From Bacteroidales bacterium (lineage in GTDB: Bacteria > Bacteroidota > Bacteroidia > Bacteroidales > UBA932), in contig JAFTEQ010000028.1 in the NCBI GenBank assembly GCA_017453565.1, forward strand, positions 1-42,209: a DNA stretch of 42,209 nt, written 5' to 3'. The position numbers and the translations under genes are program-made. Every line of letters starts with the position of its first letter. Within the stretch, counting starts at the first letter, position 1. Under the pieces are notes generated by a model, which did no database searches, had not been told where the DNA came from, and saw only the letters and a list, made by a program, of their open reading frames with translations. Shown here piece after piece: positions 1 to 42,209 of this stretch.

Positions 1-1
1 C

Positions 2-1732
2 GGGAAGAGCACCTTGGCCGACCGGCTGCTGGAACTCACGCAGACGCTGAGCGAGCGGGACATGGAGGCGCAGGTCCTCGACGACATGGACCTGGAGCGC
101 GAGAAGGGCATCACCATCAAGAGCCACGCGATCCAGATGCAGTACAAGGGCTATACCCTCAATCTGATTGACACTCCGGGTCACGTGGACTTCAGTTACG
201 AGGTGAGCCGCAGCATCGCTTCCTGCGAGGGGGCGCTGCTGGTGGTGGACGCTTCACAGGGGGTTCAGGCGCAGACGATCGCGAACCTCTATCATGCGAT
301 AGACCATAACCTGGAGATCATACCGGTCCTCAACAAGATCGATATGGATTCGGCCCAGCCGGATGTGGTGGCCGACCAGATTATCGACCTCATTGGCTGC
401 CGGCAGGAGGAGATCTTCCGTATCTCCGCCCGTACCGGCGAGGGGGTGGCGCCCATCCTGGATGCCATCGTAGAGAAGATACCGGCACCGCAGGGCGATC
501 CAGATGCGCCCCTGCAGGCCCTCATCTTCGATTCCGTGTTCAATCCTTTCCGCGGGGTGATCGCCTATTTCAAGGTGAAGAACGGCAGGGTCCGTACCGG
601 CCAGAAGGTGAAGTTCTTCGCGACGGGGATGGAGTACGAGGCAGATGAGGTGGGAATCCTGAAGTTGAAACTCCAGCCCACGAAGGAGATCGGCTGCGGC
701 GATGTGGGCTACATCATTTCCGGCATCAAGAGTGCCAAGGAAGTGAAGGTGGGCGACACCATCACCTCGGCCGAGAACCCCTGCAGCGAGGCCATCGCCG
801 GGTTCGAGGAGGTGAAACCCATGGTTTTCGCGGGCATGTACCCCGTGCAGGCCGACAAGTTCGAGGAACTCCGCACCGTGCTCGAGAAGTTCCAGCTCAA
901 CGACGCGTCGTTCGTCTACGAACCCGAATCGTCGCTGGCGCTGGGTTCCGGCTTCCGCTGCGGTTTCCTGGGGCTGCTCCACCTCGAGATCGTGCAGGAG
1001 CGCCTGTTCCGCGAGTTCGACATGGACGTGATCACCACCGTGCCCAACGTATCTTATAAGGTATACACCACCCAGGGCGAGGTGCTCGATGTGCACAACC
1101 CTTCTGGTCTTCCGGCCCCCACGCTCATCGAGCACATCGAGGAGCCGTACATCCGCGCCCAGATCATCTCCAAGGCTGAGTTCTTCGGGCCGGTCATGAA
1201 ACTGTGCCTCGACAAACGAGGCACGCTGGTGGGGCAGCACTACATTACGGCCGACCGGGTGGAACTCAACTACGACCTGCCCCTGTCGGAGATCGTGTTC
1301 GACTTCTACGACAAACTCAAGTCCATTTCCAAGGGTTACGCCTCGTTCGACTACCACCTCATCGGTTTCCGTCCGGCGCGCCTGGTGAAACTCGACATCC
1401 TGCTGAACGGAGAGCCGGCCGACGCCCTCTCCACCCTCATCCACGAGGACAACGCCTACGATTTCGGGCGCAAAATGTGCGTGAAACTCAAGGACCTCAT
1501 CCCCCGCCAGCAGTTCGACATTCCGGTGCAGGCGGCCATCGGGGCCAAGATCATTGCCCGCGAGACGGTGAAACAGGTGCGCAAGGACGTGCTCGCCAAG
1601 TGCTATGGCGGCGACGTGACGCGCAAGCGCAAGCTCCTTGAGAAGCAGAAGGAGGGAAAGAAACGGATGCGTCAGATCGGCACCGTTCAGGTGCCGCAGA
1701 GCGCCTTCATGGCGGTGCTCAAACTGGATTAG
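2..1732 (+). CDS. lepA: Elongation factor 4 (LepA), 5'-truncated by window edge
   Basis: This is a ribosome-associated translational GTPase that back-translocates or remodels stalled ribosomes. The first visible codons are GKST of the P-loop, so about 20 N-terminal residues lie outside the window; 576 residues remain of a family that is usually near 600. The G domain shows the switch region [11 protein letters not shown], the G3 motif DTPGH and the G4 motif NKID. The LepA-specific C-terminal domain follows, with the lysine/arginine-rich tail ([20 protein letters not shown]) and the ending MAVLKLD. The stop codon overlaps the stop of the convergent downstream gene by four bases. Identification is firm. 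Confidence 0.97.
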
Positions 1733-3939
1733 AAACTGTAGCTGACCGAGAAATTGACGGTGAAGGGAATGATATACGTTCCCGCCAGGAGATAGTCGGT
1801 CAGGTCGATATCGGCACCCAGCGTGTCGGCAGCGTCGATTTTTCCCTTGGCTCCCTTTGCTCCGAGCAGGTTCACCATGTCCACCGCTACGTTGCAGCCG
1901 GGCAGCAGTTTGTAACTCACGCCGGCGAAGGTTTCCCAGTGCCCGTCGAAAGCAACGGTATTCGTCTTGTTGGCGTACTGCTTGCTGAAATAGCGCAGGC
2001 TGCCCCAGACGCGGAATTTCTTCCAGCTGTAGGACGGGTCGATTTCGGCCAGTACACGGGAAAGGCCCGAGTAGTAATAGCCGGTGTAGTCCATGGTGAA
2101 GGGCCCGTCGCTGAAGTCGCCGTGGGCAATGAGGTTCGTGTATTTGGGTTCCTGCAGTGTGAGGAGGGCGTGCAGGTTGAACCCGCCCTTATGCAGCGTG
2201 GCTTCATTGGTCCAGCCAAAGGTCCCGTACGAGACGTCCGCCAGATAAATGACCGATTCGGAAACTCCGCCGACTAGGCGGGAGAGGGTTGTGGTACTGT
2301 TGCCGTGGGCGGAATGGATATAGGACACCGCAGAACTGAGGTCGAGCCAGTCGTTGTTCCATACCAGCCCCACACGGCCGAGTTGCCCGACCGCCGGCTT
2401 GGGGTTGGGTGCGTTGGAGGAGAAGTGGTGGATCATGATCCGATGCCGCTGGGTGTAGATATACTCGGCCATACCGTAAAGGCAGTCTCCAATCTTGTAA
2501 TCACCCTTGAGCAGTGCGGCAAAGTTGGGTCCGTCGGTGCGGATATGGTTCGGATGCGCTGTTCCGTTCTTGATGAAGAACCCGTCCGTACGGGTGTTGG
2601 CCGTCTGGCCGGAAAGGTTGTAGGCGCTCCAGGTATCCACATGCAGCCAGCCCGCACGCAGGCCCGTCTGCAGGCTCAGGCGGCTGTTCACGGCCCACTT
2701 GTCCATGGCGAACACGCACAGGTCATTGCTCCAGCCGTCGGCATAGACCATGCCTTTGTTGAGATTCCAACTGTCTTTGCCGTCGAGGTACAGGCGCACC
2801 GGATTGACTTCCACCGTATGCGCAAACGATGCGTATGAGGTATATACGAACTGTTTGTCAAAGAAATTGTACAGGCCCAGCGTGAGGTCGTGCGCACCCA
2901 GGGTGCGCGACAGGGTCGCGTTTCCGATTACATCATACAGGGCATCTTTTTGGAAATTGACGTTGCGTCCCTGCATGGGGCCGGAATACGCAGTACCGTC
3001 GACGAGGGTCACAGCCTTGCCCGAGGAGCTCATTCCCCCCGTAATCTGGCTGATGTTCCCGACACTCCAGCCGAAGAAGTGGAAATCGGGAGCCAGGCAG
3101 AGGTGCAGCCCGGCCTGGAGTTTCCATCCGGCCACGTCATCGATGCGAAGCAGCGTAGACACGTCATGGATGACCTTGTCACCCAGCTCGCCCAGGACGT
3201 GCGCCTTGAAGGGCTTGCCCGTGTAGCCGTCCACGAAGGAGACGAGGTCATCGGTGGGGAAATAGTTGTCCAGGCCCATGCGGAATCCGTCATAAGACCT
3301 GACGCTTCCGTCCCCTACATAATAGAAGGGGGCGACCAGAAGTTTTGAGGAAATGTCCCGGTTGAACGAGACCTTGTAGAGCAGCGACAGTTCCCCGCCG
3401 GACCAGCGTTTGGTCAAGGCGCCGCGGAACACCTCCATGTCGTTCACATATTTAAGTTGTACGGGCCGGGTGCTGCCCGGATCCTTGTTGACATAGGCCG
3501 AAACCATGTAGTAGAAACCCTTCCCGAGCGGGCCGCTGAGGGCAAGATCGGCCTTAATTCGGCCAAAACTACTGGATGCCGCCGTGATGCTCCCTTCGAA
3601 GCGGTCGCCGCCCAGTTTGCTATAGCTGTCAAGCATCGCGCCTATGCGGCCCAGGTAGATGGCGCCGTCTTCGAGCGGCTTGATGCTGCGCGAAGAGTAG
3701 GAGTGTCCTCCGGCCCAATGGTGGAACTGGTAGATGGGATAGTCCACATAGTTCATGAGCATTCCGTCTTCCACCACTACCGTACCCATATCGCCCGGGG
3801 ACAGGCCGATGTTTATTTCGCGGGGTTTGTTGGACGCTTCTGCGTTAAGCATTACGTTGCGCTCGCCGCTCTGTTGGACGGCCGTGCTGTCCGGGGTTTG
3901 TACGCCGACGAGGCCGACAAGAATCAAGGATAAAAGCAT
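1729..3939 (-). CDS. TonB-dependent-receptor-like outer-membrane barrel protein
   Basis: The 736-residue product is predicted to be an outer-membrane beta-barrel. It begins with a short hydrophobic leader ([15 protein letters not shown]), continues with a receptor-like segment (about residues 60-120, containing [11 protein letters not shown] and a GGDRFEG turn) and then many alternating aromatic/polar strands, ending in SVSYSF, the usual C-terminal aromatic signature of barrels. The N-terminal plug looks reduced, and there is no carboxypeptidase-like leader domain and no clear TonB box. The ATG at 3939 is chosen over an in-frame TTG at 3948 because a TAnnTTTG promoter element lies only six bases upstream of it. 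No SusD-like partner is adjacent, so the substrate is unknown. It resembles TonB-dependent receptors and orphan Bacteroidota barrels, but the exact family is not certain. Confidence 0.7.
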
Positions 3940-3945
3940 AATGTG

Positions 3946-3953
3946 CAAAAATA
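3946..3953 (-). promoter_or_regulatory. -7 element (TATTTTTG) of the barrel-protein gene
   Basis: On the minus strand the sequence reads TATTTTTG, matching the Bacteroidota -7 consensus TAnnTTTG. It ends six bases before the ATG at 3939, so the transcript would be leaderless or nearly so. Only two bases separate it from the plus-strand -7 element at 3956. Confidence 0.55.
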
Positions 3954-3955
3954 AT

Positions 3956-3963
3956 TATATTTG
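3956..3963 (+). promoter_or_regulatory. -7 element (TATATTTG) of tatA-tatC
   Basis: TATATTTG matches TAnnTTTG and lies 23 bases upstream of the tatA ATG. It is arranged divergently and almost back-to-back with the minus-strand element at 3946-3953. Confidence 0.6.
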
Positions 3964-3986
3964 CATAAAGATAAAAGAAAGCAGTT

Positions 3987-4190
3987 ATGAAATCTATCCT
4001 GGTACTCGGCCTCGGAACAGGCGAAATTATCGTCATCTGCCTCGTCGTGCTGCTGCTTTTCGGCGGCAAGAAGATTCCCGAGCTCATGAAGGGCATCGGC
4101 AAGGGTGTACGCAGCTTCAAGGAAGGCGTGAACGACATCCAGAAGGATATCGACAAGGTGGACGAGCAGTCCGGCAACTACGAGAAATAG
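3987..4190 (+). CDS. tatA: Sec-independent translocase protein TatA
   Basis: This is the small pore-forming subunit of the twin-arginine translocation pathway in the inner membrane, which moves folded proteins across it. The 67-residue product has one N-terminal transmembrane helix (IIVICLVVLLLFGG), the conserved FGGKKIPEL hinge and an amphipathic helix (MKGIGKGVRSFKEG), followed by an acidic tail. Length and layout are typical of TatA/TatE. tatC follows seven bases downstream, and no separate tatB is visible, as is common in Bacteroidota where one TatA-type protein serves both roles. Confidence 0.95.
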   Translation: MKSILVLGLGTGEIIVICLVVLLLFGGKKIPELMKGIGKGVRSFKEGVNDIQKDIDKVDEQSGNYEK

Positions 4191-4197
4191 TCCCGCT

Positions 4198-4995
4198 GTG
4201 GAGGAAATGACGTTCTGGGACCATCTGGAGGCGCTCCGATGGTGCTTTTTTCGCGTATTGATCGCCCTTGTGGCGGTCTTCGTGGGCGTGTTCGCCGTCC
4301 TTCCCTCCATCTTCGACGACTTCATCCTCGGTGCGGCGAGCGCCGACTTCTTCGCCTACCGTCTGCTGGGCCGGGTCCTGGGTGCGGGGAGCGACGTGCA
4401 GATCATCAACATCAACGTGGCCTCGCAGTTCCTCACCCACATGAGCACCTCGCTCTGGATCGCCCTGCTGGTGGTCTTCCCCTATCTGCTCTACCAGCTC
4501 TGGGTGTTTGTGAAACCGGCCCTCTATCCGGGCGAGCTGCGGGGTGTGCGCACCGCCTTCCTGGGCGGGACGCTCCTTTTCTACCTGGGCTGCGCCCTTT
4601 CCTACACCGTCATTTTCCCCATCACCTTCAAGTTCCTCACCCAGTACAAGGTGAGCGCCGACATCGTGAACCAGATTTCGCTCAATTCCTACATGTCGGT
4701 GTTCCTCACCATGATCTTCGTGATGGGGGTGGTGTTCGAGCTCCCGGTGCTGGCCTGGATGCTTTCGGCCCTCGGGGTGCTGCACAAGGGGGTACTGAAG
4801 CGTTTCCGCAAGCATGCTGTGGTGGCGCTGCTGGTGCTGGCCGCCATCATCACGCCCACGGGCGACCCGTTCACCCTTTCGGTGGTGTTCCTGCCGCTCT
4901 ATCTGCTCTATGAATTCTCCATCCTGATCGTCCGTCCCGATGAGGAAGAGGACGACAAGCCGGCGCCAGAGCCCGATCAGGGCACGGGGTCATAG
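4198..4995 (+). CDS. tatC: Sec-independent translocase protein TatC
   Basis: This is the twin-arginine signal-peptide receptor, a polytopic inner-membrane protein. The 265-residue product starts with the TatC hallmark [11 protein letters not shown] and shows about six membrane segments, with [20 protein letters not shown] and the late [26 protein letters not shown]-type region. A GTG start at 4198 gives [13 protein letters not shown]; an ATG at 4207 would leave only TFWDHLEAL. The GTG was kept because it gives usual N-terminal spacing, but the ATG is possible. The gene forms an operon with tatA. Its 3' end overlaps the convergent yidD gene by 19 bases, so both coding ends use the same DNA. 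Confidence 0.95.
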
Positions 4996-5204
4996 CCCGA
5001 GCCACCCCAGGGGTGGCAGCGCATTATCCTTTTGAAACTGAGCCAGAATCCTTTCAGGGGCCCGTATTTACGGAAGGCCTCCAGCGCGTATTGGGAGCAG
5101 GTGGGGGTGAAGCGGCAAGTAGGCGGCTTGAGCGGCGAGATGCACAGCTGGTAGAACTTGATGAGCAGCACGAAGGGGGCTGCGAGGATCCTGCGCAGGC
5201 TCAT
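4977..5204 (-). CDS. yidD: Membrane protein insertion efficiency factor YidD
   Basis: The 75-residue product is a small membrane-associated protein that aids YidC/Oxa1-dependent insertion of inner-membrane proteins. It shows the family pattern clearly: an N-terminal amphipathic stretch ([12 protein letters not shown]), then [15 protein letters not shown] with its cysteines, and the C-terminal [13 protein letters not shown]. The ATG at 5204 overlaps the rnpA stop in an ATGA arrangement, the classical rnpA-yidD coupling. A longer upstream reading frame is only the shadow of rnpA. The 3' end overlaps tatC on the other strand. Confidence 0.95.
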
Positions 5205-5593
5205 GGCTGCGGCTCCTCCCCGGTCCGTTCCGCCTTGAGGGAGATTGAGCCGAGCAGTTCGGCCATCTCGAGTCGGATCGTCGCGCTGTCGAGCAGCTCG
5301 GGCGTGCTGTAGGACACCAGGAAATCGATGCCCTGCACGGCTAGAAGGCCTTTTTGCGTGCGGTAGGCCTCGCGCAGGCGGCGCTTCAGGAGATTGCGCA
5401 GTACCGCCCGTTTGAAGAGGCGTTTGGGCACGCTCACCATGATGCGGTTGGGGCCCTCGTCCCCGCGCCGTACCCAGCACCAGCGCAGATGCGCCGTACC
5501 GCCCCGGCGGCCGTCGGACATCAGGCGCTCGATGGCCTTCGTTCCGGACAGCCGCTCCGTCTTGGGAAGCGAATTGTCCTGGAGCGGGGTCAT
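5201..5593 (-). CDS. rnpA: Ribonuclease P protein component
   Basis: This is the protein subunit of RNase P, which binds the catalytic RNA and the 5' leader of pre-tRNA. The 130-residue product has the conserved basic RNR helix ([18 protein letters not shown]) and an N-terminal [16 protein letters not shown] stretch typical of the family. The ATG at 5593 is chosen because it starts four bases after the hemD stop and gives the usual distance to the family start; in-frame sequence further upstream belongs to hemD. It is coupled to yidD by a four-base overlap. The usual neighbour rpmH is absent from this window, and the hemD association is common in Bacteroidota. Confidence 0.93.
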
Positions 5594-5597
5594 ACCA

Positions 5598-6329
5598 TTA
5601 TTTGTTTTCGAGGAAACGCTCGATGGCTTTGGCGGCCGAGGGAACTTCGGGCGTGGGCGCCTGGATGGCAATCTCCAGCCCTGCCTCCTGCATGGCGCGG
5701 ACGATGCTCTTGCCGTAGGAGACGAACTTCACCGAACCCTGCTTGAAGTCGGGGAAGTTGGCGTAGAGCGACTTGACGTCGTTGGGGTTGTAGAGGACCA
5801 CCAGGTCGTAGGCGGCGAGGTCGAGGTCGCTCAGGTCTTGCGGGACCGATTTTACCATCACGGCCGTGCTGAAGCTGAGTTTGCTCTTCTCGAACAGGGA
5901 GGTGATGACATCGGAGTTGGAGCCTTCCGCCTTGGTGATGAGGAAGTTCTCCCCCTTGTGCTTGCTGCCGATCTGGGCCACGATGCTCTCGGGCGTGCCG
6001 TCACCGTAGAAGATCTTGCGCTTGCGGTAGACGATGTGCTTCTGGAGATACATGGCCACCACCTCGGTGGTGCAGAAATATTTCATGGTCTCGGGGACCT
6101 TGAAACGAAGCTCTTCGCAGAGTTTGAAATAGGCGTCGATGGTGAAACGCGACGAAAAGACAATGGCGGTGTATTCCGGGAGGTTGATCCGCTGTTCACG
6201 GAATTCCCGGGAGGAAAGGGGCTCGATGAGGTAAAAGGGACGGAAAACGATTTCTGCGCCGAACCGCTCCTGCAGTGGCTCATAGGCCGTCATTTTGGCG
6301 GGTGCCTGCTGTGAGACGAGTATCTTCAT
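5598..6329 (-). CDS. hemD: Uroporphyrinogen-III synthase
   Basis: The 243-residue protein is predicted to cyclise hydroxymethylbilane to uroporphyrinogen III, the branch point of heme and related tetrapyrrole synthesis in the cytoplasm. The N-terminus MKILVSQQAP, the internal AIVFSSRFTIDAYF segment and the late SYGKSIVRAMQEAGLEI and APTPEVPSAAKAIERFL segments fit the HemD/HEM4 family as seen in Bacteroidales. The start at 6329 was chosen over an upstream in-frame ATG because AGAAGGAG precedes it and the alternative would run into DUF4271. It lies 17 bases after the DUF4271 stop and four bases before rnpA, so it is part of one operon. Confidence 0.88.
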   Translation of the reverse strand: MKILVSQQAPAKMTAYEPLQERFGAEIVFRPFYLIEPLSSREFREQRINLPEYTAIVFSSRFTIDAYFKLCEELRFKVPETMKYFCTTEVVAMYLQKHIVYRKRKIFYGDGTPESIVAQIGSKHKGENFLITKAEGSNSDVITSLFEKSKLSFSTAVMVKSVPQDLSDLDLAAYDLVVLYNPNDVKSLYANFPDFKQGSVKFVSYGKSIVRAMQEAGLEIAIQAPTPEVPSAAKAIERFLENK

Positions 6330-6346
6330 GGTAGGTGCTCCTTCTG

Positions 6347-7054
6347 CTAAAGGACTACGGCAGAGGCGACAAGCGCGGCGGCCGGAATCCATTCAAGGGC
6401 GCAAAGGTACAAAAAAGTTGAAAAACCGCCCACTTTCGCCCGCAAAATTTGTCCGCTCCTCCCAAGCGACACACCGAACATAACTGCCGTTTCCACAAGC
6501 AATATGAGGCGGATAACGCTGTCGGGCGCCGAGCAAAGGAAGCGCGCGATACAGAGGGAGCAGAACTGCAGGGCCACGAGGACCACGAAACAGTTGAATA
6601 GATTGCGGTGCAGGGCGCTGCGCTCTTCCGCGTCGAGCCGCGGGGGCCGGGCGGCGAAGACGAGCAGTTCCACCAGTTTGCGCAGCAGCAGCCAGGCGAC
6701 GAGTACGCCGATGAGTGCGGGCGCCCGCCAGCCGGGGTTGATGGCCTCCAGGAATTGGGGGCTATAGAGCGCGTAGCGGTCGGCCATGAGGCAGAAGGGC
6801 AGCAGGGCCAGGATGGCGATGGTGTTGCGGCTGCGCGCCTGATGCAGGCTGTGCTCGAGCGAGAGGTTGGGGCGGACCCGCGTGACGCACTCCAGCAGGA
6901 GCGGCATGAGGCGGATGATATCACTCAGAAACAGGAACAGCAGCACGGCGGCCGCCACCGTCAGGATCCCGTTGAGGGGGATGTCCGACCAGGCCGGGGG
7001 ACCCGCGGGGGCCTCCGCAGCCTGCAGTCTGAGGGTGCCGAAGGGATCGCTCAT
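6347..7054 (-). CDS. DUF4271 domain integral membrane protein
   Basis: The 235-residue product has several hydrophobic segments (ILTVAAAVLLFLFLSDIIRLMPLLL, ALIGVLVAWLLLRKLV, FVVLVALQFCSLCIARFLC and a C-terminal one), so it is a polytopic inner-membrane protein. Sequence character and position immediately before hemD match the DUF4271 family known mainly from Bacteroidota. Its function is not established. The ATG at 7054 shares one base with the TGA of the upstream SUI1-like gene (TGATG), indicating translational coupling. A TACCTTTG match inside its 3' part (6402-6409) might act as an internal promoter for hemD but may be chance. Confidence 0.8.
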   Translation of the reverse strand: MSDPFGTLRLQAAEAPAGPPAWSDIPLNGILTVAAAVLLFLFLSDIIRLMPLLLECVTRVRPNLSLEHSLHQARSRNTIAILALLPFCLMADRYALYSPQFLEAINPGWRAPALIGVLVAWLLLRKLVELLVFAARPPRLDAEERSALHRNLFNCFVVLVALQFCSLCIARFLCSAPDSVIRLILLVETAVMFGVSLGRSGQILRAKVGGFSTFLYLCALEWIPAAALVASAVVL

Positions 7055-7398
7055 CAGTTGCCCCGTTTAGCCTGGTAGCCCATCTGTTGCAGGAGGGCCG
7101 TAACCTTGTCGCGCAGGTCGCCCTGGATGGTAATCTCCCCGTCTTTGGCCGTGCCACCCACGCCGCATTTGACCTTGAGCGTCTTGCCCAGCGCCGCGAG
7201 GTCGGCCTCGCTTCCCACGAAACCTTTCACCAGCGTAACCTGCTTGCCGGCGCGGGCGCGTCGGTCTATGGTCACGATGAGCCGCTGCCGCTCCGGAGGA
7301 AGGGTCTGCACCACTTCTTCGGCGGCCTGCGTGTATTGAAAGTCGGGATTGGTGGAGTAGACCACCCCGAGCCTCTTTTTCCAGTCGTTATCTGCCAT
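7054..7398 (-). CDS. SUI1/eIF1-family translation factor (YciH-like)
   Basis: The 114-residue protein belongs to the SUI1/eIF1 family, called YciH in E. coli, thought to bind the small ribosomal subunit and influence start-site selection. The conserved core is visible: LIVTIDRRARAGKQVTLVKGF, LGKTLKVKCGVGGTAKDGEITIQGD and the final KVTALLQQMGYQAKRG. The ATG at 7398 is chosen because it lies 16 bases after a TAnnTTTG element and gives the family's length; an upstream in-frame start falls before the promoter. It heads the minus-strand cluster ending with yidD. Confidence 0.9.
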   Translation of the reverse strand: MADNDWKKRLGVVYSTNPDFQYTQAAEEVVQTLPPERQRLIVTIDRRARAGKQVTLVKGFVGSEADLAALGKTLKVKCGVGGTAKDGEITIQGDLRDKVTALLQQMGYQAKRGN

Positions 7399-7414
7399 TG
7401 CGCCACGATTTTTG

Positions 7415-7422
7415 CAAAGATA
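7415..7422 (-). promoter_or_regulatory. -7 element (TATCTTTG) of the SUI1-DUF4271-hemD-rnpA-yidD cluster
   Basis: The minus strand reads TATCTTTG, an exact TAnnTTTG match, 16 bases before the ATG at 7398. It is divergent from the plus-strand element at 7437. Confidence 0.65.
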
Positions 7423-7436
7423 ACGATTTCCTTTCT

Positions 7437-7444
7437 TATCTTTG
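7437..7444 (+). promoter_or_regulatory. -7 element (TATCTTTG) of the DUF2723 operon
   Basis: TATCTTTG ends six bases before the ATG at 7451, so transcription would start at or within a base or two of the start codon and give a leaderless message. Confidence 0.65.
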
Positions 7445-7450
7445 TACGTT

Positions 7451-10400
7451 ATGATGGATCGGAAACAATTCAAGCTCTGGAACAGGCTCTGCGCGGCCGC
7501 CGCATTCGTGGTGTCGGCCGTCACCTATCTGCTGACCATAGAGCCGTCGGCGTCGTTCTGGGACTGCGGCGAGTTCATCGCCTCGTCCTACAAACTGGAG
7601 GTGGGACATCCTCCGGGGAACCCCGTTTTCCAGATCTTCGCCCGCTTCTTCACCCTGTTCGGCGACAACATGCACGCGGCCATCCTGGTGAACGCCATGA
7701 GCGCCCTGTGCTCGGCCCTCACCATCTTCTTCCTCTACCTCACCATCGTGTGGCTGGTCAGGCGCCTGGTCCTTTCGGCCGATGCCAAAGCCTGCACCCC
7801 GGCGCAGGCCGTGACCATCCTGGGATCGGGTCTGGTGGGTTCCCTGGCCTACTGCTTCTCCGACACCTTCTGGTTCTCGGCCGTGGAAGGGGAGGTCTAT
7901 GCCATGAGTTCCCTGTTCACCGCCGCCGTATTCTGGGCCATGACGCGCTGGTACGATCAGGCCGACGAACCCCGTTCGGGCCGCTGGATCGTGCTCATCT
8001 CCTTCCTGATGGGCCTCTCCATCGGGGTGCACCTGCTCAACCTGCTGGCCATCCCGGCCCTGGTGTTCCTCTTCTTCTACCGCCGTCGTGAAGACCGGCC
8101 CTACACGCCCTGGGAGTATGTGAAGATCTTCGGCGTGGGCGTGGTCATCCTGGCCGTAATCCTCTTCCTCATCATTCCCTGGCTGCCCAAGCTGGCCGCC
8201 TATTTCGACCTCTTCTTCGTGAACGTGCTGGGGCTGCCCTACAACAGCGGCGCCGCCTTCTTCGTGCTGGGCATCCTGGGGCTCTGTTTCTGGGGGCTGT
8301 TCGTTACTCAGAAGCGTGGGAAGGCCTTCCTCAACACGGCCCTGCTGTGCCTGACCACCATCATCATCGGCTTCTCGGTGTTCAGCGTAGATGTGATCCG
8401 CTCCTGCGCCAAGACGCCCACCAACGAGTATCAGCCCGACAACGCCTTCACCCTGGTGCGGTACCTGAGCCGCGAGCAGTACGGCAGCACCCCGCTTCTC
8501 TACGGGCAGTATTACGATGCCCCCTACTCCCTCAAGACCACCCGCTACTGGGCTCCGCTCGATGGGAAATACAAGAAGGTGGAGGGTCCCGTGGACGCGC
8601 ACTACGACGCCGCGGGCAAGATGCTCTTCCCCCGTATGTGGAGCAACGCCGATCCGCGCTACATCGACTTCTACGAGGCCTACACGGGCGGAAAAGGCCG
8701 TGCGGTCCCGGGCGCGCAGCACCGCAAACCCTCCATGGGCGACAACCTCCGGTTCTTCTTCGACTACCAGCTGGGCTGGATGTACCTGCGCTACTTCATG
8801 TGGAACTTCGTGGGGCGTCAGAACGAGGTGCACAGTCCTTCGCCCGGTAATATCTTCTATGGTAACTGGGAAAGCGGCGTGAAGTGGCTCGACGACTTCC
8901 GGCTGGGCGACCAGAGCGACGCGCCCGCCGTCCTCAGGGACAACAAGGGTAAGAACCATTACTACTTCCTGCCGCTGTTGCTGGGCCTGCTGGGGCTCTG
9001 CTTCCAGTTCCGGCGCGACCGCCGCGGTTGCTGGCTCACCTTCCTCATGTTCTTCATGACGGGCGTGGCCATCGTGGTCTACCTCAATCAGCCGCCCTAT
9101 CAGGTGCGGGAGCGCGACTACGCCTACGCGGGTTCGTTCTATTTCTTCTGCGTGTGGATCGGTCTGGCGGTGGCTGCCGTCTCGGAGTGGCTGACCGATG
9201 CCTTCGGGCGCCGTTTCGCCCTGCCGTCGTCCTGCATCGCCACGGCCGCCTGCCTTTGCGTGCCGGCCCTCATGGCGGCGCAGAACTGGGATGACCATGA
9301 CCGTTCGAACCGCGCCACCGCGGTGGAACTGGGCCGCAACTACCTGGAGTCGGTGGGGCCGAACGGCATCCTCGTGACCCACGGCGACAATGACACTTTC
9401 CCGCTCTGGTACGCTCAGGAGGTGGAGGACATCCGCACCGACGTGCGCATCTGCAACACCTCGCTCCTGGGGACCGACTGGCACAACGACCAGATGCGCT
9501 ATGCGGTGAACAAGTCGGTGGCCCTGCCCATCTCGGTGCCGCACGAGCAGTACCTCTACGGGACCAACGAATACATCCCCATTTTCGATACGCGTGAAGA
9601 GGAGATGTCCATTGCGGACGTGATGAAACTCTTCAAGCACCCGCAGGTGAAGGTGGCTCTCTCGAGCGGGCGCAAGGTCGACTACATCGCCTCGCGCAAG
9701 ATTTCGGTGCCGGTGAACAAGGAGAATGCCCTGCGCTATGGGCTCGTGGCCGAGGCTGACGCGGACCGCATTCCGGAGAAGATCGTGCTCGAGATCCCCA
9801 AAGACAAGGACTACCTCACCAAACCCGAACTCTTCATGCTCGACCTGCTGTCGGGCTACAAGTGGGACCGTCCGCTGCACCTGCTCAACATGGGCGGCGA
9901 CCTCAACATCGGCCTCAAGGAGTACTTTGAGTATCAGGGCTATTCGGTGCGGCTCACCCCCATCCGCAACCGCCCGCAAAGCACCCGTCCCGGCCATGTG
10001 GACACCGACCGGCTCTACCGCCTCATGACGCAGACCTTCCGCTGGGACGCCCTCTCGCGCGACGACTATTTCATCGACTACCAGAACCTCTACACCCACC
10101 TGGGCGTGATGTCGGTGCGTTCGCTTTTCGTGAGCTGCGCCAACGCCTTCATGGAGGCGGGCCAGGACGACCGGGCCGTGGAGATGCTCGACAAATGCTG
10201 CTCGGTCATGCGCAACTATCCCATCTGCTCCACGCCCATCGGTTTCTCGGGCAACGACTATGTGGTGGTGCTCATGATTGAGGATTACTTCAAGCTCGGC
10301 CGCACGGATCAGGGATTGAAACTTGCCGTGGAGATGGGTGACCGCCTGCTGGAGGCGGCCCGCTTCTTCCTGGAGTATTACGAGTTTGCCAAAAACGAGT

Positions 10401-10531
10401 TCGAACTCTGCGGCAACTACATTTATTTCTTGTCCGACGTGCTCAAGCAGGCAGGCGAAAAAGACTTGGCGGACCAGGTCACCGACAACTTCGCCAAGAT
10501 GATCAAGTCGGCTGTAGGAGAAGAATCATGA
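7451..10531 (+). CDS. DUF2723 (GT117-type) membrane glycosyltransferase
   Basis: The 1026-residue integral membrane protein carries the DUF2723 signature near its N-terminus (SFWDCGEFIASSYKLEVGHPPG), followed by many transmembrane segments up to about residue 590. A large soluble part follows, including THGDNDTFPLWYAQEVEDIRTD and NTSLLGTDWHNDQM, motifs shared by Bacteroidota members. The family is classed as GT117 and is related to protein O-mannosyltransferases; it probably transfers sugar from a lipid-linked donor to an exported acceptor. The start is ATG 7451 (MMDRKQF), with a second ATG directly after it; an in-frame TTG at 7442 lies inside the promoter. The 3' end overlaps the next gene by ATGA. 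Confidence 0.9.
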   Translation: MMDRKQFKLWNRLCAAAAFVVSAVTYLLTIEPSASFWDCGEFIASSYKLEVGHPPGNPVFQIFARFFTLFGDNMHAAILVNAMSALCSALTIFFLYLTIVWLVRRLVLSADAKACTPAQAVTILGSGLVGSLAYCFSDTFWFSAVEGEVYAMSSLFTAAVFWAMTRWYDQADEPRSGRWIVLISFLMGLSIGVHLLNLLAIPALVFLFFYRRREDRPYTPWEYVKIFGVGVVILAVILFLIIPWLPKLAAYFDLFFVNVLGLPYNSGAAFFVLGILGLCFWGLFVTQKRGKAFLNTALLCLTTIIIGFSVFSVDVIRSCAKTPTNEYQPDNAFTLVRYLSREQYGSTPLLYGQYYDAPYSLKTTRYWAPLDGKYKKVEGPVDAHYDAAGKMLFPRMWSNADPRYIDFYEAYTGGKGRAVPGAQHRKPSMGDNLRFFFDYQLGWMYLRYFMWNFVGRQNEVHSPSPGNIFYGNWESGVKWLDDFRLGDQSDAPAVLRDNKGKNHYYFLPLLLGLLGLCFQFRRDRRGCWLTFLMFFMTGVAIVVYLNQPPYQVRERDYAYAGSFYFFCVWIGLAVAAVSEWLTDAFGRRFALPSSCIATAACLCVPALMAAQNWDDHDRSNRATAVELGRNYLESVGPNGILVTHGDNDTFPLWYAQEVEDIRTDVRICNTSLLGTDWHNDQMRYAVNKSVALPISVPHEQYLYGTNEYIPIFDTREEEMSIADVMKLFKHPQVKVALSSGRKVDYIASRKISVPVNKENALRYGLVAEADADRIPEKIVLEIPKDKDYLTKPELFMLDLLSGYKWDRPLHLLNMGGDLNIGLKEYFEYQGYSVRLTPIRNRPQSTRPGHVDTDRLYRLMTQTFRWDALSRDDYFIDYQNLYTHLGVMSVRSLFVSCANAFMEAGQDDRAVEMLDKCCSVMRNYPICSTPIGFSGNDYVVVLMIEDYFKLGRTDQGLKLAVEMGDRLLEAARFFLEYYEFAKNEFELCGNYIYFLSDVLKQAGEKDLADQVTDNFAKMIKSAVGEES

Positions 10532-10857
10532 ACAAGAGACTTCTTTCACTCGACGCGCTGCGCGGTTTCGACATGATGTTCATCGTGGGCCTTTTCGCCC
10601 TGTTCTATTATATCATTGACGTGCGCGGATATACGAAATGGACCCTCCCGTTCGCGGTGGTGGGACTTAATTCCATCACCATCTACCTGGCCTGGCGCAT
10701 CATTCCCTTCCGGAAAATCGCCGAGTTCTTCCTGGGGGGCCTGGCCGGCCTGTGTCCCGACAAGATCGGGGCGCTGATTATGGCCATTGGGGCTTTCGCC
10801 GCGGGCTGGCTGTTCCTGTATTTCCTCTATCGCAAAAAAGTATTCCTTAAGGTATGA
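10528..10857 (+). pseudogene. Internally deleted DUF5009/NagX-type acyltransferase remnant
   Basis: This open frame encodes 109 residues. Residues 1-21 (MNKRLLSLDALRGFDMMFIVG) match the N-terminus of DUF5009/heparan-alpha-glucosaminide N-acetyltransferase-like membrane proteins. From about residue 22 on (LFALFYYIIDVRGYTKW, then LPFAVVGLNSITIYLAW) the sequence matches the C-terminal end of the same family. Family members are about 370 residues long, so roughly 250 central residues, including most membrane helices and the catalytic region, are missing without a frameshift. The frame overlaps both neighbours by ATGA, so translation coupling is preserved. It is probably catalytically dead, but could still make a three-helix membrane peptide. 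An assembly error remains possible. Confidence 0.7.
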
Positions 10858-13016
10858 ATAAGGTTCTCGGTGTATTGAGTTTGGCCTGCGTCCTGCTGCT
10901 GGCGGGCTGCAAGGCGGCCGACAAGCGTGCGGACATAGAAAAAGAGGTAGAAGAGGTCCTCGCGCAGATGACCCTCGACGAAAAGATTGCGGTGCTCCAC
11001 GCGCAGTCCAAGTTCTCCGCGCGTGGCGTGCCGCGCCTGGGCATCCCGGAACTCTGGTGTGACGACGGCCCGCACGGGGTTCGTCCCGACACATTCTGGG
11101 ACAAATGGGCTTCGGCCGGACAAACCAACGACAGCTGTACCGCCTATCCGTCCCTGACCTGCCTTGCGGCCAGCTGGAACCGTGACCTGGCCTACCGCTA
11201 TGGCCGGAGCGTGGGGGAAGAAGCCCGCTACCGCAAGAAGAACGTGCTGCTGGGCCCCGGAGTCAATATCTGCCGGACCCCGCTTAACGGAAGAAATTTC
11301 GAGTATATGGGGGAAGACCCCTATCTGGCCGGAGAATTGGCGGCGCGCTACGTGCAGGGCGTCCAGAGCAACAAGGTGGCGGCCTGCGTGAAGCATTTTG
11401 CGCTGAACAATCAGGAGTGCCACCGCATGGACGGGAACGTGAACGTGGACGACCGCACCCTCTATGAGATTTATCTCCCCGCTTTCAAGAAGGCCGTCCA
11501 GCAGGGTGGCGCCTGGTCGATCATGGCGGCGTACAACCAGTATGACGGCGCGTTCGCCTGCCACAATGCCCGGCTGATCAAGGATATCCTCAAAGGAGAA
11601 TGGGGCTTCGACGGTGCCGCCATCAGCGACTGGGGCGGTGTGCACGATACCGAAGGCGCCGCCAGGGGCGGTCTGGACATCGAATTCGGGACCGCCGGTG
11701 CCTACAACGATTATTATCTGGCCGAGCCGTACAAGGCCCGGATCGTTTCCGGCGAACTGTCGGAGGATGAGCTCAACGACAAGGTCCGCAGGGCCCTGCG
11801 GCTCAACTTCCGCACCCGGGCGGACGGATACAGCGGCTCCTTCCTCTCTCCGGAGCATACGGCCGACAGCAGAAGGATTGGCGGAGAAGGCATCGTCCTC
11901 CTGCGGAACAACGGGGTGCTGCCCTTGGCCGGGAATGCCCGCAAGATCGTGGTCCTGGGCGAGAACGCCATCCGTCCCATGGTAGTGGGCGGCAGTTCTT
12001 CCTCGCTCAAGACGCAGCACGAGATCTCTCCCCTGCAAGGCATCCGGGACGCTTTCCCCGAAGCGGAAGTGGTGTATTGCAGGACTTATTATTCCGGAAT
12101 GCCTACGCCTGGCAGTTACAACTACAGCCAATACGACATTACGGAAACCCGTCCTGCCGGAGAACTCCTTACCGAGGCGCTCGCTGCGGTGGAAGATGCC
12201 GACTACGTGATTTTCGTGGGCGGACTCAACAAGAACGAGACCCAGGATTGCGAGGGTGAAGACAGGCTCTCGTACGAACTGCCGTTCGGGCAGAATGCCA
12301 TCATAGAGCGCCTTGCTGCGGTAAGGCCCGACCTGGTGTTCGTGAATATCTCCGGCTCGCCCGTGGCCCTGCCCTTCGCCGAAAAGGTGGGTGCCGTGGT
12401 GCAGGCATGGTACCTCGGCAGTGAAACCGGCAACGCCCTGGCCGACGTGCTTTCGGGCGCGGTGAACCCTTCCGGAAAACTGCCCTTCTCCTTCCCCGTA
12501 TCGCTGGAAGAAGGCCCCCTGAAGACCGAGCGCCAGTATCCCGGCTCTGCCGACGAAAAGGGTGTCTGGCAGGTCTATTACGAGGAAGGTATCTACGTGG
12601 GCTATCGCTGGTACGACCTGCACGGCGGCGTGCAGTTCCCCTTCGGTTACGGCCTGAGCTACACAACGTTCGAGTATGGCCAGGCGAAGGCTTCCGCCAA
12701 GGTCATGAAAGACAGGCTGACCGTCAGCATCCCGCTTACGAACACGGGCGACCGGGCCGGTGCCGAGGTGGTGCAGCTCTACATCGCCGACGAGGAGGCC
12801 TCGGTAGACCGTCCCGTCAAGGAACTCAAGGGTTTCGAGAAAGTCTGGCTGGAGCCGGGCGAAACCAAGACCGTTTCCTTCACCATCGGGCGCGACGCCC
12901 TCAGCTTCTTCGATGCTTCCAGGCACGAATGGGTGGCGGAACCGGGCGTCTTCAAGGCCCTTGTGGGCGCCTCCAGCGCCGATATCCGGAGCGAAGTGGA
13001 ATTCCGTCTCAAATAG
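10854..13016 (+). CDS. Glycoside hydrolase family 3 lipoprotein (beta-glucosidase-like)
   Basis: The 720-residue protein is a predicted secreted lipoprotein: the signal peptide ends in LLLAGC, placing the lipidated cysteine at residue 19. The GH3 N-terminal domain contains the substrate-binding KHFALNNQE and the nucleophile motif AISDWGG, where Asp259 is the likely nucleophile. The alpha/beta sandwich domain follows (GIVLLRNNGVLPL, GSETGNALADVL), and a C-terminal fibronectin type III-like domain begins near the YGLSYTTFEY motif. Family members hydrolyse beta-linked glucose, xylose or related sugars; the exact substrate cannot be read. It overlaps the preceding gene by four bases and abuts the next, so it belongs to the DUF2723 operon. 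Confidence 0.92.
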   Translation: MNKVLGVLSLACVLLLAGCKAADKRADIEKEVEEVLAQMTLDEKIAVLHAQSKFSARGVPRLGIPELWCDDGPHGVRPDTFWDKWASAGQTNDSCTAYPSLTCLAASWNRDLAYRYGRSVGEEARYRKKNVLLGPGVNICRTPLNGRNFEYMGEDPYLAGELAARYVQGVQSNKVAACVKHFALNNQECHRMDGNVNVDDRTLYEIYLPAFKKAVQQGGAWSIMAAYNQYDGAFACHNARLIKDILKGEWGFDGAAISDWGGVHDTEGAARGGLDIEFGTAGAYNDYYLAEPYKARIVSGELSEDELNDKVRRALRLNFRTRADGYSGSFLSPEHTADSRRIGGEGIVLLRNNGVLPLAGNARKIVVLGENAIRPMVVGGSSSSLKTQHEISPLQGIRDAFPEAEVVYCRTYYSGMPTPGSYNYSQYDITETRPAGELLTEALAAVEDADYVIFVGGLNKNETQDCEGEDRLSYELPFGQNAIIERLAAVRPDLVFVNISGSPVALPFAEKVGAVVQAWYLGSETGNALADVLSGAVNPSGKLPFSFPVSLEEGPLKTERQYPGSADEKGVWQVYYEEGIYVGYRWYDLHGGVQFPFGYGLSYTTFEYGQAKASAKVMKDRLTVSIPLTNTGDRAGAEVVQLYIADEEASVDRPVKELKGFEKVWLEPGETKTVSFTIGRDALSFFDASRHEWVAEPGVFKALVGASSADIRSEVEFRLK

Positions 13017-14117
13017 ATGCGCAGCAAGATGCACCTTGTCCGCCCGGCCGCGCTGCTGTGTGCGCTGGCGCTTCTTCTGACGGGCTGCGCTTCGTCCCGC
13101 CGGATGCAGCGCCTGGTGGTGGGTACCTACACTATGCGCTCGTCGGCACAGGGAGTTTATCTCTATTCCTTTAACCCCCGGAACGCCGACACGCGTCTTC
13201 TTTCCTGCGCCCCTTCCGGCAATCCGTCTTTCGTGACCGTCAGTTCCGATAGAAAGTACGTCTATGCGGTGAACGAGTTCCACGACGGTCGCGAGGGCCT
13301 GAGCGCCTTCTGGCTTGAGGGCGATTCCCTCCGTCCGGTGCAGCGCGTGTTGTTCAAGGATGCGGGTGTGGACGGCAGGAGCGCCTGCAACATCCTGCAG
13401 ACGGGAAACGCCCTCGTGAGTTCCAACTATAGCGGAGGGACAGTTGCGGCCTACGCCCTGGCGGACGACGGCCGGATTGGGGGACTTCTGCAGTCCTTCG
13501 GACGGGAAGGCGCGCGCATGCACTGCGCCGTGCCCTCTCCGGACGGGAAATACCTTTTTGTCTGCAATCTGGGAAACGACTGCGTGCACCGCTTCGAGCC
13601 GGGTGCGGAGGGGCCCCTGTGCAAGCCCGTTACGGCCTGGCAGAACGAAGATCCCGTCCGTTTCGGGCCGCGCCATATGGTGTTCAGCCCCGACGGCCGT
13701 TTCGCCTGCCTGCTCTGTGAACTGGGTGACCGGCTGGTGGTTTTCCGCTATGAAGACGGCGTCCTCACGCCCATCCAGACCCTGATGGCCTACGACGGTG
13801 AAGGCCACGCCAGCGCCGACATCCACTTTTCACCCGACGGCCGCTTCCTCTACACCAGCCACCGCCGTCAGAAAGACGGCATCGCCATTTTCTCGGTAGA
13901 CCGTGAATCGGGATTGGTAACGCCTGTGGGCTATCAGAAAACGGGCGCGCATCCGCGCAATTTCGCCATCTCGCCCGACGGCCGTTTCCTGCTCTGCGCC
14001 TGCCGCGACAGCAACTGCATCGAGATATACTCCGTCGACCGCCGCAGCGGAGCCCTCCGCCCCAGCGGAAAAAGCATTCGTGTGGGCGCCCCGGTCTGCG
14101 TGCAGTTTACCTTTTGA
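13017..14117 (+). CDS. Lactonase-family seven-bladed propeller lipoprotein
   Basis: The 366-residue product has a lipoprotein signal with the lipobox LLTGC and then repeated blades of the 6-phosphogluconolactonase/3-carboxymuconate cyclase type (PF10282): VGTYTMRSSAQGVYLYSF, and several copies of the SPDGRFLY-like blade motif (VFSPDGRFACLL, HFSPDGRFLYTS, AISPDGRFLLCA). Cytosolic members open 6-phosphogluconolactone; an exported lipoprotein form probably acts on another lactone, so the physiological substrate is unclear. The ATG directly follows the GH3 stop; an internal ATG at 13029 is an alternative. Its last 11 bases overlap the convergent methyltransferase gene. Confidence 0.85.
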   Translation: MRSKMHLVRPAALLCALALLLTGCASSRRMQRLVVGTYTMRSSAQGVYLYSFNPRNADTRLLSCAPSGNPSFVTVSSDRKYVYAVNEFHDGREGLSAFWLEGDSLRPVQRVLFKDAGVDGRSACNILQTGNALVSSNYSGGTVAAYALADDGRIGGLLQSFGREGARMHCAVPSPDGKYLFVCNLGNDCVHRFEPGAEGPLCKPVTAWQNEDPVRFGPRHMVFSPDGRFACLLCELGDRLVVFRYEDGVLTPIQTLMAYDGEGHASADIHFSPDGRFLYTSHRRQKDGIAIFSVDRESGLVTPVGYQKTGAHPRNFAISPDGRFLLCACRDSNCIEIYSVDRRSGALRPSGKSIRVGAPVCVQFTF

Positions 14118-15030
14118 GCCGCACTACGATGGAAAGGGGAAGGATCTTGCCCGAGCGGTCGCGCAGGGCGAGTTCGCCCGATTCAAGGCCGGCCACGGGG
14201 CCGGAACCCAAACCCAGGGCTTCGCGCACCAGGGTCTCGCCCAGCAGGGCGCTGTAGCCGTTTGAATAGAGGTTGAGCACCAGGAAACTGTCTTCGGGCT
14301 CCAGGATGGCGCCCACGGTGCGCAGCATCTCGAAAAGACACTCGTCCAGTTTCCATTTCTCCCCGTCGGGCCCGTGCCCGTAGGCGGGCGGATCGAGGAT
14401 GATGCCCTGGTAGCGCTTGCCGCGCCTGGCTTCCCGGGCGGCGAATTTCATGGCGTCTTCCACTACCCAGCGGATGCCGTCCAGGCCGCTTGCTTCCATG
14501 TTGCCCCGGGCCCAGGTAACCACCTGACGCACGGACTCGAGGTGCGTCACATCGGCCCCGGCGGCCTTGGCCGCAAGCGATGCGCCGCCCGTGTAGGCAA
14601 AGAGGTTGAGCACTTTGGGTGCCTCCGCTCCCGGCCGGACCAGGGCTCTGGTATTGCGGTAGATATATTCCCAGTTGGGCGCCTGTTCGGGGAAGACCCC
14701 CACGTGCTTGAACGAGGTGAGGCCCAGGCGCAGGTCGAAGCGCGGTCCGCCGTCGGAGCAGCCCGGGTAGCGGATGTACCACTGGTCGTCCATCTTTTTC
14801 AGACGGTCCCAGCTGCCGCTGTCTTCCTTTCCCGCCTTGCCGAATCCGGCGCCCGGCGTGAAACGGGTGTGCGACAGGCGTGCCCATTCCGCCTCGGACA
14901 GGGTCTTGTCCCAGAGGGCTTTCGGTTCGGGCCGGGCGAGCACATAGGCGCCGAAGCGCTCCAGTTTTTCGCCGTCGCCGGAGTCGATCAGTTCGTAGTC
15001 TTTCCAGTCGGGATTCGGATATTCGGTCAT
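14107..15030 (-). CDS. Class I SAM-dependent methyltransferase, RlmK/RlmI-like (COG1092)
   Basis: The 307-residue protein resembles the 23S rRNA cytosine/guanine methyltransferases of COG1092. SAM-binding motif I is [21 protein letters not shown], the acidic motif II is [11 protein letters not shown], and the DPPAYGHGP motif (residues around 215) is the typical DPP(A/S) loop. The N-terminal half ([27 protein letters not shown]) is like stand-alone members that lack a PUA domain. The target nucleotide cannot be deduced. The ATG at 15030 is seven bases from a TAnnTTTG element. It is a single-gene unit whose 3' end overlaps the lactonase gene. Confidence 0.85.
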
Positions 15031-15037
15031 AGCAGGG

Positions 15038-15045
15038 CAAAGATA
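15038..15045 (-). promoter_or_regulatory. -7 element (TATCTTTG) of the methyltransferase gene
   Basis: The minus strand reads TATCTTTG, seven bases before the ATG at 15030, implying a leaderless or very short leader. Confidence 0.65.
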
Positions 15046-15078
15046 CGAAGAGCGCGCAGATTTCTCAACGTTTTTTGT

Positions 15079-15086
15079 TACCTTTG
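15079..15086 (+). promoter_or_regulatory. -7 element (TACCTTTG) of pgk
   Basis: TACCTTTG matches TAnnTTTG and lies 31 bases upstream of the pgk ATG at 15118. It is divergent from the methyltransferase promoter. Confidence 0.6.
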
Positions 15087-15117
15087 CGCCCGGAATAGTA
15101 GTAAATACCTAAATATT

Positions 15118-16371
15118 ATGCAGCAGTTCATCGACAAATACGACTTCGCGGGCAAGAAAGCCATCGTGCGGGTCGATTTCAACGTTCCCCTCGACGAGAA
15201 CTTCAACATTACGGACGACACCCGCATCCGTGCGGCCATCCCCACGCTCAAGAAGGTGCTCGCCGGCGGCGGTTCGCTCATCATCATGTCGCATCTGGGG
15301 CGTCCGAAAGGCGTCACCGACAAGTTCTCCCTGAAGCACATCGTGGACCATGTGTCCATGTGTCTGGGCGTGCTGGTTCAGTTCGCCCCTGACTACCAGA
15401 AGGCCGATGCACAGGTGGCCGCCCTCAAGCCGGGCGAGGCGCTGCTGCTCGAGAACCTGCGTTTCTATGCCGAAGAGGAAGGCAAGCCCCGCGGACTCGC
15501 CGAGGATGCCTCCGACGAGGAGAAGAAGGCCGCCAAGGCCGCGGTGAAAGAGAGCCAGAAAGCCTTCGTGGCCAAGCTCGCCTCCTACGCCGACTGCTAT
15601 ATCAACGACGCATTCGGCACCGCCCACCGCGCCCACGCCTCCACCGCCCTCATTGCCAAGTTCTTCCCGGACGACAAGATGTTCGGCTACCTGATGGAAG
15701 GCGAGATCAAGGCCATCGACAACGTGCTCAAGAACGCCAAGCGTCCCTTCACCGCTATCATCGGCGGCAGCAAGGTGTCGAGCAAGCTTGCCGTGCTGGA
15801 AAACCTCCTTACCAAGGTGGACAACCTCATCATCGGCGGCGGCATGGGCTACACCTTCATCAAGGCCGAGGGCGGCCGTATCGGGAATTCGCTCCACGAG
15901 GACGAACTCATCCCGCAGGCGCAGGAGATTCTGGCCAAGGCCAAGGAGCGCGGCGTGAACATCTCGCTTTCGGTGCAGACCCGCGTGGCGAACGAATTCA
16001 GCAACGACTCGGCAACGCAGCTGGTTCCCTCGCACGAGATCCCCGAGGGCTGGGAAGGCATGGACGCCGGTCCCGAGTCGCTCGAAATCTGGAAGAAGAT
16101 CATCCTTTCCTCCAAGACCATTCTCTGGAACGGTCCTGTGGGCGTGTTCGAGATGCCTTCGTTTGCAAAGGGAACGCTGCAGATTGCGCAGGACCTGGCC
16201 GAGGCTACGGCTGCGGGCGCCTACACGCTCGTGGGCGGCGGCGACAGCGTGGCTGCCGTGACGCAGATGGGCTTCGCCGACAAGGTGAGCTACGTCTCCA
16301 CCGGCGGCGGCGCCATGCTTGAGGCTATTGAAGGCAAGGAACTCCCCGGTATCGCCGCTATCCGCGAATAA
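15118..16371 (+). CDS. pgk: Phosphoglycerate kinase
   Basis: This cytoplasmic glycolytic enzyme interconverts 1,3-bisphosphoglycerate plus ADP and 3-phosphoglycerate plus ATP. The 417-residue product has the N-terminal substrate motif [12 protein letters not shown], the SHLGRPKG loop, [12 protein letters not shown], the [12 protein letters not shown] hinge region and the C-terminal nucleotide-binding GGGDSVAAV and [19 protein letters not shown]. Length is normal for the family. The ATG at 15118 follows the promoter by 31 bases; the in-frame codons further upstream belong to the antisense of the methyltransferase. A small barrel gene follows 14 bases downstream. Confidence 0.98.
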
Positions 16372-16385
16372 TCAATCTGCTTTAT

Positions 16386-17000
16386 ATGAAAAAGTTCTTC
16401 ATCTCCCTGGCGCTGCTTCTGGCGCTGGCGTCCACTGCCTTGAACGGACAGGAAAAGAATTACCAGGTTTCATTCAAGTACCTGGCAACAAGCCTTACCT
16501 TCTCCGGTTTCGGGCTGTCGTTCTCGTACCCGGGGTTTGGTCTTGAAGCGCTCACAACCAGTCCGCTTCCTTTTAACAACGCATTCCTTAACTACGGGCT
16601 GGGATTGACCTACTATACGCGCCCGGAAGTTGCCGACGAAGAGTCGACGTTCAATTTTCGTGCGTCTGTTCCTATTGATCTCTCACTCCGCTTTCCCGTT
16701 AATGAGAAGATCGCCCTATTCCCATTCTTAGGCGTGGATCCGTTGATCAACTTGGGGAATAAATACAAAGGGACCGACGAAGACGGAGATTCTTTCACCA
16801 CGAGCATGTTTCAAGTGGGGACGCATTTTGGTGTCACCACCCAGTACGACCGATTCCTGATTAAACTGGGGTACTATTCCGACCTTTCGCCGTACGTAAT
16901 CACTGACACCTACACCGACGACTATGACGGCTCAACCGTGACGGACAAAGAGAAGTTTACAATGAAGGGAGTGTTCTTCTCTGTCGGATATAGCTTCTAG
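16386..17000 (+). CDS. Small outer-membrane beta-barrel protein, unrecognised family
   Basis: The 204-residue product has a signal peptide (MKKFFISLALLLALASTALNGQ) and then short alternating strands (FSGFGLSFSYPGFGLEAL, YGLGLTYYT, MFQVGTHFGVTTQYDRFLIKLGYYSDL). It ends in GVFFSVGYSF, which fits outer-membrane barrel insertion. No catalytic motif is visible and the function is unknown. The spacing suggests co-transcription with pgk. Its codon use is less GC-rich than pgk. A strong terminator follows 27 bases after the stop. Confidence 0.7.
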   Translation: MKKFFISLALLLALASTALNGQEKNYQVSFKYLATSLTFSGFGLSFSYPGFGLEALTTSPLPFNNAFLNYGLGLTYYTRPEVADEESTFNFRASVPIDLSLRFPVNEKIALFPFLGVDPLINLGNKYKGTDEDGDSFTTSMFQVGTHFGVTTQYDRFLIKLGYYSDLSPYVITDTYTDDYDGSTVTDKEKFTMKGVFFSVGYSF

Positions 17001-17027
17001 CTCTCCGGCGTTCCCGCCATCGATTCG

Positions 17028-17073
17028 GAGGGTGTATTCTAAGACTTTTGCAAGGAATACGCCCTCTTTTTTT
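17028..17073 (+). terminator. Rho-independent terminator after pgk-barrel operon
   Basis: Arms 17028-17039 (GAGGGTGTATTC) and 17055-17066 (GAATACGCCCTC) pair over 12 positions with one G-U wobble, around a 15-base loop, followed directly by seven T residues. Confidence 0.92.
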
Positions 17074-17095
17074 ATTCTTTTTTGAAGGAGGCACC

Positions 17096-17123
17096 GCCGC
17101 CGGAATATACGATCTCCGGCGGC
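17096..17123. repeat. Perfect 9-bp inverted repeat (REP-like hairpin)
   Basis: GCCGCCGGA (17096-17104) and TCCGGCGGC (17115-17123) are perfect inverted copies with a 10-base loop. It lies in the noncoding stretch upstream of the Y1 transposase gene. There is no T tract, so it is not a standard terminator. Confidence 0.7.
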
Positions 17124-17129
17124 TACAGA

Positions 17130-17175
17130 CCGGGAGCTGCGGGGAGCTCACCCGAAGGGCTCTCCTCGCTCCCGG
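17130..17175. repeat. Nested inverted repeat (REP-like structure)
   Basis: Outer arms CCGGGAGC (17130-17137) and GCTCCCGG (17168-17175) are perfect. Inner arms GGGGAGC (17141-17147) and GCTCTCC (17159-17165) pair with one G-U wobble. The result is a long bulged hairpin typical of repetitive extragenic palindromes. Confidence 0.65.
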
Positions 17176-17189
17176 CAGTTGCCGGTGTG

Positions 17190-17247
17190 ATCCTACTTTT
17201 TGTCCATTAGTGAAAAACAGGGGCAAATCCATCCTACTTTTTGTCCA
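17190..17247. repeat. Pair of 17-bp direct repeats ATCCTACTTTTTGTCCA
   Basis: Identical 17-mers occupy 17190-17206 and 17231-17247, 41 bases start to start. I found no third copy by eye. They lie between the hairpins and the transposase gene. The surrounding 17074-17463 stretch has no convincing gene. Confidence 0.75.
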
Positions 17248-17463
17248 CATGACCGAGTTTTTCAGCGCTCGCCGCAACGTAGATTGCTATTATTCAAGTA
17301 GATAAGGTTTTTGTGTCTATGAAAACCAGCGATACAAAAGCCGTATCTCTTTTATAACTAATGGATTGCGTTGCGGCCTTATTTTTTTTGTTGTCGGAAA
17401 CAGAAATATTATTACCTATACCCTCTGCCAAAACGAGAATTCTCACTATCTTCCCGGCAGACT

Positions 17464-18375
17464 ATGAAAAACAATCTTTGTTCTTGGCAAAATGTGCCTC
17501 GGCACATCTATATGAAGGGAGAAAACGGGCAAGGTATTTTTTACAACACTGAAGACTGTCTGTTTTTCTTAACCTTGTTCAGCGTTCTGGTGCGAAGATA
17601 TTCCGTTCGGACATTGGGTTTCTGCATCATGTTCAACCACGTTCACGCGTTGCTCCGTTTTCCGGATAAGGAAACTCAAGTATCCTTCTTAACACGTCTG
17701 ACCCAGTCTTTCGTACATGGTTATAATGTTGAATATGGTCGTACTGGGGCCCTCTTCCTCCATTCTTATGGGCATGCCCCTAAAGAAACCGCCAAAACAG
17801 TCCGATCCTGTATAGCATATATTGGGAACAACCCCGTAGCCGGTCGCCTGACACGACGAGCGCAAGATTATCGTTGGAATCTGTGCGCATACGCAGAGTC
17901 AACGTATCCTTTTTCGGCTTCCGTTTCTATGAAAACCGCCGCAAACCCGCTACGACGAGCCTTTAGATATGTTGATACACTCTACAAAATGGGGCAACCC
18001 CTTAGTTATGGAGCGCAACGAATCATATTCAATAAACTCTCCACAGATGGGAGAAAGAGCATCATAGACCGGATTGTCACCCGGTATAACTTTCTTGACT
18101 ATTCTGCATGGGAACGCTTATTCGGCTCCAAGTCAAAAGCTCTTTTTGCCATGGAAGCCAATACGGGTACTGAATACGATTTGCCAGAAGACTGGGAGGA
18201 CTATTCAATGTACCGGAGAATGCTGCAGATAGCTCGGGAATATCAGTTATTATCAGCTGGCCACGGGGTGGATTCTTTGACAGACAATGAAAAGGTGAAA
18301 CTATGGAAACTCATTTCCAATCATCTCACCCCAAAAGAAAGACAAATCCGAAAGTTCTTGCATCTCTTCGATTAG
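17464..18375 (+). CDS. REP-associated-type Y1 (HUH) transposase
   Basis: The 303-residue product belongs to the IS200-like/REP-associated tyrosine transposase superfamily. The single-strand DNA endonuclease core shows HIYMKGENGQGIFYN at the start, the HUH motif in MFNHVHALLRF (His59 and His61) and a likely catalytic tyrosine in GYNVEYGRTGALF (Tyr87 or Tyr91). The SCIAYIGNNPVAGRL segment is typical. A C-terminal extension of about 130 residues has no motif I recognise. The ATG at 17464 was chosen; an in-frame TTG at 17371 adds a low-complexity leader. GC content is clearly lower than that of neighbouring housekeeping genes, consistent with transfer. Hairpins and direct repeats upstream may be its substrate. 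No partner orfB is present. Confidence 0.85.
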   Translation: MKNNLCSWQNVPRHIYMKGENGQGIFYNTEDCLFFLTLFSVLVRRYSVRTLGFCIMFNHVHALLRFPDKETQVSFLTRLTQSFVHGYNVEYGRTGALFLHSYGHAPKETAKTVRSCIAYIGNNPVAGRLTRRAQDYRWNLCAYAESTYPFSASVSMKTAANPLRRAFRYVDTLYKMGQPLSYGAQRIIFNKLSTDGRKSIIDRIVTRYNFLDYSAWERLFGSKSKALFAMEANTGTEYDLPEDWEDYSMYRRMLQIAREYQLLSAGHGVDSLTDNEKVKLWKLISNHLTPKERQIRKFLHLFD

Positions 18376-18519
18376 GATAGCATATTGTTATGGTGGAGGC
18401 CAAAATCTTGATTATCAATATACAAACCGTTTGGGGTTGGCCAAAAGAAGCGACACAAAACAACGAATCGCCAGTAAATCAAGAATTTACGCAGCAGCCC
18501 AACGTAACGGAGCCGGGGC

Positions 18520-18574
18520 GGCCCTCCGAGAGAGGCTCTCCCGCCAGGGAATCATCCGCCTCTCGAGGAAGGCC
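18520..18574. repeat. Imperfect inverted repeat downstream of the transposase gene
   Basis: GGCCCTCCGAGAGAGG (18520-18535) and CCTCTCGAGGAAGGCC (18559-18574) pair at 13 of 16 positions. It may mark the right edge of the mobile region or end the minus-strand lgt-GH36 transcript. Otherwise 18376-18662 holds nothing I can support as a gene. Confidence 0.45.
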
Positions 18575-18662
18575 GTGCCGGCGAAGAGCGCAGGGACGCA
18601 GATGCCGCCGGATGCAGGCCGCACTTCAAAGGGGGGGCAGCTGCGAGGATGCAGGGCAGGTT

Positions 18663-20522
18663 CTAACGGAGAACCAAGTGGGCGCAGCTGGGAAGGGCGA
18701 TGCGCTGGAGGCCTTTGCGGAGGGCCGGCGCCTGGATGGGGCGGCCATAGAGGTCGAAAGCCTGCACGCTGCGGGGCTTCCAGGCAAGGTCGAGGATGAG
18801 CTGGTCCGTCTCGCCGGCGTTGACAACCAGCACCTGCTGTCCCTGGGCGGGAACGGCTCCGTCCTTGCCGCAGACCGGCACCACGATGCCGTCCTGATAG
18901 CTGGTGATGACGGTTTCCCTGTCGTTGCCCGCCGCAATGAGCGGATAGCCCGATTCGGGATGATAGGGCCGCAGCCAGCCCTTGAGCAGGGCGTCGCGGT
19001 GTTCGCGGGTGAAGGCGATCCAGTGCGCCACCACGTCGCGGTGGCTCTGTGGCACGTCACGCAGCATGGCGGAATACTGGATGACGCCGTAGAGCGAGGC
19101 GAGCAGGGCCCGGGCCACGCCTTCGGGCGATTCCTGCAGGTGCCACTCGATCATATCGGAATGCACGGCCGTGCGGGGCGCGCCCACCCGGAGGTTGCAG
19201 ATGCCGATGCGGTTGGCCCAGAGGTCGCCCGGGCAGTCGGAGACGCGGAACATATTGCCGTACTGGGCAATGGCGGGCCCCACGTATTTCTGGCGGAATT
19301 CCAGCAGGATGCCGGGCCGGATGGCGGTGAGGGCGTCACGCACGTCCTTCATAAGCACGTTCACTGCGTCGGGGATGGTTTTGATGTCGCGCCCGTCGCC
19401 CGGTTTCATCTCGGGCAGGCCCTGGCGGCGCTGGGTGAAGTTGTTGATGAAATCGAGCTTGAGCCCGTCGAGCCCCCAGTCCTGCACCGCCTTCACGTAG
19501 GTGTCGATGAGGAACTGCCGCACCTCGGGGAAACGGGGGTCGAGCACGTGGTATTTCCCCCAGTCCACGCGGTAGAGATACTTCCCCTTGAAGCGCTCGA
19601 AGTTCATGCTCTTCTCGCCGATGGCCGGCACCGAGTACCAGATCATATATTTGATACCCATCGCCTGCACCCGTTTCACGTGGGCCGGGAAATCGGGGAA
19701 GCGCCGGCGGGAAATCTGCCAGTCGCCGCAGTAGGGATAGCCTCCGCCGGTGTCGTCGGTCTGCCAGCCGTCGTCCACGATGAGGGTCTTCATACCCAGC
19801 CGGGCGGCAATGGCGCACTCCTCCTCAATATCCTTCTGGAAGACGTTCTGATGGAATTGATACCAGCTGGAGTAGAGGGGCTCGTAGGCCGCTTCGGGCA
19901 CCGGACAGGGCTTGAGGCCCGCCGTTTCGCTCATCCAGAGCGAGGCTTCCCGGGCCGCATCGGACCAGAAGACGTCGCGCGCATCGAGCAGAAGCGTCAC
20001 CTTGTAGTGGGTGATGGGCGATTCCTGATGGGGGAAGAAGCCGAAGTCGCCGCAGAGCACGCAATCCTGCTCCTGAACGCCCAGGCGGGCTTCCACCTCG
20101 CGCAGTACCTCGCTCGTGGCGAGGGTGAGGCGGTTGCGGTTGTTGTCGTTGAAATAGGTATAGAGCGGCATGCCCCAGGCCAGGTCGGTCACGCGCCACG
20201 ATTCCCATTGCGGGCTGCCCCAGCTGGGGGCCAGCATGAAGCGCTCCTTGTCGTTGATGTTCCAGATGTGGTGCACGTCCTGCTGCGGCAGCCGGAACGA
20301 GAGCAGGAAATGCGGCGGCACGGCCTCGCGGGGCGTGGCCATCTCTACGGTCACATACTCTTTCCCGCCTTCCGCCCGGGCGGAGAGGATGAAGCGCCAG
20401 CTTCCGGGCTGGTTGCAGGAGAGGGTGACGGTGCCTACGGTCTGCGTGACCACTTTCTTTTCAACGGCGCGGCCCACCAGGGCAAAACCCAGCAGGCAGC
20501 AGCATACAAGAAGTTTTTTCAT
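18663..20522 (-). CDS. GH36-like alpha-galactosidase (melibiase, clan GH-D)
   Basis: The 619-residue protein begins with a signal peptide (MKKLLVCCCLLGFALVGRA), so it is exported, probably to the periplasm. A beta-sandwich N-terminal region is followed by a TIM barrel: SSWYQFHQNVFQKD, TLIVDDGWQTDDTGGG, MIWYSVPAIGEKS and GLDGLKLDFI, where Asp357 in KLDF is the expected nucleophile. The segment RVSDCPGDLWANRIG probably supplies the acid/base aspartate. A small C-terminal beta domain ends in HLVLR. Members hydrolyse alpha-1,6-galactosides such as melibiose and raffinose; the substrate here is inferred. The ATG lies nine bases after the lgt stop, so the gene is probably transcribed from the lgt promoter, an unusual pairing. 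Confidence 0.88.
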   Translation of the reverse strand: MKKLLVCCCLLGFALVGRAVEKKVVTQTVGTVTLSCNQPGSWRFILSARAEGGKEYVTVEMATPREAVPPHFLLSFRLPQQDVHHIWNINDKERFMLAPSWGSPQWESWRVTDLAWGMPLYTYFNDNNRNRLTLATSEVLREVEARLGVQEQDCVLCGDFGFFPHQESPITHYKVTLLLDARDVFWSDAAREASLWMSETAGLKPCPVPEAAYEPLYSSWYQFHQNVFQKDIEEECAIAARLGMKTLIVDDGWQTDDTGGGYPYCGDWQISRRRFPDFPAHVKRVQAMGIKYMIWYSVPAIGEKSMNFERFKGKYLYRVDWGKYHVLDPRFPEVRQFLIDTYVKAVQDWGLDGLKLDFINNFTQRRQGLPEMKPGDGRDIKTIPDAVNVLMKDVRDALTAIRPGILLEFRQKYVGPAIAQYGNMFRVSDCPGDLWANRIGICNLRVGAPRTAVHSDMIEWHLQESPEGVARALLASLYGVIQYSAMLRDVPQSHRDVVAHWIAFTREHRDALLKGWLRPYHPESGYPLIAAGNDRETVITSYQDGIVVPVCGKDGAVPAQGQQVLVVNAGETDQLILDLAWKPRSVQAFDLYGRPIQAPALRKGLQRIALPSCAHLVLR

Positions 20523-20531
20523 ATCCTGTAT

Positions 20532-21419
20532 CTATTTCTTTTTAAGCGGAATCTCTGCGGCGGCGGGCTCGCGTTTCACGGCGCCGTAGATCAAAAGGCC
20601 CAGACCCAGGGCGATGAACGGCAGGCTGAGCAGCTGCCCCATGTTGAGGGCCATATCTTCCTCGAAGCCCACCTGCGGTTCCTTGATGAACTCGATGAGG
20701 AAACGCATCCCGAAGCAGCCCAGGAAGAAGAGGCCGCTGAGCGTCCCTCGGAAAAGCCGCGCGAGCCGGTGGCGGTAGAGCCAGAGCAGGCCCAGACCCA
20801 GCAGCAGGTAGGAGAATGATTCGTACAACTGGGTGGGATGCTTGGGTTCGGTCTCGCCCCGCAGGTCGAAGATGATGCCCCAGGGGAGGGTGGTCACGTC
20901 GCCGTAGATCTCGGAATTGAAGAGGTTGCCCAGGCGGATGAACGCGCCCGCGAAGGCCACGGTGATGACCAAGCGGTCCAGCAGCCAGAGGAAGTCGAAC
21001 CCGTTGCGCGGGCCGTACTTGCGGGCGAACCAGATCATGGCGAGGATGATGGCAATGGCGCCCCCGTGGCTGGCGAGGCCGCCTTTCCAGGGCATGAAGA
21101 TCTCCCAGAAGGCTTGCCAGTTGGTCATCCCCGAGCGGGCGACGGCAGGGTCGACCTTCCCGCCGAAGAAGTCTACGAACGGTGCCAGGTAGTAGTCGGG
21201 CTGATAGAAGAGGCAGTGCCCCAGGCGGGCGCCCACGATGGTGGCGATGAGCAGGGTGTAGAGCAGCGGATCGAGCAGGGCTTCACTCACCCGTTCGCGG
21301 CGGAAGAAGCTGCGGAACAGGTACCATCCCAGGATGAATCCGGAGATGAACAGCAGCGAATACCAGCGCAGTTCCACGCTGCCGATGCTGAAAATGACGG
21401 GATTGACGTGCCAGTGCAT
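20532..21419 (-). CDS. lgt: Prolipoprotein diacylglyceryl transferase
   Basis: This inner-membrane enzyme transfers diacylglycerol from phosphatidylglycerol to the lipobox cysteine of prolipoproteins, the first step of lipoprotein maturation. The 295-residue product has the N-terminal RWYSLLFISGFILGW, the conserved GLASHGGAIAI, the signature RLGNLFNSEIYG and the PTQLYESFSYLL segment, spread over about seven membrane helices. Several lipoproteins in this window (GH3, propeller, efflux adaptor, GldH-like) would be its substrates. The start at 21419 follows a TAnnTTTG element by 13 bases. Confidence 0.96.
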   Translation of the reverse strand: MHWHVNPVIFSIGSVELRWYSLLFISGFILGWYLFRSFFRRERVSEALLDPLLYTLLIATIVGARLGHCLFYQPDYYLAPFVDFFGGKVDPAVARSGMTNWQAFWEIFMPWKGGLASHGGAIAIILAMIWFARKYGPRNGFDFLWLLDRLVITVAFAGAFIRLGNLFNSEIYGDVTTLPWGIIFDLRGETEPKHPTQLYESFSYLLLGLGLLWLYRHRLARLFRGTLSGLFFLGCFGMRFLIEFIKEPQVGFEEDMALNMGQLLSLPFIALGLGLLIYGAVKREPAAAEIPLKKK

Positions 21420-21432
21420 ACAAGTCTTTTCG

Positions 21433-21440
21433 CAAAGATA
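21433..21440 (-). promoter_or_regulatory. -7 element (TATCTTTG) of lgt-GH36
   Basis: The minus strand reads TATCTTTG, 13 bases before the lgt ATG at 21419. It is divergent from the RHS promoter. Confidence 0.65.
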
Positions 21441-21462
21441 AGATTAATTTGCCGAAAAAAAC

Positions 21463-21470
21463 TATCTTTG
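21463..21470 (+). promoter_or_regulatory. -7 element (TATCTTTG) of the RHS gene
   Basis: TATCTTTG lies 27 bases upstream of the RHS ATG at 21498 and 22 bases from the divergent lgt element. Confidence 0.6.
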
Positions 21471-21497
21471 TTTCGAGACCGCCATTACGATAATCCG

Positions 21498-24400
21498 ATG
21501 GAGCATTTTCTTATTATTCTGGCCACTTTTCTAGTGTCCGTTCAGTGGTCGGGGGACTTGTCGGCCGAAGTTCCTTCCGAAACACGCAATACTCCTCTAC
21601 ATAAATCTGTTGGGCATGCCCGATCCGTTGGGTTCTCTCCAATTGATACTACCCGCTGTCCGGGTAGTATCTCTCTTTCGTCTGGCGTGTCCAAGATGGG
21701 TGCCAGAACCTACTCCATCCCCGTTACCCTGCCGGTCAACGCGAGCGCTATGTCGGATCTGGCCCTGGTATACGACAGCCAGTCCGCTGCGGGCGATGCC
21801 GGGTGGGGATGGAATGTGGGTGGAGTGTCTCGCATCTCTATTGCCCAGAAAACGACGTACTATGACGGGAAGGCGGAGGCCCCGGTCCGTCCGGACACCA
21901 CCGCTGCCTGGCGCCTCGACGGCGAGCCGCTCGTGCGCAATGCCACGGCGTCGATGGCTGCAGCCTACCCTTGGGAGACGGCACACGGGCACGTTATGGT
22001 GCGGCCAAACTGCCGTGCCGACGGGATTGTGGAGACCTTCGATGTCCTGCGCCCCGACGGGACCGGCGCCACGTATGGCATGGCGTCGACGGCCGGACTC
22101 ACGCCTTATTATCCCGTCTCCGAGTACCGGGATGCCTTCGGCAACACCTCTACCTATACATACCTGCGTGATATGGGGCGGCTGTACCTTACCCGGGTTG
22201 ATTACAAACGCGGGAACACCCCGGTCGGATCCGTCACCCTGTCTTACCTGACGGACATGTCCGTCCCGTTCCAGCACTACGCGGGATTTGACATCTCCTC
22301 CCGCCGTCGCCTTTCATCCATCGCTACGGTGGAAGCCGGCGGGGATACCGTGCGCGTCCTTACACCCGCCTATGGAAGCGTAGCCGGCCATCCGGTGCTG
22401 AGCAGTCTTTCCTGCGGCAATGGAGCCGGCGGCATGCTCAACCCGCTTCAGTTTTCTTATGGAGACGCTTCCGTGGAGACGGGCGATTTCCTTTCCCCGG
22501 AAACCATCACCATCTCGGGCGTCCCCAGTACGAATAATATCGTTCAGCGCGGGAAGCTCGTCCCGGGCAGCTTTGAGGACGGATTCCTCATCTATCCCAA
22601 GAAGAGCAGCTACTCCAGTTCGGATAAGCTCTATTTCGTGCCGACAGCACGTGGGGGAGTCGTCCGTCCCTATGCCGTCCCTGATGGCTTTCTGGGCGCC
22701 GCCGTAGCCGACGTAAACGGAGACGGGACAGACGAGATTGTTGTCATCAGCCTCTCAAAAACTCTGTCCCAAGGGGTAGAGGTCCCTTGGTTTAATGCGT
22801 TGATCTATAGCTATAACAGCAACACTACATACTTTTCTTCGCGTACAGTCACGCTTCCTCTCCCTTTTTCCTCCATGTCCGGGATTTCCTTGGATGTGAA
22901 CTTCGGAGACTTTACCGGAGCGGGGCGCATCCAGTTGCTCGCGTCCTTTTCTGCGAAAACGGTTTTCTCTCCATCAGTGTTGTTGTCCAAAGCGGCGGTA
23001 ATCAACCTCAATACCGGTGCCGCCGATGCCTCCTATGCCGACTTTTTCGACAGTTCCGACCTGTACGATGCGAGCACCCATTCCCTGTATGCGGCAGACC
23101 TTGATTCCGACGGAGTCTCAGAGATTCTCCGACCTCTTTCGGGATACACGCAGGTTTGGCGTAGGGAGGCTGCCGGCTTTGTCCACAAGTCCGATATCTC
23201 CAACCTTGGGCTGAATTTGTTCTCCGACGAGAGGGTGCTGTTCGGCGACCTGAATGCGGACGGCTATCCCGATCTTGCCCTTTCTCCCGAGGAGAACTCC
23301 GGGCAATGGATTTTCTTGCGCAATACCGGAACGGCGTTTAGCCGCGACACGCTCCTTCTTCACACCCGTCCCTCCGACGAAGACTACCTGCTGCAGGACC
23401 TGAACAATGACGGCTATGCCGACCTTGTCTGCCACGACAGCGGGCGCTTGCGCTTCTATCTGAATCAGGGATATCTTTTCCCCATCACGCCGACAGAGTC
23501 CTCCGCTTCGGTGACGGGCAAAGGGAAGATGCTCCCGGTGAATGTGGGCGCCGGCGAACTGCCCAACGACTTTGTCATCGTGAATGCAAGCGGGACCTCC
23601 GCCAAGTCTTTCCTGTTCGACTCCGACGTGCGTCGCAGTCTTACACTCACCTCCCTTCGCGACGGTCTGGGTGCCGAGGCGGAGAATGACTATGCCTGTA
23701 TGTCCGGAAACACGGGCGTTTATGATCCCACGCTCATAGGGTTTTATACGGGCAGCGGGTTCGCCCGTTTTATGGCTCCTTTCTATCTGCTGCGCGAGGC
23801 GCGGAGTTATGCTCCGGGCGGGACGAATGCAGTGCGCGATACGCTTTCCCGCGTACGCTGTTCCTACCGTTCCGCCGGCGTCCATACCCTGGGCATCGGC
23901 CCGCTCGGCTTCGGCCAGACCACGACGGAGAACCTTCTCTCGGAGATGGGAGGCACGGAAGTGACGGTGGAGCAGCGGAACCTGAACCAACTTGGCGTGA
24001 CGACATCCGTCTCCCGTTCGCTCGACAGGGCGGGCAATGCTGAGGCATTGTCTCTGGTGAGCAATACCTATGTCGGTTACATCCATACCTATGGGAAAAT
24101 GTCTCCCCGGCTCTACTCTTCCGAGACGCGCGATTGGCTGACCGGCCATACCGAAACGACCTGGGCACTGGACTACGATGAATACGATGTCCCGCACACT
24201 TCCGCGAAGGTCCGGTCTGTTTTCCAGGATGCCGTTTCCGACTCGACTTGGCTGAACCGGACAAACATCCTGGATCCGGTCTCCGGCCGTCTGGTCATCG
24301 GTCGCGTTTCATCGGAACGCACGGTCTCCAGACGGTACCAGACTGTTGGGAGTGATGTGTCCCGTCCCGTTCTGGAAACCGGGCGGGTATACACTTACGA

Positions 24401-27400
24401 TGCGTACGGCTTGCCATCGGAGGTGCGGGACTATGCATATAATAACGAAACTCCTCCATACCTTTCCGCGCTTGTCGGGAGGGAGTGCCATAGCTGGTCG
24501 TCAACCGGCAATCCGCTCACGGAGGCCGTGTACCGACAGAACAATACGGCACCTTCCGACAGCACTGCCTACGGCTATGACCCTGCCGGCGTCCGGGCCG
24601 TGTCGGTTACCGATGCCCTTGGGCACACCACGTCCCTGTCTGACTTCGACCGTTACGGCCGCCCCCGACTCGCCACGGATTACCGCGGCCGCCAGACGCG
24701 CACCTGTTATGACGCCTGGGGCGCGGAGACCTCCGTCACCCGGCCCGACGGTACGTGCGACTCCGTCCGTACGGCCTGGTGCGGCACCGGGGAGCCTGGC
24801 GTCTGGAAGGAGATCCGGCTCCGGAGCGGGGCCCCGCCGGAAGTGTCGTACCACGATGCCGCGGGCAGGGAACTGCGCCGTAGCGTCCGCCGTTTCGACG
24901 GCCGCTGGCTGCACTCCGACACGGAGTACGACCGCACCGGTGCCGTGGTCCGCAGTTCCCTCCCGCACTTTGCGGACTCCACCGTGGTGTGGGCGACCAG
25001 GACCTACGACGACTACCACCGCCTCGAGAGCGACGGTCACGGCGATGGTTCCGTTGATTTCTATTATTACGAGGACAACGCCGTGCAGTGCTACAGCGAT
25101 TCGGAGACCTGGCGCTGGTACGGCGCCGACGGGAGCGTCATCCGCGCCGAGGACTACGAGGGTACGGTCCTGCTGGCCTACCGGCCCGACGGAAGCCTGC
25201 TCTATACGCTCACGCCCGGGCGTCCGGCGAGCCAGAGGGTAAGGAGGGACGTCAGCTATGACCTGCTTGGAAGACGGACCGCTCTGACGGACCCATCGGC
25301 CGGGACGCACAGCTGGTCGCGCAGCAACCTCTCCGACGGAGGAGAGCAACTCGTCCATACGTCACGGGACGGGTCTGTCCGGACGGTCTCGGACCGCCTT
25401 GGCCGGGTTGTCTCCGAGATCCTGGATACGGCTGCCGTAGGCGGCCTCTCTGCGGCATACAGCTACGATGCCGACGGCCTTCCTGTGTCCGTGTCCGGTT
25501 CCAACGGTACGGGTGTGACCTATGCCCGCGACAGCCTGGGCCGTGTAACCAGCGAAACGCGGACCGGCCTGGACGGCCTGTGGCTGAAGAAGGACTATAC
25601 GTATGACGGCGACGCCCGGATTGCCTCGGTCGCCTACAGCTCTTCCCTTTCTGGCCCCATCGCTACGCTCTCATACACCTACACGGGTGGGTACAACACC
25701 AAGGTCTGTTTGGGCGATACGACCACGGTGTGGCAGCTCCAGGCCGAGGACGCCCTGGGTCTTCCCCGCACTGCGAAGACGGCGGGGGGGATGCAGCGCC
25801 GTTACACGCACGATGCCGCCGGCCAAATCATCCGCCGCGAGGCCGGCACGGTGCAGGACGAGTCCTATGGCTATTGGATTCAAGGACGCGTGGTGAGCAG
25901 GAGCGATTCTGTCCGGGATGTCTGGGATTGGTTTGGTTACGACGATGCCGGACGACTCTACCAGACGGAACGCGAAGGGGAGCTTTGGTATACGATTCTT
26001 GGGAACTCCGGAGGTGACGACGTCCAGACCTTCTCCTATACGGATGCATCGGACATCTACCGGGTGACGGGCATCCAGTCCACTCTCGAGCCGTCGCTGA
26101 CACTGCGCCCCTACAAGATCTCCTACACGCCGTTCGCCCGGCCCAGGATCATTCGCGAGAGCGGGAAGAAATACCGGGCCGACATCGATTACGGCCCCGA
26201 CCGGCAGCGGGTGCGGATGGTGCTGCGCGATACGACCTATTACTTGCCGCTGCTCAAGCGGTATTACCTGGGCGAGTACGAGGCGGAAGCCGTCCCCGGT
26301 ACGGGCGGCCAGACCAATTGGCGTGAGTGGATCTATCTTGACGGCGACGCCTACACGGCCCCGGCGGTGTATGTGAACGAGGGGGGCAGCTGGACGCTCT
26401 ATAACCTTTGCCGTGACGTTGTGGGAAGCGTCACGGAGGTAGTGAAGGCGGACGGGACGCTCGTTGCCGCCTGTGCCTACGACGCCTGGGGCCGTCCGAG
26501 GGACCCCGACACACTGGAACCCTATGCCTCGGGTTCGGAACCGGATCCGTTCCTCTGGCGCGGTTTCACGGGACACGAGCAGCTGCCGTTCTTCGGGCTG
26601 GTGAATATGAACGCGCGGCTCTACGACCCCATCCGCCGCCAGTTCCTCTCGGCCGACCCGAACATCCAGAACCCCTTCTCCACGGCCGGCTACAACCGCT
26701 ACATCTACGCGAACAATCTCCCGCTCACCTATGTGGATAGGGATGGGGAGTCGATTATTCTTGCAGCAGCGTTGATTGGAGCTGCTATTGGGATGGCTGG
26801 AGGAGGCGTACAAGGATATAGAATTGCCCAAGCACGAGGACTAACTGGTCGTGAAATGCTTGGCTATGTTGCTGGCGGAGCCTTGATTGGTGGCGCTGCC
26901 GGCGCTTTGGGCGGAATAGTTGGCGGGGCCGTTTCTTCGGCTATTGCTGTAGGTGGTTTCGTAGCAGGAGCGTCTTCTGGCCTTGCTGCCGGAGCAACTT
27001 CTGGTTTTTTGAACGGGTTTGGAATGTCTCTTCTTGCCGGCAATGATTTGGTTGATGCGTCTTTTGATGGTCTGGTATATGCGGCTAGGGGTGCGGTTTC
27101 AGGAGTGGTAATCGGAGGTCTTGCCGGGGGATTAAGAGAGGCTATTCGTCATCGTTCGTTCTGGAACGGGAAAGTTGACCCCGTTAAGGAAATCGCGAGA
27201 TCGGTGAAGAATAATATGCATAACTGGGATCCTCCAATGGATATGACCTCTTACGAAAAAGGAGAATACGGTTCATCATTTGTAAAAAATAGCATCGAAG
27301 CTAAAGGATATTCAGTTGAACGTGAAGTGCCTCTGAGGTTAGGAAAGACACAGGTAAGAGTTGATCTGATGACCGAGATGAATAATCGACCTGTTTTTAT

Positions 27401-27575
27401 AGAAGTAAAGAATGGCCCGCATGCAGGACTGACACACAATCAAGAAATTGTTTATCCTAAGCTGTTATATGAGAATCCATCTCTTGATCCAGTTAAACCG
27501 TTTACAGTTGGAGGGAAATCATTTGATTCTTCGTTTAAGAACTATTATTTTGTAATCATCAAATTGAATTTTTAA
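21498..27575 (+). CDS. RHS-repeat polymorphic toxin with C-terminal PD-(D/E)XK nuclease-like tip
   Basis: The 2025-residue protein starts with a Sec-type signal peptide (MEHFLIILATFLVSVQWSGDLSA). A SpvB/TcaC-like segment follows at about residues 55-115 (ALVYDSQSAAGDAGWGWNVGG). FG-GAP/VCBS-type calcium motifs come next (DVNGDGTDEI, DLNADGYPDL, DLNNDGYADL), then many YD/RHS repeats that form the toxin-enclosing shell. The RHS core ends around residues 1700-1747 (MNARLYDPIRRQFLSADPN, YANNLPLTYVDRDGES). After it, base composition drops sharply. The tip has a glycine/alanine-rich hydrophobic stretch and a C-terminal domain with Asp1956, Glu1969 and Lys1971 in the order D-x12-E-x-K, a PD-(D/E)XK nuclease pattern. 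Nuclease activity is inferred. The stop overlaps the next gene by one base (TAATG). Delivery route is unknown; no type VI, type IX or C-terminal sorting signal was seen. Confidence 0.9.
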   Translation: MEHFLIILATFLVSVQWSGDLSAEVPSETRNTPLHKSVGHARSVGFSPIDTTRCPGSISLSSGVSKMGARTYSIPVTLPVNASAMSDLALVYDSQSAAGDAGWGWNVGGVSRISIAQKTTYYDGKAEAPVRPDTTAAWRLDGEPLVRNATASMAAAYPWETAHGHVMVRPNCRADGIVETFDVLRPDGTGATYGMASTAGLTPYYPVSEYRDAFGNTSTYTYLRDMGRLYLTRVDYKRGNTPVGSVTLSYLTDMSVPFQHYAGFDISSRRRLSSIATVEAGGDTVRVLTPAYGSVAGHPVLSSLSCGNGAGGMLNPLQFSYGDASVETGDFLSPETITISGVPSTNNIVQRGKLVPGSFEDGFLIYPKKSSYSSSDKLYFVPTARGGVVRPYAVPDGFLGAAVADVNGDGTDEIVVISLSKTLSQGVEVPWFNALIYSYNSNTTYFSSRTVTLPLPFSSMSGISLDVNFGDFTGAGRIQLLASFSAKTVFSPSVLLSKAAVINLNTGAADASYADFFDSSDLYDASTHSLYAADLDSDGVSEILRPLSGYTQVWRREAAGFVHKSDISNLGLNLFSDERVLFGDLNADGYPDLALSPEENSGQWIFLRNTGTAFSRDTLLLHTRPSDEDYLLQDLNNDGYADLVCHDSGRLRFYLNQGYLFPITPTESSASVTGKGKMLPVNVGAGELPNDFVIVNASGTSAKSFLFDSDVRRSLTLTSLRDGLGAEAENDYACMSGNTGVYDPTLIGFYTGSGFARFMAPFYLLREARSYAPGGTNAVRDTLSRVRCSYRSAGVHTLGIGPLGFGQTTTENLLSEMGGTEVTVEQRNLNQLGVTTSVSRSLDRAGNAEALSLVSNTYVGYIHTYGKMSPRLYSSETRDWLTGHTETTWALDYDEYDVPHTSAKVRSVFQDAVSDSTWLNRTNILDPVSGRLVIGRVSSERTVSRRYQTVGSDVSRPVLETGRVYTYDAYGLPSEVRDYAYNNETPPYLSALVGRECHSWSSTGNPLTEAVYRQNNTAPSDSTAYGYDPAGVRAVSVTDALGHTTSLSDFDRYGRPRLATDYRGRQTRTCYDAWGAETSVTRPDGTCDSVRTAWCGTGEPGVWKEIRLRSGAPPEVSYHDAAGRELRRSVRRFDGRWLHSDTEYDRTGAVVRSSLPHFADSTVVWATRTYDDYHRLESDGHGDGSVDFYYYEDNAVQCYSDSETWRWYGADGSVIRAEDYEGTVLLAYRPDGSLLYTLTPGRPASQRVRRDVSYDLLGRRTALTDPSAGTHSWSRSNLSDGGEQLVHTSRDGSVRTVSDRLGRVVSEILDTAAVGGLSAAYSYDADGLPVSVSGSNGTGVTYARDSLGRVTSETRTGLDGLWLKKDYTYDGDARIASVAYSSSLSGPIATLSYTYTGGYNTKVCLGDTTTVWQLQAEDALGLPRTAKTAGGMQRRYTHDAAGQIIRREAGTVQDESYGYWIQGRVVSRSDSVRDVWDWFGYDDAGRLYQTEREGELWYTILGNSGGDDVQTFSYTDASDIYRVTGIQSTLEPSLTLRPYKISYTPFARPRIIRESGKKYRADIDYGPDRQRVRMVLRDTTYYLPLLKRYYLGEYEAEAVPGTGGQTNWREWIYLDGDAYTAPAVYVNEGGSWTLYNLCRDVVGSVTEVVKADGTLVAACAYDAWGRPRDPDTLEPYASGSEPDPFLWRGFTGHEQLPFFGLVNMNARLYDPIRRQFLSADPNIQNPFSTAGYNRYIYANNLPLTYVDRDGESIILAAALIGAAIGMAGGGVQGYRIAQARGLTGREMLGYVAGGALIGGAAGALGGIVGGAVSSAIAVGGFVAGASSGLAAGATSGFLNGFGMSLLAGNDLVDASFDGLVYAARGAVSGVVIGGLAGGLREAIRHRSFWNGKVDPVKEIARSVKNNMHNWDPPMDMTSYEKGEYGSSFVKNSIEAKGYSVEREVPLRLGKTQVRVDLMTEMNNRPVFIEVKNGPHAGLTHNQEIVYPKLLYENPSLDPVKPFTVGGKSFDSSFKNYYFVIIKLNF

Positions 27576-28945
27576 TGAAGAATCCAGTTAAAACACTAAT
27601 ACGAGAGTCTCTGATAAATGAGATGAAAGAAAGAGGTTTTGAGCCATGCTCGGGGGAGCCTTGCTCTCTAATACATAACAAGAATAACGAACAATCATTT
27701 GTTATTTCTTTTCGAATTGTTTGGTCCCATGGTTTTTATTATGTGGAGACATATCCGGGTATAGTTTATCATCGGGTAGAAGATATCCGTTTAATGCTTT
27801 TTCAGATGTCAAAAACGCCCATGTCACTTACTTGTCACCCCACAATAGTGTGTTCTCTGGAGTTTATTGTATACAAAAAACAAGGTGTCAGAGTTCAATG
27901 GAGAACAAAAACAGAGGAGGGCGTAAGTGCACTAGTCCATGAAATAATTGGAGCTGTTGAGCAATATGCTTTTCCGTTCTATAAAGAGTTTGGCGATTTG
28001 GAGAGTTTGATGAGAATAATGACAGTCAAACTTAATCCCAATCGATTGGTCGATGTAGACGATTGTTATACTTACCCAATTGTCTTATATCTTTTAGGTA
28101 AACGGATAAAAGGTCGAATGATTGTCAATCAGTTTCGTTGGTTGGGGTTATATGATGATTGCCCGTGTTTCCCCGAAAACTACAAGAAACTACTTTCAGG
28201 ATCCTTTGTTGATACTACTAAAAAGCCACTCCTGAGCTCATATTCTTTGAGAAAAATGTCGAAAGTAATACACACAGACCTCGAAGCGTTGCTTTCTCGC
28301 AATGGCTTTGTAAAACGCCCCAAGGGGCCTTATTATTATCGGAGCGCGGAAGACGATGTTCACTATCAACTTGGACTCTCAGTATCGGAGACGGGTGACG
28401 GAGTCCATATTATCCCGAGCGTAGGCGTGGTTTATGATAAGTTGAATACTCTATATGAACAGTTGTGCTCGTTTTCATATCCTACGTACTCGGCAACGAT
28501 TGCCGTCCACGACATGAATCTTATCATTCCGTTACGTGAAGGAGTGAATAGACAACAAGTCTCCGGTCGTCTTCCGAAAAAACATAAGGTGGGACGAAAA
28601 GAATGGTGTATTACTCATCTTGATGAGAGACAGTATGTTTATGCAGATATGATCCGATGTTTTAATCAGTATGCATTACCGTTCTTTCAATACTATGGAC
28701 AGTTTGACCATATGCTCGAATCTTTGCTGAAGAATGAACAGTCGGATACAGCACGGGGCCTTTATGCCCCGGCCGCATTCTATCTACTTGGTGATTACAA
28801 GAAAGGGATGCGTGAAATGAGGCGAGGAATGCGAAAGGGTGTTTATGGCCCATACATTTTTTCTTCATATCCGGAGAATTATCTTAAATTGCTTTCAGAT
28901 GCAAAATGTCAGAATCAGAGGAATCTTCTAGACCACGGAGAGTAA
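27575..28945 (+). CDS. Putative immunity protein with two tandem homologous domains
   Basis: The 456-residue protein has no signal peptide or membrane segment and is probably cytoplasmic. I do not recognise the family. It consists of two related halves, about residues 1-215 and 225-456. Matching pairs include PGIVYHRVED with VGVVYDKLNT, QYAFPFYKEFGDLESLM with QYALPFFQYYGQFDHML, YPIVLYLLGKRIKGRM with APAAFYLLGDYKKGM, and FPENYKKLLSG with YPENYLKLLSD. The ATG overlaps the RHS stop by one base, and the gene shares the low GC of the RHS tip, so it is most likely the cognate immunity gene. That role rests on position and composition alone. Confidence 0.75.
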   Translation: MKNPVKTLIRESLINEMKERGFEPCSGEPCSLIHNKNNEQSFVISFRIVWSHGFYYVETYPGIVYHRVEDIRLMLFQMSKTPMSLTCHPTIVCSLEFIVYKKQGVRVQWRTKTEEGVSALVHEIIGAVEQYAFPFYKEFGDLESLMRIMTVKLNPNRLVDVDDCYTYPIVLYLLGKRIKGRMIVNQFRWLGLYDDCPCFPENYKKLLSGSFVDTTKKPLLSSYSLRKMSKVIHTDLEALLSRNGFVKRPKGPYYYRSAEDDVHYQLGLSVSETGDGVHIIPSVGVVYDKLNTLYEQLCSFSYPTYSATIAVHDMNLIIPLREGVNRQQVSGRLPKKHKVGRKEWCITHLDERQYVYADMIRCFNQYALPFFQYYGQFDHMLESLLKNEQSDTARGLYAPAAFYLLGDYKKGMREMRRGMRKGVYGPYIFSSYPENYLKLLSDAKCQNQRNLLDHGE

Positions 28946-28973
28946 AACCCAATGTAATTCGCTTGCTGTGGAA

Positions 28974-28982
28974 TAGAATTTG
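28974..28982 (+). promoter_or_regulatory. Weak -7-like element upstream of efflux operon
   Basis: TAGAATTTG resembles TAnnTTTG with one extra spacer base and lies 32 bases before the ATG at 29015. It is the best candidate in the short gap after the immunity gene. Confidence 0.25.
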
Positions 28983-29014
28983 CAGGCACGCACGCGTCTT
29001 AAAACAGTAGTGTC

Positions 29015-30568
29015 ATGAAGTTTCTCAAGGCTGTCCCCGTGCTTTTCGGGCTGGTTTTCCTGCCCGTCGCGGCCGGGGCGCAATACAGGACCGACGCCTC
29101 CGCGCAGGCTGCTGCCGGCGCGTCGTCCGATACCCTGGTCCTTTCGCTGGAACAGGCCCTCAAGATCGCCCTTGGCGAAAATGTGGCCGTGAAGGTGGCC
29201 GACCAGGAGATTGAACGTCAGGAATATGCCCGCAAGGGCAGTTATGCCGCCCTTTTCCCGCAAGTGAGCGGCACGGGTTCGTATCAGCGCACCATCAAGA
29301 AGCAGGTGATGTATATGGGCGGAGGGGACGATGAGGACGGCGGAGGCATGGCTTCCATGTTCACCGACATCATGAACCCCATCTACACGGCCCTCGGACT
29401 GCTGGCCGCCAACACGGGTACCGACATTTCGGGCGCCTTCGCGCCGGCTCCTGCTGCCTCGACTTCCTCTTCGGACGGCGGTTTCGAGGTGGGGCGCATG
29501 AATACCTATTCCGTGGGTGTATCGGCCGGAATGCCGCTGGTGAACGCCCAGCTCTGGGAGAGCATCCGCCTCTCGGGCGACCAGGTGGAACTGGCTGTGG
29601 AACAGGCCCGTTCGTCGCGTCTTGACATGGTGACCCAAGTGAAGCAGGCCTACTACGGCGTGCTCTTCGCCAAGGAAGCCTTCAACGTCTACAAGACCGT
29701 CTATGAGAACGCCATGGAGAATTTCGCGCAGACCGAGCGGAAGTTCAAGGTGCAGAAGGCTTCGGAACTGGAACTGTCGCGTGCCGCTTCCACCGTGGCG
29801 AACGCCATTCCCAACGTGTACAACGCCGAAAGCAACGTGATGCTGGGCCTCTGGCAGCTCAAGGCCGTCATGGGTCTCAGTCTCGACCGTCCCGTGGACG
29901 TGTCGGGCAAGCTTTCCGACTATGCCGGCACCATGTTCCGCGACCTGCACCAGAACGATTCCGTTTCGCTCGACGGCAACAGCGCCCTGCGTCAGCTTGC
30001 CCTGCAGGCCGAGATGCTTTCGCGCAGCATCCGTGTGCAGCAGTACGCCTACCTGCCCACGCTCAGCACCAGTTTCTCTTACAGTTTCATCTCCATGAAC
30101 GACGACTTCAAGTTCAGCGAATACCGCTGGACGCCCTATTCGTTCGTGGGGCTGAGCCTGAACATCCCCATTTTCTCGGGCGGAAAGAACCTCAGCAGCG
30201 TGCGCCAGGCAAAGGTGCAGAAGGCCGAACTCGAGCTCCAGCGGGTGAATACCGAGCGTCAGCTCAAGATCGCCATCCGCCAGTACCTCAATACCATGGA
30301 GACGGCCATGAAGAGCCACGACGCGGCCCGCGAGGCGGTGGAACTGGCGCAGAAGGCCTACGACATCTCGGCCAAGAGCTACCAGGTGGGCAAGAGTACG
30401 CTCACCGACCTCAACGATGCCCAGCTCGTGCTGACCCAGGCCCTGCTGGCGCAGAATCAGGCCGTCTACAACTTCATCGTAGCCAAGTCGAACCTCGAGC
30501 AGACGCTCGGGGCCGACTTCCTCTCGTCCGACGGGAAAGTGGACCTGCAGGGATCGTATGGAAAATAA
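29015..30568 (+). CDS. TolC-family outer-membrane efflux protein
   Basis: The 517-residue protein is the outer-membrane channel of a tripartite efflux system. A signal peptide (MKFLKAVPVLFGLVFLPVAAGAQ) precedes two OEP repeats: the first starts at LSLEQALKIALGENVAVKVADQEIER, and the second contains SFVGLSLNIPIFSGGKNLSSV, the typical OEP strand-turn motif. Long helical stretches rich in Ala, Gln and Lys (AREAVELAQKAYDISAKSYQ) form the periplasmic tunnel. There is an insertion near residues 95-160 with glycine/aspartate-rich and serine-rich sequence (GGGDDEDGGG) that is longer than in many members. It is the first gene of the efflux operon. Confidence 0.93.
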   Translation: MKFLKAVPVLFGLVFLPVAAGAQYRTDASAQAAAGASSDTLVLSLEQALKIALGENVAVKVADQEIERQEYARKGSYAALFPQVSGTGSYQRTIKKQVMYMGGGDDEDGGGMASMFTDIMNPIYTALGLLAANTGTDISGAFAPAPAASTSSSDGGFEVGRMNTYSVGVSAGMPLVNAQLWESIRLSGDQVELAVEQARSSRLDMVTQVKQAYYGVLFAKEAFNVYKTVYENAMENFAQTERKFKVQKASELELSRAASTVANAIPNVYNAESNVMLGLWQLKAVMGLSLDRPVDVSGKLSDYAGTMFRDLHQNDSVSLDGNSALRQLALQAEMLSRSIRVQQYAYLPTLSTSFSYSFISMNDDFKFSEYRWTPYSFVGLSLNIPIFSGGKNLSSVRQAKVQKAELELQRVNTERQLKIAIRQYLNTMETAMKSHDAAREAVELAQKAYDISAKSYQVGKSTLTDLNDAQLVLTQALLAQNQAVYNFIVAKSNLEQTLGADFLSSDGKVDLQGSYGK

Positions 30569-30581
30569 AACAGACAGAGAT

Positions 30582-31616
30582 ATGAGAAAGATCGTTTTCG
30601 TTTTGCCGTTCCTTGCCCTTGTGGCCTGTGGGCCCAGGGGTGGAAAGGGGACCGCAGCCGCACCCGTGGCCGCCCAGGCGCCCGCCGAGATTGTGCGCAA
30701 CGTGGAAGTGGCCGTCGCCACCGCCCGCGATGTGCCCCAGGAAAGTGCCTACTCCTCCACGGTGCTGGCCTACGCCACCAACAACATCATGCCCCAGCAG
30801 GGGGGCCGCATCCGCAAGATCCGCGCGGAAGTGGGCGACTATGTGCAGAAGGGGCAGATTCTGGCCGAGATGGACCGCTTGCAGCTGGACCAGCTGGCCC
30901 TGCAGGTCAAGAACGACGAGGTGGAATACGCCCGTCTGAAGAGCCTCTACGAGGAGGGCGGCGTGTCGCAGTCCGACTTCGAAACGGCCGAACTGGGTTA
31001 CAAGCTTCGCAAGAGCAACTACGACAATCTGCTGGAAAACACCATCTTGCGCAGTCCCATCACGGGATATGTGACCGCACGCAATTTCGATGCGGGCGAC
31101 ATGTTCGCCATGACCGCGCCGCTCTTCACGGTGCAGCAAGTGGTGCCGGTGAAGCTTCTGGTGGGTATTTCCGAGAGCGAGTACGCCCAGGTGAAGAAGG
31201 GCGACGAGGTGAGCCTCACCGTGGATGCCCTGCCCGGCAGGACCTTCAAGGGCCGTATCAACCGCATCTATCCCACCGTCAACGCCGCCACGCACACGGT
31301 GAGCACCGAGGTGGTGGTTCCCAACGGCGACCGGGCGCTCCGTCCGGGGATGTACGCCCGTGTGGCCGTTAACTTCGGCACCCGGCGCAACATCGTGCTG
31401 CCCGACCGGGCTATCGTGAAGCAGGAGGGGACGGGACAGCGCTTTGTATATATCCTCGCGGAAGACAGTACCGTACGCTTCGTGCCCGTGGGCATCGGCC
31501 GCCACATCGGCGCCGAATACGAGGTGATTTCCGGCCTCGAGGAGGGGAGCAGCGTGGTGGTGAAAGGCCATTCGGGCCTCAAGGACGGAAGCAAGGTGCA
31601 GGTCATTAACAACTAG
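30582..31616 (+). CDS. RND efflux periplasmic adaptor (membrane fusion protein), lipoprotein
   Basis: The 344-residue protein is the periplasmic adaptor linking the RND pump to the TolC-like channel. The start at 30582 gives a lipoprotein signal (MRKIVFVLPFLALVAC, Cys16), and an upstream in-frame ATG overlapping the previous gene gives a poorer leader. The biotinyl-lipoyl-like region is visible (QQGGRIRKIRAEVGDYVQKG, LRSPITGYVTARNFDAGDM), separated by a short alpha-hairpin. The beta-barrel contains VSLTVDALPGRTFKGRINRI, and the membrane-proximal end is GLEEGSSVVVKGHSGLKDGS. Spacing to the pump gene is three bases. Confidence 0.93.
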   Translation: MRKIVFVLPFLALVACGPRGGKGTAAAPVAAQAPAEIVRNVEVAVATARDVPQESAYSSTVLAYATNNIMPQQGGRIRKIRAEVGDYVQKGQILAEMDRLQLDQLALQVKNDEVEYARLKSLYEEGGVSQSDFETAELGYKLRKSNYDNLLENTILRSPITGYVTARNFDAGDMFAMTAPLFTVQQVVPVKLLVGISESEYAQVKKGDEVSLTVDALPGRTFKGRINRIYPTVNAATHTVSTEVVVPNGDRALRPGMYARVAVNFGTRRNIVLPDRAIVKQEGTGQRFVYILAEDSTVRFVPVGIGRHIGAEYEVISGLEEGSSVVVKGHSGLKDGSKVQVINN

Positions 31617-31619
31617 ACT

Positions 31620-34600
31620 ATGAGCATCTTCCGAACAGCCGTAAGCAAACCGGTCACCACCGGGCTCATTTTCCTGGCCTTCGCCATCCTGGGCCTGTTC
31701 TCGCTCACGCGCCTGCCGGTGGACAACTTCCCCGACATCGAGTCCAACGTGATCATGGTGCTGTCGTCCTACCCGGGCGCCTCGGCCGAGGATGTGGAGA
31801 ACAACCTCACCAAGGTGCTCGAGAACTCGCTCAACGGCGTGGCCGACCTCAAGGACATCACCTCCAGCTCGCGCGAGAACATTTCCATCCTCACGCTCGA
31901 GTTCGAGTACGGGACCGACATCGACGAGGCCACCAACGACGTGCGCGACAAGCTCGACATGATCAGCCAGACCCTGCCCGACGGGGCCTCCACGCCCTTC
32001 CTCTTCAAGTTCAGCGTGGACGACATGCCCATCGTCATCATGGCGGCCACGGCCGTGCAGAGCGTGTCGGCCATCGACAAGATCCTCGACGACCGCGTGG
32101 CCACCCCGCTGGCCCGTGTGTCGGGTGTGGGTACCGTTTCGGTGGTGGGTGCGCCCAAGCGTGAGATTCAGGTCTACTGCGACCCGGTGAAGCTGCAGGC
32201 CTACAACCTCAGCATCGCGGGCATCTCGCAGATTATTGCCGCAGAGAACCGGAACGTTCCCTCGGGGAGCATCGACATCGGTTCCGACACCTATTCGCTC
32301 CGTATCAAGAAGGAATTTGCCGACCCGTCCGAACTGCTCGACGTGATCGTGGGCTCCTACGGGGGCAGCGCCGTGTACCTGCGTGACGTGGCCCGCATCG
32401 ACGACACGCTCGAGGAGAAGTCGCAGGAGTCCTACACCAACGGCACCCGCGGCGCCCAGATCATCATCCAGAAGCAGTCGGGCTACAACACCGTGAACGT
32501 AATCAGGAAGGTGAAGAAGGAGATGGAGAAGATCCAGCCCAATCTGCCCTCCGACGTGAAGATCACCACGGTGATGGACAGTTCAGACAATATCCTTCGC
32601 ACCATCCATTCGCTCGAGGAGACCATCCTCATCACCTTCATCGTGGTGATGTTGGTGGTGTTCCTGTTCCTGGGCCGCTGGAGGGGCACCTTCATTGTGG
32701 TGCTCTCCATCCCGGTGGCGCTGCTGGCTTCGCTCATGTATCTCTTTGGGACAGGCAACACGCTGAATATCATCTCTATGAGCGCGCTCGCCATAGCCAT
32801 CGGCATGGTGGTGGACGATGCCATCGTGGTGCTGGAGAACGTGACCACCCACCTGGAACGGGGCGAGAAACCCCGGGAGGCCGCCGTACACGGAACGGCC
32901 GAGGTGGGTATCTCGGTCATCGCTTCCACCCTCACCATGCTCTGCGTGTTCCTGCCACTCACGATGCTTTCCGGTATGGCCGGCATCATGTTCAAGCAGC
33001 TGGGCTGGATTGTGAGCATCATCATGATCGTGTCTACCACGGCGGCGCTCACGCTCGTGCCCATGCTCTGTTCGGTCCTGCTGGCCCGTCCGCACAGGGA
33101 AGGTCGCTTCCACAAAGCTCTCTTCGGGCCCGTGAACAAGGTGCTGAACGCCATTGCCCGCGGCTACGGCCGACTCATTTCGGGCTGCATGAAGCGCAAG
33201 CGCCTGGTGCTGTTGGGCTCGCTCGTCGTCTTTGTCCTGGTGCTGGCGGCCTATCTGCCGCACATGAAGACCGAGTTCTTCCCGCAGTCCGACGGCGGCC
33301 GCTTGCAGGCCAGCATCGAGCTGCCCATCGGCACGGCGCAGGACGTGACCCGCGACGTGGCCGCCCGCATCTACGAGAAGCTGGTGGCCGACGTGCCCGA
33401 AATCCAGGTGCTCAGCTACCGCTTCGGCCAGGCCGATACCGACAATGCCTTCGCCTCCATGCAGAACAACGGGACCTATCTCATCACCATGAACATCAAC
33501 ATCGGGTCCATGGAGAACCGTTCCCGCACCATCTGGGAGATTGCCGACATTATCCGTGCCGACCTTCGTCTGTTCCCCGAACTGAACAAGTTCAACGTCT
33601 CCGACGGCTTCGGGATGGGCGGTGCCGCCTCGGTGCAGCTTGAGATCTACGGTTACGACTTCGAGGAGACGGAACATGCGGCCCGTTCGCTGCGCGAGAA
33701 GATGATGGCGAGCGGCAACTTCACCCAGGTTATCCTGAGCCGCGACCAGTATACGCCTGAGTATGAGGTTGATTTCGACCGCCAGAAGCTGGCGCTCAAC
33801 GGCCTCACCTCGGTGACGGCTGCCGCTGCGGTGAGCGCCGCCATGAGCGGTACGGTGGCCTCGTTCTACCGTGAGTACGGCGACGAGTACAACATCCGCG
33901 TGCGCTATGCCCCCGAGTTCCGCAGGAGTATCGAGGATATTGAGAACATCGTGGTCTACAATCCTGCCGGGCAGGCCATCCGCGTCCGCGACCTGGGCCG
34001 GATCGTGGAATCGAAGGTTCCGCCCACCATCCAGCGCAAGAACCGCGACCGCTACATTTTGGTGACGGGCATCATGGCCCAGGGACACCCGCTCAGCGAC
34101 GGCGTGCAGACCGTGCAGGCCGCCTTCGAGGAAGAACCCCTTCCCGACGGGATGAGCTGGCGTATCGGCGGTGACTACGAGGACCAACAGGACATGTTCT
34201 CCGACATGATCCTTCTCATGCTGCTCATCGTGATCCTGGTCTACATGGTCATGGCTTCGCAGTTCGAGTCGTTCACCGGCCCGCTGGTCATCATGGTGTC
34301 CATCCCCTTCGCCTTCACGGGCGTGGCCCTGGGCAATATGATCCACGGGATGGCCGTAGGCATCATGTCCATGATCGGTATCGTCATTCTGCTGGGTATC
34401 GTGGTGAAGAACGGTATCGTGCTCATCGACTACACCATCCTCTGCCAGGAGCGGGGCATGGGTGTGCGTGAAGCCTCCATTACCGCGGCCCGCAGCCGTC
34501 TGCGCCCCATCCTCATGACCACGCTCACCACCGTGCTGGGTATGCTGCCCATGGCCATGGGCCGGGGCGAGGGCTCCGAAATGTGGAACGGCCTGGGTGT

Positions 34601-34718
34601 GACCGTGGCCTGGGGTCTGAGCATCTCGACCGTCATCACGCTTGTGATCATTCCTACGCTCTACAGTGCCGTCATCGAACGCCGTGAGCGCAAAAAACTT
34701 AAAAAACAAAAGGTATGA
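31620..34718 (+). CDS. RND-family efflux pump, inner-membrane subunit
   Basis: The 1032-residue protein is a proton-driven resistance-nodulation-division transporter of the AcrB/HAE1-like type. It has the twelve-helix layout with two large periplasmic loops, after TM1 (TGLIFLAFAILGLFSL) and after TM7 (RLVLLGSLVVFVLVLAAYLP). TM4 contains the proton-relay aspartates in AIGMVVDDAIVVLENV (Asp399 and Asp400), and the late GIVVKNGIVLIDY motif of TM10 is present. This argues for an active pump. The substrate (drug, bile salt, other) cannot be told. The stop overlaps the next gene by ATGA, so that small gene is translationally coupled. Confidence 0.95.
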   Translation: MSIFRTAVSKPVTTGLIFLAFAILGLFSLTRLPVDNFPDIESNVIMVLSSYPGASAEDVENNLTKVLENSLNGVADLKDITSSSRENISILTLEFEYGTDIDEATNDVRDKLDMISQTLPDGASTPFLFKFSVDDMPIVIMAATAVQSVSAIDKILDDRVATPLARVSGVGTVSVVGAPKREIQVYCDPVKLQAYNLSIAGISQIIAAENRNVPSGSIDIGSDTYSLRIKKEFADPSELLDVIVGSYGGSAVYLRDVARIDDTLEEKSQESYTNGTRGAQIIIQKQSGYNTVNVIRKVKKEMEKIQPNLPSDVKITTVMDSSDNILRTIHSLEETILITFIVVMLVVFLFLGRWRGTFIVVLSIPVALLASLMYLFGTGNTLNIISMSALAIAIGMVVDDAIVVLENVTTHLERGEKPREAAVHGTAEVGISVIASTLTMLCVFLPLTMLSGMAGIMFKQLGWIVSIIMIVSTTAALTLVPMLCSVLLARPHREGRFHKALFGPVNKVLNAIARGYGRLISGCMKRKRLVLLGSLVVFVLVLAAYLPHMKTEFFPQSDGGRLQASIELPIGTAQDVTRDVAARIYEKLVADVPEIQVLSYRFGQADTDNAFASMQNNGTYLITMNINIGSMENRSRTIWEIADIIRADLRLFPELNKFNVSDGFGMGGAASVQLEIYGYDFEETEHAARSLREKMMASGNFTQVILSRDQYTPEYEVDFDRQKLALNGLTSVTAAAAVSAAMSGTVASFYREYGDEYNIRVRYAPEFRRSIEDIENIVVYNPAGQAIRVRDLGRIVESKVPPTIQRKNRDRYILVTGIMAQGHPLSDGVQTVQAAFEEEPLPDGMSWRIGGDYEDQQDMFSDMILLMLLIVILVYMVMASQFESFTGPLVIMVSIPFAFTGVALGNMIHGMAVGIMSMIGIVILLGIVVKNGIVLIDYTILCQERGMGVREASITAARSRLRPILMTTLTTVLGMLPMAMGRGEGSEMWNGLGVTVAWGLSISTVITLVIIPTLYSAVIERRERKKLKKQKV

Positions 34719-35008
34719 AAGCCGTTTTCGTGGCCTACAACCAGGCCTATAACCAAGAAATCGTAGACCTTTTCGAGGCGCTCGGACAGCGCGGCTACAC
34801 CGTCTGGGAAGATGCCGGCGGTCGGGGAAGCCGGGGCGGGGAGCCCCATCTGGGCAGTCACGCCTGGCCCACGCAGAACCATGCCCTGCTCTCCGTGGTG
34901 GAGGACGACGTGGCCGACGCCGTGCTCGACGCCATCCGCGCCAAGGACGGCGAGACCCCCAACCTGGGTCTGCGCGCCTTTGTGTGGAATATTGAAAAGA
35001 TGTATTAA
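34715..35008 (+). CDS. PG0541-like transporter-associated small protein (P-II-like)
   Basis: This 97-residue soluble protein follows the RND pump with a four-base overlap. Gene order (TolC, adaptor, pump, small protein) matches that of Porphyromonas gingivalis PG0538-PG0541, for which the family is named. The N-terminus MKAVFVAYNQAYNQEIVDLFEALGQ and the LLSVVEDDVADAVLDAI segment suggest a ferredoxin-like/P-II-like fold. A glycine-rich loop (GGRGSRGGEPHLGSHAWP) sits where P-II proteins have their flexible loop. The function is unknown; a regulatory or ligand-sensing role for the pump is an inference. Confidence 0.75.
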   Translation: MKAVFVAYNQAYNQEIVDLFEALGQRGYTVWEDAGGRGSRGGEPHLGSHAWPTQNHALLSVVEDDVADAVLDAIRAKDGETPNLGLRAFVWNIEKMY

Positions 35009-35014
35009 AATTTT

Positions 35015-35022
35015 TATATTTG
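35015..35022 (+). promoter_or_regulatory. -7 element (TATATTTG) of trxA
   Basis: TATATTTG ends four bases before the trxA ATG at 35027, so the transcript should begin at or next to the start codon. Confidence 0.65.
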
Positions 35023-35026
35023 CCCT

Positions 35027-35338
35027 ATGCAAGTAATCACTCCCAATAACCTCGCGGAGATCCTTTCCGCAAAGCCGGTGGCCCTGGTAGACTTCTGGGC
35101 AACCTGGTGCGGCCCCTGCCGCATGCTTTCCCCCACCGTGGACGACATTGCCCAGGCCTATGAGGGCAAGGTCACCGTGGCCAAGTGCAACGTGGACGAC
35201 TGTGCCGAGATTGCCGAGCAGTTCGGCATCCGCAGCATCCCCACCCTCATCTTCTTCAAGGATGGCGTACCGGCCGAGAAGACCGTGGGCGTGGTGTCCC
35301 GCGCCGATATCGAGAAGATCCTCGACAGCCTCATTTAA
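35027..35338 (+). CDS. trxA: Thioredoxin
   Basis: The 103-residue cytoplasmic protein is a dithiol-disulfide oxidoreductase that reduces protein disulfides and is itself reduced by thioredoxin reductase. The active site is DFWATWCGPCRM, with the redox pair in WCGPC. The cis-proline loop is IRSIPTLIFFKDG, and the C-terminal helix is ADIEKILDSL. Length is typical and no signal peptide is present. It has its own promoter directly upstream, and a barrel-protein gene follows after 22 bases. Confidence 0.97.
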   Translation: MQVITPNNLAEILSAKPVALVDFWATWCGPCRMLSPTVDDIAQAYEGKVTVAKCNVDDCAEIAEQFGIRSIPTLIFFKDGVPAEKTVGVVSRADIEKILDSLI

Positions 35339-35360
35339 AAATTTCAATACGCACAATACC

Positions 35361-36011
35361 ATGAAACGTATCCTTTCTTTGGCCGCTGCGCTGCTTCTGG
35401 CACTGGGTGCCCGGGCGCAGGTGGGCATCATGGGCGGTATCACCTCCTATGCCACCGACATTTCCTCGGCTGTGGCCACCGCAGAAGATATCACCACCTA
35501 CCACGTGGGCGTGGCGTTCAAGCTCCCGCTTATGGGGGGCCTCGTGCTCCAGCCCGGTATCCTCTACAACATCAAGGGTACCCAGCTGGGCGTAGCCAGT
35601 ACCGACAATTTCAAGGCCGACATGAACACCGGATTCCTGGAGATCCCGGTGCAGCTCCAGCTCGGTTTCAATGTGGGCGCTTTCCGTCCGTTCGTGTTTG
35701 CGGAACCCTTCGTGGGCTACGCCATCACCAATGAGACCAAGACCTCGGTGATTGTGGCTGCCACCGGCGCGGAAACCACCGACACGAGCAACAACTGGGA
35801 CAATGTGAAGAACCGCCTCGAGTACGGCGTGGGCCTGGGTGTGGGCATCGAGATTTTCGAGCGCCTGCAGGTGGGCGTGAAGTACTACTGGGACATGGGC
35901 AAGTTGTACGACGACAACATGGAGCTCAATACCAGCCTCGCTTCCGTCACCACCGACATCCAGCAGAACCAGTGTACCGGCATCGCGGCGACGGCCATCA
36001 TCTTCTTCTAA
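35361..36011 (+). CDS. Small outer-membrane beta-barrel protein (porin/PorT-like fold)
   Basis: The 216-residue product has a signal peptide (MKRILSLAAALLLALGARAQ) and an eight-strand-like barrel pattern (YHVGVAFKLPLMGGLVLQPG, PVQLQLGFNVGAFRPFVF, RLEYGVGLGVGIEIFERLQVGVKYYWDMG), ending in ATAIIFF with a terminal Phe. It fits the general outer-membrane-protein beta-barrel domain family of Bacteroidota. No ligand or partner is evident. It may be read through from trxA, as no clear promoter is seen in the 22-base gap. Confidence 0.75.
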   Translation: MKRILSLAAALLLALGARAQVGIMGGITSYATDISSAVATAEDITTYHVGVAFKLPLMGGLVLQPGILYNIKGTQLGVASTDNFKADMNTGFLEIPVQLQLGFNVGAFRPFVFAEPFVGYAITNETKTSVIVAATGAETTDTSNNWDNVKNRLEYGVGLGVGIEIFERLQVGVKYYWDMGKLYDDNMELNTSLASVTTDIQQNQCTGIAATAIIFF

Positions 36012-36026
36012 CATCCGTCGGCGCCT

Positions 36027-36560
36027 ATGACCGAAAAGAGGGCGGTGTTTTTTTGCTCCGCCAGCGACCGCATCCATCCCAAATACAACCAAGCTGCACG
36101 TGAGATTGTCCGTGCGGCTTGTTTGTCTGGATACACCATCGTGTCGGGCGGTTCATACCGGGGTACGATGGGTGCGGTCTGCGACGAGGCCCTCTCCTGC
36201 GGCGCGCCTTGCGTGGGCGTGATTCCCCGCTTCATGAAGGGTTGGGAGTACGAGGGGCTCACGCAGCTCCTCTGGACCGATACCATGGCGGAGCGCAAGG
36301 CCCTGATGCGGGCAGGCGCCCACGTAGCCCTGGCCCTCCCGGGCGGGATCGGGACCACCGACGAACTCATCGAAACCCTGGTGTTGCGCAAGCTCGGCCG
36401 CTACGACGGCCGGATCGCCGCCTTCAATCTGGACGGATTCTTCGAACCCCTGATCACCCTGTTCGACCACTTTGTGCGCGACGGAATGTTGGAGCCGGCC
36501 GACCGGGCTCTGATCGAATTCCCCAAAACCGTGGCCGAAGCCGCTGCCCTGTTTGAATAG
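36027..36560 (+). CDS. LOG-family (TIGR00730) Rossmann-fold protein
   Basis: The 177-residue protein resembles LOG-type nucleoside-5'-monophosphate phosphoribohydrolases, which release a base from a nucleotide; bacterial members often act on AMP or cytokinin-like nucleotides. The hallmark PGGIGTTDE matches the PGGxGTxxE catalytic/binding motif. The fold start VFFCSASDRIHPKY and the GGSYRGTMGAV loop also fit. Length is usual. The next gene starts one base after its stop, so the two are co-transcribed. Confidence 0.88.
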   Translation: MTEKRAVFFCSASDRIHPKYNQAAREIVRAACLSGYTIVSGGSYRGTMGAVCDEALSCGAPCVGVIPRFMKGWEYEGLTQLLWTDTMAERKALMRAGAHVALALPGGIGTTDELIETLVLRKLGRYDGRIAAFNLDGFFEPLITLFDHFVRDGMLEPADRALIEFPKTVAEAAALFE

Positions 36561-36561
36561 T

Positions 36562-37533
36562 ATGGAACGAAACGAAGTCATTACCTGGCTCGGTGCCGAC
36601 TGGGACCGCTATCAAAGTGCCGCCCGTGCGGCGCTGGGGACCGATGTGCCCCTGCTGCAGGAGGTGAATGACAACGTGCTCGCCCATTCGGGCAAGATGC
36701 TCCGGCCTATGCTGGCCCTGCTCTGCGCCCGAGCCTGTCCGCCCGGAGCGGCGAACGAGGATTCCATCCGTTTTGCGACCGCCCTGGAGCTGCTGCACAA
36801 CGCTACGCTCCTGCACGACGACGTAGCCGACCGGAGCGAGGAACGCCGGGGCGTACCTACCGTGGCTTCGCTCATCGGGCCGTCTCCCGCCGTGCTGGTG
36901 GGTGACTTTTGGCTGGCCCGGGCCGTGCATCTGGTAGTGCGCACCCATCATTTCGAATGGGCTGTAGGTGCTTTCTCCAAGACGCTTACCGACCTTGCCG
37001 AGGGCGAGATGCTCCAGCAGCAGAAGGCCGGCAGTTGCGACACCACCCAGGCCGACTACGAAAGGATCATTTTCTGCAAGACCGCCTCGCTTTTCCGGCT
37101 CTGCTGCCAGGCGGGCGCCCGTTCGGTCGATGCGCCGGGGGCTGTGGAAAAGGCGCTGGCGGCCTACGGGGAGGCAGTCGGCATGGCCTTCCAGATCAGG
37201 GACGATATCTTCGACTACGAAGGTGGCGCCATCGGCAAGCCGGTGGGGCAGGACCTGATGGAGCGGAAGATTACCGCCCCGCTGCTGGAAGCGTTGAAGG
37301 GCAGCGCGCGCGAGCGGGAAATCCGTTCGCTCATCTGCACGCTCCCGGAGCATCCGGAGCATCTGGCGCAGATTCAGGCTTTCGTGGTGGAGCGGGGCGG
37401 CCTGGCGGGGGCCCGCGCGCAGCTCGACCGACACATCGCCCGGGCCCTGGAGGCGCTGGAGGCGGTGCCCGCATCGGAGGCGCGCGAATTCCTCACACAG
37501 GCAGCCCGTTACATTGGAGACAGGAACACATGA
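36562..37533 (+). CDS. Polyprenyl synthetase (trans-prenyl diphosphate synthase)
   Basis: The 323-residue enzyme is predicted to condense isopentenyl diphosphate with allylic diphosphates, giving the long isoprenoid tail of menaquinone or a related lipid. The first aspartate-rich motif is LLHDDVADRSEERRG (DDxxD), the second is QIRDDIFDYEG (DDxxD), and HSGKMLRPML near the N-terminus is the substrate-binding GKxxRP region. The ATG at 36562 was chosen over an in-frame TTG at 36553 that overlaps the LOG gene. Chain length is not deducible by eye. The stop overlaps the next gene by ATGA. Confidence 0.93.
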   Translation: MERNEVITWLGADWDRYQSAARAALGTDVPLLQEVNDNVLAHSGKMLRPMLALLCARACPPGAANEDSIRFATALELLHNATLLHDDVADRSEERRGVPTVASLIGPSPAVLVGDFWLARAVHLVVRTHHFEWAVGAFSKTLTDLAEGEMLQQQKAGSCDTTQADYERIIFCKTASLFRLCCQAGARSVDAPGAVEKALAAYGEAVGMAFQIRDDIFDYEGGAIGKPVGQDLMERKITAPLLEALKGSAREREIRSLICTLPEHPEHLAQIQAFVVERGGLAGARAQLDRHIARALEALEAVPASEAREFLTQAARYIGDRNT

Positions 37534-38513
37534 AATACAGTCAGGTACAGGGAAACGAGGTGCTGAAAAAGACCTTTGCCGGGATGATTCGTTCCGGCCA
37601 TATCCCGCACGCCATCCTCCTGCATGAAGATGACGGCGGGGGCGGTATCCCCCTGGCCCTTGCCTTCCTGCAGGACCTGTACTGTCACGAGCGCGCCGAA
37701 GCGGACAGTTGCGGCCTCTGCCCCAACTGCAACAAGATGGAGAAACTCATCCATCCCGACGTGCATTTCGTCTTTCCCGTCACGGCGGCCACGCCCTGCA
37801 TCGGCCTGCTTCCCGAGTGGCGGAAGCTGGTGCTGGAGAACCCGCAGTTCACGGAGGCCGACCTGCAGGTGGCCCTTGGCATAGAGGGGAAGGCCACGCT
37901 CATCAACGTGGCAGCCGCCAAAAACATCCTCGAGACGCTCTCGCTCTCGGCCCTGGAGGGCGGCTACAGCTCCATCGTCATCTATCTGCCCGAGAAGATG
38001 AACACCGAGGCGGCCAACCGCCTGCTCAAGATCATCGAGGAGCCGTCGGAGCTCATCCAGTTCGTGCTGGTGACCCACGCCCCCGAAAAGGTGCTGCCCA
38101 CCATCCGCTCCCGCTGCCAGCAGTTCCGTCTGGAGCCGCTGCGGGGCGGCGCCGGGCTGCAGTTTTCCGATCCGGGACTCTTCGATGCCCTTATGGACGC
38201 CCTGCTTGCGCGAGACCTGAGTGCGGCGCTCGAGGCGTCCGAAGCGGTGGCTTCCCTTCCCTCGCGCGACGCCCTCAAGACTTTCTGCCGCTACGCCTCC
38301 GGGCGCTTCCGCGAACTGTTCCTCCTTCAGCAGGGGCTCGACGCCCTCTCTGCGGGCGAAGACAGGCTGCGCGACTGGGCATCCCGCTGCCGCAAGACCT
38401 TCCCGCGCAAGGCGCTGGAGGCGACCGACCGCTGCCTGCGCCAGATTGAACGCAACGTGAACGCCAAAATCGCCTTTGCCGATTTTGCCGACAGACTCTA
38501 TATGAACGTATAG
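37530..38513 (+). CDS. holB: DNA polymerase III delta' subunit
   Basis: The 327-residue protein fits the delta' subunit of the clamp loader, which helps load the beta sliding clamp. It has the AAA+ arrangement with SGHIPHAILLHEDDGGGGIPLALAFLQDL at the position of the P-loop, but the Walker A lysine is missing (GGGGIPL), as expected for a non-ATP-binding delta'. A zinc module follows (CHERAEADSCGLCPNC), then the sensor/SRC part (EEPSELIQFVLVTH, TIRSRCQQFRLEPL). It sits in the conserved Bacteroidota neighbourhood with PSP1 and GldH genes. Confidence 0.9.
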   Translation: MKYSQVQGNEVLKKTFAGMIRSGHIPHAILLHEDDGGGGIPLALAFLQDLYCHERAEADSCGLCPNCNKMEKLIHPDVHFVFPVTAATPCIGLLPEWRKLVLENPQFTEADLQVALGIEGKATLINVAAAKNILETLSLSALEGGYSSIVIYLPEKMNTEAANRLLKIIEEPSELIQFVLVTHAPEKVLPTIRSRCQQFRLEPLRGGAGLQFSDPGLFDALMDALLARDLSAALEASEAVASLPSRDALKTFCRYASGRFRELFLLQQGLDALSAGEDRLRDWASRCRKTFPRKALEATDRCLRQIERNVNAKIAFADFADRLYMNV

Positions 38514-38518
38514 CTTTT

Positions 38519-39673
38519 ATGGAAAAAGAAACGATACAATACGACTGCAACCGGGGCTGCGTTATCGTGCGCGACGAGAAAACGGGCGAAAAGTCCTTCT
38601 CGTACCGCCAGGGGTGCTGCAAACTGATGGACCACGACTACCTCAAGGGAGTGGTGGACCAGAGCACGCGCGGCCTTTTCGAAGTGCGCTTTAAAAATAC
38701 CCGCAAGGGTATCTACGTGAACGATTCCGGCCAGAACGTGAAGATTGGCGATATGGTCATCGTGGAGGCTGCGAGCGGCTACGACCTGGGTATCGTGACG
38801 CTTGAGGGGCCCGTGATCGCCCGCCAGATGAAGTGCAAGGGGATCGACCCGGCGGCGGGGGAGTTCAAGAAAATCTACCGCAAGGCCAAGCCGACCGACA
38901 TCGAGAAATGGCAGGAGGCCATCGCCCGCGAGCAGGAGACTATGATCCAGGCGCGCCGCATCGCCGCTGAAATGGGACTCGAGATGAAGATCGGCGACGT
39001 GGAGTTCCAGGGCGACGGGTCCAAGGCCATCTTCTACTATATCGCCGACGGGCGGGTCGACTTCCGCCAGCTCATCAAGGTTTTTGCCGAGGAGTTCCGC
39101 ATCCGCATCGAGATGAAACAGATCGGCGCGCGCCAGGAAGCCGGCCTCATCGGCGGCCTGGGCATCTGCGGCCGCGAACTCTGCTGCGCCAACTACATCA
39201 CGCACTTCCAGAGTATCTCCACCTCGGCGGCGCGCTGTCAGGACCTCTCGCTCAACCCGCAGAAACTGGCGGGCCAGTGCGGCAAGCTCAAATGCTGCCT
39301 CAACTACGAGGTAGCCGTCTATCAGGACGCCCATTCCCGCATCCCGCACCTGAGCGAGCCGCTGCAGTTCGAGGACGGCGAGGTCTATCTGCGCAAGACC
39401 GATATCCTCAAGGAAGTGATGTATTTCTCGTACGAGAAAGGGAGCGACGCCGACCTCATCGCCCTCGACGCTTCCGACGTGCGCGAGATCATCATGATGA
39501 ACCGCAACGGCATCAAGCCCGCTTCGCTCAAGCAGGAGCCCGAGCCCTCCGCGCCCGAATTTGTGACGGCCGTGGGCGACGACAGCATCTCCCGTTTCGA
39601 TACGCCCAAGCGCCGTAAAGGTCGCGGCGGGCGGAACAGGAGGGGCCGCGGCGGCAACAAAACGGAGCGTTGA
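38519..39673 (+). CDS. PSP1 domain protein (RicT/YaaT-like)
   Basis: The 384-residue protein has a central PSP1 domain (about residues 80-270) with KVFAEEFRIRIEMKQIGARQEA and the cysteine pairs GICGRELCCANY and CGKLKCCLNYE. In Bacillus, RicT of this family forms a complex that binds iron-sulfur clusters and affects RNase Y-dependent mRNA processing. The same cysteines suggest a cluster here, but the role in Bacteroidota is not settled. The C-terminal tail is basic and glycine/arginine-rich (KRRKGRGGRNRRGRGGNK), consistent with RNA binding. It is encoded between holB and the GldH-like gene, with five bases to holB. Confidence 0.9.
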   Translation: MEKETIQYDCNRGCVIVRDEKTGEKSFSYRQGCCKLMDHDYLKGVVDQSTRGLFEVRFKNTRKGIYVNDSGQNVKIGDMVIVEAASGYDLGIVTLEGPVIARQMKCKGIDPAAGEFKKIYRKAKPTDIEKWQEAIAREQETMIQARRIAAEMGLEMKIGDVEFQGDGSKAIFYYIADGRVDFRQLIKVFAEEFRIRIEMKQIGARQEAGLIGGLGICGRELCCANYITHFQSISTSAARCQDLSLNPQKLAGQCGKLKCCLNYEVAVYQDAHSRIPHLSEPLQFEDGEVYLRKTDILKEVMYFSYEKGSDADLIALDASDVREIIMMNRNGIKPASLKQEPEPSAPEFVTAVGDDSISRFDTPKRRKGRGGRNRRGRGGNKTER

Positions 39674-39674
39674 G

Positions 39675-40106
39675 ATGAGACGCTGGCTGCTTCCTCTTCT
39701 GTGCTGCGCCTTCCTGACCTGCTGCTGCACGCCGCCTGCAGGGATGGAGGAGTTCATTCCCGCATCGCAGGCGGAAAACGACTGCTACAACTTTTCGCTC
39801 GACCTCAGCGACAGCCTGGCTTATTACGATGTCATCCTCTATACCCGTTCCGACGACCCGAAGCCGGAAAAGGACTTCGTAGCCATTTATGCGCTCTGGT
39901 ATTCGCCCGACTCGCTGCTCACGCATGCCGAACGCTTCGCCCTGCCCACCGGCGGACGGCGCGGTAAGGTGAGCGTGTACCGGGAAGACCTGCATCTGCG
40001 CCCCGGGGTGTGGCGGCTCATGTTGAACCACGAGCCGGGCGAGCCGTCCATCCGCGGCATCGGGCTGAGTTTGAAGAAGCACGAAAACCCTTATGGGACA
40101 CGATAA
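39675..40106 (+). CDS. gldH: GldH-family lipoprotein
   Basis: The 143-residue product has a lipoprotein-type signal (MRRWLLPLLCCAFLTCCC). The mature part has LDLSDSLAYYDVILYTRSDD and a C-terminal GVWRLMLNHEPGEPSIRGIGLSLKK, the pattern of GldH, a lipoprotein first linked to gliding in Flavobacterium. Its place directly after the PSP1 gene is the usual Bacteroidota arrangement. In Bacteroidales, which do not glide, its function is unknown. Its last 14 bases overlap trmB in another frame. Confidence 0.75.
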   Translation: MRRWLLPLLCCAFLTCCCTPPAGMEEFIPASQAENDCYNFSLDLSDSLAYYDVILYTRSDDPKPEKDFVAIYALWYSPDSLLTHAERFALPTGGRRGKVSVYREDLHLRPGVWRLMLNHEPGEPSIRGIGLSLKKHENPYGTR

Positions 40107-40890
40107 ACTCCGTAAGTTCGCCGAAAACGAAAGCTTTGGCTGCCTGCTGCAACCCTCTGCGCAGGAGGTGCTGGCCCGTGGCTTCTCGCAGTTGCAGGAC
40201 CATCCCGTGAAGGGACACTGGCGCGAGCGGATGTTCGGCGGAGCGGAGGGAGAACTGGTGCTGGAACTGGGCTGCGGCAAAGGGGAGTACACCCTCGAAC
40301 TGGCCCGGCGCAACCCGGACCGCTGCTATGTGGGGGTGGACATCAAGGGGGCGCGGCTCTGGCGCGGGGCCAAGACTGCAACCGAGGAGCGGCTGCCCAA
40401 TGTGGCCTTCCTGCGCACCCGCATCGAATTCATCACGGCCTTTTTCGCTCCGGGCGAGGTGTCCGAGATCTGGCTCACCTTTTCCGACCCCCAGATGAAA
40501 CGCGAGAACAGCCGCCTCTCCTCGCCCCTTTTCCTGGAGCGCTACCGCTCCTTCATGAAGTCGGGGGGCGTGATTCACCTCAAGACCGACAGCCGCTTCC
40601 TGCACGAATACACCAAGGCCGTGGTGGAGCAGAACGGCCTCCGGCAACTCTGCTGCACGCCCGACCTCTACGGGTCAGACGCGCCGGTCCCCGAGGCGGT
40701 GCGTGAGGTGCAGACCTTCTACGAGCGGATGTTCCTCGATATGGGCCTGCCCATCACCTATCTGTCCTTTGTGATTGACCACGACGGGCCTTACCGCTAT
40801 CCCGAATTTGACGCCGCTTTCTGGCGCGCCGCCGAAGGCCCACGCAGGTCTTTCAGCCATCAGGCACCGAAGAAAGATTCCCGGGGCTAG
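40093..40890 (+). CDS. trmB: tRNA (guanosine(46)-N7)-methyltransferase
   Basis: The 265-residue protein is predicted to methylate N7 of guanosine 46 in the tRNA variable loop using SAM. SAM motif I is LVLELGCGKGEYTLELARRNP, followed by YVGVDIKGARLWRG. The TrmB-specific region is IWLTFSDPQMKRENSRL, the counterpart of the DPW-type motif. The C-terminal LPITYLSFVIDHDG region matches Bacteroidales members. The ATG at 40093 overlaps the GldH-like gene by 14 bases. It is the last gene of this plus-strand run. Confidence 0.93.
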   Translation: MGHDKLRKFAENESFGCLLQPSAQEVLARGFSQLQDHPVKGHWRERMFGGAEGELVLELGCGKGEYTLELARRNPDRCYVGVDIKGARLWRGAKTATEERLPNVAFLRTRIEFITAFFAPGEVSEIWLTFSDPQMKRENSRLSSPLFLERYRSFMKSGGVIHLKTDSRFLHEYTKAVVEQNGLRQLCCTPDLYGSDAPVPEAVREVQTFYERMFLDMGLPITYLSFVIDHDGPYRYPEFDAAFWRAAEGPRRSFSHQAPKKDSRG

Positions 40891-40947
40891 CTCCGTTTTC
40901 GCATACTGCGTCTCCGCCTTCCCTGCGTCGGCCTCTGGCCCCTGCAG

Positions 40948-41033
40948 TCCCCCGGGGGAGTTCGCTTCGCTCACCCCACCGTCTTCGACGGTCCCCCCGC
41001 TTCCGTGCCGCGGGTGGCACGTCCCCCGGGGGA
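40948..41033. repeat. Palindromic repeat cluster after trmB
   Basis: The perfect palindrome TCCCCCGGGGGA occurs at 40948-40959 and again at 41022-41033, within near-identical 17-mers that differ at one base. Between them, ACCGTC (40978-40983) and GACGGT (40987-40992) form a short perfect hairpin flanked by C runs. The 40891-41065 stretch has no gene. It could end trmB transcription or be a repetitive extragenic element. Confidence 0.7.
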
Positions 41034-41065
41034 CTTCATCCGTATCAGAGCCCCGTTATCTGCTT

Positions 41066-41446
41066 CTAGCCTCCGGGCGTGGTGAAATCCATTTCTGACC
41101 AGTCCGATTGTAGATACTTTGGACCTCCTTCTCCTCCGGGAAGGATGGTATTTTGGTCAACACCACAGACTTGGAAATGATATGTCTTATTTGACTTGAG
41201 TTTATCAAAGCTGAGACTGTTTTCTTGCGTGGAACCACTAAGGCGATGGTAATCTTCCGTTTGAATGTCGGCTTCTAAAACGTATAGGTAGTGGGTGGCC
41301 TGCTTGATGTGCCCCCATTGAATGGCGACGGAGTTCTCAGTTATGCTCTTAATCTGTAAATCATCCGGCTTTTGGAGATATGTTGTGCCCTTTTGAGAAC
41401 AAGCACCGATTACACATAGCAGGATAATAATGATAAAACGATTCAT
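41066..41446 (-). CDS. Small lipoprotein with fibronectin type III-like domain
   Basis: The 126-residue product has a lipoprotein signal (MNRFIIIILLCVIGAC, Cys16) and one FnIII-like domain: LQIKSITENSVAIQWGHIKQ, LSFDKLKSNKTYHFQVCGVD and SDWSEMDFTT match the strand pattern of the fold. It is AT-rich compared with the main genome region. It lies 27 bases after a broken C10 peptidase gene on the same strand. In Bacteroides, C10 peptidases are often paired with small inhibitor proteins, but nothing here identifies this one as an inhibitor. Confidence 0.65.
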   Translation of the reverse strand: MNRFIIIILLCVIGACSQKGTTYLQKPDDLQIKSITENSVAIQWGHIKQATHYLYVLEADIQTEDYHRLSGSTQENSLSFDKLKSNKTYHFQVCGVDQNTILPGGEGGPKYLQSDWSEMDFTTPGG

Positions 41447-41473
41447 ATATAGTGGAATTTGTGAACGAATGCT

Positions 41474-42018
41474 TTAATAAATAACCGAATAACCGGATAT
41501 AATCTTTCGCTTATATATAAAATTAGCTGAACCATCATCAAGTTGTGCCTCCCAATCCCCGGAAATAGTATACCAGGTTCCATCATTATAGCCTCCCCAA
41601 CCCCAATTCATATGATAATATGCAATGAATGGCGTTCCATATGTGATGGTGACATATTCTGGAGGATTGGGCAAAAGTCCCCCAATACCTTCGTCATACA
41701 CAAATCTATACGTCATTCTCGTTCTTTCTCGATTACGAATATAACCATCTATGATAAAGGAATGACCAAATAGATAGAACAAGCCAAAGAATGAAGTCTT
41801 CCGTTCGCACGTATAATTACTGGCGTGTTATTCATTAACGATGCGTTGACACTTGTTTCCGAATAAGAGGTGTATGAACAGTCTAATCCATATAACTGAA
41901 ACACTGACACAAGATCTGAAGTATGCGCCTCAGAACCAGTATCGCCAAACAACATTTGCACCATACTACCGATATTAGCAATAAGGATTGCTGCGTTTTT
42001 GTGTGGCCACGTATCCAT
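41474..42018 (-). pseudogene. Truncated, frameshifted C10 (streptopain-like) peptidase
   Basis: Two reading frames together give the C-terminal half of a C10 cysteine peptidase. The upstream frame (from 42018) contains ILIANIGSMVQMLFG, SVFQLYGLDC and LMNNTPVIIRA. The downstream frame contains GHSFIIDGYI, which carries the catalytic histidine, and HMNWGWGGYNDGTWY with the family tryptophans. The frames change at about 41790-41815, indicating a one-base indel. The N-terminal half with the catalytic cysteine is absent, since a stop precedes 42018 and no match follows before the next promoter region. The gene is therefore inactive, unless the indel is a sequencing error and the missing part lies elsewhere. 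Confidence 0.75.
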
Positions 42019-42096
42019 GCTTTGCTAAACTAAAGTGCTCCACCCATATTGCTGCATCACGAAATTAGGTAGGGACAGTCGTTAATTGTTGAAAAC

Positions 42097-42129
42097 TTTC
42101 TAACAAATTGATTGATAAATTGTTAGAAA
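42097..42129. promoter_or_regulatory. Perfect 10-bp palindrome, operator candidate
   Basis: TTTCTAACAA (42097-42106) and TTGTTAGAAA (42120-42129) are perfect inverted copies with a 13-base AT-rich spacer. A TTG at 42112-42114 in the spacer sits 20 bases before the -7 element, so the palindrome brackets the expected -33 region. It is a candidate operator. Confidence 0.6.
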
Positions 42130-42134
42130 TTTTG

Positions 42135-42142
42135 TATCTTTG
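42135..42142 (+). promoter_or_regulatory. -7 element (TATCTTTG) of a gene beyond the window
   Basis: TATCTTTG is an exact TAnnTTTG match. Only a three-codon frame (ATG AGG AAA, stop) follows at 42145, so the message probably has a longer leader. Confidence 0.6.
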
Positions 42143-42157
42143 ATATGAGGAAATAAA

Positions 42158-42197
42158 ATTCCTCCGAACACCGTAGGAAAGTGAATTTCGGAGGAAT
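42158..42197 (+). promoter_or_regulatory. Leader hairpin with perfect 11-bp stem
   Basis: ATTCCTCCGAA (42158-42168) and TTCGGAGGAAT (42187-42197) are perfect inverted copies with an 18-base loop. The right arm contains GGAGGA, a ribosome-binding-like sequence that the stem would hide. There is no T tract, so it is not a simple terminator. Confidence 0.6.
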
Positions 42198-42209
42198 CGA
42201 TTATCAAAA

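Follow-up and report, generated by a model that had tools for sequence, protein, structure and literature searches.

A Rhs-Carried Nuclease Tip and Its Doubled DUF4304-Related Partner: A Predicted Toxin-Immunity Pair in a Bacteroidales Bacterium

Introduction

What does the gene that directly follows the C-terminal tip of an Rhs protein do, and does it belong to that tip or to the Rhs gene as a whole? The question is raised by a contig of a Bacteroidales bacterium (JAFTEQ010000028.1), analyzed here as a stretch of 42,209 nucleotides (hereafter, the window). An original prediction, made from the sequence, proposed that a large Rhs gene in this window ends in an exchanged, nuclease-like toxin tip and is coupled to a partner gene. 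Here, we set out what computational analysis of the window and of related loci says about the tip, the partner, and the bond between them. The features discussed are as follows.

20535-21419, minus strand: prolipoprotein transferase gene (LGT, 219.6 bits), just upstream of the carrier
21492..27575, plus strand: Rhs/YD-repeat carrier of 2027 aa including the tip, within an ORF spanning 20838-27575
26712..26747, plus strand: end of the Rhs core motif (NNLPLTYVDRDG), from residue 1741
26748..27173, plus strand: Gly/Ala-rich hydrophobic linker read from the sequence, ending in FWNGK (27159-27173), GC about 0.53
27240..27572, plus strand: predicted PD-(D/E)XK nuclease tip, the last 111 residues (fold model and motif)
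27575..28945, plus strand: gene of the 456-aa partner, a predicted immunity protein (DUF4304 in two stretches; a homologous gene follows the tip at 14 of 15 loci)
27578..28132, plus strand: first DUF4304-related repeat, residues 2-186 (54.8 bits with a profile built without the window)
28253..28840, plus strand: second DUF4304-related repeat, residues 227-422 (34.3 and 25.6 bits in two pieces, window-free profile)

The Rhs carrier

The carrier start at 21492 was placed by eye, on the intergenic-like look of the preceding stretch, and it is also by eye that the N-terminus resembles a signal peptide. SpvB-like and FG-GAP parts come next, followed by the RHS repeats. In the Pfam scan, FG-GAP_3 scored 45.6 bits, SpvB 15.7 bits (below its cut-off), and RHS_repeat 42.8 bits against a cut-off of 22; the Rhs core is matched by TIGR03696 (Rhs_assc_core) at 42.2 bits, cut-off 32.5. 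The protein thus qualifies as Rhs by both its repeats and its core. A scan of 21492-26745 up to E 5 found no PAAR domain, so the carrier does not class as a PAAR-Rhs protein. Aspartates in its core stand, by eye, at places similar to those of RhsA. On the far side of the partner come genes of normal base composition, which code for an outer membrane efflux protein and a protein of HlyD type.

Base composition

An abrupt fall in GC directly after the core motif had been described. The fall is real but comes in two steps: GC goes from about 0.61-0.65 down to 0.53 at the core motif and then, more sharply and some 430 bases later, to about 0.38 near 27180. By region, GC is 0.611 over the carrier (21492-26734), 0.533 over the linker (26745-27179), 0.372 over the nuclease region (27180-27572), and 0.406 in the partner gene; just as described, it stays low through tip and partner to about 28945 and is back at 0.63 by 29000. 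The mean over 26735-28945 is 0.424, and the lowest-GC 2.2-kb stretch of the window, in 50-base steps, starts at 26801 with 0.422; outside the tip and partner region the lowest 2.2-kb value is 0.470.

The second step coincides with an exchange border, the end of the linker, in a relative (L027) that holds two tips at one locus. Its linker copies agree over 61 residues (59 of them identical in the alignment) up to FWNGDMP and diverge from there. Because the composition of the window shifts at the site where these copies part, linker and nuclease look like separate modules.

The nuclease tip

The pattern proposed for the tip, D-x12-E-x-K, is present, but its original numbering (D1956, E1969, K1971) was two too low: the residues are D1958, E1971, and K1973, with codons at 27363, 27402, and 27408, and Q1984 is conserved as well. 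D-x(10-14)-[DE]-x-K occurs just once in the 2027-residue protein, at these positions. All 13 rows of the tip alignment keep E-x-K and 12 keep the D, which is missing in a partial member (L032); two further tips, L062 and L064, likewise carry D and ExK, so the motif is conserved in the manner of PD-(D/E)XK enzymes. A tip profile made without the window still scores the window tip at 78.5 bits. Beyond an NQ motif, the window tip diverges from the related tips.

The structural model of the tip (pLDDT 93.7) runs helix, three strands, helix, strand, a predicted PD-(D/E)XK fold that places the D on strand two (37-47) and ExK on strand three (50-58). In structure it is closest to VRR-Nuc, FAN1, and Hjc nucleases, VRR_NUC at the top, and tRNA-splicing endonucleases also appear among the matches; the rows that bear no family label we take to be nucleases of PD-(D/E)XK type. 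Many of the sub-threshold sequence matches of the tips are PD-(D/E)XK families, and the toxin of Pseudomonas protegens RhsA matches the tip profile at E 2.7e-6, over the D-ExK core. Fold, families, and RhsA match all point to a nuclease-like tip, and structure prediction against nuclease families, which had been put forward as a check, came out in its favor.

Which family the tip belongs to is less plain. No curated Pfam cut-off was reached by the 11 members scored with cut-offs. VRR_NUC (PF08774) has no match in the window tip and matches one of the 13 members, L033, at 23.5 bits against 23.8; Tox-REase-7 also matches one of 13 (E 0.24), Tox-REase-9 is absent from the families matched by these 13, and Tox-REase-1 and -6 do not occur under those names among the members' family matches. 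DUF6997 scores 18.6 bits with the window tip and 23.0 with the L062 tip, cut-off 27. The tip may be a branch of Tox-REase-1 or -6, both compared by their published signatures only. Three candidates were rejected as tips: L020 and L021, which are DUF6997 proteins, and L061, which is UPF0102.

The partner gene

The one-base overlap between the two genes was correctly called: base 27575 is at once the last base of the TAA stop of the tip and the A of the partner ATG, and the partner is probably translationally coupled to the tip. The two halves of the partner align with each other (E 3e-8), as a tandem duplication would, and the modeled partner has a predicted alpha/beta part followed by TPR-like C-terminal helices. 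Neither half retains a GYLMPE stretch found in relatives.

As a whole, the window partner scores 23.5 bits with DUF4304 (PF14137), barely passing the cut-off of 23.2 by 0.3 bits. At E 0.1, five of the 13 rows of the partner alignment match this family, the best at 0.00015; the L003 and L026 partners (19.3 and 20.8 bits) stay below the cut-off, and those of L062 and L064 give no match at E 0.1. On these sequence scores, the partners are a branch at the edge of the DUF4304 model, and their link to it is weak. The Pfam scan of the window partner gave no DUF3396 match. The partner family had gone unrecognized in the original prediction, which held that the pair may be undescribed; the partner can now be given as a doubled DUF4304-related protein, and the pairing does look undescribed.

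Among 296 Bacteroidota genomes, 11 have DUF4304 over the cut-off, at 14 places, and this genome search returned nothing over the cut-off in the window's own genome. The partner profile matches five of the 14 places. It misses L010, where DUF4304 proper lies directly 3' of an Rhs tip of Tox-REase-9 type (95.3 bits). For the other 13, inspection by eye of the flanking ORFs out to about 1.5 kb each way, as far as the contig extends, showed no recognizable toxin; DUF4304 as a family is therefore not limited to toxin loci. The literature searched, a set with few subscription papers, names neither DUF4304 nor PF14137.

Tip and partner across loci

Fifteen independent tip loci were compared: the window; 12 from the tip query (L022-L033, of which 11 are new and L028 is the contig of L003 and L018, first met via the partner); and two from the carrier query, L062 in a genome of the same genus as the window (G757) and L064 in one of the same family (G827). 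The 12 are assigned to Bacteroidales, Bacteroidia, Bacteroidaceae, Bacteroidetes, and Flavobacteriales, and L033 to Acidobacteria.

A homologous partner gene lies 3' of the tip, on the same strand, in 14 of the 15. At the remaining locus (L030), the following ORF is cut off by the contig end after 67 codons, too early to tell, and this end ORF was rejected as a counted partner (profile E 2.8). The partner is the very next gene in 12 of the 14; about 400 bases with a 73-aa ORF intervene in L028, and one 141-aa ORF in L029. As a control for circularity, leave-one-out profiles recover all 13 rows of the partner alignment (A5), each with at least 58.0 bits. The partners of L062 (138.6 bits) and L064 (81.7 bits), which had no part in the profile, are recovered as well. 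The coupled partner thus holds up well beyond the window, and the case that would speak against it (the same tip and a complete stretch with no such gene) was seen at none of the 15 loci.

The core motif is in the tip's own ORF at nine of the 15 loci. L022 starts partway through the linker; the tip ORFs of L025, L027, L029, and L032 lack a core; and the L033 tip is a stand-alone ORF of 172 aa. A search for the tip on other carriers, suggested at the outset, found tip and partner together in further contigs, in L033 with the tip as an ORF of its own.

Among the 14 partners, only that of the window is doubled. In L064, the partner continues into an Imm26-like C-terminal part; this part is 31% identical to a protein of L062 that is itself a sub-threshold Imm26 match. 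Partner-like genes with no tip in view occur at L072 and L073. The L072 protein (G783) has 461 aa and two halves that are 33% identical (E 4e-27), and it stands beside a related protein of 230 aa; doubling is thus not unique to the window.

Exchange and co-divergence

Genome G827 has two Rhs genes (L063 and L064) with 50 of 50 identities in each of three successive blocks (150 aa) up to the core (position 1810) and different tips thereafter. Farther upstream their identity varies, at 15-33 of 50 over much of 200-1100. One gene has the window-type tip with its partner; the other has a tip with a HEYGH motif, followed by lipoprotein-like genes. The proposal of an exchanged tip is thereby upheld in relatives (this pair, and the two tips on one linker in L027) rather than in the window itself.

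Pairwise distances of tips and partners are correlated (Mantel r 0.74, p 0.0001, n 14), also without L032, L033, and L064 (r 0.67, p 0.0004, n 11). This set leaves out L030, represents the window by its second partner half, and includes some truncated tips; the correlation may be partly due to shared descent of whole loci.

Discussion

We consider it highly probable that the locus encodes an Rhs polymorphic toxin with an exchanged C-terminal cassette, made up of a PD-(D/E)XK nuclease tip and an immunity gene that protects the producer. The computed basis is the predicted fold, the motif, co-occurrence, co-divergence, tip exchange in a relative, and duplication of the partner; export, release, delivery, DNA as the substrate, binding, and protection are what we infer. 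By analogy with RhsA, an exported Rhs shell would carry and hold the tip, which would be cut loose near or after the core motif. The released tip would then enter a neighboring competitor bacterium, where its D-ExK site may bind metal and cut DNA. In the producer, the partner, its immunity domain duplicated here, would bind and block the tip, much as TsiV3 is reported to bind over the DNA-binding site of TseV3 (PMC9635880, in part).

The nearest characterized kin of the tip that we found is RhsA of P. protegens (PDB 7q97), a predicted DNase whose toxicity in E. coli is reversed by RhsI; as far as the consulted sections of that study go (PMC8765631), this pair too is an Rhs-carried C-terminal toxin with an immunity gene downstream. 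It differs in its carrier: RhsA contains PAAR and is type VI-delivered (PMC8765631, same sections), whereas the window carrier combines FG-GAP with an SpvB-like part and has no detected PAAR. TseV1-4 of Salmonella bongori are likewise antibacterial nucleases of VRR-Nuc-type PD-(D/E)XK with adjacent TsiV (DUF3396) immunity genes (PMC9635880, in part), but no scored tip reaches the VRR_NUC cut-off, and the window partner has no DUF3396 match. RdnE/RdnI of Proteus mirabilis again pair a PD-(D/E)XK effector with an immunity protein and have homologues in Bacteroidota too; RdnI is predicted to have several helices (PMC12483513, in part), whereas in the modeled partner, compared by description, an alpha/beta part precedes the helices.

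The excerpted parts of Zhang et al. 2012 (PMC3482391) describe toxin-cassette recombination, ten families of tips with a REase fold, and polyimmunity proteins in which immunity domains are repeated. The Tox-REase families (especially 1, 6, 7, and 9) resemble the window tip as REase-fold tips, many with RHS repeats, and the signatures of Tox-REase-1 (E, D, ExK, Q) and -6 (E, D, ExK, Q, Y) fit it by eye. The partners listed there for these four are Imm-PA2201, Imm49, HEAT, Imm23, and Imm54; ours is DUF4304-related. Finally, the DUF6996/DUF6997 proteins, possible restriction enzymes, share a weak catalytic-core similarity with the tip, but those of L020 and L021 are free-standing, unlike an Rhs tip.

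Several other readings deserve weighing. The pair could be just such a toxin and its immunity protein, with a nuclease whose target is RNA or is limited to special DNA structures, forks and flaps for example. Structure-selective nucleases (VRR_NUC, FAN1, Hjc) do stand among the best structural matches and tRNA-splicing endonucleases are in the list, and the VRR-Nuc effector TseV3 cuts Y-shaped but not linear DNA (PMC9635880, in part). The weak kinship with DUF6997 points to DNA instead, as one such protein (L020) adjoins a gene that looks, by eye, methyltransferase-like for DNA. We regard this variant as possible, if somewhat doubtful. Chance neighbors with an unrelated dip in composition, for which nothing was found, can be rejected on the homologous neighbor at 14 of 15 loci.

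Were the partner a chaperone or regulator of the tip, and not its inhibitor, its place immediately 3' of the tip and its TPR-like C-terminal helices, of a kind common in chaperones, would be expected. Yet the partner goes with the tip and not with the carrier, as the other G827 Rhs gene with its lipoprotein-like genes illustrates; an Imm26-like domain is fused to it in L064; and the single and doubled genes side by side in tip-free L072 are what one would see for spare immunity genes. We give this idea little credence, and no more than that to a decayed, inactive tip in a relic locus: the divergence of the window tip after the NQ motif and the loss of GYLMPE from both partner halves would fit decay, but both genes are open, D and E-x-K are retained, and the tip still scores its 78.5 bits with the window-free profile.

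Returning to the toxin-immunity pair, a bolder extension is that the domain related to DUF4304, together with its TPR-like tail, serves as a general immunity scaffold against PD-(D/E)XK tips of several clades, and that the tandem copy in the window is two-headed, one half acting on the resident tip and the other on related tips of competitors, in the same operon as the toxin. We think this unlikely; it is made less probable by L010, where the partner profile fails to recognize the DUF4304 gene that adjoins the Tox-REase-9 tip.

Conclusions

An Rhs tip followed by an immunity gene is a well-known kind of system, and the gain here is accordingly a new family and its pairing. Since the tip has a characterized distant relative in the RhsA toxin, only the tip subfamily and this pairing look undescribed. 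What emerges is an Rhs nuclease-tip subfamily, mostly from Bacteroidota, defined together with its own partner, and a probable function for a family at the edge of DUF4304. The doubled immunity gene of the window, in turn, offers a simple system for asking whether duplication widens protection.

A Second Cassette and Neighboring Genes

A second cassette recurs among the loci of relatives, in which an Rhs protein or fragment with a HEYGH or other unnamed tip is followed by a small lipoprotein-like gene:

L024:4975-6530, second cassette
L031:2043-3563, second cassette
L032:4823-6496, second cassette
L062:2382-3711 and L062:4776-6384, second cassette
L063:2104-8783, second cassette

By eye, the HEYGH motif can be found in the tips of L024, L031, L032, and L063, and to the same eye this motif appears metallopeptidase-like. 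The lipoprotein-like gene ends in a KMWPPY-containing stretch in L024, L032, and L062, and a Pfam search of L024:4975-6021 and L062:4779-5765 at E 0.1 gave no match.

One further open reading frame lies 3' of a tip-partner pair, and is possibly another loose tip:

L028:5617-6000, 127 aa, weak DUF2380 match

In the window itself, 17371-18375, 5' of the Rhs gene, matches Y1_Tnp (IS200-like) below threshold (20.4 bits; cut-off 23). The phosphoglycerate kinase match of the 665-aa frame at 14374-16371 is limited to residues 253-655; the frame's real start may lie downstream.

Relatives of the Partner and Proteins Resembling the Tip

Genes of the partner family (DUF4304-related predicted immunity proteins), a DUF4304 gene behind a different tip, and proteins weakly resembling the tip also occur in other arrangements:

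L064:6008-7138, partner with Imm26-like C-terminal part
L072:761-2814 (G783), partner-family tandem, 230-aa gene and doubled 461-aa gene
L010:474-1914 (G174), Tox-REase-9-type Rhs tip, directly followed by DUF4304
L020:1288-2097 and L021:1303-1980, DUF6996/DUF6997 proteins

The Imm26-like part shares 31% identity with L062:3875-4342, which scores under the Pfam Imm26 cut-off. The tandem, with no toxin in view beside it, is a possible polyimmunity locus. For the Tox-REase-9 tip, Zhang 2012 (PMC3482391) gives Imm54.

The DUF6996/DUF6997 gene of L020 adjoins, by eye, a DNA methyltransferase-like gene. Because the proteins of L020 and L021 weakly resemble the window's PD-(D/E)XK tip, their sequences suggest that DUF6997 may be a PD-(D/E)XK restriction enzyme.
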